A DNA stretch of 64,000 nt from Brucella pseudogrignonensis (GTDB lineage: Bacteria > Pseudomonadota > Alphaproteobacteria > Rhizobiales > Rhizobiaceae), in contig NZ_NNRM01000006.1 in the NCBI RefSeq assembly GCF_002252525.1, positions 62,001 through 126,000 of the forward strand, written 5' to 3'. Below, piece by piece: positions 1 to 64,000 of the stretch. The position numbers and the translations under genes were made by a program. The notes under the pieces were generated by a model that worked only from the letters and a program-made list of their open reading frames with translations, was not told where the DNA came from and did not search any database. Numbering within the stretch: position 1 is the first letter of the stretch; each line of letters starts with the position of its first letter.

Positions 1-1390
1 CAAGTGCCGTTTCAATGCCAGCACGATAATTCTCGACTGAACTGCTCACGCCGAGCGTTGCAAGAAACTGCCGACGGAACTCATCCGCACCAAAAACACC
101 ATGCAGGTAGGTGCCCATCACCCGACCGTTCGCCGAGACTGCCCCGTCATCGTGATCGCCGATCCGCGAGAATGGGCGGATAGCATCTGTACCATTGGTT
201 CGCCCTATATGAATCTCGTATCCATCAAGTGCTGCATCATAAAGTTGCGAGTGAGCCGCAACATTGCGCACGACTTTTTCCGGTTCCATCACAGTGTTGA
301 CGTCCAGCAGCCCCAACCCATCGATGTCGCGCACCTGCCCCTCGATGCCGTCCGGGTCACTGATCCGGTTGCCGAGCATCTGAAACCCGCCACAAATACC
401 AAGCACATGCCCGCCGCGCCGCACATGGAGCTGCAAATCGCGCTCCCATCCGTTTTCACGAAATGCAATCAGATCGGCAATCGTTGATTTCGTGCCCGGT
501 AAAACCACAAGCCCTGCGTCATGCGGCAAAGGCTGTCCCGGCGGAACCATTACAACCTCAACCTGGTTTTCTGCTTTCAGCGGATCAAAATCGTCGAAAT
601 TCGCAATACGCGGCAACAGGGGGACTGCTACTTTCAACGCCTTGGCATCGCCGCGCGTGGCTCGTTCCAGAACGACCGAATCTTCAGCAGGCAGTCGTGA
701 CACGGCTTTCAACCATGGAACAACCCCAAAAGAACGCCAGCCCGTAAAGCGGGTAATCGCTTCCAGACCGTCATCAAACAGCGAAATATCGCCGCGAAAC
801 TTGTTAATCATGAAGCCGCGCACCATGGCGCGATCTTCATCCGGCAGAATTGTATGCGTACCGACCAGCGAGGCAATCACCCCGCCGCGATCAATATCAC
901 CCACCAAGACGACTGGCACATTTGCGCGCGTGGCAAAGCCCATATTGGCGATATCGCCGGCACGCAGATTGATTTCGGCAGGCGACCCCGCGCCTTCGAT
1001 CAACACCAGATCGGCGCCATCACTGACAATATCAAAGGATTCCATCACCGCCGCCATCAGTTGCGGCTTTAACTGCTGATAATAGCGCCCACGCGCCTCG
1101 CCACGCACTTTGCCCTGCACAACCACCTGACTGCCCATGTCAGTCTGTGGCTTCAGTAGAACCGGGTTCATATGAACCGATGACGGCTCGCCGCAAGCCA
1201 GAGCTTGAAGCCATTGCGCGCGCCCAATCTCGCCGCCATCATCGCTGACGGCTGCATTATTCGACATGTTTTGCGGTTTGAACGGCCGAACTTTCAGCCC
1301 GCGATTGCGTGCAACGCGACAAAGACCGGCAACAAGCACACTTTTGCCGACATCCGAACCCGTTCCCTGAAACATGATTGCGCGTGTCAT
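1..1390 (-). CDS. cobQ: Cobyric acid synthase CobQ (3' end outside window)
   Basis: Reading the reverse strand from an ATG at 1390 gives a protein beginning [17 protein letters not shown]. This is the N-terminal P-loop-like dethiobiotin-synthetase-type domain of cobyric acid synthase, followed by KPQNMSNN and then a class I glutamine amidotransferase domain with the nucleophile motif [10 protein letters not shown]. The enzyme uses glutamine and ATP to amidate four side chains of adenosyl-cobyrinic acid a,c-diamide in cytoplasmic B12 synthesis. About 463 residues are present; the family is usually near 480-490, so only the last few codons are missing past base 1. It diverges from the acyl-CoA dehydrogenase gene across about 184 bases. 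I see no cobalamin riboswitch in that gap. B12 uptake genes lie 37 kb away in the same window. Confidence 0.95.
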
Positions 1391-1574
1391 GCGAGCTTGC
1401 CTATCCCAACTTCATGTGACTGGCAATCGCCAGCAGTTGCGGCAACCTTATATGCAAAAATGCGCATCAGTTTATTACAAAAGTGAGCAACATTATTCCA
1501 ATGGAGCGTTGGCAGCCACGCGCCATTGTGATCTAGTCGCCTCAGGAGGGTGCGGTGCTCATAGGGAGGAAACC

Positions 1575-2732
1575 ATGGATACTGCCGACCAGAACCAGTT
1601 TGAACTCAATGAAGATCAACTCGCCATTCAAGATATGGCGCGCGGCTTCGCATCGGATTTTGTTGCGCCTCATGCACTGCGATGGGATCGCGACAAACAT
1701 TTCCCGATTGACGTTATAAAGGAAACCGGACCGCTTGGCATGGGTGGCATTTATGTTCGCGAAGACGTAGGTGGATCGGCACTTAAACGCTCTGATGCGG
1801 TCCTTATTTTCGAGGCGCTTGCCGAGGCTTGCCCAGCTTTTTCAGCGTTTGTTTCCATCCACAATATGGCAGCATGGATGATCGATACGTTTGGCAATGA
1901 AAGCCAGCGTCAGACATTTTTGCCTAAACTTACGTCGATGGAATGGCTTGCGAGCTATTGCCTGACTGAACCCGGTTCAGGCTCCGATGCAGCCGCACTT
2001 CGCACCCGCGCAGAGCGGGATGGCGATCATTATGTGCTTAATGGCACCAAGCAGTTCATTTCCGGTGCGGGAGCTACCGATCTTTATCTAACTATGGTGC
2101 GTACCGGCGAGGACGGTCCGAAAGGAATTTCTACCATCGTTGTGCCGAAAGATGCACCCGGCCTGTCGTTTGGCGCCAATGAGCACAAGATGGGTTGGAA
2201 TATGCAGCCCACCCGCACAGTGATTTTCGACAATTGCCGCGTGCCTGTCGCCAACCGTCTGGGTGATGAAGGTACGGGCTTCCGAATCGCCATGGCTGGC
2301 CTTGATGGTGGACGACTGAACATCGCCGCCTGCTCGCTCGGTGGTGCACAATCTGCACTCAATAAAGCTTTGGAATATACGGGGCAGCGCAAGGCTTTCG
2401 GCCAGACAATTGACCGGTTTCAGGCGTTGCAGTTCCGTCTTGCTGATATGGAGACCGAGCTCTCGGCAGCAAGACAGCTTCTTTACAGTGCTGCGAGCAA
2501 GCTTGACCGCAAAACGCATGATGCCGGCAAATGGTCAGCGATGGCCAAACGCTTTGTGACCGACACAGGCTTTAACGTCACCAATGACGCGCTGCAGCTT
2601 CTGGGTGGCTATGGCTATCTTCATGATTACGGCATCGAGAAACTTGTCCGCGATCTGCGCGTTCATCAGATTCTCGAAGGCACCAACGAGATCATGCGCG
2701 TCATCATTGCTCGCCAGCTGATCGGACGCTGA
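1575..2732 (+). CDS. Acyl-CoA dehydrogenase, probably isobutyryl-CoA dehydrogenase
   Basis: A 385-residue FAD enzyme with the acyl-CoA dehydrogenase N-terminal helical domain, the middle beta domain motif LTEPGSGSD near residue 130, and a C-terminal helical domain with GGYGYLHDYGIEKLVRD and EGTNEIMR. It oxidises a short branched acyl-CoA and passes electrons to ETF. The next gene, 36 bases downstream, is 3-hydroxyisobutyrate dehydrogenase, so a role in valine breakdown (isobutyryl-CoA to methacrylyl-CoA) is likely. Substrate specificity is inferred from the neighbour, not from seen residues. The ATG at 1575 was chosen because GGGAGGA sits at the right distance. The open frame continues upstream to 1374, but that part runs back into the divergent cobQ start and has no ribosome site. 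Confidence 0.92.
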   Translation: MDTADQNQFELNEDQLAIQDMARGFASDFVAPHALRWDRDKHFPIDVIKETGPLGMGGIYVREDVGGSALKRSDAVLIFEALAEACPAFSAFVSIHNMAAWMIDTFGNESQRQTFLPKLTSMEWLASYCLTEPGSGSDAAALRTRAERDGDHYVLNGTKQFISGAGATDLYLTMVRTGEDGPKGISTIVVPKDAPGLSFGANEHKMGWNMQPTRTVIFDNCRVPVANRLGDEGTGFRIAMAGLDGGRLNIAACSLGGAQSALNKALEYTGQRKAFGQTIDRFQALQFRLADMETELSAARQLLYSAASKLDRKTHDAGKWSAMAKRFVTDTGFNVTNDALQLLGGYGYLHDYGIEKLVRDLRVHQILEGTNEIMRVIIARQLIGR

Positions 2733-2768
2733 TCGGACGCTGATACAAATATTGAATGGGAGGAAATC

Positions 2769-3659
2769 ATGGCCACTATCGCGTTTATCGGCCTCGGTAA
2801 TATGGGCGGCCCAATGGCCGCCAATCTGGTGAAGGCTGGACACAAGGTCATAGGCTTTGATCTGCTGCATGCTCATCTTGAAGAAGCTAAAGCCAACGGC
2901 CTTCAGATCGCGGCAAATGCTGCAGAAGCGGTCAGCGATGTAGACGCGGTTATAACCATGTTGCCTGCTGGTAAACATGTTCTTTCTGTTTATGAAGAGA
3001 TTGCCCCTAAGGCTCGTAAAGACTCACTTTTCATCGATAGCTCGACGATTGACGTTGATTCGGCACGCAAAGCTCACGAAATCGCAGCCCGCCATGGCCA
3101 CCTCTCCATTGATGCACCGGTTTCGGGCGGCACAGGTGGCGCCGCAGCAGGTACCCTCACCTTTATGGCGGGCGGCAGCGATAATGCCTTTGCAAAGGCT
3201 GAGCCGCTTCTTCAGCCGATGGCTGGTAAGATCGTGCATTGCGGCGGCGATGGCGCAGGTCAGGCTGCGAAAATCTGCAACAATATGATTCTCGGCATTT
3301 CGATGATCGGCGTCAGTGAAGCCTTTGTGCTAGCTGAAAAATTGGGCCTTTCGCATCAGGCGCTTTTTGATGTGGCATCCACCTCATCGGGGCAATGCTG
3401 GTCGCTGACCACCTATTGCCCGGTGCCCGGACCAGTACCAACATCGCCTGCCAACCGGGATTATAAGCCCGGCTTTGCAGCAGCTCTGATGCTCAAAGAC
3501 CTCAAGCTTTCGCAGGAAGCGGCAAAAAGCTCGGGTGCTGCAACGCCGTTGGGCGCTCATGCAGAAGCACTTTACAGCCGCTTCGATAATGAAGGGCATG
3601 GCGGAGACGACTTTTCGGGCATAATAAATTTCTTGCGCTCAACCAAAGCAGGCAATTGA
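2769..3659 (+). CDS. mmsB: 3-hydroxyisobutyrate dehydrogenase
   Basis: A 296-residue beta-hydroxyacid dehydrogenase. It starts with a Rossmann NAD-binding motif (GLGNMGGPMAANL), has the substrate-binding signature DAPVSGGTGGA, and the catalytic lysine lies in GQAAKICNN near residue 168. It converts 3-hydroxyisobutyrate to methylmalonate semialdehyde in valine catabolism. The length is normal for the family. GGGAGGAAATC precedes the ATG. It is almost certainly co-transcribed with the acyl-CoA dehydrogenase upstream. The other valine pathway genes (enoyl-CoA hydratase, hydroxyisobutyryl-CoA hydrolase, mmsA) are not in this window. Confidence 0.94.
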   Translation: MATIAFIGLGNMGGPMAANLVKAGHKVIGFDLLHAHLEEAKANGLQIAANAAEAVSDVDAVITMLPAGKHVLSVYEEIAPKARKDSLFIDSSTIDVDSARKAHEIAARHGHLSIDAPVSGGTGGAAAGTLTFMAGGSDNAFAKAEPLLQPMAGKIVHCGGDGAGQAAKICNNMILGISMIGVSEAFVLAEKLGLSHQALFDVASTSSGQCWSLTTYCPVPGPVPTSPANRDYKPGFAAALMLKDLKLSQEAAKSSGAATPLGAHAEALYSRFDNEGHGGDDFSGIINFLRSTKAGN

Positions 3660-3744
3660 GAAATTCTTCGCCAAAGCAGCGAAAAACTTGCTTTGTTTAG
3701 ATTTGCTTAAGTATCTGATAACTGTCCGGTAACGATGTTGCGCT

Positions 3745-3900
3745 AAAAAGGAGCCAGAGACGGTGCAAACCTTCTCGACGCTCCGGATCTGGTACTGCGT
3801 ACCGGAGCTTCAGTCTCTCCCGCCTGTGTATTGTTTGGCGGGAACGCCATGCGTTTTTGGCAAAACCGTGCACCTTCAGAGGCAGCGCGGTTTTTGCCAT
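3745..3900 (+). ncRNA. Candidate structured RNA, unidentified
   Basis: This part of the 376-base gap after mmsB contains no credible gene but a dense set of inverted repeats. AGAGAC 3756-3761 pairs with GTCTCT 3813-3818 and encloses GCTCCGG 3780-3786 / CCGGAGC 3802-3808. CCCGCC 3819-3824 pairs with GGCGGG 3837-3842. GGCAAAACCGTGC 3859-3871 pairs with 3885-3898, whose arm carries a T5 run. The arrangement looks like a compact folded RNA ending in a terminator-like hairpin. I do not recognise a known family (not 6S, SRP, RNase P, tmRNA, or the glycine, cobalamin or SAM riboswitches). The strand is uncertain. It could also be the untranslated leader of the glycosyltransferase gene at 4036. Confidence 0.4.
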
Positions 3901-4035
3901 TGTTCATTTCATAAATTATGCGTGATTTTTATATTAGATCTGGTCCCAAAGATTGAATTCTGGCCATAATCCTGTGAAAGCTAACCGCTGCTTGGTACGC
4001 AGATAAAGCGTAATTTTTTCTGGGATCTATAGATT

Positions 4036-5523
4036 TTGAGTGCAACACGACCAATAACGGCGCTTCCAGCCGAAAAAAACACGTTCGGTTTACCGGCGGC
4101 GGTGCTTTTTGTCCTTTGTTATTTCGCCTTCCAGGCAATATTGGTCACGTTTGTATCAAACGGTGCAGGTCTCGACGATGCGGAACAGCTTGCCAATATC
4201 GGCTATCTTGATTGGGGTTACGGCGGCTCGCAGCCACCGCTTTACACCTGGATAACAAATATTACGGCGTCGGTGCTAGGCACTTCGATGCTGACGTTGC
4301 AGATCGTCAAGTTCGGTGTACTCGCAAGCCTTTTTCTAAGTGTATTCGCCGCAATGCGGCTGCTCGGGTTTTCACGTATCGTTGCCTCGGCGTCAATGCT
4401 TGGGCTTTTTCTCATTCCGCAGATTGGATGGGAATCGCAGCGCGCACTCACACACTCTGTTGCAGGCACAGCGGGCTGTGGTTGGGCCTTTTTGGCTCTT
4501 GCCTGGCACATGCGCGCCCGTCATGTGGGTTCGGCGGCCGTACTTGGCATTACTATGGCTGCAGCGATTCTGGGCAAGTTCAATGCCTCGCTTTTCATAA
4601 TTATGCTGATTGTCACCGCTCTTTCAATCCCCGAATATAGAAAAATTCTCCTTTCAAAGCTCTCTATCGTCACAATCATTGCCTTTGGCGCGGCTTTCGC
4701 CCCCACGGGCATGTGGATGCTCGCGCACAAATCGAGCGTCATTGCTCGCTCTGGCAAACTCCAGATAGGCGCTTCGGGAAATCTCTTTATTGACCGCCTC
4801 AACGGTGTCGGCAGCTTTATTGAAGCAGCCTTTCTATTTTCGATTGTAGCACTCGCGGTTGCAGGCATTATTGCGCTCATCCACTCGAAAGCACGGACAT
4901 CACCAAATAAACCGTTCACTTCAGGCGAGATTTTTATGCGTCGCCTGCTTATCATCGGAATGGGAATTGTTTTTGCCGGTGTCGTGCTGGCCGGTGTCAG
5001 CAATATCAAAGACCGTTGGTTGCAGCCGGTTCTTTTCCTTCTGCCTGCAGCCACCGCTGCCTGGTTTGCACATTATCGAGCCGGAACACGAGCACTGGTA
5101 GATTTCGCGACTGTAAGTATCGTTGCGGCCCTAATCGTGCCACCTGTCCTTGCCTATTATCTCACATATGGCTCAAGCACGCCGCCCTATGGCCAGCTGG
5201 AATATCAGCGTCTTTACGATGAAGTGAGACAGCAGGGCGAGTTTAAAACGATCTTGACGGACAACGCACAGATCCCCGGAAACTTCCGTCTCTTCGACCC
5301 GTCTCTCCAGATTATTCATCCTGAAACACCGTTTGGTGCGGCCAATGCAGCGAGACCTACGCTGGTTATGTGGTTCGGAGATGCAGTTCCAAATGAGCGT
5401 GTATCGGCGCTTATAAACGAGGCACAGATTCATATTCCTGAAACGGGTATTACAACGACCAAGATCGCCTACAGAACCCGTCCAGACATGAACATCACTG
5501 TGAGTTACTTCCTGCAGAAATAA
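4036..5523 (+). CDS. GT39-like membrane glycosyltransferase (ArnT/PMT superfamily)
   Basis: A 495-residue integral membrane protein with roughly ten hydrophobic segments. Near residues 40-75 it has the GT-C hallmark of an acidic, DD-like first periplasmic loop (GLDDAEQL, then GYGGSQPPLYTWI), as in dolichyl-phosphate mannosyltransferase/ArnT-like enzymes. These transfer a sugar from a polyprenyl phosphate donor to lipid A, proteins or polysaccharide on the periplasmic side. The acceptor here cannot be told. The only plausible start is TTG at 4036, because a TAG stop lies immediately upstream in frame and the first ATG is well inside the protein. No strong ribosome site is visible. A bidirectional terminator follows at once. 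Confidence 0.8.
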   Translation: MSATRPITALPAEKNTFGLPAAVLFVLCYFAFQAILVTFVSNGAGLDDAEQLANIGYLDWGYGGSQPPLYTWITNITASVLGTSMLTLQIVKFGVLASLFLSVFAAMRLLGFSRIVASASMLGLFLIPQIGWESQRALTHSVAGTAGCGWAFLALAWHMRARHVGSAAVLGITMAAAILGKFNASLFIIMLIVTALSIPEYRKILLSKLSIVTIIAFGAAFAPTGMWMLAHKSSVIARSGKLQIGASGNLFIDRLNGVGSFIEAAFLFSIVALAVAGIIALIHSKARTSPNKPFTSGEIFMRRLLIIGMGIVFAGVVLAGVSNIKDRWLQPVLFLLPAATAAWFAHYRAGTRALVDFATVSIVAALIVPPVLAYYLTYGSSTPPYGQLEYQRLYDEVRQQGEFKTILTDNAQIPGNFRLFDPSLQIIHPETPFGAANAARPTLVMWFGDAVPNERVSALINEAQIHIPETGITTTKIAYRTRPDMNITVSYFLQK

Positions 5524-5560
5524 AAAAGGTCCGGGTTAATTACCCGGACCTTTTCATTTT
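5522..5560. terminator. Bidirectional intrinsic terminator
   Basis: GGTCCGGG 5528-5535 pairs with CCCGGACC 5543-5550. It is flanked by an A-run on the left and a T-run on the right, so it can end both the glycosyltransferase transcript and the convergent small lipoprotein transcript. Confidence 0.85.
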
Positions 5561-5693
5561 ATTCTACTGTTTCCTGCACCGCATGTGCGGTGCCTTTGAC
5601 GTCGCGCCCGACGCCGCGGACTGTATTTGCGCAAGACGCCAGCGTGAAAGCACACAGAACGATGGCAACGGGGACAATGCGGGATAGCTTCAT
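5559..5693 (-). CDS. Entericidin EcnA/B-family small lipoprotein
   Basis: A 44-residue protein read from the reverse strand. It has a basic start MKLSRIVPVAIV, a hydrophobic stretch, and a lipobox LASC that places the lipidated cysteine at residue 21. A short Gly-Val-Gly-Arg-Asp-containing mature tail (NTVRGVGRDVKGTAHAV) follows. This is the typical make-up of entericidin-like outer-membrane lipoproteins, which in enterobacteria form a toxin/antidote pair tied to stationary phase. Only one such gene is visible here. GGAGAG lies at the proper distance before the ATG. The stop codon lies in the T-rich arm of the shared terminator. Confidence 0.85.
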   Translation of the reverse strand: MKLSRIVPVAIVLCAFTLASCANTVRGVGRDVKGTAHAVQETVE

Positions 5694-5872
5694 AACAGTC
5701 TCTCCATTGAGATGCTCAATTCAACCAAATATGCCTCCCAAACTACCTGACGCGCGCTGCCCGGTATTCTGGCGGTGAAGCCGTTACTCGGCTGTCACAT
5801 ATAAAATCTAGCGCAGCTTTTTTCGCTGGCAAGAGAGGTATTTAGTAAACTGCTAAAGTTTCATTGCACGGC

Positions 5873-6793
5873 TCAACCTGCGCGAAATGTATCGAAGCGA
5901 CCGCTGCGGCGATAGCTTTCAAAAACATTGCGTAAATGTTCAGCGACCACCTGAATGTGCTGGCGCGCGTCCGGTTTAATGATCATTCCGAGCTGATAAC
6001 GTCCAAGCTGCGGCAGATTATGTTCAGGTCCGAGCGCTACAATTCCCTCTCCCAGCAATGTTTTACCGAAAGGTGCAATAGCGAGATCAGCCTGTATGGC
6101 AGCGCGCTGCCCTGTAGAATGAGAACTCATATAGGCGATACGATAAGACCGGCCTGACTTTTCCAATGCTTCCAGCGCATTTCCACGCCAAGCACAGCCC
6201 TCTTCCCATATGGAAAGCGGGAGCGGATCACGACGATAGGCCGTACCACATTTTGCGCCTGCCCAGACAAGCTCCTCATCAAGCAACACTTCAACGTCAC
6301 CCCTGCCCGGAACGGTATGAGAGAGATTGACCAGCGTGACATCAAGACGGCGTTCATCCAACCGCTTACGCAGATTGGTGCTTTGATCAATGACGACATC
6401 GACAGTGACGCCCGGATGGGTCTCAGCAAATCGCTTCAAAACCAGAGGCAAAACACATTCGCCAATATCGTCAGGCGACCCTAAGCGAACAACGCCTGTA
6501 ACCGTCGGAGCAACAAATTTGGCCACGGCCTCGCGATTGAGCGCAAGAAGTCGCCGTGCGTAGCCGAGCAATATCTCACCATCACTCGTCAGCGTAACCG
6601 AACGCGCATCTCGCTCAAAAACGGCAACCCCGAGCTGCTCTTCAAGTTTCTTGATCTGCATCGAAACAGCCGAGGGCGTCCGAAAAACCACATTTGCCGC
6701 TGCCGAAAAACTGCCTGTATCGGCAATGGACGCGAATGTGCGCAACACATCAATATCGAGCATTGGCAGAGGATGTTGAACCGGCGCTGTCAT
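5873..6793 (-). CDS. LysR-family transcriptional regulator
   Basis: A 306-residue regulator. Residues about 12-70 form the LysR winged helix-turn-helix (LDIDVLRTFASIADTGSFS, then SAVSMQIKKLEEQLG). The rest is the periplasmic-binding-protein-like effector domain (VRLGSPDDIGE opening strand). It diverges from a DUF1127 gene 156 bases away, and LysR proteins usually control the divergent gene and themselves. A regulator next to a DUF1127 gene recalls the VtlR/LsrB theme of Brucella and rhizobia, but I cannot claim orthology. GGAG lies eight bases before the ATG. The effector is unknown. Confidence 0.9.
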   Translation of the reverse strand: MTAPVQHPLPMLDIDVLRTFASIADTGSFSAAANVVFRTPSAVSMQIKKLEEQLGVAVFERDARSVTLTSDGEILLGYARRLLALNREAVAKFVAPTVTGVVRLGSPDDIGECVLPLVLKRFAETHPGVTVDVVIDQSTNLRKRLDERRLDVTLVNLSHTVPGRGDVEVLLDEELVWAGAKCGTAYRRDPLPLSIWEEGCAWRGNALEALEKSGRSYRIAYMSSHSTGQRAAIQADLAIAPFGKTLLGEGIVALGPEHNLPQLGRYQLGMIIKPDARQHIQVVAEHLRNVFESYRRSGRFDTFRAG

Positions 6794-6949
6794 GTTGAAC
6801 TCCGCGATTTCCGTTAGTTCAATTTTTCTGATCTTATACCTTTCTATATTTCGTTTGATTGAACGTCAAGATGGTCGCAAGCTCTCATCATCGAGATCAG
6901 AACATCTCCACCCAACCACTTGGTCTCACTTTTTGTCAGGAGAACGAAA

Positions 6950-7192
6950 ATGAGCATTCAATGTGAAGCACTGCAAAACGAATCTGGTTCGCGCCCATCT
7001 GTCATCCCAAGCTGGCTGCAAACGAACATTGTCTCAGTCGTCGCTTTCTATGCCGAATGGGCTTATCAGCGGCGCGTAAAGAAAAGCCGCAGGGTGCTGG
7101 AGTCTTTACCGGAACACATTCTACACGATATCGGCTGGCCTTGCGTGGATGATCGCCTTCCGACTTCCACACGCATCAGCCGAAAGAAGTAA
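6950..7192 (+). CDS. DUF1127-domain small protein
   Basis: An 80-residue basic protein whose C-terminal half, with RRVLESLPEHILHDIGW, matches the DUF1127 signature (a short arginine-rich helix ending in L-x-D-I-G). Such proteins are abundant in Rhizobiales and in Brucella, and some are small RNA-linked regulators of metabolism. The ATG at 6950 is preferred because AGGAGA precedes it; a start 30 bases upstream has no ribosome site. It is divergent from the LysR gene and probably its target. Confidence 0.85.
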   Translation: MSIQCEALQNESGSRPSVIPSWLQTNIVSVVAFYAEWAYQRRVKKSRRVLESLPEHILHDIGWPCVDDRLPTSTRISRKK

Positions 7193-7370
7193 ATAACATC
7201 GTCAGATGAGGGCAGGATATTCCTTGCCCTCAATTAAACGACATATAGATGCCAATTTACGGCAGGCATTTAGCCGCACTATGCAATCTGAAAGTTCTAT
7301 GTCTCAATATGTCTGTCCTGTTTGCGTCATAGCCTACCCCCTATAAATCCGGGCTGAAGCAACAGGATGG

Positions 7371-7490
7371 CCGGTCAGAAAGCGACCGGATGACAGGGTC
7401 TGATAAAGCCCCGGTGTCATGACGGAGGCACAAAGCCGGAAACTGCGTCGGGAACCGCGGTTCAGGCTTTCGAGAATGGGAACGATCAGG
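7371..7490 (+). promoter_or_regulatory. Structured leader before GlxA-family regulator
   Basis: The 300 bases between the DUF1127 gene and the regulator at 7493 hold no gene. The last 120 hold several inverted repeats. CCGGTC 7371-7376 pairs with GACCGG 7384-7389. ATGACAGGG 7390-7398 pairs with CCC 7409-7411 and TGTCAT 7415-7420. A perfect palindrome GAACCGCGGTTC lies further on, at about 7450-7461. This suggests a folded 5' leader or tandem operator sites. It matches no riboswitch I know by eye. Confidence 0.4.
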
Positions 7491-7492
7491 CT

Positions 7493-8491
7493 ATGAATCA
7501 AGCTTCATCGGTTAAGCGGTCTATTGTTTTTTTTCTGGTCCCTGACTTCTCGATGATCGCATTTGCGACAGCAATTGAACCGCTGCGCATTGCCAATCGA
7601 ATGCTGGGCTATGAAGCCTATCGCTGGCGGTTGACATCCACCGACGGCAAGCCGGTAACAGCGTCGAACGGCGTGGAATGCGCCGTCAATGCTTCACTGG
7701 AGGACGAGCGACGCTTCCTTCAGCGCGAACAGCGCCCTTCCATGGTGTTTGTTTGCTCGGGCGTTTATGTCGAAGAATTTCGCAACAAGTCAGTCTTTGC
7801 CTGGCTACGCGAAGAATATAACCGCGGCGTCGCGGTTGGCGGCCTTTGCACGGGCGCGCACATTCTGGCGGCAGCCGGTCTTCTCTCTGGTAAACGTTGC
7901 GCCATTCACTGGGAAAACCTGCCCGGCTTTTCCGAAGCTTTTCCAAAAGCGGAAGTCTATGCCGATCTCTTCGAAGTCGATGGCAACATCTATACCTGTG
8001 CAGGCGGAACCGCCTCACTCGATATGATGTTAAAGCTCATCGGTGATGACTTCGACGATAATTTGGTCAACCGCATTTGCGAACAGGCTCTCACGGACCG
8101 CGTGCGCAATCCGCATGATCGCCAGCGTCTGCCGCTTCGCGCTCGTCTTGGTATCCAGAACTCGAAGATTCTGACGATCATCGAAATGATGGAAGCCAAT
8201 CTTTCAGAACCGGAAGCGCTTATCGATGTGGCGCATAATATCGGGCTTTCGCGTCGCCAGGTCGAACGTCTGTTCCGTCAGGAAATGGGTCGCTCACCAG
8301 CGCGTTATTATCTCGAAATTCGTCTCGACCGGGCCCGGCATCTGCTGCTGCAATCATCCATGCCGGTTGTTGAAGTTGCCGTTGCCTGTGGCTTTGTTTC
8401 GGCGTCGCATTTTTCCAAGTGCTACCGCGAACTTTACGGGCGTTCGCCGCAGCAGGAACGGGCTGACCGCAAAATGCTGATAGCAGCCTGA
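7493..8491 (+). CDS. GlxA-family (DJ-1/PfpI + AraC) transcriptional regulator
   Basis: A 332-residue regulator. Residues about 10-185 form a DJ-1/PfpI amidotransferase-like sensing domain with the elbow GGLCTGAHILAAAGLL (cysteine near residue 120). Residues about 220-325 form two AraC-type helix-turn-helix units (IDVAHNIGLSRRQVERLFR and VVEVAVACGFVSASHFSKC). This architecture is shared by GbdR and CdhR, the activators of glycine betaine, dimethylglycine and carnitine catabolism. The next gene is a dimethylglycine/sarcosine dehydrogenase-like flavoprotein, which fits that role. Its own terminator follows, so the two genes are probably separate transcripts. Confidence 0.88.
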   Translation: MNQASSVKRSIVFFLVPDFSMIAFATAIEPLRIANRMLGYEAYRWRLTSTDGKPVTASNGVECAVNASLEDERRFLQREQRPSMVFVCSGVYVEEFRNKSVFAWLREEYNRGVAVGGLCTGAHILAAAGLLSGKRCAIHWENLPGFSEAFPKAEVYADLFEVDGNIYTCAGGTASLDMMLKLIGDDFDDNLVNRICEQALTDRVRNPHDRQRLPLRARLGIQNSKILTIIEMMEANLSEPEALIDVAHNIGLSRRQVERLFRQEMGRSPARYYLEIRLDRARHLLLQSSMPVVEVAVACGFVSASHFSKCYRELYGRSPQQERADRKMLIAA

Positions 8492-8507
8492 TCGGAGAAA
8501 CAAGCAT

Positions 8508-8543
8508 AAAAGCCGCATCATTCACAATGCGGCTTTTCTTTTT
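8508..8543 (+). terminator. Intrinsic terminator of the GlxA-family gene
   Basis: AAAAGCCGCAT 8508-8518 pairs with ATGCGGCTTTT 8527-8537, followed by CTTTTT. Confidence 0.85.
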
Positions 8544-8735
8544 AAATCATAGTGATAGCCCTGCTCTGTGAATCAAATTCTCAACACAGTAAGGTTCCGG
8601 ATTTCCTGACCGTCAAAACGATCAAACAGCCATTGAGCTTCGGTCGCCTCACGCCGTGATTATGTCGTAGAATGACAATTGTAAGCTCCTACCAATCACT
8701 ATGATTCCATCAAATGAAAAATGGGATCGCATAAA

Positions 8736-11297
8736 ATGGCAGAGTTTCCTAAGAAAGCGAAAGTAGTCATTGTCGGACTGGGCGGCATCGTTGGCGCATC
8801 CGTCGTCCATCACCTGATCGAGCGTGGCTGGGACGATATTGTCGGCATCGATAAATCCGGCATTCCCACCGATATCGGCTCCACCGCACACGCATCTGAT
8901 TTCTGCTATGCAACCAGTCATGATTTTCTGTCGTGCTGGACAACGCTCTACTCCATCGATTTCTATGAGAAGATGGGCCATTACGCTCGCGTCGGCGGCA
9001 TCGAAGTTGCTCGCGTCGGCGACGATTCCCGCATGGAAGAACTGAAACGCAAAGTCGCATCCGGCAAAGCTTTCGGCACACGCGCCCGCCTGATGGAGCC
9101 TGCGGAAGTCAAAGAAAAATTCCCGCTAATCGAAGAAAGTCTCGTTCAGGGAGGCTTGTGGGACCCGGATGCAGGTCTCGTTATTCCGCGTTCGCAGACG
9201 GTTGCGGGCAAGCTGATTGACCAAGCCGAAGCAGCTGGCAAGCTTCAGAGCTTCGCCAATACCCCCGCACAGTCGCTTGTTGTTGAAAATGGGCGCATCA
9301 AGGGCGTTGTCACCCATCGCGGTACGATCGAAGCGGATTATGTTGTGATCTGTGCCGGTCTCTGGGGCCGTCTGATTGCCGAGATGGTTGGCGAAGACCT
9401 GCCAGTCATGCCGATTGACCATCCGCTCACTTTCTTCGGTCCCTATAATGAATTTACAGGAACCGGCAAGGAAATCGGCTGGCCGCTCATGCGCGATCAG
9501 GGCAACTCAGCCTATATGCGCGACACCGGCGACCCGAAGACGGCCGAAGGTGGCCAGATCGAATGGGGCTACTACGAAGAAACCAATCCTCGCCTCTGCC
9601 ATCCGCGTGATTTGCTTGAAAAGCATGAAGCACGCCTGTCGCCATCACAGCGCGATCTCGACATGGAACAGGTACTCGAACCGCTTGAACGCGCCATCGA
9701 ACTGACCCCGATCCTCGGCGAACTGGGTTACAATGAAAGCCATTCCTTCAATGGTTTCCTTCAGGTCACGACTGATGGCGGTCCTTCAATGGGCGAAAGC
9801 CAGAAGGTGCGCGGCCTCTGGTATGCAGTTGCAATCTGGGTCAAAGACGGCCCCGGCATGGGCAAGCTTATTGCCGACTGGATGACGGACGGTCGTACAG
9901 CAATCGATCATCACGCCATCGACTATTCGCGTTTCTATCCGCATCAGATGACTGAGCAGTTCATATGGGATCGCTGCACCGAAACGGCGATGAAGGTCTA
10001 TAATCCGGCAGTGCATCCGCGCGAACCATTTTCCAAAGGCCGCAATATTCGTCGCTCACCTTTCTATGAGCGTGAAAAGGAACTTGGTGGCCACTTCATG
10101 GAGCTAGGCGGCTGGGAGCGTGCACACGGCTACGCGGCCAACGAACATCTGCTTGAGAAATATGGCGACCGCATTCCGGTCCGTGAGAACGAGTGGGACA
10201 ATCGCCATTTCTGGCGCGTTTCCAACGCTGAGCATCTCGCACTGAGTGAAGATTGCGGCATTATCAATCTGTCGCATTTTGCCATGTACGACATCGAAGG
10301 TCCGGATCATGTCGAGCTGATGGAATGGTTATGCGCTGCCAAGATCGGCGGCGATGCCAATATCGGCAAAGGCATCTATACGCATTTTCTCGATGATGAA
10401 GGCATGGTGCGCGCCGATTTCACGGCCATCCGCATGGCAGACCGCATCCGCATGATCAACGGCGCGGATGCCGGTCCGCGCGATTTCCATTATATGCGCC
10501 GCATGGCTGAAGATAAGGGCTTTGATGTCACTATTACCGATGTGACTGAGAAATATGTCACCATCGGCATTTGGGGACCGAATGCACGAGACAATCTCAA
10601 AAAGGTTGTCGAGAACCCGGAGGGTCTTGACCTTGAGAACTTCGCGTTTGCCGCCATCAAGCCAATCCGTATTGCAGGCAAGGACGTAACAGCGTTCCGT
10701 ATTTCCTATGTCGGCGAACAGGGCTGGGAATTGCACATGCGCTATGAAGACGGCCTCGCTGTCTGGGATGCGCTGCGATCAACCGGGGCAATTGCCGTCG
10801 GTGTTGAGACCTATGCGAATACACGCCGCATGGAGAAAAGCCTACGCCTTCAGAATGCAGATCTGCTCACTGAATACAATCTGCTTGAAGCTGATCTGGC
10901 TCGCCCGAAGGTCAAGGAAGCAGACTTCCGTGGCAAGGCAAAGCATCTTGAGTACAAGGCTCGCGAGCATCAGCCAGCCATGCTTTGCACGCTGGTTATG
11001 AGCGAGAATGTCGACTCCAAAGGCGTCAAACGCTACCCGGTCGGCATTCTGCCGGTGCTCGACCCTGAAACGGGTGCAACATTGGTTGATGAACTCGGAC
11101 GTCGCTCATTCACGTCTTCCATCGCCTACGGCCCAACCATCGGTAAGAATATCGCACTTGCCTATCTGCCTTGGTCTTACTGCCAGGAAGGCCGCAAGCT
11201 GAACGTGGAATATTTCGGAGAGACCTATCCAGTGGAAGTCGTATCGATTGGTTACAAGCCACTCTACGACCCGGAAAATCTCAAGCCCCGCAGTTAA
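8736..11297 (+). CDS. Dimethylglycine/sarcosine dehydrogenase-like flavoprotein (DAO + GcvT)
   Basis: An 853-residue protein. Residues about 8-400 are a DAO-type FAD oxidoreductase domain (VVIVGLGGIVGAS dinucleotide motif). STAHASDF, near residue 50, resembles the motif that carries covalently bound FAD in dimethylglycine and sarcosine dehydrogenases. The C-terminal half is a folate-binding GcvT domain with its C-terminal barrel (FRISYVGEQGWELHM). Such enzymes demethylate N-methylglycines and load the formaldehyde unit onto tetrahydrofolate. An in-frame ATG 15 bases upstream has no ribosome site, so 8736 (GGGATC ahead) is chosen. The upstream GlxA-type regulator supports a place in betaine catabolism. 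The exact substrate is inferred. Confidence 0.88.
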   Translation: MAEFPKKAKVVIVGLGGIVGASVVHHLIERGWDDIVGIDKSGIPTDIGSTAHASDFCYATSHDFLSCWTTLYSIDFYEKMGHYARVGGIEVARVGDDSRMEELKRKVASGKAFGTRARLMEPAEVKEKFPLIEESLVQGGLWDPDAGLVIPRSQTVAGKLIDQAEAAGKLQSFANTPAQSLVVENGRIKGVVTHRGTIEADYVVICAGLWGRLIAEMVGEDLPVMPIDHPLTFFGPYNEFTGTGKEIGWPLMRDQGNSAYMRDTGDPKTAEGGQIEWGYYEETNPRLCHPRDLLEKHEARLSPSQRDLDMEQVLEPLERAIELTPILGELGYNESHSFNGFLQVTTDGGPSMGESQKVRGLWYAVAIWVKDGPGMGKLIADWMTDGRTAIDHHAIDYSRFYPHQMTEQFIWDRCTETAMKVYNPAVHPREPFSKGRNIRRSPFYEREKELGGHFMELGGWERAHGYAANEHLLEKYGDRIPVRENEWDNRHFWRVSNAEHLALSEDCGIINLSHFAMYDIEGPDHVELMEWLCAAKIGGDANIGKGIYTHFLDDEGMVRADFTAIRMADRIRMINGADAGPRDFHYMRRMAEDKGFDVTITDVTEKYVTIGIWGPNARDNLKKVVENPEGLDLENFAFAAIKPIRIAGKDVTAFRISYVGEQGWELHMRYEDGLAVWDALRSTGAIAVGVETYANTRRMEKSLRLQNADLLTEYNLLEADLARPKVKEADFRGKAKHLEYKAREHQPAMLCTLVMSENVDSKGVKRYPVGILPVLDPETGATLVDELGRRSFTSSIAYGPTIGKNIALAYLPWSYCQEGRKLNVEYFGETYPVEVVSIGYKPLYDPENLKPRS

Positions 11298-11298
11298 A

Positions 11299-11402
11299 GA
11301 GCAGACCGAAAAGTGCGACGCGGTTCTCGGAACAAGAGGCGCGCAAAAACAAATAGATAGAGAATTCCCAACGGTTCAATGAAGATTGGGAGACGCTCTA
11401 AT
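11299..11402. repeat. Intergenic repeat, copy 1
   Basis: The segment with CGGTTCTCGGAACAAG and GCGCAAAAACAAATAGATAG recurs, diverged, at 11897-12003. Core spacing and order are the same in both copies. It resembles the short palindromic intergenic elements (RIME/Bru-RS type) scattered through Rhizobiales genomes. Confidence 0.6.
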
Positions 11403-11415
11403 CGTAAAGCTCAAT

Positions 11416-11446
11416 AAAAAGCCGGGGTTGTGCCCCGGCTTTCTCA
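11416..11446. terminator. Bidirectional intrinsic terminator
   Basis: AAAGCCGGGG 11418-11427 pairs with CCCCGGCTTT 11433-11442. A-rich on the left and T/C-rich on the right, it sits between the convergent flavoprotein gene and the small secreted protein gene. Confidence 0.8.
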
Positions 11447-11462
11447 ATTCGTGTTGGTCTAT

Positions 11463-11753
11463 TTATTGAATCGTCGCCTTACCACCCGAAATCGTAATGG
11501 TTTCGTCGCCCTTCAGCGCCTCACGATCACCATTCGGGAACGTTACAAAACAACCGCCATTGCAGAAATCGACTGTTTCACCAGGCGCCACCAGCATTTC
11601 ACGCTTCGAAGCGCCTTCAGTCACCACAATGGTCTGAGCCGAGCTGTCGTTATTGGCAACAGTTGCAGCATAAAGGCTCGGTACGGAGAACGAAATCGCG
11701 AGCATCGCACCGATAGCGACCTTGCCAGCATAATTGACCTGAGTTCTGTTCAT
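11463..11753 (-). CDS. Small secreted protein of unknown function
   Basis: A 96-residue protein with a clear Sec signal peptide (basic MNRTQVNYAGK, then a hydrophobic core, cleavage expected after LYAA). The mature part is about 65 residues, with two cysteines close together (DFCNGGCFVTF) that could form a disulfide in the periplasm. It ends in a beta-rich stretch (GDETITISGGKATIQ). I do not recognise a family. It is transcribed convergently to the flavoprotein gene and shares its terminator. Confidence 0.75.
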   Translation of the reverse strand: MNRTQVNYAGKVAIGAMLAISFSVPSLYAATVANNDSSAQTIVVTEGASKREMLVAPGETVDFCNGGCFVTFPNGDREALKGDETITISGGKATIQ

Positions 11754-11896
11754 ATCGTTTCAGCGTTTCCGCTGCTCCCGCTACAAGCCGAGTATACGGC
11801 CCCATTGCTCTAAGACAGTTCGCCTGCCTCTTTTCGTAATCATTTATAAGACTTCAAAACTGAACTGCAACTGAACGACATATTCATAATTCGCAT

Positions 11897-12003
11897 TAAA
11901 GCGCATCCCAAAAAGACGGCGGCGGTTTTCGGAACAGGATGCACGCAAAAACAAATAGATAGAGAATTTCCAACCATTCAGTGAAAACTGGCAATGATTT
12001 AAG
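11897..12003. repeat. Intergenic repeat, copy 2
   Basis: Second copy of the element at 11299-11402: GCGGTTTTCGGAACAGGATG, then CACGCAAAAACAAATAGATA, then an AT-rich tail. It lies between the small secreted protein and the mechanosensitive channel gene. Confidence 0.6.
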
Positions 12004-12007
12004 GCGT

Positions 12008-14602
12008 TCAGACTTTGTCGTCATGTTCAGGCTTTTCGCCCTTCTCAGACTCAGCAGGCTTTTCCTTCCGCGCCTTTGCAGCGCGTGGGGCATCTTTATT
12101 CATAAGCTCGGAAAGCTTTTCGATTTCCGTAACACCTAAAACCAGATCAGTCGAAGACGAAGCCAACTCTATACCTTCAGCGTGGAAACGTTCAACGATC
12201 TGGAATCGCAGCTCATTCTTGATACCGCCCGTCGATGTAATATCTGCAACATGTGCGTAGATATCGAACACCAGCAGAGAATCCGTCATGCTCTGAAACG
12301 CCACGAACGGTTCCGGATTTTTTAGAATTGAAGGATGACTGCGGATGATTTCTAGCAGCAACGTGTGAACGCGACGCGGCTCATCGGTATAGGCTGCCTG
12401 CACATTAATATCGATTCGGCCAAGCTTGTTACGAAGGGTCCAGTTACCGACATTGCCGTTGATAAGCGTCGAGTTTGGAACGACAATCGACTGCTTCTGA
12501 AAAGTCTCAACTTCGGTTGCACGAACGCTGATCTTTTTTACGATACCGCTAACGGTACCTGCTTCGACCCAGTCGCCCACTTTGAACGGACGTTCAGCCA
12601 GAAGAATAAGGCCCGAAACGAAGTTCTGGACAATGTTCTGCAAGCCAAAACCGATACCAAGTGACAGACCACCAGCAATCAGTGCGAGACTGGATAGATT
12701 GAAGCCAGCTGCCGAAACACCAACCAGCGCCGCAAGTACCAGCCCCACATAGCCGACCACCGTGCGGATCGAATTACGAACGCCGGAATCTACACGGCCA
12801 CGCGCCATAACGCTGTTATCAAGCCAGTTCTGGAACCAGCGCGTCATCAGATAGACAACGACGAAAAGCGCAATACCCGTCAGAATCCCCATCAGCGAAA
12901 TGGAAATATTGCCGATGGGGATGCCGGTCATCAGATTATAGAAAGTGCTTTTCAGCTCCGACCATTGGAAACCAAACTGCATCAGCACGAGCGGTATGCC
13001 GACCAGCGCCACCGCAAAATTGATGAGAATGCCGACACCAAGCCCTATTTGGTCAAGTGTCGCTTCATCAAAATGGAAGCGGTCACGCATAACCCGACCA
13101 ATCGGGCTGGACGCAAAGGCCTGTTCTTCCGAAATTGCACGGCCGGTCAAAAACCCGAGATACATCGTGACGAGGAACGCCCCGGTAACAACGATCTGCT
13201 GTGCAGCAAAGCGTGCAAGTCCGATAAAGCCAAGACCAGCTGCGATAATCGGCAAAAGACCAAGGACGATCAGGAATATCCTGAACATCTTAGGCCAGGG
13301 GCGGACGCCCTCTTCTCCGTCTTTTTCTATTGGCTTCACAAAGGCCACGATGAGGATCAGAACGCCGATAACGACCGTCGAAAGCAAGCTTTTCGCCATC
13401 GTCAAAGAGAGCGGCGAGGAAAGAACCTGGTTTACTTTGCTGAAAAACGAGTCGAGCCCGTTAATCAATGCCATGCCTGTAATCAGCCAGACGAGAACTC
13501 GACCTGGGCGTGGCGCGACCGGCACCAACCGCCATGCTGGTGTGTATGGGCTTATACAGGCAAACGCCAGCCGGCTGATAAAGAACACAATGCCTAAAAC
13601 GACGAAGAGCGACTGTAGAAGCCCTGCAATATCAGGTCTTAAAACATTGAAGTAATTGAGAAAGAAATAGGTCGTTGCCAGAAACACACCGACAGCACCC
13701 GATGGGATCGCTGTCGACCAGAATGCAACCGACAAACGGCTCAGATAAGACGGTGTTTCAATCGTCGGATCACGTTCGTAAAGCGAACCGAGAACACGGC
13801 GCGCGCCGAGCTGGATGATCAGTGCCGCAACAAATGCGAAAAAGGCCGCTGCCAGAAACGAATTCAGCTTGAAGGTGGAGACAAAGCGCCACCATGATTT
13901 CACGATGCTCCACAGCGAAACCATCTGATCGCCAGCAGCCGAGGTTACTTCAGATCCGAGTGTAAGATCGAGATTGACGCGCTGAGACAAGGTTTGCGCA
14001 AACAGGTCACGGCGCATATTACCGATTTTCGCCGACATCTGATTGACCGAAAGCGATGCATCTTCCGTCTCGCCGATAACGGCGTTGATCTCGGCCTTTT
14101 CAGCAGTCAGTCGTGCGCGTTCATCCGCAACGATTTGCGGCTCTGCCGGTTGATCGCCGGAGGGGGCGGCACCCAGCTGCTCCAGACGTGTGTTGATTTC
14201 CGTCAGCCTTGGACGAAACGCAACACCCGCATCAAGCAGCTTCTTGGAAAGACCATCAAGCTGTAGCTTGAGATTTGCGAGCGTCTCGTCGCTGGTCGAA
14301 GATTTTTGCAGCTGATCGTTGATCGATTTGGTCTGCTGCTTGAGATCGTTGATGATCGGCTTTTGTTGCTGCACCACACCAGAAACGGGTGTACTAGCTG
14401 CCGCAGGTTCTGTTGCTACCGGTGCAGGAGCTTGAGCAGGCGCCGATTGCGGAGCGGAAGGCTGAGCCTGTTGCGGTTTGTTATCCTGAGCAAACGAATG
14501 ATCCAGCGCCCCAAGCGACACAGCAAAAGTGGTCATTGCAAATGCAATTGCGCGGAACGTCGGTAAATATGCCAATTTAAGCTCTGCCAGTTTCACGATC
14601 AC
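12008..14602 (-). CDS. Large MscS-family mechanosensitive channel (DUF3772 type)
   Basis: An 864-residue protein. A cleavable N-terminal hydrophobic segment ends near SFAQ. A Pro/Gln/Ala-rich linker and a long periplasmic coiled-coil region (DUF3772-like, with INDQLQKSSTSDETL) follow, then about ten membrane segments. The MscS pore and beta domain span about residues 640-800, with GIGFGLQNIVQNFVSGLIL as the pore-lining/TM3b signature. It opens under membrane tension and relieves osmotic shock. The C-terminal tail is highly charged (KARKEKPAESEKGEKPEHD). It is monocistronic. The start could also be an internal ATG about 22 codons downstream, which would give a shorter signal peptide. Confidence 0.9.
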   Translation of the reverse strand: MIVKLAELKLAYLPTFRAIAFAMTTFAVSLGALDHSFAQDNKPQQAQPSAPQSAPAQAPAPVATEPAAASTPVSGVVQQQKPIINDLKQQTKSINDQLQKSSTSDETLANLKLQLDGLSKKLLDAGVAFRPRLTEINTRLEQLGAAPSGDQPAEPQIVADERARLTAEKAEINAVIGETEDASLSVNQMSAKIGNMRRDLFAQTLSQRVNLDLTLGSEVTSAAGDQMVSLWSIVKSWWRFVSTFKLNSFLAAAFFAFVAALIIQLGARRVLGSLYERDPTIETPSYLSRLSVAFWSTAIPSGAVGVFLATTYFFLNYFNVLRPDIAGLLQSLFVVLGIVFFISRLAFACISPYTPAWRLVPVAPRPGRVLVWLITGMALINGLDSFFSKVNQVLSSPLSLTMAKSLLSTVVIGVLILIVAFVKPIEKDGEEGVRPWPKMFRIFLIVLGLLPIIAAGLGFIGLARFAAQQIVVTGAFLVTMYLGFLTGRAISEEQAFASSPIGRVMRDRFHFDEATLDQIGLGVGILINFAVALVGIPLVLMQFGFQWSELKSTFYNLMTGIPIGNISISLMGILTGIALFVVVYLMTRWFQNWLDNSVMARGRVDSGVRNSIRTVVGYVGLVLAALVGVSAAGFNLSSLALIAGGLSLGIGFGLQNIVQNFVSGLILLAERPFKVGDWVEAGTVSGIVKKISVRATEVETFQKQSIVVPNSTLINGNVGNWTLRNKLGRIDINVQAAYTDEPRRVHTLLLEIIRSHPSILKNPEPFVAFQSMTDSLLVFDIYAHVADITSTGGIKNELRFQIVERFHAEGIELASSSTDLVLGVTEIEKLSELMNKDAPRAAKARKEKPAESEKGEKPEHDDKV

Positions 14603-14970
14603 TGTTTCAACATAAAGCGCGTTAAAGCGGAAGCAAGCCCTACAACATTGGACCGAAAATCGAAATCGGTTTTATGGCCGACAGAGCCTAATCAATGCAG
14701 GATTTTGGTTGCGTGAGCAGCATATCAGTAACCATCGCAAACCCTTTCATGCGAACCGAGGGGCAGCAGGTGACAGAAATAGATTCCAATTTGTGAATCG
14801 ATGCTGTAGGTGTCAACGCTAAGTCCCGATAAAAATACAAAGTTTTTGAATCGGGCTTTGCATAAAATCGAATAACTAGAGTGGCTTAGACCAATCGGAA
14901 AACCACTCTGGCACTGGCTCATTTCTGCGGAAAGACTGTAGAGGAAAGTCCAAGCGTTTTGATTAAGGGC
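14603..14970. other. Intergenic region with a degenerate palindrome
   Basis: No gene is supported in these 368 bases. Around 14655-14680 there is an inverted repeat (CCGAAAA ... GGTTTT) of the same general type as the RIME-like elements elsewhere in the window. The rest is unstructured. A reverse frame of 147 codons from 15168 covers the region, but it has unlikely composition and no ribosome site. Confidence 0.4.
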
Positions 14971-15390
14971 ATGAATAACACAGATCAGCGCACTGATCGT
15001 TATCACCAGCATGGATTCATGCTGTTTGTAACGTGCGTCCTGTCGTTTGCAGCCTTTATGTTTGCAGTGGACCTTTCTGCCCTTGGCGATGAAGCCTGCC
15101 GCACTGTTCCCAAAAGCATGGCGGCCCAGCAGGTCGAAGACGCGCCTGCGATACCTGGACGCCAGCAATCCACGCCTGCGACGCAGCCGTTACGCGCCGT
15201 TCTGGCCGAAGCGATTGCCGCTAAAATCAAGGCAACCTATCCTGACGGAAATGGTGCAGGCTTGTCGGCAATGCCGAGTGATCTTGCATTTTTCGACGCA
15301 AAACCGGTCGAATCCGCAAGGACAAACACGATTTTGAGACTTTCGCGGAGCACATATGCTCCCGCACGCGCGCCACCAAGGAGCGCCTGA
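14971..15390 (+). CDS. Hypothetical membrane-anchored or secreted protein
   Basis: A 139-residue open frame. A single hydrophobic segment (FMLFVTCVLSFAAFMFAV, residues about 17-34) acts as signal or anchor. A Pro/Ala/Gln-rich, apparently disordered region follows, and the C-terminus is basic. No family is recognised. The ATG at 14971 follows AAGGGC closely; a TTG 12 bases upstream is an alternative. It lies 115 bases before secDF on the same strand, the place often taken by yajC, but it has no YajC features. Whether it is expressed is uncertain. Confidence 0.45.
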   Translation: MNNTDQRTDRYHQHGFMLFVTCVLSFAAFMFAVDLSALGDEACRTVPKSMAAQQVEDAPAIPGRQQSTPATQPLRAVLAEAIAAKIKATYPDGNGAGLSAMPSDLAFFDAKPVESARTNTILRLSRSTYAPARAPPRSA

Positions 15391-15505
15391 AAGTCGTCAT
15401 TGAGATTGGTCACAGCCAATCCTGAATCATTTACGAAGAAATGCGCTTTAAGTTTTTGTATTCATTACGAAATTTGAATGCGCTCAATATCCGGAACTTC
15501 AACTC

Positions 15506-18040
15506 ATGCGTACTTCTAAATGGGTCGCTGTGCTATATGGCCTGATCGTTCTGATCGGCGTCATCATCGCCTTGCCCAATTTCTTCACACAGCAGCATCT
15601 CGACGCGATGCCGTCGTGGTTCCCTAAACGACAGGTAACGCTCGGCCTCGATCTGCGTGGCGGCTCCTACCTTGTTCTTGAAGTGGATGCAGCTGGTCTC
15701 AAAAAAGATCGTATGCGTGCGCTGCTTGATGATGCGCGCGGCAAGCTGCGCGCTGAACGCATTCAGCCACAATCGATCCGCGCCGTTGGTGATTCCGTCA
15801 TCGTGACGATCCCTGACGCCGATCAGCGTGCAAAGGCCGATACCGCGCTCAAAACCCTGATTTCTCAGGTTAACACGAGCGGCTTCGGCGCAGCGATCAA
15901 CGATATCGACGTCACGTCCAGCGACAATCAGATCCGTCTGACGCTGACACAAGCTGGCTTCACCTATCGCCTTGATTCAGCGCTTCAGCAGAGCCTTGAA
16001 ATCATTCGCCAGCGTGTTGACCAGGTCGGCGTTGCCGAGCCTTCGATCCAGCGCGTTGGTTCCGACCGTATCGTTGTTCAGCTTCCAGGTCTTCAGGACC
16101 CAGCACAGCTTCGCCAGCTTCTCGGAAGCACCGCGAAGATGAGCTTCCACATGGTGGCTGACGCGAATCCGAATGATGCACCGCCTCCGGGCGTCAGCAT
16201 CCTGCCGGATTCCAAAGATCCAAACATCAAATACCCAATTGAAGACCAGGTTGCCCTGTCCGGTGAGCGTCTTACCGATGCGCGTGCAGGATTTGATCAG
16301 CGCACCAACGAACCAATCGTTTCGTTCCGCTTCGACAGCCTCGGTGCCCGTCAGTTTGCTGACATCACCACCAAGAACGTCAATCGCCCATTTGCTATCG
16401 TTCTCGACGGCAAGGTGCTGAGCGCGCCGGTCATCCGCGAACCGATTACCGGTGGTAACGGCCAGATCAGCGGCAGCTTCACGGTTCAGGACAGTGTTGT
16501 TCTCTCAGCATTGTTGCGTGCAGGTGCTCTCCCTGCCCCACTGACGGTTATCGAAGAGCGTACAGTTGGTCCTGACCTCGGTGGCGACGCCATCAAGATG
16601 GGTCTGATCACCGGTATCGCTGGCTTCATCCTCGTCGCGATCTTCATCCAGCTCCTTTACGGCGTCTGGGGTCTGATTGCCAACGTAGCGCTTCTGCTCC
16701 ACACACTGCTGACCTTCGCAGCACTGAGCCTTATCGGCGCGACACTGACACTGCCCGGTATCGCCGGTATTATTCTGGGTATCGGTATCGCGGTTGACGC
16801 GAACATTCTCATCAACGAACGTATTCGAGAAGAAACGAAAAGAGGCCTTGGTGCCATGGCAGCCCTCGACCGAGGCTTCCATAGCGCTTTTGCTACAATC
16901 GTTGACTCCAACGTCACCTCGCTGATTTCGACCCTGCTCCTCTTCATGTTCGGCACAGGCCCGGTACGCGGCTTTGCTGTTGCCATGATGCTCGGCATCG
17001 TAATCTCGATGTTTACCGACGTGACGCTGGTTCGCATGGCGATGGGTTGGTATGTGCGTCGTCGCAAGCTCAAGGTGCTTCGCATTGAGCCACTGGTAAG
17101 GATCGCGCCTGAAAACCCTAACTTCCGCTTTATGAATGCGCGCTTCTTCGGCATCGGCGTTTCCATCGTCCTGTCGATTGCTTCGATCGCGCTCTTCTTC
17201 AAGCCGGGGCTGAATTACGGCATCGACTTCAAGGGCGGCATTCAGGCGGAAATCACCACGTCGCAACCTGCTGATCTGGCGCAATTGCGTGAGAAGCTCG
17301 GCGGACTTGGCCTTGGTGAAGTTGCCCTGCAGTCTGCTGGCAGCCCGAATGATGTGCTGATCCGTATTCAGCGTCAGGATGGCGGCGAAGAAGCGCAGAC
17401 GGTTGCGGTCAACAAGATGCGTGACGCTGTTACTGAAATCGATCCGGGTGTGAAGATTGAACGTACCGAAGTTGTGGGACCAAAGGTCTCCGGCGAACTG
17501 GCCCGTTCTGGCTTCATCGCGGTTGTGCTTTCGGCTCTCGGTATGCTCATCTATCTTTGGTGGCGCTTCGAGTGGTTCTTCGCAGTCGGCGCGATTATCA
17601 CGCTGATACTCGATACCACGAAGATGGTTGGCTTCTTCGCGCTGCTTCAGCTCGACTTCAACCTGACCGCCATTGCAGCGCTTCTGACCGCTATCGGTTA
17701 CTCGGTAAACGATAAGGTCGTTGTTTATGATCGTATGCGTGAAAATATGCGTCTCTACAAAACGAAGCCTCTGCGTGAGATCGTCGATATGAGTATCAAT
17801 CAGGTACTCGTCCGCTGTATCTATACATCGGTTGTGACGTTCCTCTGCCTTCTGCCAATGGCAATCTGGGGCGGCAGCGCCGTTCATAATTTTGCCGTGC
17901 CTATGCTGTTCGGTATCTTCATCGCAACGACGTCGTCGATCTTCATCGCTGCACCGATCCTGCTGTTGCTGGGCAACTGGTGGCAGCATCGTCGGGAAGC
18001 GCATCAGACGCTTGAAGACAACACGGCTGCACAAAAATAA
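15506..18040 (+). CDS. secDF: Fused protein translocase subunit SecDF
   Basis: An 844-residue fusion of SecD and SecF. The SecD part has TM1, the periplasmic P1 motif GLDLRGG near residue 45, and the TM4 signature GIGIAVDANILINERIREE. The SecF part begins around residue 540 with GIDFKGG and ends with AIGYSVNDKVVVYDRMREN. The protein uses the proton gradient to pull exported polypeptides through SecYEG on the periplasmic side. Twelve membrane segments are expected. The usual partner yajC is not upstream here, so this may be a second secDF copy or a rearranged locus. A GC-rich hairpin follows the stop. Confidence 0.96.
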   Translation: MRTSKWVAVLYGLIVLIGVIIALPNFFTQQHLDAMPSWFPKRQVTLGLDLRGGSYLVLEVDAAGLKKDRMRALLDDARGKLRAERIQPQSIRAVGDSVIVTIPDADQRAKADTALKTLISQVNTSGFGAAINDIDVTSSDNQIRLTLTQAGFTYRLDSALQQSLEIIRQRVDQVGVAEPSIQRVGSDRIVVQLPGLQDPAQLRQLLGSTAKMSFHMVADANPNDAPPPGVSILPDSKDPNIKYPIEDQVALSGERLTDARAGFDQRTNEPIVSFRFDSLGARQFADITTKNVNRPFAIVLDGKVLSAPVIREPITGGNGQISGSFTVQDSVVLSALLRAGALPAPLTVIEERTVGPDLGGDAIKMGLITGIAGFILVAIFIQLLYGVWGLIANVALLLHTLLTFAALSLIGATLTLPGIAGIILGIGIAVDANILINERIREETKRGLGAMAALDRGFHSAFATIVDSNVTSLISTLLLFMFGTGPVRGFAVAMMLGIVISMFTDVTLVRMAMGWYVRRRKLKVLRIEPLVRIAPENPNFRFMNARFFGIGVSIVLSIASIALFFKPGLNYGIDFKGGIQAEITTSQPADLAQLREKLGGLGLGEVALQSAGSPNDVLIRIQRQDGGEEAQTVAVNKMRDAVTEIDPGVKIERTEVVGPKVSGELARSGFIAVVLSALGMLIYLWWRFEWFFAVGAIITLILDTTKMVGFFALLQLDFNLTAIAALLTAIGYSVNDKVVVYDRMRENMRLYKTKPLREIVDMSINQVLVRCIYTSVVTFLCLLPMAIWGGSAVHNFAVPMLFGIFIATTSSIFIAAPILLLLGNWWQHRREAHQTLEDNTAAQK

Positions 18041-18047
18041 CTCCATT

Positions 18048-18075
18048 GCCGGGCATGGTTACGATCATGCCCGGC
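18048..18075 (+). terminator. Hairpin after secDF
   Basis: GCCGGGCATG 18048-18057 pairs with CATGCCCGGC 18066-18075. The T-run behind it is weak, so it may stabilise the 3' end rather than fully terminate. Confidence 0.6.
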
Positions 18076-18120
18076 TCTCCATAAAAATTTTATAAGACTG
18101 AAGAACGGGAAGGCACCGCT

Positions 18121-19911
18121 ATGCCCCATGACACGCCTTTGATTGCGACAATCGTCATCGGGTTATGTCTGGCGTTTATCTTCGGCGCGATTGCCACCCG
18201 TCTCAAAATCTCCCCCCTCGTCGGTTATCTGCTTGCTGGTGTCATAGCTGGCCCGCACACGCCCGGTTTTGTTGCCGATCAGGACCTCATTCTCCAGCTC
18301 GCGGAAATCGGCGTTATCCTGCTGATGTTCGGCGTTGGTCTGCACTTCTCTCTCAAAGACCTGCTTTCTGTGAAAGCAATTGCTGTTCCCGGCGCGCTGG
18401 CGCAGATCGCGACAGCAGCAGCACTCGGCACAGCTCTCGGTCTTGCACTTGGCTGGGACGTAAAAGCCGGTCTTGTCTTCGGGCTAGCGCTTTCAACGGC
18501 CAGTACCGTCGTTCTCCTGCGTGCGATGCAGGATCTGCGTCTTATCGATACAGATCGAGGCCGCATCGCCATCGGATGGCTGATAGTCGAAGACCTCGCC
18601 ATGGTCATGGCGCTGGTGCTTCTGCCGGCTCTAGCCAGTGTCGGCACTGAAGCCGGACATGCCGCAGCCAACGATCCTATCGCCGAGTGGCTGGGGCTAG
18701 GCATTGGCGGCATCATTCTTCTGACCATTGCCAAGGTTGCAGTTTTTGTAGCGCTTATGCTGGTGGTGGGGCGAAAGGTGATCCCATGGCTTCTGAACGT
18801 CATTGTTCAGACAGGCTCGCGTGAACTGTTCCGCCTTGGCGTTCTGGCTATAGCGCTTGGTGTTGCCTTTGGTGCCGCCCATCTGTTCGGCGTATCTTTC
18901 GCGCTTGGTGCATTCTTTGCTGGCATGGTGATGAGCGAATCTGAGCTAAGCCATCGCGCCGCAGAGGAATCGCTGCCTCTGCGCGACGCTTTCGCGGTTC
19001 TGTTCTTCATTTCCGTGGGCATGTTGTTTGATCCGATGAGTCTCATCCGTGATCCCCTGCCCCTGATTGCGACACTCCTGATTATTCTGGTCGGCAAATC
19101 GGTTGCAGCATTCTTTATTGTCCGCGCATTTAAACGTCCCGTTGGAACAGCTCTTACCATTTCCGCAAGTCTTGCCCAGATCGGCGAGTTCTCATTCATC
19201 CTCGCAGGGCTGGGAGTAGGCCTCAACCTTCTCCCGCCTGAAGGGCGCGATCTGATCCTCGCCGGTGCAATTCTTTCGATCTTCCTCAACCCGGTCATGT
19301 TCATTGTTGCCGAGCGACTACGACCTTGGATCGAAAAGCGTCTGGGCGTTGAAGGCTCAACCAATGATTTGGGTGAAACAAGCCTCGATATCTCGGAACC
19401 CGAACCGCTACCGCTCACCAAATTAACAGCTCACACAATCATTGTGGGCTATGGCCAAATCGGTAAACGAGTGGCTTCGGCCTTGCAGGAAAAGCAAATG
19501 CCTTTCCTTGTGATCGAAAATTCGCCCAAGATTTATTTCAGATTGAAAGAAATCGGCATTGAAGCTATTGCGGGCAATGCCTCTGATGCTGAAATATGGG
19601 AGGCGGCGAATCCTGAGAAGGCAATCAATCTGGTGATTGCTATCCCGAATGCATTTGAAGCCGGGCGCGCAACATCACTTGCCCGGGCTGCAAATCCGGG
19701 CCTGCGCATCATCGTGCGAGCCTGTTCGCCAGCTGAAGCACAATACCTGCACGATCTAGGTGCGGACTCCGTTATCCTGGGCGAAGCCGAAATCGCCGGA
19801 GCAATGGAGAGAGCAATTATAAACGAGAGACGAAACGAGGGTGTTCAGCAACATCGCCCTTCGTCCGAGACCTTGGTTGATTTGAAGGGGATCGAACCGG
19901 AAGCAACCTGA
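18121..19911 (+). CDS. CPA2-family cation:proton antiporter (YbaL/KefB type)
   Basis: A 596-residue protein. Residues about 1-390 carry about twelve membrane segments of the Na+/H+ exchanger fold, with the discontinuous-helix region SPLVGYLLAGVIAGPHTPGF and the acidic ion-site segment WLIVEDLAMV. Residues about 435-550 form a TrkA-N/RCK Rossmann domain (IIVGYGQIGKRVASAL) that gates transport by binding nucleotide. It resembles YbaL/KefB potassium efflux proteins. AAGG precedes the ATG. It lies downstream of secDF with an 80-base gap and a hairpin between. Confidence 0.9.
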   Translation: MPHDTPLIATIVIGLCLAFIFGAIATRLKISPLVGYLLAGVIAGPHTPGFVADQDLILQLAEIGVILLMFGVGLHFSLKDLLSVKAIAVPGALAQIATAAALGTALGLALGWDVKAGLVFGLALSTASTVVLLRAMQDLRLIDTDRGRIAIGWLIVEDLAMVMALVLLPALASVGTEAGHAAANDPIAEWLGLGIGGIILLTIAKVAVFVALMLVVGRKVIPWLLNVIVQTGSRELFRLGVLAIALGVAFGAAHLFGVSFALGAFFAGMVMSESELSHRAAEESLPLRDAFAVLFFISVGMLFDPMSLIRDPLPLIATLLIILVGKSVAAFFIVRAFKRPVGTALTISASLAQIGEFSFILAGLGVGLNLLPPEGRDLILAGAILSIFLNPVMFIVAERLRPWIEKRLGVEGSTNDLGETSLDISEPEPLPLTKLTAHTIIVGYGQIGKRVASALQEKQMPFLVIENSPKIYFRLKEIGIEAIAGNASDAEIWEAANPEKAINLVIAIPNAFEAGRATSLARAANPGLRIIVRACSPAEAQYLHDLGADSVILGEAEIAGAMERAIINERRNEGVQQHRPSSETLVDLKGIEPEAT

Positions 19912-19975
19912 TGCAAGAACCGGAGAGATCGATAAAGGGGAATTAGATGCGAGTTGAAGGTGCGGTGATCGGTTA

Positions 19976-20923
19976 ATGAAGTTCAAGGATTACATCTGGC
20001 CGGTAATAGGCATTCTAGCAGTCATTGTTTCAGCCTGGCTTCTTTATCGGGAGTTGCGCAGTATCTCGCTTGAAGACGTTCTGGATAGTCTTTACGCGAT
20101 CCGAGCGCATCATTGGTTGCTGGCAACAGCAGCAGCGCTCCTCGCCTATAGCTCGCTGGCCGGTTATGATCGCATTGCGCTTCTCCACTTGCGTCGCAAA
20201 ATTTCCTGGCTCTTCATCGCTCTCTGCTCGTTTACGACCTACGCATTGTCGCACAATATCGGCGCGTCGGTCGTTTCAGGTGCAGTGGTGCGTTATCGCG
20301 CATATTCCTCGCAGGGAATGCCAGGCAGTGAAATCGCTGTCCTTATCGCTTTTTGCTCATTCACATTCATTCTCGGCGTAATCATCACCTCCAGCATTGT
20401 CCTGCTGCTGGAACCGCATATTCTGATGCGTTTCAACTCGGACCTGACGCCAACTGTGTCGATAGTCATCGCCTTGTTGATGCTGGCTTTTGTTCTACTT
20501 TATATCTTCGGCAGCTGGTTACAATTACGCCCACTTCAGATCGGCAAATTCCGCCTCGAATATCCGCGTTTGCCAGTTGTTACACAGCAGCTGATCGTAG
20601 CCCCGCTCGAACTGATTGGTGCCGCAGGCATTATCTATTTCGCATTGCCAGAAGCGGGCAATCCAGGCTTTCTGATTATTCTTGGCATCTTCCTGGTATC
20701 GTTCTCGGCAGCACTTATATCGCACGCTCCGGGCGGCCTTGGTGTGCTTGAGCTGGTTTTCCTCACCGGCCTGCCAGATATGGATCAGGCTGACGTTCTG
20801 GCGGCACTTATCGTCTTCCGCCTGCTTTATCTTCTCATTCCATTTGCCATGTCGCTGATCGTGGTTCTCGTTTTCGAGAAATCGCAATTTGTGCTGCGCT
20901 GGAACGACAAACAAAAGAAGTAA
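19976..20923 (+). CDS. LPG synthase-like/UPF0104 flippase-domain membrane protein
   Basis: A 315-residue protein with eight or nine membrane segments. It belongs to the lysylphosphatidylglycerol synthase transmembrane (UPF0104/AglD) superfamily, seen in SHNIGASVVSGAVVRYRAYS (residues about 88-107) and SHAPGGLGVLELVFL near residue 245. It lacks the cytoplasmic aminoacyl-transferase domain of MprF, so it is the stand-alone membrane part, thought to flip or bind lipids. It follows the antiporter by 64 bases and may be co-transcribed with it. A terminator follows. Confidence 0.8.
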   Translation: MKFKDYIWPVIGILAVIVSAWLLYRELRSISLEDVLDSLYAIRAHHWLLATAAALLAYSSLAGYDRIALLHLRRKISWLFIALCSFTTYALSHNIGASVVSGAVVRYRAYSSQGMPGSEIAVLIAFCSFTFILGVIITSSIVLLLEPHILMRFNSDLTPTVSIVIALLMLAFVLLYIFGSWLQLRPLQIGKFRLEYPRLPVVTQQLIVAPLELIGAAGIIYFALPEAGNPGFLIILGIFLVSFSAALISHAPGGLGVLELVFLTGLPDMDQADVLAALIVFRLLYLLIPFAMSLIVVLVFEKSQFVLRWNDKQKK

Positions 20924-20929
20924 TCAATC

Positions 20930-20970
20930 TGAGGCGGGATTAATTTTTACACACCCGCCTCAATTTGAAT
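20930..20970 (+). terminator. Intrinsic terminator
   Basis: TGAGGCGGG 20930-20938 pairs with CCCGCCTCA 20954-20962, followed by ATTTGAATTT. Confidence 0.7.
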
Positions 20971-21082
20971 TTATATTCCTTAAAATGGTATGAAATAGCC
21001 CCTATCTTGGAAATTGCTTCGCATATCCTCCCGATGCAGAGCAGAAACGCCTCCCATGGCACATTCCAAGAGGAACTAACGC

Positions 21083-21646
21083 ATGCCTGCGACATTGATC
21101 ATCCCCGGTTACAAGGGATCGGAAGCAGGCCACTGGCAGCGCCAATGGTTGCATGACGATCCGTCAGCAGTGCTCGTCGAACAAGATGACTGGCACTATC
21201 CGGTGCTATCCGACTGGATGCACGCGCTTGAAGCCAAACTCGCCGAAAATCCCGGTGCGGTTCTGGTTGCCCATAGTCTTGGTTGTATTCTTGTTTCGCA
21301 TCTCGCAAGCTGTCCGGCTGCGGCTCACGTTGCTGGCGCACTTCTGGTCGCCCCGGCAGACGTTGAAACTATGTCGCGTCGCGATAGCCGCTTTGCGAGC
21401 TTTGCACCCTTGCCTCGGCATGAGTTAGCTTTTCCATCCATCGTCGTTGCCAGCCGCGATGACGAATATATGCGCTTTGCCAAGGCAGAAGCCATTGCGA
21501 ATGTCTGGGGTTCTGGCTTTGTCGACGTCGGCCATGCAGGCCATATCAACGTGGCAAGTGGCTTCACGCATTGGCCGGAAGGCGCAATCCTCGCCTCATC
21601 CCTGCAACGCGAACCAATAACACACACGCTCTCCCAAGCAGCGTGA
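21083..21646 (+). CDS. RBBP9/YdeN-family alpha/beta hydrolase
   Basis: A 187-residue serine hydrolase. LIIPGYKGSEAGHWQRQW at the start is the family hallmark, the nucleophile serine sits in VAHSLGC near residue 65, and the catalytic histidine is likely in GHAGHINV. The family (RBBP9/YdeN) consists of small cytoplasmic hydrolases with poorly defined natural substrates. AGGAAC lies before the ATG. A strong terminator follows directly and overlaps the end of the convergent cysW gene. Confidence 0.85.
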   Translation: MPATLIIPGYKGSEAGHWQRQWLHDDPSAVLVEQDDWHYPVLSDWMHALEAKLAENPGAVLVAHSLGCILVSHLASCPAAAHVAGALLVAPADVETMSRRDSRFASFAPLPRHELAFPSIVVASRDDEYMRFAKAEAIANVWGSGFVDVGHAGHINVASGFTHWPEGAILASSLQREPITHTLSQAA

Positions 21647-21653
21647 CCGCCAG

Positions 21654-21688
21654 CCGCCTGCCTCTAAAAAAGCAGGCGGTTTCTTTTT
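21654..21688 (+). terminator. Intrinsic terminator of the hydrolase gene
   Basis: CCGCCTGC 21654-21661 pairs with GCAGGCGG 21672-21679, followed by TTTCTTTTT. The cysW stop codon on the other strand falls inside this T-run. Confidence 0.85.
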
Positions 21689-22520
21689 AGCCGTTCTGTT
21701 TCCGCTCAAGCCAGATTTTCAGAACAAGCGTCAGCAATGCTAAGCCGGCCAGTGTCGAAGCGGCAGCAAAGGCACCAGCGACATTGTAATCGTTGAACAA
21801 GAGCTCAACCTGCAGCGGCAATGTATTGGTCTTGCCACGGATAGCGCCTGACACAACGGACACCGCGCCAAATTCGCCCATCACGCGGGCATTACAAAGC
21901 ACAGCACCGTAAAGCAGCGCCCATTTGATATTGGGCAGCGTGACATAGAAAAATGTCTGCCAGGCATTCGCTCCAAGCGTAAGAGCCGCTTCTTCCTCAT
22001 CGCTGCCCTGCACTTCCATCAGTGGAATCAGCTCGCGTGCCACAAAAGGCGACGTCACGAACAGGCTCACCAGAAAGATCGCGGGAACCGTGAACATGAC
22101 CTTGATGTCGTAGCTCTCAAGCAACGGTCCGAGCAGTCCCTGCGAGCCATACAGGAAAAGATACGTAACACCAGCGACGATCGGAGAGACCGAGAACGGA
22201 ATTTCGACGAATGTGATCAACAGTCGGCGCCCCGGAAAGCGAAATTTTGTGACCAGCCACGCCACACAAATGCCAAATGCCATATTGATCGGCACAACCA
22301 CAATCGCGGTCAGGATCGTCAGCCACACCGCATGAAGCGTATCAGGCTTGAGAATTTCTCCAAAGAAGACATCCACCCCTTTGCTGAAGGCATAGGAGAA
22401 GATGACGGCCAGCGGCGCGCCAATACAGATTGCTGACAAAATGGCAGCCATTCCGATCAGCAGGCTACGCACAGAGCCCGGCTTGTTGCGCGCCTGCGCG
22501 CTTGCACTAGCGCTCTGCAT
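21687..22520 (-). CDS. cysW: Sulfate/thiosulfate ABC transporter permease CysW
   Basis: A 277-residue inner-membrane permease with six hydrophobic segments and the ABC permease EAA loop (EEEAALTLGANAWQTFFYV). GEFGAVSVVSGAIRGKTNT is typical of CysW. With CysT it forms the sulfate channel. The gene start overlaps the cysT stop by 14 bases, so the two are translationally coupled. The expected ATPase gene cysA does not follow: the gene runs straight into a terminator and a convergent gene. Confidence 0.93.
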   Translation of the reverse strand: MQSASASAQARNKPGSVRSLLIGMAAILSAICIGAPLAVIFSYAFSKGVDVFFGEILKPDTLHAVWLTILTAIVVVPINMAFGICVAWLVTKFRFPGRRLLITFVEIPFSVSPIVAGVTYLFLYGSQGLLGPLLESYDIKVMFTVPAIFLVSLFVTSPFVARELIPLMEVQGSDEEEAALTLGANAWQTFFYVTLPNIKWALLYGAVLCNARVMGEFGAVSVVSGAIRGKTNTLPLQVELLFNDYNVAGAFAAASTLAGLALLTLVLKIWLERKQNG

Positions 22521-23343
22521 AACGAAGCCGCCTTGCCTGAATAATATTAGTCACAAGAAGCATAAAAAACGCCATGAGCAGCATCATGAAAGCGAGTGCT
22601 GCAGCGGCTGGATAATCATATTCATCCAGCCTGATGAAAACGAGAAGTGATGTAACTTCCGTTTCAAACGGCAAATTGCCGGAGATGAAAACAATCGAGC
22701 CGAACTCGCCAAGACTGCGGGCAAAGGACAACGAAGCGCCAGCCAGGAATGCCGGGAAGATTGTCGGCCAGATAATATGCGAGAAAACCTGCCAGGGGCT
22801 GGCACCCAGGCTCCGCGCAGCCTCTTCCACATCAGCACTCATATCTTCCAGCACCGGCTGTACGGTGCGGATGACAAAGGGAATGCTGGTAAAAAACATC
22901 GCAATCATAATGCCAAGTGGCGCATAAGCAACCTTGATACCAATCGGCTCAAGAAAGCGACCAAACCAGCCATTGGGTGCGAACAGCGTCACGAGCGCCA
23001 GACCTGCTATCGCAGTAGGCAAAGCAAAAGGCAGATCGACTGCGGCATCAATCAGTCGCTTGCCAGGGAACTGATAGCGGGACAGAACCCATGCAAGCAG
23101 AAGCCCAAACAGACCGTTGAATACGGTAGCGACGGCTGCGGCACTGATTGTAATGCGAAACGTCGCCAATGCACGATCCGAAGTTACGATGTTCCAGAAA
23201 TCGCTCCATCCAAGACTAGCGGTTTTCAGGATCATTGCCAGTAGAGGCAAGGCGACAATGACCGCCAGATATAGCAAAGTGCAGCCGAGGGTCAGTCCGA
23301 ACCCCGGCAGCACCGAATTGCGTTTCATGCTCAGAAGCGACAC
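22507..23343 (-). CDS. cysT: Sulfate/thiosulfate ABC transporter permease CysT
   Basis: A 278-residue permease with six hydrophobic segments and the EAA loop (VEEAARSLGASPWQVFSHI). RSLGEFGSIVFISGNLP is characteristic of CysT/CysU. It is the partner of CysW in sulfate import. It lies about 54 bases downstream of the binding-protein gene in the same operon. Confidence 0.93.
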   Translation of the reverse strand: MSLLSMKRNSVLPGFGLTLGCTLLYLAVIVALPLLAMILKTASLGWSDFWNIVTSDRALATFRITISAAAVATVFNGLFGLLLAWVLSRYQFPGKRLIDAAVDLPFALPTAIAGLALVTLFAPNGWFGRFLEPIGIKVAYAPLGIMIAMFFTSIPFVIRTVQPVLEDMSADVEEAARSLGASPWQVFSHIIWPTIFPAFLAGASLSFARSLGEFGSIVFISGNLPFETEVTSLLVFIRLDEYDYPAAAALAFMMLLMAFFMLLVTNIIQARRLRYAER

Positions 23344-23397
23344 TGGATTTTTCCAAAAGAAAGGCGAGAGCTGGGTGCTCCCGCCGGGTAGTCTTGT

Positions 23398-24402
23398 TTA
23401 CTTAGCAGTAAAGAGCTTATCAAGTACGCCGCCTTCGGCAAAATGTTCTTTCTGAACCTTTTCCCAGCCGCCAAAAGCATCTTCGACTGTTACAAGGCGC
23501 ACATCTGGATAGATATCCTTATGCTTTTCAATCACGTCCTTGTCGTGCACGCGATTGAAATTCTGTGCGAGGATTTCCTGACCTTCAGGCGCGTAGAGAT
23601 AGTTTAGATAAGCTTCGGCAATCTTGCGCGAGCCCCGCTTGTCGACAACCTTATCAACGACAGTGACTGGGAATTCAGCCAGAAGGCTGACTTCTGGAAC
23701 AACCACATCATATTTGTCTTCGCCGAGCACCTTGGCTGTACCGCGCGTTTCCGCTTCAAACGTTACCAGAACGTCGCCGATACCGCGTTCAGCAAAGGTC
23801 GTCGTTGCACCACGACCGCCTGTATCGAACACTGGTACGTTCTTGAAAATCTTACCGATAAACTCGTGAACCTTTTCCTGATCGCCCTTGAAAGCTTCGT
23901 TGGCATAAGCCGTCGCTGCCAGATAGGTATAGCGCGCATTGCCGGAGGTCTTAGGGTTCGGGAAAACAACCTTCACGTCGTCACGACCGAGATCATCCCA
24001 GTTCTTGATGCCCTTTGGATTGCCTTCACGCACAAGGAAAGCCGGGAATGAGTAATAAGGCGAAGAATTGTTTGGCAGGCGCTTCTGCCAATCAGCAGGA
24101 ATAAGGTCGCCCTTATCGTGCAACACCTGAACATCCGTCACCTGGTTAAAGGTTACAACATCAGCTTCCAGACCTTCGAGAATGGAACGAGCCTGCTTGG
24201 ATGAACCGGCATGAGACTGATTGACAGTGAGGTCTTCTCCAGTCTTGGCTTTCCAATCCGCGATGAATGCCTTGTTGACCTGCTCGTAAAGCTCGCGTGC
24301 GATGTCATAGGAAACGTTAAGAATTTCCTTTGGCTCCTGCGCGCTGACCGGAGCTACGCCCAAACCGAGAGCAACCGCCGCATATAGAATAATTTTCTTC
24401 AT
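23398..24402 (-). CDS. sbp: Periplasmic sulfate-binding protein
   Basis: A 334-residue periplasmic solute-binding protein. The signal peptide MKKIILYAAVALGLGVAPVS ends before AQEP. The mature part shows sulfate-binder motifs: LNVSYDIARELYEQVN, NQSHAGSSKQAR and PNPKTSGNARYTYL. It delivers sulfate to CysTW. The ATG at 24402 was chosen because AGAAGGGTG precedes it and it gives a normal signal peptide. An upstream start would add MRRVRS and overlap the ribosome site. It is first in the operon sbp-cysT-cysW. An AT-rich perfect palindrome lies about 100 bases upstream. Confidence 0.92.
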   Translation of the reverse strand: MKKIILYAAVALGLGVAPVSAQEPKEILNVSYDIARELYEQVNKAFIADWKAKTGEDLTVNQSHAGSSKQARSILEGLEADVVTFNQVTDVQVLHDKGDLIPADWQKRLPNNSSPYYSFPAFLVREGNPKGIKNWDDLGRDDVKVVFPNPKTSGNARYTYLAATAYANEAFKGDQEKVHEFIGKIFKNVPVFDTGGRGATTTFAERGIGDVLVTFEAETRGTAKVLGEDKYDVVVPEVSLLAEFPVTVVDKVVDKRGSRKIAEAYLNYLYAPEGQEILAQNFNRVHDKDVIEKHKDIYPDVRLVTVEDAFGGWEKVQKEHFAEGGVLDKLFTAK

Positions 24403-24495
24403 AGATCGCACCCTTCTCACTTTGCTTGCGCAAAGCGCCCGTAAATCGACTTCTGTTGGGAAACAAATCTACAGAGAGACAAGCAAGAATCAATC

Positions 24496-24510
24496 TAAAT
24501 CATTGATTTA
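24496..24510. promoter_or_regulatory. Palindrome upstream of sbp
   Basis: TAAATCATTGATTTA is a perfect dyad around a central T, in an AT-rich block about 100 bases before the sbp start. It is a candidate operator or activator site for the sulfate operon. The protein that binds it is not known from the sequence. Confidence 0.35.
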
Positions 24511-24611
24511 AATATATAAACTACTTTCATAACCATTCTTGGAAACCTCGCCTAACGGCAAAATTGGTCTGAGAATATTTTTCCAAAGACAGGTAGAAAC
24601 GCGCAATAAAG

Positions 24612-24650
24612 ACAAGAAAGCCGGAAGCTTTCGCTCCCGGCTTTCGAAAC
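24612..24650. terminator. Intrinsic terminator (bidirectional)
   Basis: AAAGCCGG 24617-24624 pairs with CCGGCTTT 24637-24644. On the reverse strand it ends the 62-residue protein gene; on the forward strand TTTTTT follows a few bases later. Confidence 0.65.
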
Positions 24651-24669
24651 TTTTTTCATTGCTTAGATG

Positions 24670-24858
24670 TTACCAAAACCCACGGTGCTGCCAGCACCAG
24701 AGAAAATTTTGCTCGCCACGCTCCAAGCGATTACGACGACGCTCTGCAATTTCATCAGCGCTTAGCTTCATGCCGCGCCAAGGCTGCTCCAGATAGGCCG
24801 TCATGCGCAGCACAGCATCTTTTATGCTTTGCGCCAGCAATTGAATTTTACGGTTCAT
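24670..24858 (-). CDS. Hypothetical 62-residue basic protein
   Basis: A short, strongly charged protein starting MNRKIQLLAQSIKDAVLRM and ending in an aromatic tail (FLWCWQHRGFW). A middle helix is rich in Glu and Arg (DEIAERRRNRLERGEQ). GGAGG lies six bases before the ATG at 24858, and a terminator follows, which together support a real gene. No family is recognised. The size and arginine-rich helix recall small Rhizobiales proteins of the DUF1127 type, but the signature is absent. Confidence 0.6.
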   Translation of the reverse strand: MNRKIQLLAQSIKDAVLRMTAYLEQPWRGMKLSADEIAERRRNRLERGEQNFLWCWQHRGFW

Positions 24859-25055
24859 AAGAGCCTCCATTTCACGTTCACCACTCCAACTGCAATCTGA
24901 AGCCCAATTTGGGCCACGATTTCGCCGCAGCAATGAACGATGTGTTAATTTTGAAGGCTTCTGCGATAAAGTCAATATCCCACTTATTTTATGGGAGTTA
25001 ACATCGCGAAATATTTTGCGAGCAACCATGTGGATGCCCGCAAAATTATTCTATT

Positions 25056-26624
25056 TTAGACTTCGTAGTCGTCGACAGGCCTGATCCGGACCTTTTCAAC
25101 ATGACGACCGCTCATCGCTTCGATGGTGAACTGGTATCCATCCTCTACAAAGCTTTCACCGCCCACCGGCAGATGGCCGAGGTGCCAAAGCGCATAGCCA
25201 GCAAGCGTTGTGTAACGATCACTATCATCCACCAGATCGCGCTGCAGGATGCTGCTGAGACGGCGAATATCAGTGAAACCATCAACCAGATAGCCACCCT
25301 GTCCGTCTGATTCTGCAACAGCAGCCTCTTCGTCTTCATCCGGGAACTCACCGGCAATGGCTTCAAGCACGTCGGTCGGTGTGACTACGCCTTCAAACGA
25401 GCCATGCTCATCCACCACCACAGCAAGCTGCACCGGCGAAACACGAAGCTGTTCCATGACGCGAAGCACATTCGCATTTTCATGAACCACCAGCGGCTGC
25501 TTGACCACTTCATCCCAGTTGATCTGCTTCTTGTCGGTCATATCAAGCAGCAGATCCTTGACCGAAGCGACACCGACAAACTCATCAACCTGACGACGGG
25601 CAACAATTACGCGAGAATGCGAAAGCTTACGGATCGCTTCATGAAGCTCAGCTTCATCCTCATCCAAATCAAGCCATTCGATCTCATTACGCGGCGACAT
25701 GATGGAACGAACCGGGCGATCGGCAAGATCCAGTACGCCTCGGATCATTTCCTTTTCTTCCGGCAGGAAGACGTCACTGGCAGCCGTCTGCTGCGCAATC
25801 ACGTCAACTGTGTCCGAAAGTGGGTTATCGCCGCGATGGCCACCGAGCAGGCGCAGAACAGCGCCCGCTGTGCGTTCACGAAGATCGTTTGTGGTCACGA
25901 GCTTTTCGCGATTCTTACGCGCCATCTGATTGGCCGCCTCGATCAATACCGAGAAGCCGATAGCGGCATAGAGATAGCCCTTCGGAATATGGAAGCCGAA
26001 GCCTTCAACGACAAGGCTGAAGCCGATCATCATCAGGAAGCCAAGACAGAGGATAACCACTGTTGGATGCTTGTTGACGAAGTCCATCAGCGGGCGCGAA
26101 GCCAGCATCATGACTGCAATCGCAATAATGACCGCGATCATCATAACCGGCAGATGCTGCACCATACCAACAGCCGTGATCACGCTATCGAGCGAGAAGA
26201 CCGCATCAAGCACGACGATCTGAACGATAACCTGCCAGAAGATCGCATGGGCAACGCGCGTGTTCTTAGGTCCATGCGCACCTTCAAGGCGCTCATGCAA
26301 CTCCATCGTACCCTTAGCGAGAAGGAACAGACCACCAACCAGCATTATGAGATCGCGACCGGAGAAGGAAAGTCCCATCACGGCAATCAACGGTTCGCGC
26401 AGCGTCACGATCCACGAGATCGAAGCCAGCAATGCGAGACGCATTATCAAGGCCAATGAAAGACCGATTATACGCGCACGATTACGCTGATGAGGCGGAA
26501 GTTTATCGGCCAGAATGGCGATAAAGACGAGATTGTCGATGCCGAGAACAATTTCTAGCACCACCAATGTCACGAGTCCTACCCAGGCATTGGGGTCGGC
26601 AATCCAGTCCATGGACCAATCCAT
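25056..26624 (-). CDS. TerC-family membrane protein fused to CBS and CorC domains
   Basis: A 522-residue protein. Residues about 10-240 form a TerC-type membrane domain with seven or so segments and the acidic motifs [13 protein letters not shown] and [12 protein letters not shown], typical of the metal-coordinating TerC/Alx group. Residues about 300-420 form a CBS pair ([18 protein letters not shown]). The last about 80 residues are a CorC/HlyC transporter-associated domain ([15 protein letters not shown]). Members are linked to manganese homeostasis and metal or tellurite resistance. A 300-base leader with a terminator-like hairpin precedes it, which suggests attenuation. Confidence 0.9.
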
Positions 26625-26860
26625 GATTTGTCGGCTCCTGTAAAATCAGAGAAAAGAGGAAACAGAAAAAACGCCGCATGCGTTTCCCTCCCGAACCACA
26701 GAAAAGCGGATCGGCCAGAAGGAATTGCAAACGGCGTGAGAAAGCTCAAAGCCTTTTAAGTCCAATGCTCCCATACAGGGAGCGGGACTTCGTGAAGACG
26801 AATCGTCAGAACTGTCGTCGGGCATAAAGCGCGATGAACCTTTTAAAGAGACACGAAGCA
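26625..26860 (-). promoter_or_regulatory. Structured leader of the terC-like gene
   Basis: On the reverse strand, the region between dedA and the terC-like gene carries two candidate elements. One is an inner stem GCTCCC/GGGAGC around 26777-26793, flanked by GTCC/GGAC. The other is a terminator-like hairpin AAACGC-loop-GCGTTT (26669-26685 on the forward numbering) followed by six Ts, about 45 bases before the start codon. This is the layout of a transcription attenuator or riboswitch. I could not match it by eye to the manganese-sensing yybP-ykoY class, which often precedes terC genes. Confidence 0.45.
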
Positions 26861-26950
26861 GACCCTTTGTCTGCTCCAGAACACCATGTTTTCATATGGC
26901 ATATGATGGCTGCATTATGCAGACGCGCGGCTTACGCGCAAGACCATATA

Positions 26951-27613
26951 CTATTCAGCCGGAGAAACATGCACGCCGCGCTTGCGCTCACGACGTGGGC
27001 GACCTTTGAAATAACGCATACCGATCACCGTTACCACGATCGTCAAGGCCGTAATGCCTATCACGGACCAGAACATGTGATCGCCATCCATCTTCGCAAA
27101 TACGCCTATGCCGCGACCAGCGAGCCAGCCTGGTAGGAACATGAGCGGCGCCCAGACCACTGCAGAAAGCACGTTTGCGGTCTGGAAGCGCTTCTGATCC
27201 ATCGACATCATGCCTGCAACCATCGGAACGGTACAACGGACCGGCCCAAAGAAGCGACCAAGGAAAACAGCCGAGAAGCCATAGCGGCGAAATAGCAATC
27301 GTGCCCGCGCAATGCCGGTGCGGTGCTTATTGAGCGGCCACTTGTGAATAATGCTGCGACCAAGCCACCAACCAAGCAAATAAGAAACGATATCGCCAAT
27401 GACCGCGCCGATGATGGCGCCGATGATAATTGGCCAAGGCTCCACGATTCCGGCGCCCACCAGACCGCCAATGGCGAGCATGATAGGTGTGGCAGGAATG
27501 AACATTCCGATAATAGCGAGAGACTCGCCGAAGGCTATAATGCCTACGATAGGACCCGCCCATACCCGATGATCGGAAATGAACTGTCCGAGATCGCTAA
27601 TTATGCTTTCCAT
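26951..27613 (-). CDS. DedA-family membrane protein
   Basis: A 220-residue membrane protein with about five hydrophobic segments and the DedA/SNARE-associated signature (GIIAFGESLAIIGMFIPATP, then GRFFGPVRCTVPMVAGMM near residue 120). The conserved Arg in FFGPVR is present. Family members flip undecaprenyl phosphate or phospholipids and support membrane energetics. A C-terminal basic tail follows the last segment. GAGGA precedes the ATG. The leader upstream can fold into a two-level stem (27635-27702). Confidence 0.88.
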   Translation of the reverse strand: MESIISDLGQFISDHRVWAGPIVGIIAFGESLAIIGMFIPATPIMLAIGGLVGAGIVEPWPIIIGAIIGAVIGDIVSYLLGWWLGRSIIHKWPLNKHRTGIARARLLFRRYGFSAVFLGRFFGPVRCTVPMVAGMMSMDQKRFQTANVLSAVVWAPLMFLPGWLAGRGIGVFAKMDGDHMFWSVIGITALTIVVTVIGMRYFKGRPRRERKRGVHVSPAE

Positions 27614-27634
27614 TCCGTCCTCAAAATGCCGCGA

Positions 27635-27702
27635 ACCGGATTCTGAAGTCAGACCCCAACCGTGGGGTGACTTCGGGTTTTCTTAAACGAGGACAATCCG
27701 GT
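27635..27702 (-). promoter_or_regulatory. Nested inverted repeat upstream of dedA
   Basis: ACCGGATT 27635-27642 pairs with AATCCGGT 27695-27702. Inside lies GAAGTCA-GA-CCCCA (27645-27656) pairing with TGGGG-TGACTTC (27663-27674). The outer and inner stems together make a folded leader 20-90 bases before the dedA start on the reverse strand, or an insertion-like palindrome. Confidence 0.4.
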
Positions 27703-28222
27703 GCGTGAACCCCTCGCCTGCCTGCGCGTAACAAACGCTTGCAGCATTCTCTCAATGGCAAAGAACTTATTTGCCTATCAAGTCTTTTATATGCCGAACC
27801 ATCTCAGACAAGCATCAAAAATTGATGACATGGCTGCGAATTTTGCTGCGCAAATCATTTAGCCCGAACGAATAATGCCAGTCCCCTCTTGAGTGAAGCA
27901 TTAGCAAGTCCAAATCGAGCGTTGCGAATATGGAAATTCCTGCGCCCACTTACAACGTCATTTGGAAAAAATGATTCAAAATCAGAATCATGACAAGAAT
28001 GATTCCACTGGCAGAAATTTATTTTAGCAATCAAAACGATTAGTTTTCACTTATACGCGGAATAGGTGCATTGAGTATTTAATTAAAAACTCCACATTTC
28101 CGGGCTTTTTGAAATCTCCGCAACTTTTTTTCATTTTTTTATCACTGAAGGCTAGACAGACAGAAAAGCGGCCTTTATAGAACCGCTCACCTCACCGGGG
28201 CCGCTGCCTCGGAGAAGCGAGT
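27703..28222. other. AT-rich intergenic region
   Basis: No gene is seen between the dedA leader and tRNA-Lys. The stretch 27930-28140 is notably AT-rich. The final 60 bases (GC-rich CACCGGGGCCGCTGCC) probably hold the tRNA promoter and leader. Confidence 0.4.
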
Positions 28223-28298
<76 letters not shown>

Positions 28299-28468
28299 TT
28301 TTCTCCTCTTCTTTCAAAGAGTTACCGCTGATTACACGATAGCCGGACGAACCGGCTCAAGTTTCAATTGCGTTAAAAATCTTCTTCCTTGTTACTTGGA
28401 AATATCCAGCAATATTGCAGCCTAAATGCGCAAATAGGCATGGCGAAACCAATAAGGTGGTACTATGA

Positions 28469-29347
28469 GTGTGCCACATGACCCCCAAGAGCCTTGGTTA
28501 CACATTCACACTTCTAGCCGTTGCCATTTTTGCGGCACAAGATGGCATCTCGAAGTATCTCGGATCACATTACTCGCCCATCTTCATAACGATGGTGCGT
28601 TATTGGGCGTTTGCCGTTTTCGTGATTCTACTTGCGATGCGCGCCGGGGGAATTGCACGCGCTGCTTCGACTAAGCGTCCATTTTTGCAGATCTTCCGCG
28701 GCGTCTTGCTGGCAACGGAAATCGTTATCTTCGTATTCGGCCTTAGCCGGGTCGGCATGGCCATGGCGCAGTCAATCTTTCAGGTTGGCCCATTGCTCGT
28801 CACGATGCTCTCAGTGCCCTTCCTTGGCGAAAAAGTAGGCTGGCGTCGCTGGACCGCGATTGTAGTGGGTTTGTTCGGTGTTCTTCTCATCATCAATCCA
28901 ACTCATGTAAAATTCGACCTGAACTTGCTGTTCCCCATGGCTGCAACAACCATGTTTGCAATTTATGCGATTGCGACACGCGCAGTCAGCAAATCTGATA
29001 ACTCCATGACCAGCTTCTTCTATACGGGCATTGGCGGCGCTGTTGTACTAACCGCAGTCGGTCTTTTTCATATGGAACCAATTGCGCAGCATGACTGGCC
29101 CTGGATGGCGGCGCTTTGCGCCTGTGGCATTGCAAGCCATTATTGCCTCATCCGCGCCTACGACATTCTTGAAGCCGGTGAGGTGCAACCATTATCCTAT
29201 CTCCAGCTCGTGATTGGAGCGTTCATTGCAGTTCTTGTTTTCAACGAACATCTGACCTGGAATGTAGTGACCGGTGCAAGCATTGTCGTCGCGGCTGGCC
29301 TTTTCTCGATGTTTCGAGAGAGAAAGCTCGCAAGCAAGGCATCGTAA
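28469..29347 (+). CDS. EamA/DMT-family transporter
   Basis: A 292-residue protein with ten hydrophobic segments in two EamA repeats, the drug/metabolite transporter fold. The first repeat opens with LLAVAIFAAQDGISKYL and ends with LGEKVGWRRW; the second ends with LVFNEHLTWNVVTG. These carriers export amino acids, nucleosides or other metabolites; the substrate is unknown. GTG at 28469 sits about eight bases after GGTGG and is preferred over the ATG three codons later. An ATG at 28465 is closer to that site but is in another frame that stops after 69 codons. Confidence 0.85.
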   Translation: MCHMTPKSLGYTFTLLAVAIFAAQDGISKYLGSHYSPIFITMVRYWAFAVFVILLAMRAGGIARAASTKRPFLQIFRGVLLATEIVIFVFGLSRVGMAMAQSIFQVGPLLVTMLSVPFLGEKVGWRRWTAIVVGLFGVLLIINPTHVKFDLNLLFPMAATTMFAIYAIATRAVSKSDNSMTSFFYTGIGGAVVLTAVGLFHMEPIAQHDWPWMAALCACGIASHYCLIRAYDILEAGEVQPLSYLQLVIGAFIAVLVFNEHLTWNVVTGASIVVAAGLFSMFRERKLASKAS

Positions 29348-29456
29348 CATTACGAATTATTAATTGGCCTGTTCATATCAGGTTCACCTAAAATGGCTGA
29401 CATTGCTCACACGCCAATAAATGGCGCTGTGTATAGAGTAATGGAGTCAAATAACC

Positions 29457-29960
29457 ATGAAATCGAAGACCTTGTATATTGCAGTTATCGCTTCCGCATT
29501 GCTTTCCACCGCCGCATTCGCACAGGAAAAGGCCAGCGAAAATACAGACAAGTCAGCGACGGATACTTCCATTACGCAGAATGATGGATCTAAAGGCAAG
29601 CGCGGACCAATCGATCTCGAGAAATTCTCCCGCATGGACGAATTGAAAGCCGCCGACACAAATGGCGACGGAGTCCTCTCTCGCGATGAAATTGAAGCAC
29701 TTGCGCTCAAGCGCATGGTCAGCCGCGCAGCAGACCGCATGGAACGTCGCCTTGATGTAAAGGGCGATGGCAAAATCACTCTGGAAGCGATTGAAAAGCA
29801 GCGACAGAAGGAATTTGCAGCGCTTGATCGCAACGAAGATGGCAAGCTAGACCGCCACGAGCTACGTGCAGGCAAGAAGTTCCACCACCATGGCCCAAAG
29901 GGTCCGCATCACGGTGGCAGAGGCAAAATGGAACACCACCAGCCAAAGCCACAACAGTAA
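29457..29960 (+). CDS. Secreted EF-hand protein
   Basis: A 167-residue protein. The signal peptide MKSKTLYIAVIASALLSTAA ends near FAQ. Three calcium-binding EF-hand loops follow: DTNGDGVLSRDE, DVKGDGKITLEA and DRNEDGKLDRHE. The second has an Ala in the last Glu position and may bind weakly. The C-terminus is a His/Gly/Lys-rich tail (HHHGPKGPHHGGRG) that could chelate metals. It probably acts as a periplasmic calcium or metal binder; the partner is unknown. It is monocistronic with a strong terminator. Confidence 0.88.
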   Translation: MKSKTLYIAVIASALLSTAAFAQEKASENTDKSATDTSITQNDGSKGKRGPIDLEKFSRMDELKAADTNGDGVLSRDEIEALALKRMVSRAADRMERRLDVKGDGKITLEAIEKQRQKEFAALDRNEDGKLDRHELRAGKKFHHHGPKGPHHGGRGKMEHHQPKPQQ

Positions 29961-29971
29961 AATAAACATTA

Positions 29972-30004
29972 CGAAAAAGCCCCGCAATGCGGGGCTTTTT
30001 TGTT
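29972..30004 (+). terminator. Intrinsic terminator of the EF-hand gene
   Basis: AAAAAGCCCCGC pairs with GCGGGGCTTTTT across a three-base loop, followed by T/G. It may serve the convergent fucU-like gene as well. Confidence 0.9.
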
Positions 30005-30008
30005 TCCA

Positions 30009-30431
30009 TTATGAGCGAATAACGCCCTTCTTGAAAATGATATTGCCATAGAGACGCTTTTCGCCAGAGCGGATGACTGCATAGGCAGAACTCGCCCGAT
30101 CGTAGAACGCAAAGCGATCAATCGGATCAACAGCTATCTTGCGGCCTTCTGCCTTCTCAATGATAGCTTCAAACTCACCAAAAATCGCAGGCGTCTCGCT
30201 AGGGCACTCCATCACAGCCGCTGGCTTATCAACAAAGTCGTCGAGCGGCAGCAGAGAAAGCACAGCGTCTGCAATATCTGTCGCACTGATCCCCGGAAAG
30301 TCCAGAACCTGCACACCGGAAGCCTGTGCTGGATAATTGGCATCAACGATAACAAGATCGTCGCCATGGCCCATATCCGCAAGCACTTCAAGAAGCGAGC
30401 CGGTCAGCAGTGGGTTTAGATTTTTAAGCAT
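30009..30431 (-). CDS. FucU/RbsD-family sugar mutarotase
   Basis: A 140-residue protein starting MLKNLNPLLTGSLLEVLADM and continuing GHGDDLVIVDANYPA. This is the FucU/RbsD fold that interconverts anomers of L-fucose or pyranose/furanose forms of ribose. YGNIIFKKGVI at the end is also typical. The histidine of the E. coli DAHFPA motif is Asn here, as in many homologues. The start at 30431 is chosen from family alignment; the frame extends 40 codons upstream with no homology. A perfect palindrome lies 57 bases upstream. The sugar is not known. Confidence 0.85.
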   Translation of the reverse strand: MLKNLNPLLTGSLLEVLADMGHGDDLVIVDANYPAQASGVQVLDFPGISATDIADAVLSLLPLDDFVDKPAAVMECPSETPAIFGEFEAIIEKAEGRKIAVDPIDRFAFYDRASSAYAVIRSGEKRLYGNIIFKKGVIRS

Positions 30432-30487
30432 TGGGTAAATCCGAATGGTGGAGTTTGAATGCGCGCACCCTATAGCATCACCGTAAT

Positions 30488-30501
30488 AACCGATATCGGT
30501 T
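30488..30501. promoter_or_regulatory. Perfect palindrome upstream of the fucU-like gene
   Basis: AACCGATATCGGTT is a perfect 14-base dyad, 57 bases before the start codon on the reverse strand. Its size and centre suit a LacI-type operator. No regulator gene is adjacent. Confidence 0.4.
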
Positions 30502-30574
30502 TCTGGAGACATGGGGCAAAGATAAAAGACGCGAAAGTGTCGTGTCCACACTCATTATGGTGATCACAAGCGAC

Positions 30575-30606
30575 AAAAAACGCCGGCTGATTAAAGCCGG
30601 CGTTTC
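30575..30606 (-). terminator. Intrinsic terminator of the 678-residue protein gene
   Basis: On the reverse strand AAACGCCGGC pairs with GCCGGCGTTT (forward 30578-30587 and 30596-30605), followed by TTTG. Confidence 0.85.
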
Positions 30607-30636
30607 CAGTTGATCACTTAAAAAGGGAAGGTACCG

Positions 30637-32673
30637 TTATTCGGCTTTCGCTTCAATATTGACCTTATCGAGCAGCGCTAGCGGGTTCTGCGATGCCGCA
30701 ACCATTTCCAGCGCACCAATACCCTTGTCAGACTTGGACTTGACCGTCACCTCAAAGATATTTGGCTTAGCAAGGAATGTCGAAAAAGCAGTGATCGCAT
30801 CTTGAAGCTGCGGTTGATCGGCAGCAAGTTCCTGCAGAACTGCATTGGCAATCATGGTCAAAGCGCTGCGAGCATCTTCGACAGTCATGTTGTTTTCGTC
30901 TGCGTAGAACTTGAGACCCTTTTCAATCAGGCCCTGTTCTTCAATCTTGAGCTTTACCTCACGAGCCTTGAGGCCGAGAAGTGCAACCTGTGCCAGAACT
31001 TTATCACCGGAGAAGAACTCTTTGGTGAAGCCGCCCAATAGACCAGACATGGAAATTTTTCCCATGTCCTGACCGCTGACCGACAGATCCTTGATGACGA
31101 GGCTCTGGCTGGCTTCATCCCAATTTGCTTCCAGATTGGATGAAACGTTTACACGGTCATAGCCGAGCTTGCGCAGCTGCTGATACATTTCTTCACGGCT
31201 GTTCGCGGGAACAGGCAAAGACATATCCTCATAGGCAACACGAATATCAGTCGGAATACCGTTGAACGGCTTGTTCAACGCCAGCTCGTAGCTCTTCATG
31301 CTGAACTTGATGCGCTCAGGCAAACCGGTTGCTGGCGGCGTTGCAGTTGTGTCCTGATCTTCCTCAACATCAACATCGTCATTGGCGTTGCTGTCGCCCG
31401 GCAGGTCAGCATCAACACCTTTGACGACCATCGTGCCGAATTCAGGCAGCATGGTCGTGAACGGGAAATTCTCCATTTCCTGGTCGCTCAGACCTGCAAA
31501 CTTTGTCACGGCCTCTGCTGACGGCGCCCAATTGAAGCCTTTAAGTGAGAATTCGTCCAGCTTCACGAAGTCGGTGCCGTTACCAGCCGAGAAGCCATTA
31601 AGCGACATGTCGAGCTTCTTATTGTCGAAGGACATCGCCATCTTGTCGATTTTGCCTTCGCCCTTTTCTGGATCACCCGGCTGGATTTTCATCCCGAGTA
31701 ACTCGACGTCGCCCTTACCAATCGTGTCGAAGAGACCGATCAGACGCATGAAGAACTCTTTACGTTCTTCCTGCGAAAGAGATTCGATGTCCTTGGCTGC
31801 TTCCAGTTTCTGTAGTGTTTCGGTAAACGGCTCTGCAGGCAGGCGCATGGTAAAGCCGTTGCTGCGAACTTCGTCATAGCTGAAGCTCGACTTCGTGCCC
31901 TTTACGGCGATATTCTTCGCAGAAAACGGTCCATAAATCGGCTTCGCTTCCGTATCGTTCGGGCCAGCCTTCTCAGTATAAAGACGCGCTATGAAAACGC
32001 CGTCGATATCCTTGCCTTCCGATGCGCCGATCGTACCAGCCATACGTTCTTCATTAATCGTGCCGTTCTCATCGGGCAGCGAAAGATCAAGATCGAATGT
32101 CGCGCCACTTGAAGTGTAACGTGCGACATGCCCGTGAACGATGTCTTCCAGCGCGACATCTTTATAAGACGTCTTCTGTTCCTTATCGTTCAACATCTGA
32201 ACGATGTTGATTTCAGGCACCGACATGCGCTTGGCAGAAACACGCCCAACGCGTTCAGCAAGGCTCAACTCGCCATTACCGAATGTATCGCGCAGCATCT
32301 GGATATCGAAATTCGCATCGTCGATAAGAACACTCGGCATCTCAATCTTAAACTGAGCGATTTCCGTCTTGATACCCTTGGCATCAAGCATGCCATTCAG
32401 AAACAGTACTTTTGGACGACCTTCGATCGAAGCGATGGTGACGTTCGTGCCGTTTTTCAAAGGCAGGACCACATCGGTCAGCTTTATGTGGCCGAGAAAA
32501 TCTGCCGAAACAGAAGTAGCCTTGCCGCCACGCCGCTCAAGCTGGGCGTTAATCGTCTTTTCGAGTGTGATCTTGTATCCGACTGCACCTGCAGCCGCGA
32601 TGGCTATGACTGCGACAGCTGCCCAAAGCGCTTTGCGTCCGCCCTTGCGTTTTCCGCTCGTTGCCTGCTCCAC
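30637..32673 (-). CDS. Large envelope protein of unknown function
   Basis: A 678-residue protein. A basic N-terminus (SGKRKGGRKALW) is followed by one membrane segment (residues about 14-33, AAVAVIAIAAAGAVGY), so most of it should lie in the periplasm. The body is rich in alternating short beta-strand-like segments such as VSADFLGHIKLTDVVLPLKN, with an acidic low-complexity insert (DDVDVEEDQDTTATPP) near residue 430. The pattern recalls AsmA-like or DUF945-like envelope proteins, but I cannot assign a family. It is monocistronic with its own terminator. Confidence 0.75.
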   Translation of the reverse strand: MEQATSGKRKGGRKALWAAVAVIAIAAAGAVGYKITLEKTINAQLERRGGKATSVSADFLGHIKLTDVVLPLKNGTNVTIASIEGRPKVLFLNGMLDAKGIKTEIAQFKIEMPSVLIDDANFDIQMLRDTFGNGELSLAERVGRVSAKRMSVPEINIVQMLNDKEQKTSYKDVALEDIVHGHVARYTSSGATFDLDLSLPDENGTINEERMAGTIGASEGKDIDGVFIARLYTEKAGPNDTEAKPIYGPFSAKNIAVKGTKSSFSYDEVRSNGFTMRLPAEPFTETLQKLEAAKDIESLSQEERKEFFMRLIGLFDTIGKGDVELLGMKIQPGDPEKGEGKIDKMAMSFDNKKLDMSLNGFSAGNGTDFVKLDEFSLKGFNWAPSAEAVTKFAGLSDQEMENFPFTTMLPEFGTMVVKGVDADLPGDSNANDDVDVEEDQDTTATPPATGLPERIKFSMKSYELALNKPFNGIPTDIRVAYEDMSLPVPANSREEMYQQLRKLGYDRVNVSSNLEANWDEASQSLVIKDLSVSGQDMGKISMSGLLGGFTKEFFSGDKVLAQVALLGLKAREVKLKIEEQGLIEKGLKFYADENNMTVEDARSALTMIANAVLQELAADQPQLQDAITAFSTFLAKPNIFEVTVKSKSDKGIGALEMVAASQNPLALLDKVNIEAKAE

Positions 32674-32791
32674 GATTTCTCATCCTTTCAGCGCAATTTC
32701 AACGGGATCTGATAGATGATTGGTTAATCACAAGAAATTGTAAGAGCAAGCAGGATCGGTAAAGATTAAGATTTTTCGGCCGCCAGATGTG

Positions 32792-32822
32792 AAAAATCCT
32801 GCACATTCTGGAAGGATTTTGC
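32792..32822 (-). terminator. Intrinsic terminator of the sugar ABC/SDR operon
   Basis: On the reverse strand AAAATCC (forward 32814-32820) pairs with GGATTTT (forward 32793-32799), and the arm runs into further Ts. It lies 22 bases after the SDR stop codon. Confidence 0.65.
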
Positions 32823-32843
32823 AGAAATTGGTGCAGAAGAGCC

Positions 32844-33653
32844 TCAGAGCGGGTTTGCTGGATGCGGCGACGAATCGTATGCACCCCAGATCGACTGGTC
32901 GAAATTAACGATTGCACCAGTCATCATTCCGGATTCTTCCGACGCCAGAAACGCAATCGCGCGCGCAACTTCCTTGGGATCAATCAGACGTCCAAATGGC
33001 TGGGCCTTGACCGCTTCATCCAACCAATTGGCGGGTGCGCCGTGGAATTCGCGCTGGATACGATCTTCGCCATCCGATGCCATCCAGCCGATATTGAGGC
33101 TGTTGACGCGGATGCGATTACGCAGCACCGAATAGGCAATATTGCGCGTGAGCGTATCAAGCGCACCCTTGGATGCACAATAAGCAGCGATGAATGGTTG
33201 GCCGCCCATGGAGGACATGGACGAAATATTGACAATTGCTCCTTCAACCTTATCGCGCCGGAAAAGCTTGATCGCTTCCTGAATAAGAAAGAAAGGTGCA
33301 CGCGTATTGACCGCAAAAAGCCGATCAAACAGTTCAGGCGACGTATCAAGTATATCGCCACGATCCGTCAGCCCCGCTGCATTGACGAGAATATCAAGCC
33401 GTCCAAAAACCCGATCCGCTTCAGCAATCACCTGACGGCAATCTTCGACCTTTTCCAGATCGGCCTGAACAAAGACGGCCTTTGCACCAAGCTGCTCCAG
33501 CGCGTTGGCCTGCGCCTTGCCTTTTTCAGCTGAGCGACCGCAAATCACTATGCCCTTCGCGCCACGTTCGGCAAAAAGTCGTGCTGTAGCCGCACCAAGA
33601 CCTTGGGTGCCGCCAGTGATGACCGCAACCTTGCCATTCAATTGTCCGCTCAT
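32844..33653 (-). CDS. Short-chain dehydrogenase/reductase (SDR)
   Basis: A 269-residue classical SDR. It has the cofactor motif [12 protein letters not shown] near residue 14, NAAGL in the central strand, serine in NISSMSS, and the catalytic YCASK (Tyr near residue 160). It reduces or oxidises a sugar or polyol with NAD(P). It is the last gene of the operon with a sugar ABC importer and faces a Gfo/Idh/MocA dehydrogenase, so it likely acts on the imported sugar. The start at 33653 is chosen because the SDR fold begins there; the longer frame overlaps the ATPase gene. Confidence 0.9.
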
Positions 33654-33672
33654 TTCTGGCTCCGAATATAAG

Positions 33673-34452
33673 TTAAACCCGTCCACCCAACGCAGATGAG
33701 AGATCAGCCAGTTCCTGGCCGCCTGCCATGAGGCTCTGCAGCTCATCCATGTCCACATCGCTTCTGGTGCGAGTTCCAAGCGTGGCACCGCGATTAAGCA
33801 CGGTAAACTTGTCGCCTACGGCATGAGCGTGGCGCACATTATGCGTGATGAAGATCACACCAAGCCCTCGCTCACGCACAAGGTTGATATACTTCAGCAC
33901 CATAGCAGTCTGACGCACGCCAAGCGCCGAGGTTGGCTCATCGAGGATCAACACTTTCGCACCAAAGTAGACTGCCCGTGCAATCGCTACACATTGTCGT
34001 TCGCCACCCGACAACGTGCCAACGGCCTGCTGCGGATCGCGGACATCAATTCCGATCTTCTTCATCTCTTCACGGGTCACATCTTCTGCGAACTGCGTGT
34101 CAAACCAGCGAACTGGCCCAATCCCCTTGGTCGGTTCCCGACCGAGAAAGAAATTTCGCATGACCGACATAAGAGGGATCATCGCAAGATCCTGATAGAC
34201 CGTCGCAATGCCGTGATCGAGCGCATCGCGCGGACTGTTGAAGACAACCTGTTTGCCTTCAACAAAAAACTCTCCGCTTGTTGGTTTGTGCACGCCGGAC
34301 AGTGTTTTAATCAGTGTCGACTTACCGGCACCGTTGTCACCAAGCAGACAGTGTACCTGCCCCGGTTCCACACTGAGTGAAACGCCGTTCAGTGCAATAA
34401 CCGGGCCGAAGTGTTTGACAAGATTGCGAACTTCAATGATCGGGGTTGTCAT
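33673..34452 (-). CDS. Sugar ABC transporter ATP-binding protein
   Basis: A 259-residue single-domain ATPase of the carbohydrate uptake type 2 family. Motifs are Walker [10 protein letters not shown], signature [10 protein letters not shown], Walker [13 protein letters not shown] and the switch histidine in FITHN. Most carbohydrate importers of this type have a double ATPase; this one has a single domain, as in the fructose-type FrcA. It powers uptake with the permease and binding protein upstream. It lies 20 bases before the SDR gene in the same operon. Confidence 0.92.
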
Positions 34453-34527
34453 AGTGCATACTCCCTATCAACGCAGTTTCGGGAAAGTTAGGAAGCGGTT
34501 TCCCTGAAACTGCGTGAATGCTGAAAC

Positions 34528-35682
34528 CTATCGCTCGCCGGTGGCGCGCTTACGGATAAAGTTGTTGAAGAGAACGGCGATCAGCAGCATTCCGCCAAGG
34601 AATACCAAGTACCAGTCCTGATCAATCGTCGTGTAAGTCAGGCCAATCAGCACCATACCGAAGATGATCGAGCCGAAGAATGCCCCAATGGCCGAACCAT
34701 AGCCGCCGGTAAGCAGACAGCCCCCGATAACAGCCGCAATAATCGCTTCGAATTCCTTCTGGAAGCCGCGCCGCGCATCCGTCGACCCCGCATCAAGCAC
34801 AGTAAGAATTGCAACAAGTGCTGCTGCCATTGCCGTACACATGAAGAGAATTGTCTTCACACGGCGCACAGGCACGCCCGAATTGCGCGCAGCCAGCGCA
34901 TCACCACCAGACGCGAAAATCCAGTTACCGAAGCGGGTTCGCACCAGAACGTAGGTCGCCACGAGAGCGATGCCGATGAACCAGAGAACTTCGACCGGCA
35001 CACCCTTCACCGTCGGTTGGCCATTTGGGAACTTCGCGATGAGGTCTTTTTCCGCAAGCCATTCAAACAATCCTTGAAAAGCATCACCAGAAAACAATCC
35101 CGCAAGATAGCTCGTGCCGACAGCTTCCTTCACGCCACGCAATTGCGTTGCACCACCCGTCGCCCATTTGAGGCCGACCAGCGAAAGCCCACGCAGGATG
35201 AACAGAAACGCCAGCGTAACGATGAAGGAGGGCAAGCCGGTTTTAAGCACAATCTGCGCGTTCACAGCCCCCACAAGCGCCGCGAAAACCAGTGTCAGAA
35301 TGATGGCAACGATGAGCGGTACCTGCCAAACGACGAGGGCAGCAGCGAATATTAGGCCAGCGAACGCTATCATTGAGCCGATAGAAAGATCAAACTCGCC
35401 ACCGATCATGAGCAATGCTGCAGCCACAGCAAGAATGCCAAGCTGCGATGCAGGCGCCATAAAATTCATAATACCGGCGGCGGTGAACATTGCCGGATTG
35501 GCTGTCGACAGGAAGAAGATCGTGATGAGCACGAGACCTGAAACCGCACCCAGTTCAGGCCGACTAAGCATCCGCTGAAGTGCACTGGCGTTCTTCAGCC
35601 GCTCATCCCGTTGCGCAGCTGCGATCGCCGGATCATTTGCTGCGGTCTGAGCGGGCTGCTCTGATGAAGTTGGCTCACTCAT
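34528..35682 (-). CDS. Sugar ABC transporter permease
   Basis: A 384-residue permease of the RbsC/FrcC type with about ten hydrophobic segments. The typical signatures are GGEFDLSIGSMIAFAGLIF (residues about 85-103) and GGCLLTGGYGSAIGAFFGS near residue 320. The N-terminus is a hydrophilic Ser/Ala/Glu-rich stretch. The ATG at 35682 was chosen because AAGGAGGA precedes it. It lies between the ATPase and the binding-protein genes, separated from the latter by a hairpin and a palindromic repeat. Confidence 0.92.
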   Translation of the reverse strand: MSEPTSSEQPAQTAANDPAIAAAQRDERLKNASALQRMLSRPELGAVSGLVLITIFFLSTANPAMFTAAGIMNFMAPASQLGILAVAAALLMIGGEFDLSIGSMIAFAGLIFAAALVVWQVPLIVAIILTLVFAALVGAVNAQIVLKTGLPSFIVTLAFLFILRGLSLVGLKWATGGATQLRGVKEAVGTSYLAGLFSGDAFQGLFEWLAEKDLIAKFPNGQPTVKGVPVEVLWFIGIALVATYVLVRTRFGNWIFASGGDALAARNSGVPVRRVKTILFMCTAMAAALVAILTVLDAGSTDARRGFQKEFEAIIAAVIGGCLLTGGYGSAIGAFFGSIIFGMVLIGLTYTTIDQDWYLVFLGGMLLIAVLFNNFIRKRATGER

Positions 35683-35731
35683 GCTTTCCTCCTTCAAGCG
35701 TATCCGCGAAAATACGCATTAAAACAATTCC

Positions 35732-35774
35732 CTAGAGCACCATTTTGATTCAATTTGAGAGAAACGCGCTCTAG
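35732..35774. repeat. Palindromic intergenic repeat
   Basis: CTAGAGC 35732-35738 is matched by GCTCTAG 35768-35774, enclosing TTTGATTCAATTTGAGAGAA. This is the general form of a short repeat widespread between genes of Brucella/Ochrobactrum and relatives. It sits inside the sugar ABC operon. Confidence 0.6.
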
Positions 35775-35820
35775 ACAACGCGACATGAAGGTCGCGAACT
35801 TATGGGTATGGATACTCGAT

Positions 35821-35843
35821 CCCGCCCATTTTCATGGGCGGGG
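35821..35843 (-). terminator. Intra-operon hairpin after the binding-protein gene
   Basis: CCCGCCCAT 35821-35829 pairs with ATGGGCGGG 35834-35842. There is no T-run, so it is likely to protect the 3' end of the binding-protein message and raise its level over the permease, as in many ABC operons. Confidence 0.6.
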
Positions 35844-35872
35844 TGAGATATTCAAAAGTTATGCGTTGCTGC

Positions 35873-36802
35873 TTAGCGGATGCCCTTGGCAGACAGTTCA
35901 ACCACCTGCTTGGCTTTGTCCTTGGTAATCAGGTTCGGGCCCGACGGCACATTGCCGCCCGGCATCAGGCCGTATTTCGCATTGAGCGCCAGAAACGCAA
36001 CTGGCAGATAACCCTGCAGGAACTGTTGCTGGTCAATCGCGAAATCCGCTTTTCCGTTTTCAACGGCCTCAAGGAAGCCAGCCGACATATCGAAAGTGGC
36101 AATGTGAATGCCTTCGCGACCACTTTCTGAAGCTGCCTTTACGGCTGGCTCACCGGCCAGCGTTGCATTCAGCGTCAGAATTGTATCGACCGCCGTGTCA
36201 GATGCGAGTGCTGCACGCACCTTGGATTCATTTTCAGTCGGATCAGCCGAGGTGGGCAGAACTGTCACATCGCCAAAACCTTCCTTGAAGCCCGCGCAAC
36301 GCTGATCAAGCGAGACGTTACCGACTTCCTGATTGACGCAGATGCCTTTCTTGCCACCAGCCTTTTTAAGTGCTTCACCGGCAACCTTGCCAGCATCGAA
36401 CTCATCCTGACCGACATGCAGCAAGGCACCAAGCTTTTTGGAAGCATCCGAACCTGCGTTCATCGAAATAACCGGAATACCGGCTGCAACAGCACGTTCA
36501 ATCGACGGCCCGAGCGCGTCGGCATCGGGAATCGAAACAACGATGCCCTGCGGGTTCTGGTTGATTGCAGCATCAATCAGCTGCGCCATCTGCACCATGT
36601 CGAATGTTTCAGGTGCGCGATAATCAACCTTTGCACCTGTATCCTTGGCTGCTTCCGCAACACCATTCTTCACAACCGACCAGAAAGGATCGGATGCCTG
36701 GCCGTGACTGACAACAACAATGCTGACATCCTGTGCCTGCGCCGCAAATGACGCAGCCATCAGCGCAACGCCAGCAACTGCCGATTTCAATAGAGATTTC
36801 AT
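35873..36802 (-). CDS. Sugar-binding periplasmic protein of an ABC transporter
   Basis: A 309-residue ribose-type (type I periplasmic binding fold) solute-binding protein. The signal peptide MKSLLKSAVAGVALMAASFA ends before AQAQ. The mature part shows VVVSHGQASDPFWSVVKNGV and IPDADALGPSIERAVAAGIP, typical of carbohydrate binders. The ATG at 36802 follows GGGAGGAG at the right distance; a GTG two codons earlier abuts that site. It is first in the operon binding protein-permease-ATPase-SDR. The ligand is unknown, but a possible IolR-type site upstream points to inositol or a related polyol. Confidence 0.9.
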   Translation of the reverse strand: MKSLLKSAVAGVALMAASFAAQAQDVSIVVVSHGQASDPFWSVVKNGVAEAAKDTGAKVDYRAPETFDMVQMAQLIDAAINQNPQGIVVSIPDADALGPSIERAVAAGIPVISMNAGSDASKKLGALLHVGQDEFDAGKVAGEALKKAGGKKGICVNQEVGNVSLDQRCAGFKEGFGDVTVLPTSADPTENESKVRAALASDTAVDTILTLNATLAGEPAVKAASESGREGIHIATFDMSAGFLEAVENGKADFAIDQQQFLQGYLPVAFLALNAKYGLMPGGNVPSGPNLITKDKAKQVVELSAKGIR

Positions 36803-36932
36803 GTTCACTCCTCCCTGCCCGGCACTCCCCGCCGGTTTGTTAATTTATCTGCACCTCGTTCAGAGCTAATTCCGGGGCTGCCTCCACGCATTTGATCCCG
36901 GCAATTTCGCTGCAATCTTTGTCATTTAATAG

Positions 36933-36947
36933 AATGAAACATTCATT
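36933..36947. promoter_or_regulatory. Dyad in the divergent promoter region
   Basis: AATGAAACATTCATT is an imperfect inverted repeat about 13 bases before the IolR-like palindrome, between the divergent sugar ABC operon and the Gfo/Idh gene. It may be a second operator half-site. Confidence 0.3.
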
Positions 36948-36959
36948 AGAAAATTCTCG

Positions 36960-36975
36960 TGGAATTATAATTCCA
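36960..36975. promoter_or_regulatory. Candidate IolR-type operator (GGAA-N6-TTCC)
   Basis: TGGAATTATAATTCCA is a perfect 16-base palindrome midway between the divergent binding-protein and dehydrogenase genes. It fits GGAA-N6-TTCC, the published consensus for the RpiR-family repressor IolR of Sinorhizobium meliloti, which controls inositol genes. Whether such a regulator exists in this strain cannot be seen here. Confidence 0.45.
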
Positions 36976-37047
36976 TTTCTGTTAGCTCATGTCAATCACA
37001 TAAGCAGCAGTCAAAATGCACATGCAATTTAGCTCTGGGAGGAGAGA

Positions 37048-38163
37048 ATGGCAGTTGTAGCAGGCCTGATCGGCTCGGGTTTCATGGGCAAAACTCATGC
37101 TCTCGCCCTTGCGAATGTAAACCGGATTTTCGACCTGCCGATTACGGTCGAGCTTCACACATTGGCCGATGTGGACGAGAAAACCGCCTCACGCGCAGCG
37201 TGTCAGCTTGGCTTTGCTCATTCCACAGGCAATTGGCGTGACCTGATCGCCAATCCGGCCATCAATCTGATCGATATCACCACCCCAAATCGCTTTCATA
37301 AAGAAATGGCGCTTGCAGCCATTGATGCAGGCAAGCACGTCTACTGTGAAAAGCCATTAGCTCCAACTGCCGCCGAATGCCTTGAAATGACACTCGCTGC
37401 CGAACGGAAGGGCATTCAAACCGCCGTCGGATTCAATTACCTCAAGAACCCGATGATTAAGCTCGCTAGAGAAATCATTGAGAGCGGTGAAATTGGCAAA
37501 GTCAGAAATTTTCGCGGCATCCATGCCGAAGACTTCATGGCCGACCATCGAATTCCTTGGTCATGGCGACTTGATCCGGCAGGCGGTGGTGGCGCACTTG
37601 CCGATATAGGCAGCCATATCATTGCCGCGGCACGCTATCTGGTTGGTCCGGTTGCCGAGGTGATGGGCAAAAGCGTGACAGCAATTGTAGAGCGTCCCGA
37701 CCACAACAACCCGTCGCAGATGAAAGCAGTCGAAGTGGATGATATCTGCCATGCTTTTCTATCGTTCGAGAATGGCGCAACCGGCACTATCGAAGCGAAC
37801 TGGCTCGCCAGTGGCCGCAAAATGCAACATGATTTTGAGATATCGGGCTCAAAGGGCTCGATCTTTTTCTCGCAAGAGCGCTTCAACGAACTCGACCTAT
37901 TCCTTTTCTCTGACAAGAAAGGGCAACAGGGTTTCCGCAAGATCTTCGCAGGCCCAGACCACGAGCCTTATGGCGCGTTTTGCGTGGCTGGCGGGCATCA
38001 GATTGGCTTCAATGATCTGAAAACGATTGAGGTGCGCGACTTCCTGTTAAGTATTGCAGGACAGAATACAGGTCACGCCGATTTCCGCGAAGGCTATGAG
38101 GTGCAAAAAACTATCGAAGCCATCTACGTATCCAGCCGCGAGCGGCAGTGGAAACCAATATAA
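37048..38163 (+). CDS. Gfo/Idh/MocA-family oxidoreductase
   Basis: A 371-residue NAD(P)-dependent dehydrogenase. The Rossmann motif GSGFMGKTHA is near residue 7, the catalytic EKPLAPTAAEC has its lysine at residue 102, and the C-terminal alpha/beta substrate domain has GGGGALADIGSHIIAAARYL. Members oxidise inositols, glucose-fructose derivatives or amino sugars. GGGAGGAG precedes the ATG. It diverges from the sugar ABC/SDR operon, and the two together probably make up one uptake-and-oxidation pathway. Its stop codon is separated by one base from the convergent btuD stop codon, with no terminator between. Confidence 0.92.
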   Translation: MAVVAGLIGSGFMGKTHALALANVNRIFDLPITVELHTLADVDEKTASRAACQLGFAHSTGNWRDLIANPAINLIDITTPNRFHKEMALAAIDAGKHVYCEKPLAPTAAECLEMTLAAERKGIQTAVGFNYLKNPMIKLAREIIESGEIGKVRNFRGIHAEDFMADHRIPWSWRLDPAGGGGALADIGSHIIAAARYLVGPVAEVMGKSVTAIVERPDHNNPSQMKAVEVDDICHAFLSFENGATGTIEANWLASGRKMQHDFEISGSKGSIFFSQERFNELDLFLFSDKKGQQGFRKIFAGPDHEPYGAFCVAGGHQIGFNDLKTIEVRDFLLSIAGQNTGHADFREGYEVQKTIEAIYVSSRERQWKPI

Positions 38164-38164
38164 T

Positions 38165-38938
38165 CTACCGAAAGTGCTTACGCGTATGCAGGATGAATTC
38201 GTGCTCGATCTTCATCAGCTGCGCGTCGATGCCATAGACCTCTTTCAGGAGCGCTGGATTGAGCACCTCTTCCGGCGCACCATCGGCGACGAGCCGACCC
38301 TGATTAAGCACAATCAGCCGGGTGCAATATTTCGCGGCCAGTCCAAGATCGTGCAGCGAGGCGATCACCGTCTTCTTCTCGATTGCCAAACCGGCAAAAA
38401 GCTCCATCAATTCCAGCTGATGGGCCGGATCAAGCCCAGCTACAGGCTCGTCAGCCATAATGATCGGCGTATTCTGTGCCAATACCCGCGCGATCAAGGC
38501 GCGCGCTCTTTCACCGCCCGATAGCTCGTTAGCAGGACGTGACGCAAGTTCAGCCACACCCATGCGCTGCATGGCAGTCTCGATCACAGTTTCATCGTCA
38601 CGGTCCAGTCCTGCAAACACAGGCTTCAGTGCTGACCGCCCAAGCGATACCAGCATCCTAACTGTTACCGGCCATGCAACATCGCGTTCCTGCGGCAGAT
38701 AAGCGATGATCTTGGCGCGATCCGCAACATGCATTCTTCGGAGGTCCGAGCCATCCAGCAGAATTACACCGGTCGAAGACGTAAGGCCCAAAAGCGCACG
38801 CAGCAGCGTGGTCTTACCTGCACCATTTGGACCTATCAGCCCGATAAACTCACCTTCACCTGCCTCGAAACCGACAGCTTCAAGCACCGCTTTGCGCCCC
38901 AGCGAGACATCAAGATTGTGGACTGAAAGAGTGCTCAC
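38165..38938 (-). CDS. btuD: Vitamin B12 ABC transporter ATPase BtuD
   Basis: A 257-residue FecE/BtuD-type ATPase. Motifs are Walker A GPNGAGKTT near residue 37, signature ELSGGERARA, Walker B IIMADEPVAGLD and the switch histidine in ASLHD. It hydrolyses ATP for BtuC-mediated import. GTG at 38938 was chosen because it overlaps the btuC stop in a GTGA arrangement and has GGAGG nine bases ahead; a longer start would overlap btuC by 37 bases. It is last in the riboswitch-controlled btuB-F-C-D operon. The alternative reading as a siderophore ATPase is less likely given the riboswitch. Confidence 0.88.
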   Translation of the reverse strand: MSTLSVHNLDVSLGRKAVLEAVGFEAGEGEFIGLIGPNGAGKTTLLRALLGLTSSTGVILLDGSDLRRMHVADRAKIIAYLPQERDVAWPVTVRMLVSLGRSALKPVFAGLDRDDETVIETAMQRMGVAELASRPANELSGGERARALIARVLAQNTPIIMADEPVAGLDPAHQLELMELFAGLAIEKKTVIASLHDLGLAAKYCTRLIVLNQGRLVADGAPEEVLNPALLKEVYGIDAQLMKIEHEFILHTRKHFR

Positions 38939-39936
38939 ACCAGCCGCCTCCGATATTTGAAGACAAGCCATAGGAAGAATGGGGCGCCAATGATTGCCGT
39001 TAACACTCCGAGCTTTAATTCGCGCCCCGGCATAATCACTCTCACCAGCACGTCGGCAGCCAACAGAAGGGCGGCACCGCCAAACGCACTGGCAACAAGC
39101 AGACGTGACGGTCGCGAACCGACCAGCGGGCGCAACAGATGTGGCACTACAAGCCCTACAAAACCGATTGCTCCCGCAACCGCAGTCGATGCGCCAACGG
39201 AAGCTGCAGTGCCAAGGACAGCGAGAATCTGAACGCGCGAGAGATTGACGCCCATGCTGGCCGCGGCATCCGATCCCAAGGTTAGGCTATCAAGCGCACG
39301 CCCCAGTGAAAACAACATCGCCCAACCGATCAGAATAAAGGGTGCGGCAAGCCACACATGCGTCATCGACCGATCGGCAAGAGAACCCAGCATCCAGAAC
39401 ACTATTTCCATGGCAGCGAATGGATTAGGCGACAGATTAAGCGCCAGTGCCGTCATCGCCCCGGCGAGACTGGCGACGGCAACACCTGCCAGAATGACAG
39501 TCAGTGTTCCGGCGTGACGCCCCGCCAGCGTCTTGACGAGAAAGACCGACACAAACGCGCCGACCAGCGCCAGCAACGGCAAAGCCAACGGGAAAACCTG
39601 CGACAGCCCCGTATAAATCGCAATCACCGCACCTAGCGAGGCCGAAGAACTCACGCCAAGCAGCCCTGGCTCGGCCAGCGGATTGCGCAGATAGCCCTGA
39701 AGAGCAGCACCTGAAAGGCCTAGCGAAGCACCAATTAGCAAGGCAAGCAAAGCGCGCGGCAGCCGGATTTCGCGCATAACCAACACGATCACATCCCCCT
39801 GCCCGGCAAATAGCGCCCGAATGCTCTCACCCACACTGATGGATGCCGGACCAACCAACAGCGAAAGCGCAAATAGCACCAGAACCATCAAGCCAAGAAC
39901 AACAAGCAGGAGATAAAAACGACCAGTTTCAGTCAC
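38935..39936 (-). CDS. btuC: Vitamin B12 ABC transporter permease BtuC
   Basis: A 333-residue FecCD/BtuC-type permease with about ten hydrophobic segments. GVSSSASLGAVIAIYTGLSQ, near residue 105, and GAIGFVGLVVPHLLRPLVG, near residue 250, are diagnostic. It forms the inner-membrane channel for cobalamin with BtuD. GTG at 39936 was chosen because it overlaps the btuF stop and GGAGG sits six bases before. A start 17 codons earlier would lie within btuF and add a basic stretch. Confidence 0.9.
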   Translation of the reverse strand: MTETGRFYLLLVVLGLMVLVLFALSLLVGPASISVGESIRALFAGQGDVIVLVMREIRLPRALLALLIGASLGLSGAALQGYLRNPLAEPGLLGVSSSASLGAVIAIYTGLSQVFPLALPLLALVGAFVSVFLVKTLAGRHAGTLTVILAGVAVASLAGAMTALALNLSPNPFAAMEIVFWMLGSLADRSMTHVWLAAPFILIGWAMLFSLGRALDSLTLGSDAAASMGVNLSRVQILAVLGTAASVGASTAVAGAIGFVGLVVPHLLRPLVGSRPSRLLVASAFGGAALLLAADVLVRVIMPGRELKLGVLTAIIGAPFFLWLVFKYRRRLV

Positions 39937-40777
39937 GCGCAGCCTCCGCGAGCTTCGCAACAGCTTCAACGCTGAACGGCCCGCCACATACTGTCAGATT
40001 GTCGTTGAGCGCCACGCTTCGCGTGTGCCCTTCGAGCGCGCGCAATGCCGGATGCTCGAAATTCTCAAAGGCCAGTGCGGGCGGTCGTCCCCGCGATCCG
40101 CGCAACAAAATATCAGGCTTTTCCATAACCAGCATTTCCAGCGGCAGCATAGCTGAACCACGAACACCCGCCTTATCGGCGATATTATCAAGCCCGGCCA
40201 GACGGATTGCTTCATCAATCAGCGTGCCGCGTCCCGACGTATAACTATTCGCATAATAGAGCGCGACGGTCTGTTTATGGTCAGGCTTTTGGATTGCTGA
40301 AAGAGCCATATCCATGTCTGCAATCTGCCGAGTTGCTTCGCTTTCACGGCCGAGCAATTCGCCCATGCGCTTCATATGCGCTTTGATATCCTCAAAAGAG
40401 CGTGCAGGCGCGAATTCCTCTACCTGCACACCCAAATCCCGCAACAACCCAACCGTGGCACGCGAAGAAAACGTGCCCGCCAGCACCAGATCAGGCTTCA
40501 TGAGGAACACTTCTTCAGCCTGCCCATGGTTGATGGGCAGCTGTTTTGCTCTCTCGGTCATCACAGACAGAAGCGGGTCACGCGAGAGATACGACACCGA
40601 CTGCAGCTGAGTGGCATCTGCCAGCAGCATCGCCAGCTGATCTGTACAGACATTGATCGACACGACGTGCTTGGGCAATCCATCCGCATGAGCGGGATGA
40701 AACGCAGTCAGAAACAGGCCGGCCAAAAGGCCAAACCTGATTTTCCATAACCCGGACTGCGTTTTCATGTTGCGCAT
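39929..40777 (-). CDS. btuF: Periplasmic vitamin B12-binding protein BtuF
   Basis: A 282-residue type III (helical backbone) periplasmic binding protein. The signal peptide ends at FHPAHA. The mature part begins GLPKHVVSINVCTDQLAMLL and has LSRDPLLSV, as in BtuF and siderophore binders. It captures cobalamin and hands it to BtuCD. The first ATG at 40777 has GACGAG just ahead; an ATG three codons later is also possible. It follows btuB by four bases, so the genes are coupled. Confidence 0.85.
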   Translation of the reverse strand: MRNMKTQSGLWKIRFGLLAGLFLTAFHPAHADGLPKHVVSINVCTDQLAMLLADATQLQSVSYLSRDPLLSVMTERAKQLPINHGQAEEVFLMKPDLVLAGTFSSRATVGLLRDLGVQVEEFAPARSFEDIKAHMKRMGELLGRESEATRQIADMDMALSAIQKPDHKQTVALYYANSYTSGRGTLIDEAIRLAGLDNIADKAGVRGSAMLPLEMLVMEKPDILLRGSRGRPPALAFENFEHPALRALEGHTRSVALNDNLTVCGGPFSVEAVAKLAEAARD

Positions 40778-40781
40778 CTCG

Positions 40782-42647
40782 TCAGAAATTCCGCGTCAGC
40801 CCGATATTAAAGCTGCGCCCCGGTGCATTATAGCCGGACGTTGTCTGGTAATCCTTGTCGAAAATATTCTCTACCGAAAGCTTCATCTGCGATTGTGTGT
40901 CGATGTTATACAGCGCGATGAAATCAGCCGTCACATAAGGATCAAGCTTCTTGGTATTCGCGGCAGTTGTGTAGCGCGAACCACCGTAAAGCAACCGAGC
41001 CGTTAGATCGAGCTTGTCGATAGGCTTGAAATTCACTTCAGCTGTCGCCTTCAACCGCTCGCGATATGGCAAATCTTTATCAGTATCTTCATCAATTGGC
41101 TTTTTGAGGTCGAGTGATCCTTTTACCGCCCAAGTTTCGTTGAAGCGATGAGATAGCGCCGCTTCGAAACCCGTCACTTCTGCACGCGCGATATTGTAAG
41201 GCAGATAGGATGGTGCCGTGCTCATGATCGCATCACGTAGCCATGTCTTATAGAAAGCCAAATCGAGACTTGTATCGGCTGTTGCTTGCCAGTTCAAACC
41301 AATCTCATACGAGCGGGATTTTTCCGGCTGCAGATCGGCATTCGCAAAGCCGGGATAGTAAAGCTCATTAAAGGTCGGCGCACGGAAGCCAGTGCCAAAC
41401 GAAGAACGCAGCACGAGATCAGGCAGGATTTCGTAGCTCGCGCCGAGATTATAGGTGACCACGTCACCAAACTGCTCATTATAATCGTAGCGCACACCGC
41501 CATCAAAGCGCAGCGCATCATATTCGAGCGAGTATTGCCCGAATACCGCAGCCAGATCACGACTGGTTTTGGCATATTCGGTCGTAGCGCTGACTTCCTC
41601 GCGGTAAGCTTCAACGCCACCGGTCACCACATGCGAAACATTGCCCGTTTCAAACTGCTTTTCCGTCGAGGCAAAGATGCCATAGCGCTTGGTTTCAAAC
41701 AGATCAGACCCGCTAACCCCCTTACGGAAATTTCGGCTGTGATCTAGACCAGAGCTGAACTCGATCGTCGAAGACCAATCAGCGGTGTGATCGATACGCG
41801 CACCCAACTTGCCGCTAAATGCTGTTGTATACGCTTCATTAGCAGACGGGGCTTTGGCATCATATTGATTGCGGCCGCGGCTCAGGAGGCCATCAGTATA
41901 AATCTTCCCCCAATCAAAATCCTTCGACAGCGAGAAGTTAAACGAACCCTGTAGAAAACCATCACGATCAGGCTCATAGCCAAAGGAATCTGGTGTCGTA
42001 AAATTATATCCCTGTGTGCCTGTGACAGCGGCACCAAAGGCATAATCAATGCCGTCCTTGCTGCGTCCCTGAAGCGAACCGGACGCATAACCGCCCCATG
42101 GATGCGTAACCCCCGTTGTCAGACTTCCGCAGTAGGAGCGCTCCCCGCAGGCTCCACCCTGCTTTGTGATGATATTAATCACACCACCCATCGCATCCGC
42201 ACCATATTGCGAGGAATGCGCGCCTTTCGCGATTTCAATACGATCAATTGAACTCAGTGGAATATTGGAAAGCGCTGTTGCTCCGGTCGTTGCTGATGCG
42301 GTTCGCACACCGTTGACGAGAACAACCGTCTGTTTTGACGACATACCGCGAATGTAGAGATTGGAAGACGATCCCTGCCCGCCATTGGTGGTAATCGAAA
42401 TTCCCGGATAGTACTGAAGAAGCGATTGCAAATCAGGCGCTGCTGATCGGTCGATTTCCTCCCGATCAATGACCGTGACGGACGATGTGGAGCGCTGCAA
42501 AGACGTTGCACGCCTCAACGGTGTGACGACAATCGTATCAAGCACAACGCCATCCTGCACGCTCGCCTTCGTCTGAGCGAATACGTCGAGCGGCGTAACC
42601 ACCAGAACGGTGGATGCGAGATATGCCGATAGTTTGAGAATATGCAT
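40782..42647 (-). CDS. btuB: TonB-dependent vitamin B12 receptor BtuB
   Basis: A 621-residue outer-membrane receptor. The signal peptide ends at DVFA and the TonB box is DTIVVTPLRR. The plug domain (residues about 55-165) has RGMSSKQTVVLVNGVR and GAHSSQYGADAMGGVINI. A 22-strand barrel follows, ending in a terminal phenylalanine (FNIGLTRNF), the usual outer-membrane signal. It moves cobalamin across the outer membrane with energy from TonB-ExbBD. The cobalamin riboswitch upstream makes the substrate assignment strong. Confidence 0.93.
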   Translation of the reverse strand: MHILKLSAYLASTVLVVTPLDVFAQTKASVQDGVVLDTIVVTPLRRATSLQRSTSSVTVIDREEIDRSAAPDLQSLLQYYPGISITTNGGQGSSSNLYIRGMSSKQTVVLVNGVRTASATTGATALSNIPLSSIDRIEIAKGAHSSQYGADAMGGVINIITKQGGACGERSYCGSLTTGVTHPWGGYASGSLQGRSKDGIDYAFGAAVTGTQGYNFTTPDSFGYEPDRDGFLQGSFNFSLSKDFDWGKIYTDGLLSRGRNQYDAKAPSANEAYTTAFSGKLGARIDHTADWSSTIEFSSGLDHSRNFRKGVSGSDLFETKRYGIFASTEKQFETGNVSHVVTGGVEAYREEVSATTEYAKTSRDLAAVFGQYSLEYDALRFDGGVRYDYNEQFGDVVTYNLGASYEILPDLVLRSSFGTGFRAPTFNELYYPGFANADLQPEKSRSYEIGLNWQATADTSLDLAFYKTWLRDAIMSTAPSYLPYNIARAEVTGFEAALSHRFNETWAVKGSLDLKKPIDEDTDKDLPYRERLKATAEVNFKPIDKLDLTARLLYGGSRYTTAANTKKLDPYVTADFIALYNIDTQSQMKLSVENIFDKDYQTTSGYNAPGRSFNIGLTRNF

Positions 42648-42789
42648 TATTTCTACTTCCTGCGTGCAAGCCTTGCTTCACCGCAGGTGTCAGAAATCAG
42701 GGCGGAAGCGCCTTGTCTTTGTCCCACGGCAACATTTCACAATGTCACCGCTACGGACGGCCGCGACTGGACACCCCTCGTGTCAGCCA

Positions 42790-43020
42790 TGGGTGACTGG
42801 ATACGGCAGGTCTCCTGACTTCCGGGTCTTCATCGGTCCTCCGCCTTCCCGAACGTGAATATTCAGTGGCTATGATCGCAACTTACGATCATGGGAGGAT
42901 GACTCGCCGGTCACAGTTGCGGGGGCAGTCTCGGTCTCAGCTCTTCAAATGAGCCTCACCGTGTTCCCTTTTCATCCATCCTTGCGGACAGAACCGTTTC
43001 CTGTGGCGAGCGATAGCAAG
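42790..43020 (-). promoter_or_regulatory. Cobalamin riboswitch
   Basis: Read on the reverse strand, the region holds the elements of the B12 aptamer in order: AAAAGGGAACACGGTGAGG, then CTGCCCCCGCAACTGT, then GCCACTG, then CGGGAAGGCGG, and finally the B12 box with GAAGACCCGGAAGTCAGG and AGACCTGCCG. It lies about 145 bases before btuB. A downstream hairpin around 42766-42800 (CACCC/GGGGTG) may form the switch that blocks expression when adenosylcobalamin binds. Confidence 0.95.
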
Positions 43021-43052
43021 GGGATGGCAGATTATCAACTGCAACAATGTGC

Positions 43053-43090
43053 CCCATCTGAATCACATTCAGAACCAATTGATTCAGATG
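43053..43090. terminator. Long hairpin between the btuB leader and the yhhJ-like gene
   Basis: CCATCTGAATC 43053-43063 pairs with GATTCAGATGG 43080-43090. It lies just after the last gene of the rbbA operon on the reverse strand. No T-run follows, so its role as a terminator is unproven. Confidence 0.4.
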
Positions 43091-43109
43091 GTTGAACTGT
43101 ATGGATTTT

Positions 43110-44222
43110 TCATCTCAGGAAGTCGCGGAAACGACGCAGTGCAAAGAAGAAAAGAACGCTTCCGATTACAATCATGGCCAGCAATTGCGGCCACACGACA
43201 TTGAGTCCAGCACCGCGGAACAGCACCGATTGAGCGAGCATCACGAAATGCGTATTGGGTGCCGCCAGCATGATGTTCTGAATGATCTCCGGCATACTTT
43301 CGCGCGGCGTTGTACCACCCGAGAGAACCTGTAGTGGTAGCAGAACCAGCATCAGGAGAAGCCCGAACTGAGGCATAGAACCAGCAATCGTTGCTAGGAA
43401 AATGCCAAGGCTCGTGGTCGCGAAAAGCTGTAATGCAGCACCCGCTAAAAACAGCGTCAGCGAACCATTGATCGGCACCGCGAGAATGCCCTGCACAACA
43501 ACAACCAGTGAAAAGGCAGTCGCCACCAGCACCACCATCCCCATTGACCAGACCTTAGAGACCATGATCTCAAGTGGCGTCACCGGCATGACCAGCAGAT
43601 GTTCGATTGTGCCATGTTCGCGCTCGCGGATGAGAGCTGCGCCCGTCAGAATGATCGAAAGCATAGTTACCGATGAAATGACATTGGTGATCGCACCGAA
43701 CCAGCCTTTGTTCAGATCCTGATTGAAGCGCGCACGTAGGTTAAGTCCAACCGGTGTTTGCGTCTCCCCGCGATAGCGATTAACAAACTCATTCACTTCG
43801 CTCGAAACAATCGACTGCACGTAACCGCCGCCGGTAAAGGCCTGACTCATGCGCGTTGCATCGACATTCAGCTGAATCGTTGGCGAACGCCCGGCAAGCA
43901 GATCGCGCTGAAAATTCGGCGGGATATTGAGCGCAAAGGTATCGAGGCCAGAATCCATCCGTTTATCCATCTCATGAGATGAGATGAGCTTTGGCGGCAC
44001 AAAATACGGCGGATAAAACGCAGTCGTGATGCGACCCGAAACCGGTGACTGATCCTCATCAACGATTGCGATTGCCGCATTGTTGAGATTTTCCGGCATA
44101 GCCTTTGCAGCGGTATAGATCGCAAGTGTGAAGGCATAGACGATAAGCAGCAGAAGCATCGGATCACGCGCCAGTCCGCGCAGTTCCTTGACGCCAAGCT
44201 GGAATATATTGGAAATCCGCAT
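43110..44222 (-). CDS. ABC-2-type permease (YhhJ-like)
   Basis: A 370-residue ABC exporter permease with one N-terminal membrane segment, a large periplasmic domain (residues about 45-170) and five or six C-terminal segments, the ABC2_membrane_3 layout. REREHGTIEHLLVMPVTPLE is the typical cytoplasmic loop. It corresponds to YhhJ of the yhiI-rbbA-yhhJ exporter. The ATG at 44222 lies one base after the rbbA stop codon, giving coupled translation. It is last in the operon. Confidence 0.88.
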   Translation of the reverse strand: MRISNIFQLGVKELRGLARDPMLLLLIVYAFTLAIYTAAKAMPENLNNAAIAIVDEDQSPVSGRITTAFYPPYFVPPKLISSHEMDKRMDSGLDTFALNIPPNFQRDLLAGRSPTIQLNVDATRMSQAFTGGGYVQSIVSSEVNEFVNRYRGETQTPVGLNLRARFNQDLNKGWFGAITNVISSVTMLSIILTGAALIREREHGTIEHLLVMPVTPLEIMVSKVWSMGMVVLVATAFSLVVVVQGILAVPINGSLTLFLAGAALQLFATTSLGIFLATIAGSMPQFGLLLMLVLLPLQVLSGGTTPRESMPEIIQNIMLAAPNTHFVMLAQSVLFRGAGLNVVWPQLLAMIVIGSVLFFFALRRFRDFLR

Positions 44223-44223
44223 C

Positions 44224-47001
44224 TCAGCCCGCCTGCTTCTTGAGAAGTACAATGCCGAGAACGGTAAGAACCGGTATGGCAATCAGCAGCGGCAGGAATG
44301 ATCCGGCGAGATCGGAGAAATCGAGCGCCTTTGAGAAAGTCCCGCGCGAGATCGTCACGAAATAGGTCGTCGGATAAATCTTGCCGATAAACGCACCTGC
44401 CCCCTGCAAAGACGAGACCGGATCGATAATGCCAGAATATTGCACTGCGGGAATGAGTGTCAGCAATGCAGTGCCGAAGATCGCCGCAATCTGGCTATTG
44501 ATAAAGGTTGAGATCACCAAGCCCATGCCGGTCGTAATGATGACATAGAGAAGCGCCGCCGTGGCATAGGTCAGGAAACTGCCTGTGAATGGCACACGGA
44601 ATATGAAAACAGCAAAGGCCGTCAGCATCAGGAAGTTGAGAAAAGCAAGCGCGATATAGGGCAGCTGTTTGCCTAGCAAAAACTCGAACTTAGTCACCGG
44701 CGTCACATAGAAATTTATGATGGAGCCAAGTTCTTTTTCACGTACAACGCTCAGAACCGCCAACATTGCAGGGATCATCAGCAGAAGCAGCGGGATAACT
44801 GCTGGCACCATGGCCACAAGGCTCTGGACGTCCGGATTATAACGATAACGAATTTCCAGATTGAAGTTGCCGACAGTGGCGTTGCTTCCATATAGCTCGC
44901 GCGCTTTTTGTGTCAGCCAATTGGCATGCATTCCCTGAACGTAACCACGCACGGTTTCCGCTCGCGTCGGCATGGCGCCATCGATCCAGGCACCAATTTC
45001 GACGGGACGACCACGCGCGACATTGCTGCCGAAATTCGGCGGGATCTCAATTGCCAGGCTGATTTCACCTTCGCGCATACGCCGATCAAGGTCGTCATAA
45101 TCGGTAATGGGTGCTTTTTCGGTGAAATACCGGGAACCAGCAAGTTGCTGCGTGTAATCCCGACTGATCGTCGTATCGTCACGATCCAGGACAGCGAATG
45201 TAAGATCCTCGACATCAAGATTGATACCATAGCCGATAACGAACATCAGGATCACAGTGCCCAGAATGGCCAATGTCGCCCGGATCGGATCGCGTTTCAA
45301 CTCCAGCGCTTCGCGGCGTGAGAAAGCCAACATTCGCCGAGGATTTGGCAACCAGCCCGCGCGGGCCGTCGTGCTTTTCTCAACCTTTTCAGGCTGAATC
45401 TTCACCGCCTCTTGAACGGCTTTCTCAGGCGCTGTTTCGCCAATTGCTTCTTCGAGATATGCGATGAAAGCGTCTTCAAGTGTTGCTGCATTACGGCTTG
45501 CGGTAATGGCTTTTGGCGTATCGCTGATCAACACCTTACCAGCATGCATCAAGGAAATGCGATCACACAGTTCCGCTTCATTCATGAAATGGGTCGACAC
45601 GAAAATCGTGACATTGTCGTTGCGCGAAAGATCGGCAAGGATTTGCCAGAACGCATCGCGCGCAACTGGATCAACGCCTGAAGTTGGCTCATCGAGAATA
45701 AGAATATCCGGCGAATGGATCAGCGCGACAGCCAGCGACAGGCGCTGGCGGATGCCGAGCGGCATCGAGTCGGGAAGATCATCCATAACGCCAGCCAAAT
45801 CAAACCTTTGGGACAGTTCCGTGATTCTGCGCTTGGTATCTTCTTCCGCCATGCCAAACAGCTTGGCGTGAAGCTCCAGATTTTGATGAACTGTCAGTTC
45901 GGAATAGAGCGAAAACGCCTGCGACATGTAACCAACATGACGGCGTATATCGATATCCTTTGGGTCGACTTCGCGTCCAAACAGCCTTGCCGTGCCTTCG
46001 CTTGCAGGCAACAAGCCGGTCAAGACCTTCATCGTCGTGGATTTGCCGCAACCGTTAGAGCCGAGGAAGCCGAAAATCTCGCCGCGCGGAATACGGAAAC
46101 TAACATTGTCGACGGCAGTGAAATTGCCAAATCGCACCGTGACATGCTCGGCTTCGATAGCGATGCCGCTATCTGCCTGCGCATTGCGCGGTGGCATTAC
46201 TACTTCGCTGTGCCCTTGCCGAAGCTCCTCCGGCAAAAGCGCGATAAAGGCCGCATCGAGATTAGGCGTCTGGGTTTTCTCAAGCAGTTCCTGGGGTGTG
46301 CCGGTTGCAAGAATCTGGCCATCATTCATCGCAACCAGCCAGTCGAAGCGTTCGGCTTCCTCCATATAGGCCGTGGCCACAATAACGCTCATCCCCGGAC
46401 GATCTTTGCGGATATCGTCGATCAGTTCCCAAAACTGACGCCGTGATAAAGGATCAACGCCCGTTGTCGGCTCATCAAGGATCAGCAAATCAGGATCATG
46501 GATCAGTGAGCAGCAAAGACTTGTCTTCTGCTTCATGCCACCCGAAAGCTTACCAGCCGGGCGATCAGCAAAAGGCGACATGCCCGTTCGCGCCAGAAGA
46601 TCAGCAATACGGCGCTCGCGCTCGTGCTTATCGTGACCAAACAGTCGTCCGAAAAACTCAATATTCTCGAACACGGAAAGCGTCGGATACAGATTCTTTC
46701 CCAAGCCTTGAGGCATATAGGCGATGCGCGGGAATGCCGACTGGCGATGACGCTTGTCGGCAATATCGCCGCCGAGCACTTCAATCCTGCCCTTCTGCAT
46801 AACGCGAGCGCCAGCAATCAGCGACAGAAGGCTCGACTTTCCAACGCCGTCAGGCCCAATCAGCCCGACCATGCAGCCGGCAGGCACCTCGAGCGAAACA
46901 TCGCGCAATGCTTCAGTTGATCCATAGGACAGCTTCACGCTATCTGCGCGAACGACAAAGCTGTCGTCGCCCACGCCAGCCTTTATCGAAGCCCCACTCA
47001 T
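44224..47001 (-). CDS. RbbA-like fused ABC ATPase/permease
   Basis: A 925-residue protein with two ATPase domains then a membrane domain. Domain 1 has Walker [10 protein letters not shown], signature LSGGMKQKT and Walker [13 protein letters not shown]. Domain 2 has GSNGCGKST, a degenerate signature PLGIRQRLS and [12 protein letters not shown]. The last about 370 residues form an ABC2 permease ([17 protein letters not shown]). E. coli RbbA has this architecture and copurifies with ribosomes, but the operon with an HlyD and a YhhJ protein points to export. The ATG at 47001 overlaps the upstream stop as ATGA. Confidence 0.9.
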
Positions 47002-48065
47002 TTTACTGTTTCCGCGAGATTCTTCGGCCATTCAGCATTTTGATCAAGTTTCACGTAAGCCATACCCGGAAGCCCGGTTTTGACCTGCTGAATATATTTC
47101 TGAAGCAATTCCTGCGGGATTTTTGCCTTAACGCGGAACATGAGCTTTTGACGCTCTTCCTCCGTCTCAACCGACTTTGGCGTGAACTGCGCAACATCGG
47201 CTACGAAACTAATCGTAGCAGGGATCACATATTGAGGTGCGGCATCGAGCACAATACGAGCATCCGCGCCAATGGCCACGCGACCAGCCTGCGAAGTCGG
47301 CAGGAAGAAAGTCATATAGACGTCGCTGACATCCACCAGATTCAGCACGCGACCGCCAGCAGACAATACTTCACCCGGTTGCGCAACACGATATTGCACG
47401 CGGCCCGGCTTTGGCGAACGCAATGTGGCATCATTGATATCTGTATCGATGGTGGCAATCGCCTCCTTTGCAGCTTCAACCGCAGCTTCTGCATCAACAA
47501 CTTGTGCCTTTGCAGCACTGATCGCAGCCGCCGTCGCGGCGAGCTGCGCCTTTGCAGCACCCACGGCTGCCTCAGCACCCTGCGCGGTTGCGCGATCATC
47601 ATCCAGCACCTGCTGAGAGACTGTGCGCGATTCTGAAAGCTGTTGCGAACGGGCCAAACGGCGATTTGCAGCGTCCAGTTGCGCTTCGCGCTGTGCGACC
47701 GTGGCCTGAGCGGCGGTTTGCTCGGCTTCACGCTGGACAACCAAACTTTTCGCTGTCTCAATGCTTATTTCAGCGCGACGAAGCTGCGCTTCAGCCTGTT
47801 TTCGCTGGCTCTCGAGCTGGGCAGTATCCATGCGCGCCAGAACCGCGTTTGCCTCAACAAACTGTCCTTCGTCGGCAAGAATTTCGCGGATACGTCCGGG
47901 GCTTTTGGTGGATACATCGATCTCTACGGCTTCGATTCGCCCATTTCCGCCAGCAATGCCTTCCGGCAGTCCGGGGTCGCTCAGTGCTTTCCAGGCATAG
48001 TAGCCTCCGGCTACCAAAGCCACGACTACACCAGTTGCGATCCACTGCTTGCGATTAAACCCCAT
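46998..48065 (-). CDS. HlyD-family membrane fusion/adaptor protein (YhiI-like)
   Basis: A 355-residue adaptor. One N-terminal membrane segment (residues about 8-25) is followed by a biotinyl-lipoyl-like domain ([16 protein letters not shown]), a long coiled coil rich in Ala/Gln/Glu (residues about 85-210), and a beta domain ([20 protein letters not shown]). It links the RbbA/YhhJ exporter to the outer membrane, probably with TolC. It is the first gene of the operon. A perfect FNR/FixK-type dyad is centred about 41 bases before a likely transcription start upstream, so the operon may be induced when oxygen is low. Confidence 0.9.
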
Positions 48066-48176
48066 GCCGAAACATCCTCTGCGTCATCATCTTGCGGGTC
48101 CGCAAAGCAAAGCTATGCGGCAAACGATACTACTCAGTCAGATTGAATTCTGTATTTTCACTTGGGAGTGCGTGCC

Positions 48177-48190
48177 TTGATTAAAATCAA
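48177..48190. promoter_or_regulatory. FNR/FixK-type site upstream of the hlyD-rbbA operon
   Basis: TTGATTAAAATCAA matches the FNR consensus TTGAT-N4-ATCAA perfectly. On the reverse strand a possible -10 hexamer TACAGA lies 30 bases from its centre, which would place the site near -41.5, the usual class II activation position, with a start near 48142. Confidence 0.7.
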
Positions 48191-48317
48191 CTATACTCAA
48201 ATGCACCGCAATTTCATGCGTTAAATAATAAATATAAGAAAATTCGCGGGTGCCGATTTAGTGAGATGGAGGGCAATGCTGACAGCACCCGCTGGCTGTC
48301 GACAGTACAACATTGCA

Positions 48318-48436
48318 AAAAGATCGCGCTGGTGCGCTCGACAGATCCTTGAATTGTTTAAAATTAGCCGGGGCGTCGCTTTGGTTGGGCCTCGACGCCC
48401 CGGAGATTGCCGACTCTGGTGGAACTCGGCAACAAG
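48318..48436 (-). ncRNA. Candidate FNR/FixK-controlled small RNA
   Basis: No convincing protein is encoded between the two perfect FNR/FixK dyads. Read on the reverse strand from a predicted start near 48435 there are two strong hairpins: TTGCCGA/TCGGCAA (forward about 48406-48432), then CCGGGGCGTCG/CGACGCCCCGG (forward about 48369-48405). A GCGC-tetraloop hairpin (forward 48324-48341) follows and runs into TCTTTTT, an intrinsic terminator form. The predicted transcript is about 115-120 bases. The promoter has GCTAAT as -10 and the dyad at 48469-48482 centred near -41. The sequence resembles no RNA family I know. Confidence 0.45.
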
Positions 48437-48468
48437 CGATCATTAGCATCCGCTGGCGGAGGCTTTCT

Positions 48469-48482
48469 TTGATTTAAATCAA
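48469..48482. promoter_or_regulatory. FNR/FixK-type site before the candidate small RNA
   Basis: TTGATTTAAATCAA is a perfect match to TTGAT-N4-ATCAA and a full palindrome. The gene on its other side ends toward it, so it can only serve leftward transcription into the structured segment. Confidence 0.7.
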
Positions 48483-48510
48483 CCAGATAATAAATAACCT
48501 GAATGTGCCG

Positions 48511-49704
48511 CTATTTTTCAGGTCGACACTTACCCCAGGTCTTTTTCAAGTATGACGATACGCTCTTGAGCTTCGGATCAGACAAGAAACCCTGTCGAAA
48601 AAGAATACTGCCTTTGACCTCCGGTATAGCGCTGTTGAGGTCAAGCTGGCGCTTGATTTCATCGACGCCATTTCCCGCAAGCCATTCAGGCTCAGCCTTA
48701 CTCGAGGTGCCAGCGCGATAAAGTGCCATACCGATATAAAGATCAGTATTTGTGCCTTTAACTGTATCCGCCCACCATCTGACGATAGGGCCATAAGGCA
48801 CATCCTTGCGGCCTGACGACCAATAGACCTGCGGCGCGATATAATCGATCAGCCCATCTTTCACCCAGGCACGCGTATCAGCAAAGTCTCCATCATAATT
48901 GGTCTTACCCGCCCGCGTTGGCGAACCAAGCGGATCGTTAATCTGATTGCGCCAGACGCCGCCAGGGCTGATACCAAAGCGAACATGCGGCTTGATGGCT
49001 TTGATCTTGTGCGATATTTCCTGCACCAGCGTATAGGTATTGTGACGCCGCCAGTCATGCTTGCTGGAGAAATGCGTCCCGAAACGTTTGAATGTCTTGT
49101 CATCCTTGAGTGGCGAGCCCTGCGTTTCGTAATAGAAATAGTCATCGAACTGGATTCCATCGACATCATATTTCTGGACAACTTCAGCCGTGATGTTAGT
49201 GACCCACTGGCGCACTGCCGGAATACCGGGGTCAAGCACATAGCGATCCGCAGATATGCCTACCCAACCCGGATTGGTTTTATAAACGCTAGGCGGAGAA
49301 TCGCTGGAAGAATTATTCAGTTCTTTTCGCGTTGCCGGTCGCACATCCATAGAAACACGGTAAGGATTGAGCCAGGCATGTAGCTCGATTCCACGCTTGT
49401 GCGCTTGCGCGATCGCAAAGCGCAGTGGATCGAAGCCCGGATCTTTTCCGAGTGTACCCGTCAGATAAGATGACCACGGCAGATAGTCTGATTTGTAGAA
49501 AGCATCCGCAGCAGGTGAAACCTGAAAGATCACGGCGTTAATGCCATGTTCGGATGCTTCTTCAAACATTCGCACCAGTTCCTGCTTCTGGCGCTTCACG
49601 CGTTCGGAATCATCCTCAATCTGAGTGGAAGCTCTGGATGGCCAATCCAGATTAAGAACAGTCGCAACCCAGCTCGCATGAAAAGTATCGCAATCAAGTG
49701 GCAT
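48511..49704 (-). CDS. GHL10/DUF187 glycoside hydrolase-like protein (YddW family)
   Basis: A 397-residue (beta/alpha)8-barrel protein of the GHL10 family (formerly DUF187). It starts directly with the first strand (ASWVATVLNLDWPS) and carries GINAVIFQVSPAADAFY, ELHAWLNPYR and DGIQFDDYFYY, the putative catalytic acidic loop. Relatives act on cell-wall or extracellular polysaccharide and usually have a signal peptide or lipobox. None is visible here, as the barrel starts about ten residues in. It diverges from the stress protein gene. Confidence 0.85.
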   Translation of the reverse strand: MPLDCDTFHASWVATVLNLDWPSRASTQIEDDSERVKRQKQELVRMFEEASEHGINAVIFQVSPAADAFYKSDYLPWSSYLTGTLGKDPGFDPLRFAIAQAHKRGIELHAWLNPYRVSMDVRPATRKELNNSSSDSPPSVYKTNPGWVGISADRYVLDPGIPAVRQWVTNITAEVVQKYDVDGIQFDDYFYYETQGSPLKDDKTFKRFGTHFSSKHDWRRHNTYTLVQEISHKIKAIKPHVRFGISPGGVWRNQINDPLGSPTRAGKTNYDGDFADTRAWVKDGLIDYIAPQVYWSSGRKDVPYGPIVRWWADTVKGTNTDLYIGMALYRAGTSSKAEPEWLAGNGVDEIKRQLDLNSAIPEVKGSILFRQGFLSDPKLKSVSSYLKKTWGKCRPEK

Positions 49705-49751
49705 GGATTATCGCAGTCCCGTTCTATTCTAATATTAACGCCATATCTGGT

Positions 49752-49764
49752 TTGATATGATCAA
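49752..49764. promoter_or_regulatory. FNR-like site with a short spacer
   Basis: TTGATATGATCAA is a perfect dyad with three instead of four spacer bases. A good -10 hexamer TATAAA lies at 49787-49792, which would put the site at about -41 of the stress protein gene. Its function is uncertain because the spacer is one base short. Confidence 0.4.
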
Positions 49765-49809
49765 CTGGGTAACTACTTTAAAGATGTATAAAGTCAAAGC
49801 GAGGGCACG

Positions 49810-50253
49810 ATGTATAAGAATATCCTAGTCACCACAGATGGTTCAGAGTTTGCAGAGCGCGGTCTCATTCATGGATTTGATACCGCGAAAGCCATGGGTA
49901 GCAAGGTGACGGTCCTCACCGTGACCGCCCCCTATTCGCTTTCCGGCCTGCCTGGCGGCTTTACTGACAGTCCGGCCTTTATCGAGCGTTATGAAGAAGA
50001 ATGGAACGATTACGCCGATGCTGCACTTGCCCGCGCCCGTGAACTGGCAAGTCAGGCTGGCGTTGAAATCCATACATTGCATGTCGTGGCGCAGCATCCA
50101 GCCACCTCAATCATTGAAACCGCAAAAGAATTGCGCAACGACCTGATTGTGATGGCGTCGCATGGTCGCCGTGGACTGAAAGGCATGTTGCTCGGTAGTC
50201 AGACCTATGAAGTCGTTACGCGAAGCACTGTTCCGGTGCTGGTGGTTCGCTAG
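49810..50253 (+). CDS. Universal stress protein (UspA family)
   Basis: A 147-residue single Usp domain. ILVTTDGSEFAERGL starts the fold and the nucleotide-binding loop is ASHGRRGLKGMLLGSQ, matching G-2x-G-9x-G(S/T), so it should bind ATP. Such proteins raise survival under starvation, oxygen limitation or oxidative stress. GAGGG precedes the ATG. An FNR-like dyad upstream and a flavin-binding protein gene just downstream (convergent) suggest induction in low oxygen, as seen for FixK targets in rhizobia. Confidence 0.92.
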   Translation: MYKNILVTTDGSEFAERGLIHGFDTAKAMGSKVTVLTVTAPYSLSGLPGGFTDSPAFIERYEEEWNDYADAALARARELASQAGVEIHTLHVVAQHPATSIIETAKELRNDLIVMASHGRRGLKGMLLGSQTYEVVTRSTVPVLVVR

Positions 50254-50255
50254 AT

Positions 50256-50690
50256 TCAACCGGCCTGATGACCAGTGGCGCTTTCAATATCAACGCGAAA
50301 GAAAACAGGTTCCAGTTTGCGTTGCTCGCCGCCACTGGTGATGGTCTTGGTATAAGCAGGCTCCCACCATGTCGGCTCGTTTGAGAGCATATTGACGATC
50401 GCAGCCTTTTCTTCCTCGCGCGTGATCTCGCGATAATGACCGTTCACCACAACGCTACGCCATTCCGTTTTTGAAATGATGTGATCGAACAAAATGCAGA
50501 CCGCATCATTTTTCCGCATAGCCTCAGTCTTCTGACCATCGGTAGTGAAGGAATAAAGCGCCCCACCGCTGAATCGAAAACCGAGCGGCACCACAAATGG
50601 TCGATCACCAAGAATATAACCCAACCGCCCGATCTGGGTATGCTGGATCATATCACGGACATCAATTTCAGACATTTCCTTGATTATCAT
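50256..50690 (-). CDS. Pyridoxamine 5'-phosphate oxidase-like flavin-binding protein
   Basis: A 144-residue split-barrel protein of the PNPOx-like FMN-binding superfamily. It begins with [20 protein letters not shown] and continues [20 protein letters not shown]. Small members bind FMN, F420 or heme; the substrate is not known. It is convergent with the stress protein gene, with only two bases between the stop codons. A TTGA-N6-TCAA dyad lies 60 bases upstream of its start. Confidence 0.85.
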
Positions 50691-50711
50691 GGCAAGCGTC
50701 CCTCGTTCAGC

Positions 50712-50729
50712 TAATCTGTTGTTAGATTA
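50712..50729. promoter_or_regulatory. Inverted repeat in the PNPOx-like promoter
   Basis: TAATCT 50712-50717 and AGATTA 50724-50729 form a dyad with a six-base spacer, between the FNR-type site and the start codon. It is a candidate second operator. Confidence 0.3.
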
Positions 50730-50750
50730 CTATAGGGCGGCGATTGCGCT

Positions 50751-50764
50751 TTGACCGCAATCAA
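50751..50764. promoter_or_regulatory. FNR/FixK-type site upstream of the PNPOx-like gene
   Basis: TTGACCGCAATCAA fits TTGA-N6-TCAA, with one change from the best FNR consensus. On the reverse strand TATAGT (forward 50729-50734) is a good -10 hexamer downstream. Its distance puts the dyad near -36, slightly closer than the usual -41.5. Confidence 0.5.
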
Positions 50765-50774
50765 AACATGAAAA

Positions 50775-51701
50775 TCAGACGAACAGGCGCCCTTCAGCAA
50801 TCTTGACTGCCGTACCGCCAATACGAGCACCGGTGAGTGTCTGGTTTGACACATCAAGTTCAAGGCGAATACGCGAGGGGCGCCCCATCTCCATGCCCTG
50901 CTCGATCCACCATTGTGAACTTCCATCCACCGGCTGGTCTTTGGCCAGAATCATGCCTGCAAAAGCCGCCGCTGCAGACCCCGTCGCGGGATCTTCATAC
51001 ACATTCGAGCCTGTCACAAACATGCGTGCGTGATAATTACTGTCGAACAGAATTGTTTCGCGGCAATAGACATAAATCGGCAATGGTCGATCGCCCACAT
51101 GCGGCAGACTTTCGCTCACATAGACAGGATCGATGGAGACTTTGGCTGCAGCGATCAGGTTATGAACCGGCACAAGAAGATAGGGTGTGCCTGCGCTCCA
51201 GACAGCAGGAATATGGTTTTCAAAGCCGATCTCATGCGTGCCTAGCCCGATTGCGGCGGCTGCCTCTTCCTTCTCGATCTTGATATCGAGCTTTTCCGGC
51301 AAACGCGGCAGATCAAATTCTGCAAAGGCGCTGTTTTCACCTAAGATGACACCACAGCGAACGATACCTACCTTCTCTTCAAGCGTCACCAGCCGATCCG
51401 ACTCGTCGCCTGTTCTGCGATGACGTGCCAGCGATACCGCAGCACCAACCGTCGGATGACCGGCAAATGGCAACTCGTAGTCCGGGGTAAAAATGCGGAC
51501 GGCTGCCTCATGCATCGGATTTTCAGGCGGAAAGATAAAGACCGTTTCGGACAGATTGAATTCGCGCGCAATGGCCTGCATACGCGCGTCAGTCAGCCCT
51601 TCACTCTCGTGCACAACAGCCAGCGGATTCCCAGCCAGAGCCTTATCGGCGAAAACGTCGAAAATCTCATAGTACCGGCCAGCACTGGCAGCTTCGGTCA
51701 T
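50775..51701 (-). CDS. PhzF-family isomerase
   Basis: A 308-residue PhzF-like protein of the diaminopimelate-epimerase fold. YEIFDVFADKALAGNPLAVV opens it, the catalytic glutamate is in FNLSETVF near residue 52, and GHPTVGAA and DPATGSAAAAFAG are the two glycine-rich loops. PhzF isomerises a dihydroanthranilate in phenazine synthesis. No other phenazine gene is present, so this is probably a stand-alone member with an unknown substrate. Confidence 0.9.
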   Translation of the reverse strand: MTEAASAGRYYEIFDVFADKALAGNPLAVVHESEGLTDARMQAIAREFNLSETVFIFPPENPMHEAAVRIFTPDYELPFAGHPTVGAAVSLARHRRTGDESDRLVTLEEKVGIVRCGVILGENSAFAEFDLPRLPEKLDIKIEKEEAAAAIGLGTHEIGFENHIPAVWSAGTPYLLVPVHNLIAAAKVSIDPVYVSESLPHVGDRPLPIYVYCRETILFDSNYHARMFVTGSNVYEDPATGSAAAAFAGMILAKDQPVDGSSQWWIEQGMEMGRPSRIRLELDVSNQTLTGARIGGTAVKIAEGRLFV

Positions 51702-51792
51702 CGTTCACCTCTCCCTCACTTCAGTAAGGCCATAAGCCTTGCTTTGCGAGCATAGTCAATTTCGTGGCGCTGTCATCTGCAAGAACTGATCG

Positions 51793-52506
51793 TTACTGTT
51801 GATTTTCGAAATGCCAATCGGCAAATGCGCGCACATAGGATGGCGTCGCCTGCCCCATGGCTCCTGCCTGCTTAACCGGAATGATTTCCGACAATTCCGG
51901 CTCTGCTTGAGCAGCGAGATTTGCCTCTATTCGCTTCAACAATTCCGTCGTCGAAAGATCAAAGTAATGTCGGCGGAAAAGCGCAATGCTTCCATCGGCA
52001 GTTACCAGATGGGTCTTTGCTTCCGCCCTGGCATCACCAAGATTAATTCCGGTTTCTTCAAAGACTTCTCGGGCCATATTGGTTTTATAATCGGCCCGAC
52101 CATCAACGACATCATTGTCATCAATGGAACCTGCCGGAAAATAGACACGTCCTGCGACCGCATTATGCGCGCTCATACGGGCTGCTATCAAATGCCCTTC
52201 AGTGGACACCATGATGCCGACGCCAAAAATATGCCACGGCCGTAAAGGCTGTGCATCTTTGCGCCAATACATAAGCGTTGCAAAGCTCGTGCGATGGAAA
52301 CCGGCGGAAAAAGACTGGCCTTCCAGTTTCGCGTCTGGTGCAAGATAAATTTCACCATCAAACAAAGTCGGATTAGCCTGACACTCGCGCTGCCAGTTTT
52401 CAGCGATTGCGGTTTTATTGGCTTGCGCATAATCGAGCGGTCCCGGCAAAATCCGGACATCGACACGATCAATTTCATAAACCGTGTTTTCTTTCACATG
52501 CTGCAT
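51793..52506 (-). CDS. Nudix hydrolase
   Basis: A 237-residue protein with a Nudix core near residues 110-165. AREVFEETGINL supplies the metal-binding REUXEEXGU part. The first half of the box (GSIDDNDVVDGRADYKTN) has an insertion, so spacing is atypical. The family cleaves nucleoside diphosphates linked to another group; the substrate is not clear. ATG at 52506 with GGGACGG ahead was chosen; an in-frame ATG four codons upstream is also possible. It follows the endonuclease-like gene by about 14 bases and is likely in one transcript with it. Confidence 0.8.
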   Translation of the reverse strand: MQHVKENTVYEIDRVDVRILPGPLDYAQANKTAIAENWQRECQANPTLFDGEIYLAPDAKLEGQSFSAGFHRTSFATLMYWRKDAQPLRPWHIFGVGIMVSTEGHLIAARMSAHNAVAGRVYFPAGSIDDNDVVDGRADYKTNMAREVFEETGINLGDARAEAKTHLVTADGSIALFRRHYFDLSTTELLKRIEANLAAQAEPELSEIIPVKQAGAMGQATPSYVRAFADWHFENQQ

Positions 52507-52520
52507 TAGCCGTCCCATTC

Positions 52521-53630
52521 TCAAACAATGTTCAGCGTGACAGCCACGGGGCAATGGTCACTGGCCTTAGGACGATCCCATCCAGTCCGTGGATAACGAT
52601 CAACTTCTTGTCCTGGCGGGAAAACCGTGCGCCAGGGCTGGCCCCGACGGATAATCTTCGGAATCGCACCACCGTTTTTGTCAGCCAGAGTTGGCGACGC
52701 AAGAATGTAATCAAGCTGGCAAAGATGGCGTTCCTGCGGTCCGCGGGTGTGATAGAGCGTCCAGCGGTCCATTTCAGGGCGGCGCTCCACAAGATTGATG
52801 GCGAAGCCATCGCTCAGCAGCGTATCCAGAGCACTGGCAGCTTCCTTCACAGGCGAGAATTGATAACCGTTCCACTCATCGCCTTCGATGATGACGCGTT
52901 CCCGGTAATCGTTGAAATCACCGCAAATGAGCCAGCGCTTACCCGAAGTGTGCCCTGCGCCAAACTTCTCTTCGATAATGTGACGGATCGCACGCGTTTC
53001 TGCCTGTCTGACCGGCAAGGATGCAGTGCGACCATCAAGCCCGTTACGTGCACCGCCCATTGATTTCAGATGAACAACAAAAAGCGTCAATGGCTTGCCG
53101 TCGATACGCATATCGAGACAAAGACAATCGCGCTTAAAAATGCGATCATTCGGTTCAAGTCCTAGCTCCGCAAGCACCGGCTGATAAAGATCAAGATCCT
53201 TATAGGTCAGATGTGCGTGGCTGGTGACTTCCAGCACTTCAATCCGCTGGCCATCACGCGTCGTATCGCGTGCCATCACAGCAACGTCGATGCCTCGACT
53301 ATCATTGCCGTCAATCAGATACTTATTGCGATAGCCCTGCCCGACCATCTTGAAAAGATAGCCATATTCAAACGCGTTAAGGGCGGCGAGATTATCGACT
53401 TCTTGCAGGCAAAGCACATCGGCCCGTGTTTCGGCTATTGCCAGCGCCGTCATCTGCCGTGTGTCATCGGTATGGGCAATCGCCCGCGCCTGCTCCAGCA
53501 GACGGTATTGCGTTTCATCGCCGATCTCGAAGAGCTTGAGCGAGCGATCCTGATGCAATTCATTTCGAAAGCCGGAAAAATCAAACCGGCGCATCAGATT
53601 TTCGACATTGAAGGTTGCTATCGTAAACAT
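52521..53630 (-). CDS. Endonuclease/exonuclease/phosphatase-family protein
   Basis: A 369-residue metal-dependent phosphoesterase of the EEP superfamily. It begins MFTIATFNVENLMRRFDF, with Asn in the metal-binding strand; LCLQEVDNL has the catalytic Glu, ICGDFND the DxN motif, and SDHCPV near the end the catalytic Asp-His. Substrates in the family include DNA, RNA, lipids and inositol phosphates. It appears cytoplasmic, as no signal peptide is visible. The Nudix gene follows. Confidence 0.9.
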   Translation of the reverse strand: MFTIATFNVENLMRRFDFSGFRNELHQDRSLKLFEIGDETQYRLLEQARAIAHTDDTRQMTALAIAETRADVLCLQEVDNLAALNAFEYGYLFKMVGQGYRNKYLIDGNDSRGIDVAVMARDTTRDGQRIEVLEVTSHAHLTYKDLDLYQPVLAELGLEPNDRIFKRDCLCLDMRIDGKPLTLFVVHLKSMGGARNGLDGRTASLPVRQAETRAIRHIIEEKFGAGHTSGKRWLICGDFNDYRERVIIEGDEWNGYQFSPVKEAASALDTLLSDGFAINLVERRPEMDRWTLYHTRGPQERHLCQLDYILASPTLADKNGGAIPKIIRRGQPWRTVFPPGQEVDRYPRTGWDRPKASDHCPVAVTLNIV

Positions 53631-53750
53631 GCCCGCGCAATCTCACCACTTGCGCTATGATTGGCAAGTGGTTCTTTTCAAAATTGCACAGCCACGCTGG
53701 TTTTGATCAGAAAAGCCACCATATAAAGTCTGGAAATCAGGACACCGAAA

Positions 53751-54167
53751 ATGCTTGATAAGATACGGTACATCGCACTTTGCTCAGGTCTCTTTGCAGC
53801 AAGCCTTGTTGGCAGCGCTGCAGCGGTTGACCTGAATACGCCTTACGTGCCGTCTTTGCGTCCAAGCACACCCCCTATCGCTGGCGGGCTGCCGCGGACT
53901 TATCAGCCACAAGCAGGATCAAGTAAGTGTTACGGCGTGGGGTGCCGCGACAGTGGCAATTACATCTCGCGCGAAGGCATCCCGATCTACAAGAATGGCG
54001 ACCCGCTTCAAGTTCGCCCATCCAATCGCAAGCCTGTCACCACCTTCGGTCCAAGCAGCAACCATATTTCATGGTGCTCAAATCGTTACCGCAGTTATCG
54101 TACTTCGGATAACACATACCAGCCCTTGGCAGGGCCGCGCACAGGTTGTAATTCGCCCTTTCAATAA
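53751..54167 (+). CDS. BA14K-family secreted protein
   Basis: A 138-residue protein with a signal peptide (MLDKIRYIALCSGLFAASLV, cleaved about AAA), a Pro/Ser/Thr-rich segment (YVPSLRPSTPPIAGGLPRTY), and a C-terminal BA14K signature (HISWCSNRYRSYRTSDNTYQ, then PLAGPRTGCNSPF). The BA14K protein of Brucella abortus is an immunoreactive lectin-like surface protein. This one shares the C-terminal motif with two cysteines. A strong terminator follows. Confidence 0.82.
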   Translation: MLDKIRYIALCSGLFAASLVGSAAAVDLNTPYVPSLRPSTPPIAGGLPRTYQPQAGSSKCYGVGCRDSGNYISREGIPIYKNGDPLQVRPSNRKPVTTFGPSSNHISWCSNRYRSYRTSDNTYQPLAGPRTGCNSPFQ

Positions 54168-54200
54168 AAAAGCCGGGCAATGCCCGGCTTCTGATTTTAT
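54166..54200. terminator. Intrinsic terminator, shared
   Basis: AAGCCGGGC pairs with GCCCGGCTT across a three-base loop (54170-54190), with an A-run before and CTGATTTT after. It serves the BA14K gene and possibly the convergent aminotransferase gene. Confidence 0.85.
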
Positions 54201-55429
54201 GCAGCTTCTGATTTGGAATGCGTGCGGATCAAGCGTCCCAGACGCATGATACCTTCATCAATCATTTCATCATTAGCGCATGAATAGCTAAGACGCAGCG
54301 TATTGGCACCCGTGCCATCCGCAAAGAATGCCTTGCCCGGGACGAAAGCTACCTTCTCGCTTTCAATCGATGCGGCAAGCAATGCAGCACCGTCCATGCC
54401 CTTTGGAAGCGTGACCCAGATGAACATTCCACCTTCCGGCTTGGTCCAGTCAGTGCCTTCCGGCATGTATTTAGCAAGTGCTTCCAGCATCTTATCGCGG
54501 CGATGCTTATAAACGCTATGCAGCTTAGCGACTTGGCTGTCAAAACCAGTCGAAGCAACACGATGGATGGCAATCTGGTTGATTGTCGAAGAATGAAGAT
54601 CAGCCGCCTGCTTCATCAGAACCAGCTTGCGGATAACCGACTGCGAAGCAACCACGTAACCGACGCGCAGGCCAGGTGCGAGGGTCTTCGAGAATGAGCC
54701 GCAATAGATCGTGCGGGTCTTTTCGATATCACCGCCGTGACGCGCAATATCCATCGACAGGATCGGCGCAATCGCTTCGCCGTTGTAACGCAGATACTGA
54801 TAAGCAGCGTCTTCGATAATCGGCACATTCAGTTCATCAGCGTCGGCCAGCAACTTCTCACGGCCTGCACGATCAACTGTTTCTCCGGTCGGGTTGCTGA
54901 AATCTGCCGAAAGATAGGCAAACTTAACCTGACCGCCAGCATTTTCCGCTGCCTGCTTATAGGAATCCGGTGTGCGGTTACCATTCAGCGAGAGAATGTC
55001 ATAGGTCGGCTCGTAGGCGTTGAATGCCTGCAACGCGCCAAGATAAGTCGGGGCCGTCACCAGTGCCGTGTCATTTGGCGAGATGAAAAGCTTGCCTAGA
55101 TAGTCAAGTGCTTGCTGCGAACCGGACGTGATAAAGACGTTGTCTTCGGTACAAGGAATACCGATCTTGGCGAGTTCACTCACCAACCAGGTGCGGAGCG
55201 GCTTGTAACCTTCGGATACCGAATATTGCAGAGCTGCATTAGCTTCAGGGCCACCAAAGATGTCCTGATAAGCGCTCTGGAATTCAGCATGTGGAAACAG
55301 CGCCGGATCGGGAATACCGCCAGCAAAGGAAATAATATCCGGACGTTCCAGCAGTTTTAGAAGTTCACGGATTTCCGAAGCGCGCATACGTTTCGAGCGC
55401 GTTGCAAATACAGTTTCCCAGTCCAACAC
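54197..55429 (-). CDS. PLP-dependent aminotransferase (class I/II fold)
   Basis: A 410-residue fold-type I aminotransferase. ISFAGGIPDPALFP is the LysN/AAT-like N-terminal signature, FITSGSQQALDYLGKLF precedes the cofactor-binding tyrosine region, and CGSFSKTLAPGLRVGYV contains the Schiff-base lysine (K near residue 235). It transfers amino groups from an amino acid, with 2-aminoadipate-type or aromatic enzymes the nearest relatives; the substrate is inferred only. GTG at 55429 was chosen because GGAG sits seven bases ahead. It lies downstream of ilvC on the same strand with a 500-base gap. Confidence 0.88.
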   Translation of the reverse strand: MLDWETVFATRSKRMRASEIRELLKLLERPDIISFAGGIPDPALFPHAEFQSAYQDIFGGPEANAALQYSVSEGYKPLRTWLVSELAKIGIPCTEDNVFITSGSQQALDYLGKLFISPNDTALVTAPTYLGALQAFNAYEPTYDILSLNGNRTPDSYKQAAENAGGQVKFAYLSADFSNPTGETVDRAGREKLLADADELNVPIIEDAAYQYLRYNGEAIAPILSMDIARHGGDIEKTRTIYCGSFSKTLAPGLRVGYVVASQSVIRKLVLMKQAADLHSSTINQIAIHRVASTGFDSQVAKLHSVYKHRRDKMLEALAKYMPEGTDWTKPEGGMFIWVTLPKGMDGAALLAASIESEKVAFVPGKAFFADGTGANTLRLSYSCANDEMIDEGIMRLGRLIRTHSKSEAA

Positions 55430-55499
55430 GGGAAATCTCCTCAATACGGTGGAGGCAAAGCCTCCTCAAACCTTGCCAGATAAAGTTCTAGCGATAGCG

Positions 55500-55683
55500 C
55501 AATTTTTTGCTAACGAGAACACTTTCTTCCATGCTGAGACGGAATAAAGATATTCTGAATTGTTTTGGCCAAATGACGCACAAAACACAAATTCCAAAAG
55601 CATCCGACGATCTTTTCGTGCGCTACATTTCACACGACCAAATCCCTATGCATGAAAGGGGCGTAAGAAACGCCCCCTTTTTG
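55500..55683 (+). ncRNA. Possible small RNA ending in an orphan terminator
   Basis: A complete intrinsic terminator (AAAGGGGCGT 55655-55664 / ACGCCCC(C)TTT 55670-55680, then TTTT) lies on the forward strand with no forward gene before it. The preceding 150 bases have no credible coding frame; the one ATG-initiated frame here runs through the terminator. This is the layout of an independent small RNA. No promoter could be placed with confidence. Confidence 0.3.
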
Positions 55684-55684
55684 T
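55655..55684 (+). terminator. Orphan forward intrinsic terminator
   Basis: AAAGGGGCGT pairs with ACGCCCCCTTT with one bulged C, followed by four more Ts. No annotated gene precedes it on the forward strand. Confidence 0.75.
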
Positions 55685-55730
55685 CTAATCATCGAGCACC
55701 TAAAATCTGATGAGATTCTGACTTATGGCC

Positions 55731-55915
55731 GACGCATCGTCCCAAAAATCGTTTTCGACTTTTGGACAGATCGATGCGTCTATCTTAAAAGTAGAGCGAC
55801 CTTTGTGCGCCCATTCGGGCGCACGGCGCTCTACTCGAAAATGGCGTTTTGTGAGAACCGGAGCGGAGCGTACATAAAGTACGTGAGCCTAGGTAAGCGA
55901 AACAAAGCGCCATTT
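55731..55915. repeat. Palindromic mosaic (RIME/Bru-RS-like)
   Basis: Three large hairpins stand in a row. The first is GACGCATCG 55731-55739 / CGATGCGTC 55772-55780. The second is TAGAGCG...GTGCGCCC 55792-55812 / GGGCGCAC...CGCTCTA 55817-55833. The third is AAATGGCG 55839-55846 / CGCCATTT 55908-55915, which encloses CGTAC/GTACG. This matches the build of the mosaic palindromic elements known between genes in Rhizobium and Brucella. It lies behind ilvC. Confidence 0.7.
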
Positions 55916-55947
55916 GCAGACGGCCAGAGTCTGAGTATCGCAGATTT

Positions 55948-57033
<1,086 letters not shown>

Positions 57034-57675
57034 TTATGCCCCGTAAAGAGCGAAAAACTGCTTTGTGGCACGCCGGGCGTCCCGGATGACCACTTCGTCA
57101 GTCAGTTCCAGCCGGTCGCCAAGCAGCAACCGGATCTGCATGTCCCGAACGACAAGTCCGAAAAATGCACGAAAAGCTTCGTCGATGTCGTCAAAAGCAA
57201 GAAGCTTTGCTTCCTGACCCATTTCGAGGATCGGCTTAAGACGCTTTGCCATCGCCACCGGACCATTGGCGAGAACAATGTCGCCAAGTGCCGATTTGCC
57301 CGATGCCGTGTGGCTTACAGCCAGACGGTTCAATGCAATCGATGTTGGACCAGACAGCACCAGCAGCCAGTCACGCGCAAAATGTTCAAGGCTTGAGAAA
57401 AGCGATTCCGCGTCAAGCTTCTCGCGAGCTACCGGCACGACACGAACCTTCGATGCCTGCCAGCGAACCATTGCGGTTAGCAGACCATCGCGATCACCAA
57501 ACCATTTATAAAGGCTTTCCTTGGAGCAATTGGCAGCACGCGCAATGCTCGCCGTCGTCAAAGCGCGGTCACCGCCTTCGACAAGAAGGCGCAACGCCTG
57601 CTCCAGAACATCGTTCTGACGCGGCGAAAAAGACGGCTGCTTCTGAGCCTGCAATTCGTCGCTTTTATCAGTCAC
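57034..57675 (-). CDS. TetR-family transcriptional regulator
   Basis: A 213-residue regulator. Residues about 18-65 form the TetR helix-turn-helix (TTASIARAANCSKESLYKWF, then GDRDGLL). The remainder is an all-helical ligand domain. A perfect palindrome, GTACCGTACGGTAC, lies 20 bases upstream and is the probable autoregulatory operator. No exporter gene is adjacent, so the target could be itself, ilvC downstream, or distant genes. The ligand is unknown. Confidence 0.9.
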   Translation of the reverse strand: MTDKSDELQAQKQPSFSPRQNDVLEQALRLLVEGGDRALTTASIARAANCSKESLYKWFGDRDGLLTAMVRWQASKVRVVPVAREKLDAESLFSSLEHFARDWLLVLSGPTSIALNRLAVSHTASGKSALGDIVLANGPVAMAKRLKPILEMGQEAKLLAFDDIDEAFRAFFGLVVRDMQIRLLLGDRLELTDEVVIRDARRATKQFFALYGA

Positions 57676-57694
57676 GGATCAATCCCTCCACCTT

Positions 57695-57708
57695 GTACCG
57701 TACGGTAC
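57695..57708. promoter_or_regulatory. Probable TetR operator
   Basis: GTACCGTACGGTAC is a perfect 14-base palindrome just upstream of the tetR-like gene. Its position and symmetry fit an autoregulatory TetR site. Confidence 0.6.
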
Positions 57709-57839
57709 GGTTCCGTTTATTAATCTTTGCTTGAGAGACCGTCAAGCAGGATTTTTCAACGAGATGGAAGATTTTAGAATTGTGATCCGAGAACCGCTTG
57801 GAGCTTCTTTTTCGACAACTGGAAAGAAGCAAACAAATT

Positions 57840-57888
57840 CAAAAAGAAAGAGCGCCTTCCGGAATCAACTTCTCAGAAGGCGCCCTTT
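57840..57888 (-). terminator. Intrinsic terminator of kup
   Basis: On the reverse strand GCGCCTTC (forward 57876-57883) pairs with GAAGGCGC (forward 57852-57859), followed by TCTTTCTTTTT. Confidence 0.85.
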
Positions 57889-57915
57889 AAAAATATGCAT
57901 ATCTGGCTTCATGCC

Positions 57916-59895
57916 TTAGAGATTTACTTGTGTGCCTATTTCCACAACACGACCTGTTGGGATCTGGAAATATTCCGTCGCATCAGAGGCCGTACGAGCA
58001 AGCAGGATGAAAAGCTTATCCTGCCAGAGCGGCAAACCGGAATGTGCGGAAGCCTTGAGCCAGCGACGTGACAGGAAGAAAGACGTCGTCATGATGTCGA
58101 ACTTCCAGCCGAGTTTTCGGCAAAGTCCTAGCGCGCGCGGAATATTCGGTTGCTGCATATAGCCAAATGTCAGCGTGACCTGCATGAAGCGTTCATTGAA
58201 CTGCGAAACACGCGCACGGTCAGCACTCGACACCCAAGGCTTGGAAGCCGTTACAACAGTCAGAATAACATTGTTCTGGTGCAGAACCTTATAGTGCTTG
58301 AGACTATGCATGAGTGCCGTCGGCGCGCTCTTGGGATCACCTGTCAGAAACACAGCCGTTCCCGGAACAATTGTCGGCGGACGCTTGTTCATCTGCTCGA
58401 CGATAAGATCGAGCGGCACCTCCGCCTTGCGTGTCTTTTGGAACAGGTGGCGCGTGCCGCGCACCCATGTCCACATGATGACCACAAGAATAAGCGCAAA
58501 GGTAATCGACGCCCAGCCGCCATCATGCACCTTGATGATGTTGGCGCTGAAGAACATCACATCAATGACCAGAAAGCCTGCGATCAAGGGAGCAGCGCGG
58601 CTGACACGCCAGTTCCAGATGCGAGTCATGACAAAATAAAGAAGACCGGTCGTGACCAGCATATTGCCCGTCACGGCGATACCGTAAGCAGATGCCAGAT
58701 TGTTCGACTTCTCAAACCCGAGAACGAGAATGATAACCGTAAGACCAAGCAGCAGATTGACGCGCGGAATGTAGATTTGTCCGTGCAGTTTTTCCGACGT
58801 GTGCTGGATTTCAAGACGCGGCAGAATGTTAAGCTGAACCGCCTGACGCGCCACAGAAAACGCGCCGCTGATGACGGCCTGACTGGCGATCACAGTGGCA
58901 GCTGTCGCCAGAAGCACCATCGGCCAGAGCGCAAAATCCGGCATCATCTGGAAGAAAGGCAACGCCGCCGCTTCACCATGGGACAACACGAATGCCGCCT
59001 GTCCGAAATAGTTAAGTAGAAGGCACGGAAACACAATCCAAAGCCAAGCTCGAACGATTGGCTTACGGCCAAAATGACCGAGATCAGCGTAAAGCGCTTC
59101 AGCGCCTGTCATGGCAAGAAAGACTGCGCCTACAGTAATGAAGGCGACACCGGGGCTCACGACAAGAAAACGCAGGGCATAATAAGGATTAAGCGCTGCC
59201 ATTACTGTCGGATCGTCAAAAATATGCCAAAGACCGGACGCACCGAGGGCCAGAAACCACACCGCCATGATCGGCCCGAAAACAATCGCAACCTTGCCCG
59301 TTCCGTACTTCTGGATTGAGAAAAGAACCACGAGAATAACCACGGTAATGGGCACCACAAAGGGCGTCATATGGGGCGCAACAATCTGCACCCCTTCCAC
59401 CGCAGACAACACCGAAATCGCAGGCGTAATGACCGCATCGCCAAAGAACAGCGCCGCTCCGCAAATACCAGCTGCCAGAACGATGTCGGGCCGCCCTTTA
59501 AGGGCAGCCCTTACCAAAGCCATCAAAGAGAGAATGCCGCCTTCGCCATTATTGTCGGCACGCAGCACGAAGATCACATATTTCACCGTCACAACGAGCA
59601 GAAGCGCCCAGAAGATCAGAGAAACGACACCCAGAATATCACTTCTGGAAAGAAACCCATCCGAAGTTGCCGCGTGCAATGCTTCGCGGAAGGCGTAGAT
59701 CGGGCTCGTACCAATATCACCATAAACGACGCCGAGAGCACCAAGCACCAGCATCTTCATACTGTCATGGGAATGGTCGTTTTCTTCCGAAGCAATCGAG
59801 TTCTCTGGAGAAACGCCAGCAGGCAGCGTATTTTGAGAACCCGCCTGCGCATCTCCTGCGACTGGCGTGTTCTTATCTGGTTGCTCGCTGCTCAT
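57916..59895 (-). CDS. kup: KUP-family potassium transporter
   Basis: A 659-residue potassium:proton symporter. A hydrophilic N-terminus of about 45 residues is followed by twelve membrane segments, starting with LGALGVVYGDIGTSPIYAFR (the KUP signature). GDAVITPAISVLSAVEGV and TGAEALYADLGHFG follow, and a soluble C-terminal domain runs from residue about 460 to the end. It takes up potassium under low external K+ or acid stress. GAGGTG precedes the ATG. It is monocistronic with a strong terminator. Confidence 0.95.
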   Translation of the reverse strand: MSSEQPDKNTPVAGDAQAGSQNTLPAGVSPENSIASEENDHSHDSMKMLVLGALGVVYGDIGTSPIYAFREALHAATSDGFLSRSDILGVVSLIFWALLLVVTVKYVIFVLRADNNGEGGILSLMALVRAALKGRPDIVLAAGICGAALFFGDAVITPAISVLSAVEGVQIVAPHMTPFVVPITVVILVVLFSIQKYGTGKVAIVFGPIMAVWFLALGASGLWHIFDDPTVMAALNPYYALRFLVVSPGVAFITVGAVFLAMTGAEALYADLGHFGRKPIVRAWLWIVFPCLLLNYFGQAAFVLSHGEAAALPFFQMMPDFALWPMVLLATAATVIASQAVISGAFSVARQAVQLNILPRLEIQHTSEKLHGQIYIPRVNLLLGLTVIILVLGFEKSNNLASAYGIAVTGNMLVTTGLLYFVMTRIWNWRVSRAAPLIAGFLVIDVMFFSANIIKVHDGGWASITFALILVVIMWTWVRGTRHLFQKTRKAEVPLDLIVEQMNKRPPTIVPGTAVFLTGDPKSAPTALMHSLKHYKVLHQNNVILTVVTASKPWVSSADRARVSQFNERFMQVTLTFGYMQQPNIPRALGLCRKLGWKFDIMTTSFFLSRRWLKASAHSGLPLWQDKLFILLARTASDATEYFQIPTGRVVEIGTQVNL

Positions 59896-60247
59896 ATGCA
59901 GACACCTCGTGAGGTCGTAAGTATCGGGATTGGATATCAGAGCGCCTGGGAGTTAAACAAACCGTCAACAGCTAGGGAATACATGATCGCTGCAAAGGTT
60001 CCCATGCAAGTTCGGTATCAGTCAAATGCCTGAAGTGTCAAAGTTAAACTCTTTAAAGAAAAGTAAGCTAACTCACCGCTGAAGCGTGAAGCTCGGACTG
60101 CGGAAAACTTCATGTATGCTTCCCTCAAATGACCCAGCGCACCTCGGAGCGTGGTTATTCTGTGGCGGGCGGTCTATATCTTGTCACGCCCGCGCACAAA
60201 TGCAGATTTCGCAAAGCTCCATTGTCAGCCATGCATTTTCGTAAAGC
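59896..60247. other. Intergenic region between kup and pdxJ
   Basis: No gene is supported in these 352 bases. A small dyad ACCTCGTGAGGT (about 59906-59917) overlaps the kup ribosome site on the reverse strand and might mask it. Otherwise nothing structured was seen. Confidence 0.35.
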
Positions 60248-60988
60248 CTATCCAGCCAAGGCTGCAATGTATCGGCTAACGGTCACCGGCATACCATACA
60301 TTAAAGCATCTGCGGTCAGACCGTGCCCAATCGACGCTTCGCTTAACTGCGGTACACGTTTCACCAAAGCTGGGAGATTTTCAACTGTCAGATCGTGCCC
60401 TGCATTGATTGCGAGCCCGAGCGCCGTTGCTGCATCTGCAGCTTTGCCGAGACGGCTCAGTTCCTGTGTAGCGGCAGCCGGATCATCATAAGTCGCTCCA
60501 TATGGGCCCGTATAGAGCTCAATGCGGTCTGCGCCAATTGCCTTGGCCTTTTCATAACCCAGCGGATCAGGGTCAGCGAATAACGATACACGCATTCCCT
60601 TTGATTTCAGCCGCTGAACGATCGGTTCCAGGAAATCGGATTTGGTTTCAAAATCCCAACCGTGATCGGAAGTTGCCTGCATCGGATCATCAGGAACCAA
60701 CGTCACCTGCTCAGGTTGATGCTTTTCAACCAGTTCCAGAAAGGCTTCTGTTGGAAAGCCTTCAATGTTGAACTCAGCCTGCGGGTATTCATCATCGATC
60801 AATGCGCGGATATCGCCAAGATCGGTAAAACGAATATGACGCTGATCAGGACGCGGATGCACCGTCAAGCCAGCCGCTCCTGCTGCAAGCGCCGCTCGTC
60901 CTAGACCGGTCACACTCGGCCAAGGAAGATCTCGCCGATTACGCAACATGGCTATAGCGTTGAGATTGACGGACAATTTTGCAGGCAT
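60248..60988 (-). CDS. pdxJ: Pyridoxine 5'-phosphate synthase
   Basis: A 246-residue TIM-barrel enzyme that condenses 1-deoxyxylulose 5-phosphate with 3-amino-2-oxopropyl phosphate in vitamin B6 synthesis. It starts [20 protein letters not shown] and has [29 protein letters not shown] and [11 protein letters not shown], all family hallmarks with catalytic His and Glu residues. AAGGAG precedes the ATG at 60988; the upstream extension of the frame has no homology. Confidence 0.95.
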
Positions 60989-61172
60989 AGAGCTTCGCTC
61001 CTTCAATTCGATATGAGGCTTTATATCGTCAGCCATTGAAAAGTGTGAGTGTTTTCCTGTCACACCTCGAACCAATATAGGGATTGCTAATTTTGAAGGC
61101 CTGCCGCAACCTTTATCCCCTGAGAGGCGTTTTAGTGAAATAACACGACGTTCTAAGAACCGGAGGTCAACG

Positions 61173-61571
61173 ATGCGCAACGAGGACATTCCTGTCATCC
61201 GTCGCATTCCAACCAATCGTGAAGATGTCTTTGCTTTTGCTATCGAGGGCCATCTCGATGATGCTTCTCTCGAAAATCTTTATGGACTGCTCGATGCAGC
61301 CTATGAAGGCCATGATGAAATCGACCTGCTCATCCGCCTGACCGGCTATGACGGCGTGGATTGGGGTTCAGCATTTTCGGAGAGCATGTTGTCGATGCGT
61401 GCAAAATCTCTGCGTCACCTTCGACGTTATGCCATTGTTGGCGGCCCGCTATGGATACAGGCAAGCGTCACGCTCATGCAGCCGTTTCTGTCCATCGAAA
61501 TGAAGACATTCGAATCCGAAGACGAGCCCAAAGCTTGGGAGTGGCTAAGCGCCGAACCAGCGGAACAATGA
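61173..61571 (+). CDS. SpoIIAA-like (STAS-fold) protein
   Basis: A 132-residue cytoplasmic protein of the SpoIIAA-like/DUF3478 group. [19 protein letters not shown] opens a STAS-type fold and [13 protein letters not shown] near the end is characteristic. Members may bind lipid or act in stress signalling, but none is well defined. A ribosome-site-like GGAGG stands before the ATG. It is convergent with the helicase gene, whose stop codon begins on the next base. Confidence 0.82.
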
Positions 61572-62693
61572 TTATTTTACAATTGTCAGCTGTTCGGCTG
61601 CACGCGTGATTGCCGTGTAAAGCCAGCGCTCGCGCGTGTCGCGGAAAGCGTAGCTTTCATCGAACAGCACGACATTATCCCACTGCGAACCCTGCGCCTT
61701 GTGAACCGTCAGTGCATAACCGTAATCAAAATCATCGAAACGCTTCTTGGTCTGCCAAGGAATTTCAGCATCCGGGTCCTCAAACTGCGCTTTGAGCAGT
61801 TTGATCTTGGCGACGCCTCGGTCTTCGTCTTCGGGCGAGACCAGCAGATTAATTCCCGGTTTCACTGTTTCCTTGGACGAGGTCATTACCTTCCAGAGAG
61901 AGCCGTTCAGAAGCCCCTTGGCCGGATCGTTGCGCAGGCAAACCAGCTTATCGCCGGCCTGGGGGTATTCCGCAGTAAAACCCTTCAACTCGCGCAGCCG
62001 CTGATTATAGCGCTTGCGTGTACGGTTGGTGCCAACGAGAACCTGATCGGCAGAAAGAACCACATCCTGATTGACCTCAGATTTGGAAATAACTTTCGCT
62101 CTTCCCTCATCGCCATAAGCAAGCTCACGACCCTCACGCACGTCAAGCGCCATACGGATGATCGGGTTATCGCGTGCCTGACGATGAATTTCCGTCAGCA
62201 GATAATCCGGTTCGTGCTCAGTAAAAAAACCGCCGCCCGAAATCGGCGGCAACTGTCCCGGATCACCCAGCACCAGAATAGGTGTGCCAAATGTCATCAG
62301 ATCGCGACCGAGCTGCTCATCAACCATGGAACATTCGTCCACAACGATCAGAGCCGCCTTGGCCACCGGGCTTTGACGGTTAAGCGAAAATGTCGGGGCG
62401 ATAGACGTCTTACCGGTTGTTTCGTCTTCAATCGCTTCTTCACCGCGCGGCCGATAGATCAGTGAATGCAGCGTGCGCGCATTGTTTGCGCCCTTGGAGC
62501 GTAGCACCTGCGCGGCCTTGCCGGTGAAGGCTGCAAACTGCACATCACCATCCACATGCTCGGCAAAATAACGCGCAAGCGTGGTTTTGCCTGTGCCAGC
62601 ATAACCAAACAGCCTGAAGATAGGGGAACGCCCTTCCTTCAGCCACTTGCCAACGGCTTTTAAAGCCTGATCCTGTTCCGGTGAAAACTGCAT
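61572..62693 (-). CDS. RecD-like ATP-dependent helicase (SF1B)
   Basis: A 373-residue SF1B helicase. Walker A LFGYAGTGKTTLARYF is near residue 30, motif II VVDECSMVD follows, and motif III is LGDPGQLPPISG. The C-terminal UvrD_C_2 domain has YGYALTVHKAQGSQWDNV, then YTAITRA. It resembles phage Dda and short RecD2 proteins and is not a RecBCD subunit. It probably unwinds 5' to 3' in repair or replication. The ATG at 62693 was chosen because the conserved sequence begins there (FSPEQDQALKAVGKWL). Confidence 0.9.
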   Translation of the reverse strand: MQFSPEQDQALKAVGKWLKEGRSPIFRLFGYAGTGKTTLARYFAEHVDGDVQFAAFTGKAAQVLRSKGANNARTLHSLIYRPRGEEAIEDETTGKTSIAPTFSLNRQSPVAKAALIVVDECSMVDEQLGRDLMTFGTPILVLGDPGQLPPISGGGFFTEHEPDYLLTEIHRQARDNPIIRMALDVREGRELAYGDEGRAKVISKSEVNQDVVLSADQVLVGTNRTRKRYNQRLRELKGFTAEYPQAGDKLVCLRNDPAKGLLNGSLWKVMTSSKETVKPGINLLVSPEDEDRGVAKIKLLKAQFEDPDAEIPWQTKKRFDDFDYGYALTVHKAQGSQWDNVVLFDESYAFRDTRERWLYTAITRAAEQLTIVK

Positions 62694-62917
62694 ACCCTGT
62701 TCAGACAGGATTCGGCACTTAAAGACAAGTGAATAGCAGAACAAAACAGCATCAAAGCTATGAGGCCGCACAAAACAAACCATCAATGTTAGCTAATAAA
62801 AGAGCCAATTATATTGAATAATAAATTAGTAATGCAAATAATTATAAGTACCTTTAATCGTATTCATCATAACTTAATAGATCATATTCAGTATAAACTT
62901 ATAGAAGGAGTTCAATC

Positions 62918-63169
62918 ATGATGCTTCTTGTTTTTGCAGTTTTGGCACTTTCATTAGTTTTCGCATGGTTCGGGCGTCAGTCCGTTGCAATATTTCTTGC
63001 CGTTCTCTGCCTTGCATTGGGCGTAAAACAGTTTCTTTGGGAAATATATAGTTCTGAATACGGCTATCGGATGCCTTGGATTCAAACAGAAGTGGTCGAT
63101 CAGCCTAAGCGGCAACAGTTCGCTTCTGCTTTCACGCCGAGCATAAAATCTGATGGAGCAGCAGCATGA
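62918..63169 (+). CDS. DUF5993-like small membrane protein
   Basis: An 83-residue protein with two hydrophobic helices (LLVFAVLALSLVFAWFG and VAIFLAVLCLALGVKQF) and a polar C-terminus. It looks like the DUF5993 family, which is found next to dsbB-like genes. AGAAGGAG precedes the ATG. The stop overlaps the dsbB start (ATGA), so the two are translationally coupled and probably act together in the membrane. Confidence 0.8.
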   Translation: MMLLVFAVLALSLVFAWFGRQSVAIFLAVLCLALGVKQFLWEIYSSEYGYRMPWIQTEVVDQPKRQQFASAFTPSIKSDGAAA

Positions 63170-63765
63170 GTGTTTTCACATCAGATAATGAAATCGACAA
63201 GCAGCAGACATTAGCCACTCTTCTCTCGATTTATCTTCTGGGAATGATGGCCGTCATCGCAGCAATTTTGACCGCAGCAATGGTGCTGCAATATGCCAAT
63301 GGCGAAATACCTTGCCCGCTTTGTCTTTTACAACGCGTTGCGATGTTTGGTGTTTGCTTCGGAATCATTTTGCAGTTTCGACATGGTTTTTCATACCGTA
63401 ACACTGGCATGAGTATGATTTTCTCACTGTTTCTGCTGATCGTATCCGTGCGGCAGACATTGCTGGATATCTACCCCCGCCCTGGGCATGAATATATCGG
63501 CACCTCAGTCTTTGGCCTTCATATGCCCGTCTGGTCAATTCTCATTGCTGTAGCGTTGTTGATTGCCTTCGCTTTTCAACTCATCTTATGGGGCGGCAGC
63601 ACGCAATTGCAGCACAAATCTCTGACGCATCAGTCGCTGCTTCGCGTGTTGGCAACGGCTCTCAGTCTGTATGTGATTGCGATTGGCGTGATTAATTTCG
63701 TCTCGGTCGGCGTTCAATGTGGCATCGATGAGTGCCACACCTTTGGCTACGCCCTTCTCAAATGA
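63166..63765 (+). CDS. DsbB-like disulfide bond formation protein
   Basis: A 199-residue membrane protein that should reoxidise a DsbA using quinone. CPLC at residues 50-53 is the first redox pair, following membrane helix 1 as in DsbB. The loop between helices 3 and 4, where E. coli DsbB has its second pair, has no cysteine (YPRPGHEYIGTSVFGLHMPV). Instead CGIDEC at residues 185-190 stands after a likely fifth helix, at the C-terminus. The protein thus has a rearranged second pair. It is coupled with the DUF5993-like gene. Confidence 0.85.
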   Translation: MSVFTSDNEIDKQQTLATLLSIYLLGMMAVIAAILTAAMVLQYANGEIPCPLCLLQRVAMFGVCFGIILQFRHGFSYRNTGMSMIFSLFLLIVSVRQTLLDIYPRPGHEYIGTSVFGLHMPVWSILIAVALLIAFAFQLILWGGSTQLQHKSLTHQSLLRVLATALSLYVIAIGVINFVSVGVQCGIDECHTFGYALLK

Positions 63766-63766
63766 A

Positions 63767-63806
63767 AAATAGCGGCTGGAGTAACTCTCCGGCCGCTTTT
63801 CAAACT
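63767..63806. terminator. Bidirectional intrinsic terminator
   Basis: AGCGGC-TGGAG pairs with CTCC-GGCCGCT, with A-runs before and TTTT after. It separates the dsbB-like gene and the convergent dehydratase gene. Confidence 0.75.
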
Positions 63807-64000
63807 TAGCTGCCAACCAGCGCTGCAAATCTTTCCAGATCGACATTGCCACCACTGACGATCACGCCAATACGCTTGCCTTTGAGCCCCGGCGCCATCT
63901 TTAAAGCGCCAGCGAACGCCAGGCAGCCGGTCGGTTCGACCACCATCTTCATTCGGCTGGCAAAAAACTTCATGCCTTGCACCAGATCATTGTCACTGAC
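63806..64000 (-). CDS. PLP-dependent serine/threonine dehydratase-like protein (C-terminal end only)
   Basis: The last 64 residues of a protein that begins beyond the window. MKMVVEPTGCLAFAGALKM is the end of the fold-type II PLP domain (EPTG), and IGVIVSGGNVDLERFA has the glycine-rich motif near the C-terminus that is typical of threonine dehydratase, serine racemase and threo-3-hydroxyaspartate dehydratase. Which of these it is cannot be told from this part. Confidence 0.85.
   Translation of the reverse strand, partial: VSDNDLVQGMKFFASRMKMVVEPTGCLAFAGALKMAPGLKGKRIGVIVSGGNVDLERFAALVGS

What the first reader, a model, noticed from the sequence alone, without database searches (positions are those of the whole stretch)
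48318..48490. Candidate FNR/FixK-controlled small RNA between two perfect FNR dyads
A 445-base gap holds two perfect TTGAT-N4-ATCAA dyads (48177-48190 and 48469-48482). The second cannot serve the neighbouring gene, which ends toward it. On the reverse strand it is followed, at about -41 spacing, by a -10-like GCTAAT. Then come two strong GC-rich hairpins and a GCGC-tetraloop hairpin running into TCTTTTT. No convincing protein is encoded. This fits an oxygen-responsive small RNA of about 115-120 bases, comparable in concept to E. coli FnrS but unrelated in sequence as far as I can see.
Basis: partly seen in the sequence, partly recalled or inferred. Interest (0 to 1): 0.72.

Follow-up and report, generated by a model that had tools for sequence, protein, structure and literature searches.

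The report
Oxygen-switched small RNA with pseudoknot

Summary
The finding is real, and larger than described. Relatives support an RNA gene on the minus strand: 32 of 35 genus genomes carry it, all 32 with a perfect box upstream; 7 of the 30 loci examined lack the adjacent hlyD operon. G-U excess (117 cells against 4 A-C) fixes the strand. No Rfam family reaches threshold, and no convincing relative was found outside the genus. Most likely mechanism: an FNR/FnrN-induced trans-acting riboregulator exposing an invariant CCACCAG loop. A coherent but unproven target is the start of ctaB; its match is equally present in the three RNA-less genus members. Transcription, oxygen control and targets are untested.

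The parts
48469..48482 (-). FNR-type box 2 (TTGATTTAAATCAA), promoter element of the RNA, predicted -48 to -35
   Evidence: perfect match; a perfect box at this place in 32 of 32 carriers
48442..48447 (-). -10-like GCTAAT, preceded by T (TGCTAAT)
   Evidence: TG[CT]TA 19 or 20 nt after box 2 in 29 of 30 loci measured; not reported by the consensus promoter scan
48245..48434 (-). predicted non-coding RNA, about 190 nt; both ends inferred, not mapped
   Evidence: conserved block in A1; fold z -4.13 for 48240-48436 minus against -1.37 for 48225-48472 plus
48406..48433 (-). hairpin H1; loop 48414-48425 with CCACCAG invariant in 29 of 29
   Evidence: 98.1% of cells paired, 3 pairs with double-sided change; loop count
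48368..48403 (-). hairpin H2
   Evidence: 95.9% of cells paired, 5 pairs with double-sided change
   Evidence: 100% of cells paired; one of 7 P1 pairs varies on one side, inner pairs never vary
48308..48316 (-). 5' arm of the loop-loop pseudoknot (GCAATGTTG)
   Evidence: pairs with 48273-48281; 8-pair helix 99.6% paired, 4 pairs with double-sided change, plus one invariant pair
48273..48281 (-). 3' arm of the pseudoknot (CAGCATTGC), in the loop of P2
48246..48292 (-). hairpin P2 (GCGGGTGC/GCACCCGC)
   Evidence: all 8 pairs invariant in 29, so conserved but not proved by covariation
48177..48190 (-). FNR-type box 1, goes with hlyD rather than with the RNA
   Evidence: perfect in 18 of 23 loci with hlyD, 0 of 7 without

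Best explanation
Window 48434-48245 (minus strand) is a stand-alone gene for a non-coding RNA of about 190 nt. Its class II FNR-type promoter (box 48482-48469, -10 GCTAAT) lets an FNR/FnrN-type regulator switch it on when oxygen is low. The transcript folds into two 5' hairpins with exposed loops and a 3' domain of two hairpins locked by a 9-bp loop-loop pseudoknot. Inferred mechanism: the H1 loop (invariant CCACCAG) pairs in trans with mRNA start regions and lowers their translation when oxygen is low; the 3' domain stabilises the RNA or serves as a protein handle. Shown here: conservation, fold, strand and box. Inferred: transcription, oxygen control and trans action. Speculative (about 0.15): ctaB, heme O synthase in the aa3-oxidase cluster, as a target.
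For: 32 of 35 genus genomes carry the region; a perfect box at the same place in 32 of 32 carriers. 7 of 30 loci have no hlyD in the stretch read, yet keep box and RNA, and a cobalamin riboswitch follows in 7 of 7. 98.7% of 1337 cells pair, 12 pairs with double-sided change; shuffles reach these in 0 and 1 of 500. Sense pairing 1319 of 1337 cells against 1206 antisense. Perfect boxes elsewhere in this genome lie by ccoN, hemN, 5-aminolevulinate synthase and pseudoazurin genes, with an FnrL/FixK-like regulator beside hemN. Single model match in the genome.
Against: No expression data. No conserved poly-U end: U in the 15 nt after P2 ranges from 3 to 10. The consensus promoter scan does not report this promoter. 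P2 and nearly all of P1 do not vary, so they are conserved without covariation proof. Further pair types exceed shuffles only weakly (29 of 500 reach it). Clade structure inflates covariation. No target established: the three RNA-less genus members keep the ctaB match.
Confidence: 0.75

Rival explanations
1. A structured RNA that acts by binding a protein or a small ligand rather than by antisense pairing; the pseudoknotted 3' domain is the working part.
For: The 3' part is the most conserved (44 of 73 positions invariant) and has a tertiary-like fold; no convincing antisense target.
Against: An invariant exposed 5' loop is typical of a pairing seed (established knowledge); no protein partner or ligand is known.
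Confidence: 0.25
2. A cis-acting leader of a downstream gene (hlyD operon or the B12 riboswitch gene) made from box 2.
For: Same strand as hlyD; no clear terminator, so read-through is possible; a cobalamin riboswitch lies 96-195 nt (motif distance) downstream in 6 of 7 hlyD-less loci by motif, and in 7 of 7 by Rfam.
Against: What lies downstream differs between species while the RNA stays; hlyD has its own box 1 in 18 of 23 loci; in the window the riboswitch is 5 kb away.
Confidence: 0.1
3. The reader's shorter form (48435-48318) is the main product in the window's own clade, by termination at the T5 run.
For: The T-run has four or more T in 14 of 30 loci, among them the window's own.
Against: 16 of 30 loci lack it; the sequence past it is denser in invariant positions and pairs with the hairpin; terminator scan negative.
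Confidence: 0.1
4. Ordinary intergenic hairpins or a decayed element with no product.
For: No expression data.
Against: Genus-wide conservation with strand-specific compensatory change and a constant box.
Confidence: 0.02

Closest known systems
FnrS of enterobacteria (recalled)
   Same: Intergenic RNA behind an FNR site, presumed to be induced without oxygen
   Different: No match in Rfam 15; longer, with a pseudoknotted 3' domain and no clear U-rich terminator; regulation untested
Other FNR/ANR-type sRNAs: AniS, PhrS, SicX (recalled; the literature search for two of these names returned only unrelated papers)
   Same: Concept: oxygen regulator controls an sRNA
   Different: No similarity established; not compared directly
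Rhizobiales trans-encoded sRNA families from S. meliloti (PMC3927594, passages by term search)
   Same: Some families have members in Brucellaceae; conserved loop motifs
   Different: The main text holds no occurrence of FixK, FNR or oxygen; the present RNA had strong hits only in its own genus among 297 family genomes

Membership tests
FnrS or any other Rfam 15 family | Covariance-model match | tested here: not met
   no match at gathering score; best sub-threshold match isrB, 18.7 bits against 35, on the plus strand
FNR-controlled small RNA (functional class) | FNR-type box at the activating position of its own promoter | tested here: met
   perfect box in 32 of 32 carriers, 19-20 nt before TG[CT]TA in 29 of 30 measured; sequence evidence only
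FNR-controlled small RNA (functional class) | Separate gene, non-coding | tested here: met
   kept without hlyD in 7 of 30 loci; no frame open in all 29
FNR-controlled small RNA (functional class) | Induced at low oxygen by the FNR-type regulator | not testable with these tools
   needs expression data
Hfq-type trans-acting sRNA | Intrinsic terminator with poly-U tail | tested here: inconclusive
   no terminator reported; 3 to 10 U in the 15 nt after P2, by clade
Hfq-type trans-acting sRNA | Conserved pairing with target mRNAs | tested here: inconclusive
   ctaB start matches the loop in 34 of 34 genus genes read, but also in the three RNA-less members

The most novel reading that the evidence does not exclude
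A new, genus-restricted RNA family in which low oxygen induces an RNA with an intramolecular loop-loop pseudoknot, and in which the 5' hairpin shuts off heme O/heme A supply to the aerobic aa3 oxidase (ctaB) while FNR turns on the cbb3 oxidase: an RNA arm of the oxidase switch.
Probability: 0.12. Interest if true: 0.85.

Novelty: new variant of a known kind. Interest (0 to 1): 0.62.

Why it matters
Oxygen-responsive sRNAs under FNR-type control are known in gamma- and betaproteobacteria (recalled); the paper searches made here listed none for the Brucella/Ochrobactrum group. If true, this gives a precise conserved gene with a covariance model, ends to map, a pseudoknot supported by compensatory changes, a suggested seed, and one concrete target hypothesis that links oxygen sensing to the choice of terminal oxidase.

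Tried and rejected
Coding: stops counted in six frames of 29 sequences; no frame is free of stops in all. Plus-strand RNA: less likely from the G-U/A-C asymmetry and the weaker fold. Distant relatives: eight weak model hits outside the genus (L037-L042, L110, L111) have no perfect FNR box in the locus; L110 and L111 lie in long open frames; the other six were not tested for coding. Treated as chance. Viral contigs: 0 matches to the core pattern. Named genomes: 24 matches to the exact pattern, titled Brucella, Ochrobactrum, Falsochrobactrum or unassigned Hyphomicrobiales/Rhizobiales; no title of a classical Brucella species is among them, but an exact pattern cannot prove absence and near records may be left out. 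Target screen: the 8-mer loop complement before ATG gave 72 hits in the window's genome against 15 for the reversed control, and the four-genome list was cut short. I picked 8 regions from it by eye. The exact 10-mer gave 32 sites, one of them the RNA locus itself; 30 of the 31 others were read. Short ORFs with the match near their start (L195, L198, L201, L203) were not followed. Literature: seen as listings; none showed this RNA. One search was useless because its terms match unrelated words.

Full report
Observation. The gap between the GHL10 gene (48511-49704, minus; Pfam PF02638) and hlyD (46998-48065, minus) holds the only two perfect TTGAT-N4-ATCAA sites of the window. The whole genome has 19 such sites against 1 for the reversed pattern. 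For seven of these boxes I identified an adjacent protein: 5-aminolevulinate synthase, ccoN, hemN, pseudoazurin and FtrB score above their NCBIfam cut-offs; a cytochrome b561-like protein and a NarK-family transporter score below theirs. Several are typical of low-oxygen regulons (established knowledge). A protein beside hemN has an N-terminal cysteine cluster and best matches FnrL, FixK and Fnr, all below cut-off: a plausible FnrN-type activator, not proved.

The RNA in relatives. The region was found in 32 of 35 genus genomes. The three without it (G010, G028, G032) give only chance-level model scores (best E 0.245-0.574). In all three the GHL10 gene is present, with no such box in the 900 nt after it; in G010 and G032 a cobalamin riboswitch follows. 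On a ctaB nucleotide tree G028 branches first and G010/G032 group with the carrier G017, which suggests loss in the latter two; the tree is from one gene and no support values were examined.

Independence from hlyD. Of 30 loci, 23 have hlyD next to the element and 7 do not within the stretch read. All 7 keep box 2 and the RNA and have a cobalamin riboswitch downstream. In the window that riboswitch lies at 42788-43013, past the exporter operon. A perfect box 1 is present in 18 of 23 loci with hlyD and 0 of 7 without. So box 1 goes with hlyD and box 2 with the RNA; box 2 is perfect in 32 of 32 carriers. A first script missed box 2 in L023, because its border, the end of an interrupted GHL10 gene, was misplaced; searches show the box.

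Promoter. The distance from box 2 to TG[CT]TA is 19 nt in 17 and 20 nt in 12 of 30 loci; L023 was not measured, for the reason above. This puts the box centre near -41.5, the class II FNR position (established knowledge), and the predicted 5' end at 48434 or 48433, where H1 begins. The consensus sigma-70 scan does not report this promoter and names another site at 48217-48190; GCTA-type -10 elements are known in alphaproteobacteria (recalled).

Fold. For 29 distinct sequences (A1; the duplicate L002 dropped; L036 and L043 came later and are not in it) a 47-pair structure was counted. 98.7% of 1337 cells pair against a shuffled mean of 94.8% (0 of 500 as high); 12 pairs have double-sided changes (1 of 500 as many); further pair types, 34 against a mean of 31.8, are reached by 29 of 500. 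Sliding drops pairing to 30-48%. By helix: H1 98.1%, H2 95.9%, pseudoknot 99.6% with 4 pairs double-changed, P1 100% with one pair varying on one side, P2 and the inner hairpin invariant. RNAalifold gives largely the same nested helices. In an all-pairs scan, 7 of 10 assessable structure pairs rank in the top 26 of 3357, but many unrelated column pairs rank alongside because of clade structure. I saw the pseudoknot by eye in the alignment before counting it. 117 G-U cells against 4 A-C cells show that the minus strand is the one kept folded.

Length. The T-run behind the GCGC hairpin is four or longer in 14 of 30 loci. U content of the 15 nt after P2 ranges from 3 to 10. The true 3' end is unknown.

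Distribution. With model R1, 12 of 297 family genomes hit at E 0.01 or better: six of the genus (176-205 bits) and six weak ones (17-27 bits). Of 397 order genomes the window's own is the only strong hit and two are weak. The eight weak loci carry no perfect box. The stricter filters of these large searches could miss remote relatives.

Function. CCACCAG in the H1 loop is in 29 of 29 sequences, as expected of a seed. A screen for its complement pointed to ctaB (UbiA family; heme O synthase by its place behind what I read as the ctaD C-terminus, from recall). The start AUG UCU CUG GUG GAA gives 11 nt of perfect pairing with the window's RNA loop. Among 30 loci read with the exact 10-mer, ctaB is the only one within 30 nt of the left end of its longest open frame; in others alternative starts cannot be excluded. 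My rough chance expectation for a site near some gene start is about 0.6 (31 sites, 5000 genes, 40 nt each), so the count is not significant; the appeal is functional coherence. The 8-mer complement is in the start of 34 of 34 genus ctaB genes read (30, five of them with TCG before it; 4; G022 had no usable copy). It is in none of the 17 family genes located out of 28 loci read; 11 were not located by my motif. But the three RNA-less genus members have it too, so ancestry or codon use explains it equally well. I give ctaB 0.15.

Verdict. A real, conserved non-coding RNA gene (about 0.93), with an FNR-type promoter (about 0.85 that such a regulator activates it). Its mode of action is open: antisense regulation is most likely, protein or ligand binding the main rival. 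No Rfam 15 family reaches threshold, and none of the paper searches listed in Tried and rejected shows it described; supplementary tables could not be read.

Noticed in passing
48177-48190 and 43110-48065: Box 1 lies 113 nt upstream of an hlyD / fused ABC / ABC-2 permease exporter operon that is present in some species and absent in others between the RNA and a B12 riboswitch; the operon may be under FNR-type control.
   Followed up: partly
42788-43013: Cobalamin riboswitch, minus strand, the common downstream border of this variable region.
   Followed up: partly
50751-50764: One-mismatch FNR-like site (TTGACCGCAATCAA) about 60 nt upstream of a pyridoxamine-oxidase-like gene (50256-50690, minus), near a universal stress protein gene (49810-50253).
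   Followed up: no
L120-L151 (ctaB starts): Codons 2-7 of ctaB are almost invariant at DNA level across the genus, RNA-less members included, while later codons vary.
   Followed up: partly
L195, L198, L203 (about position 1500): Three short open frames share a leader ending in TFWWN and match the RNA loop complement about 8 codons in; possibly a small gene family.
   Followed up: no
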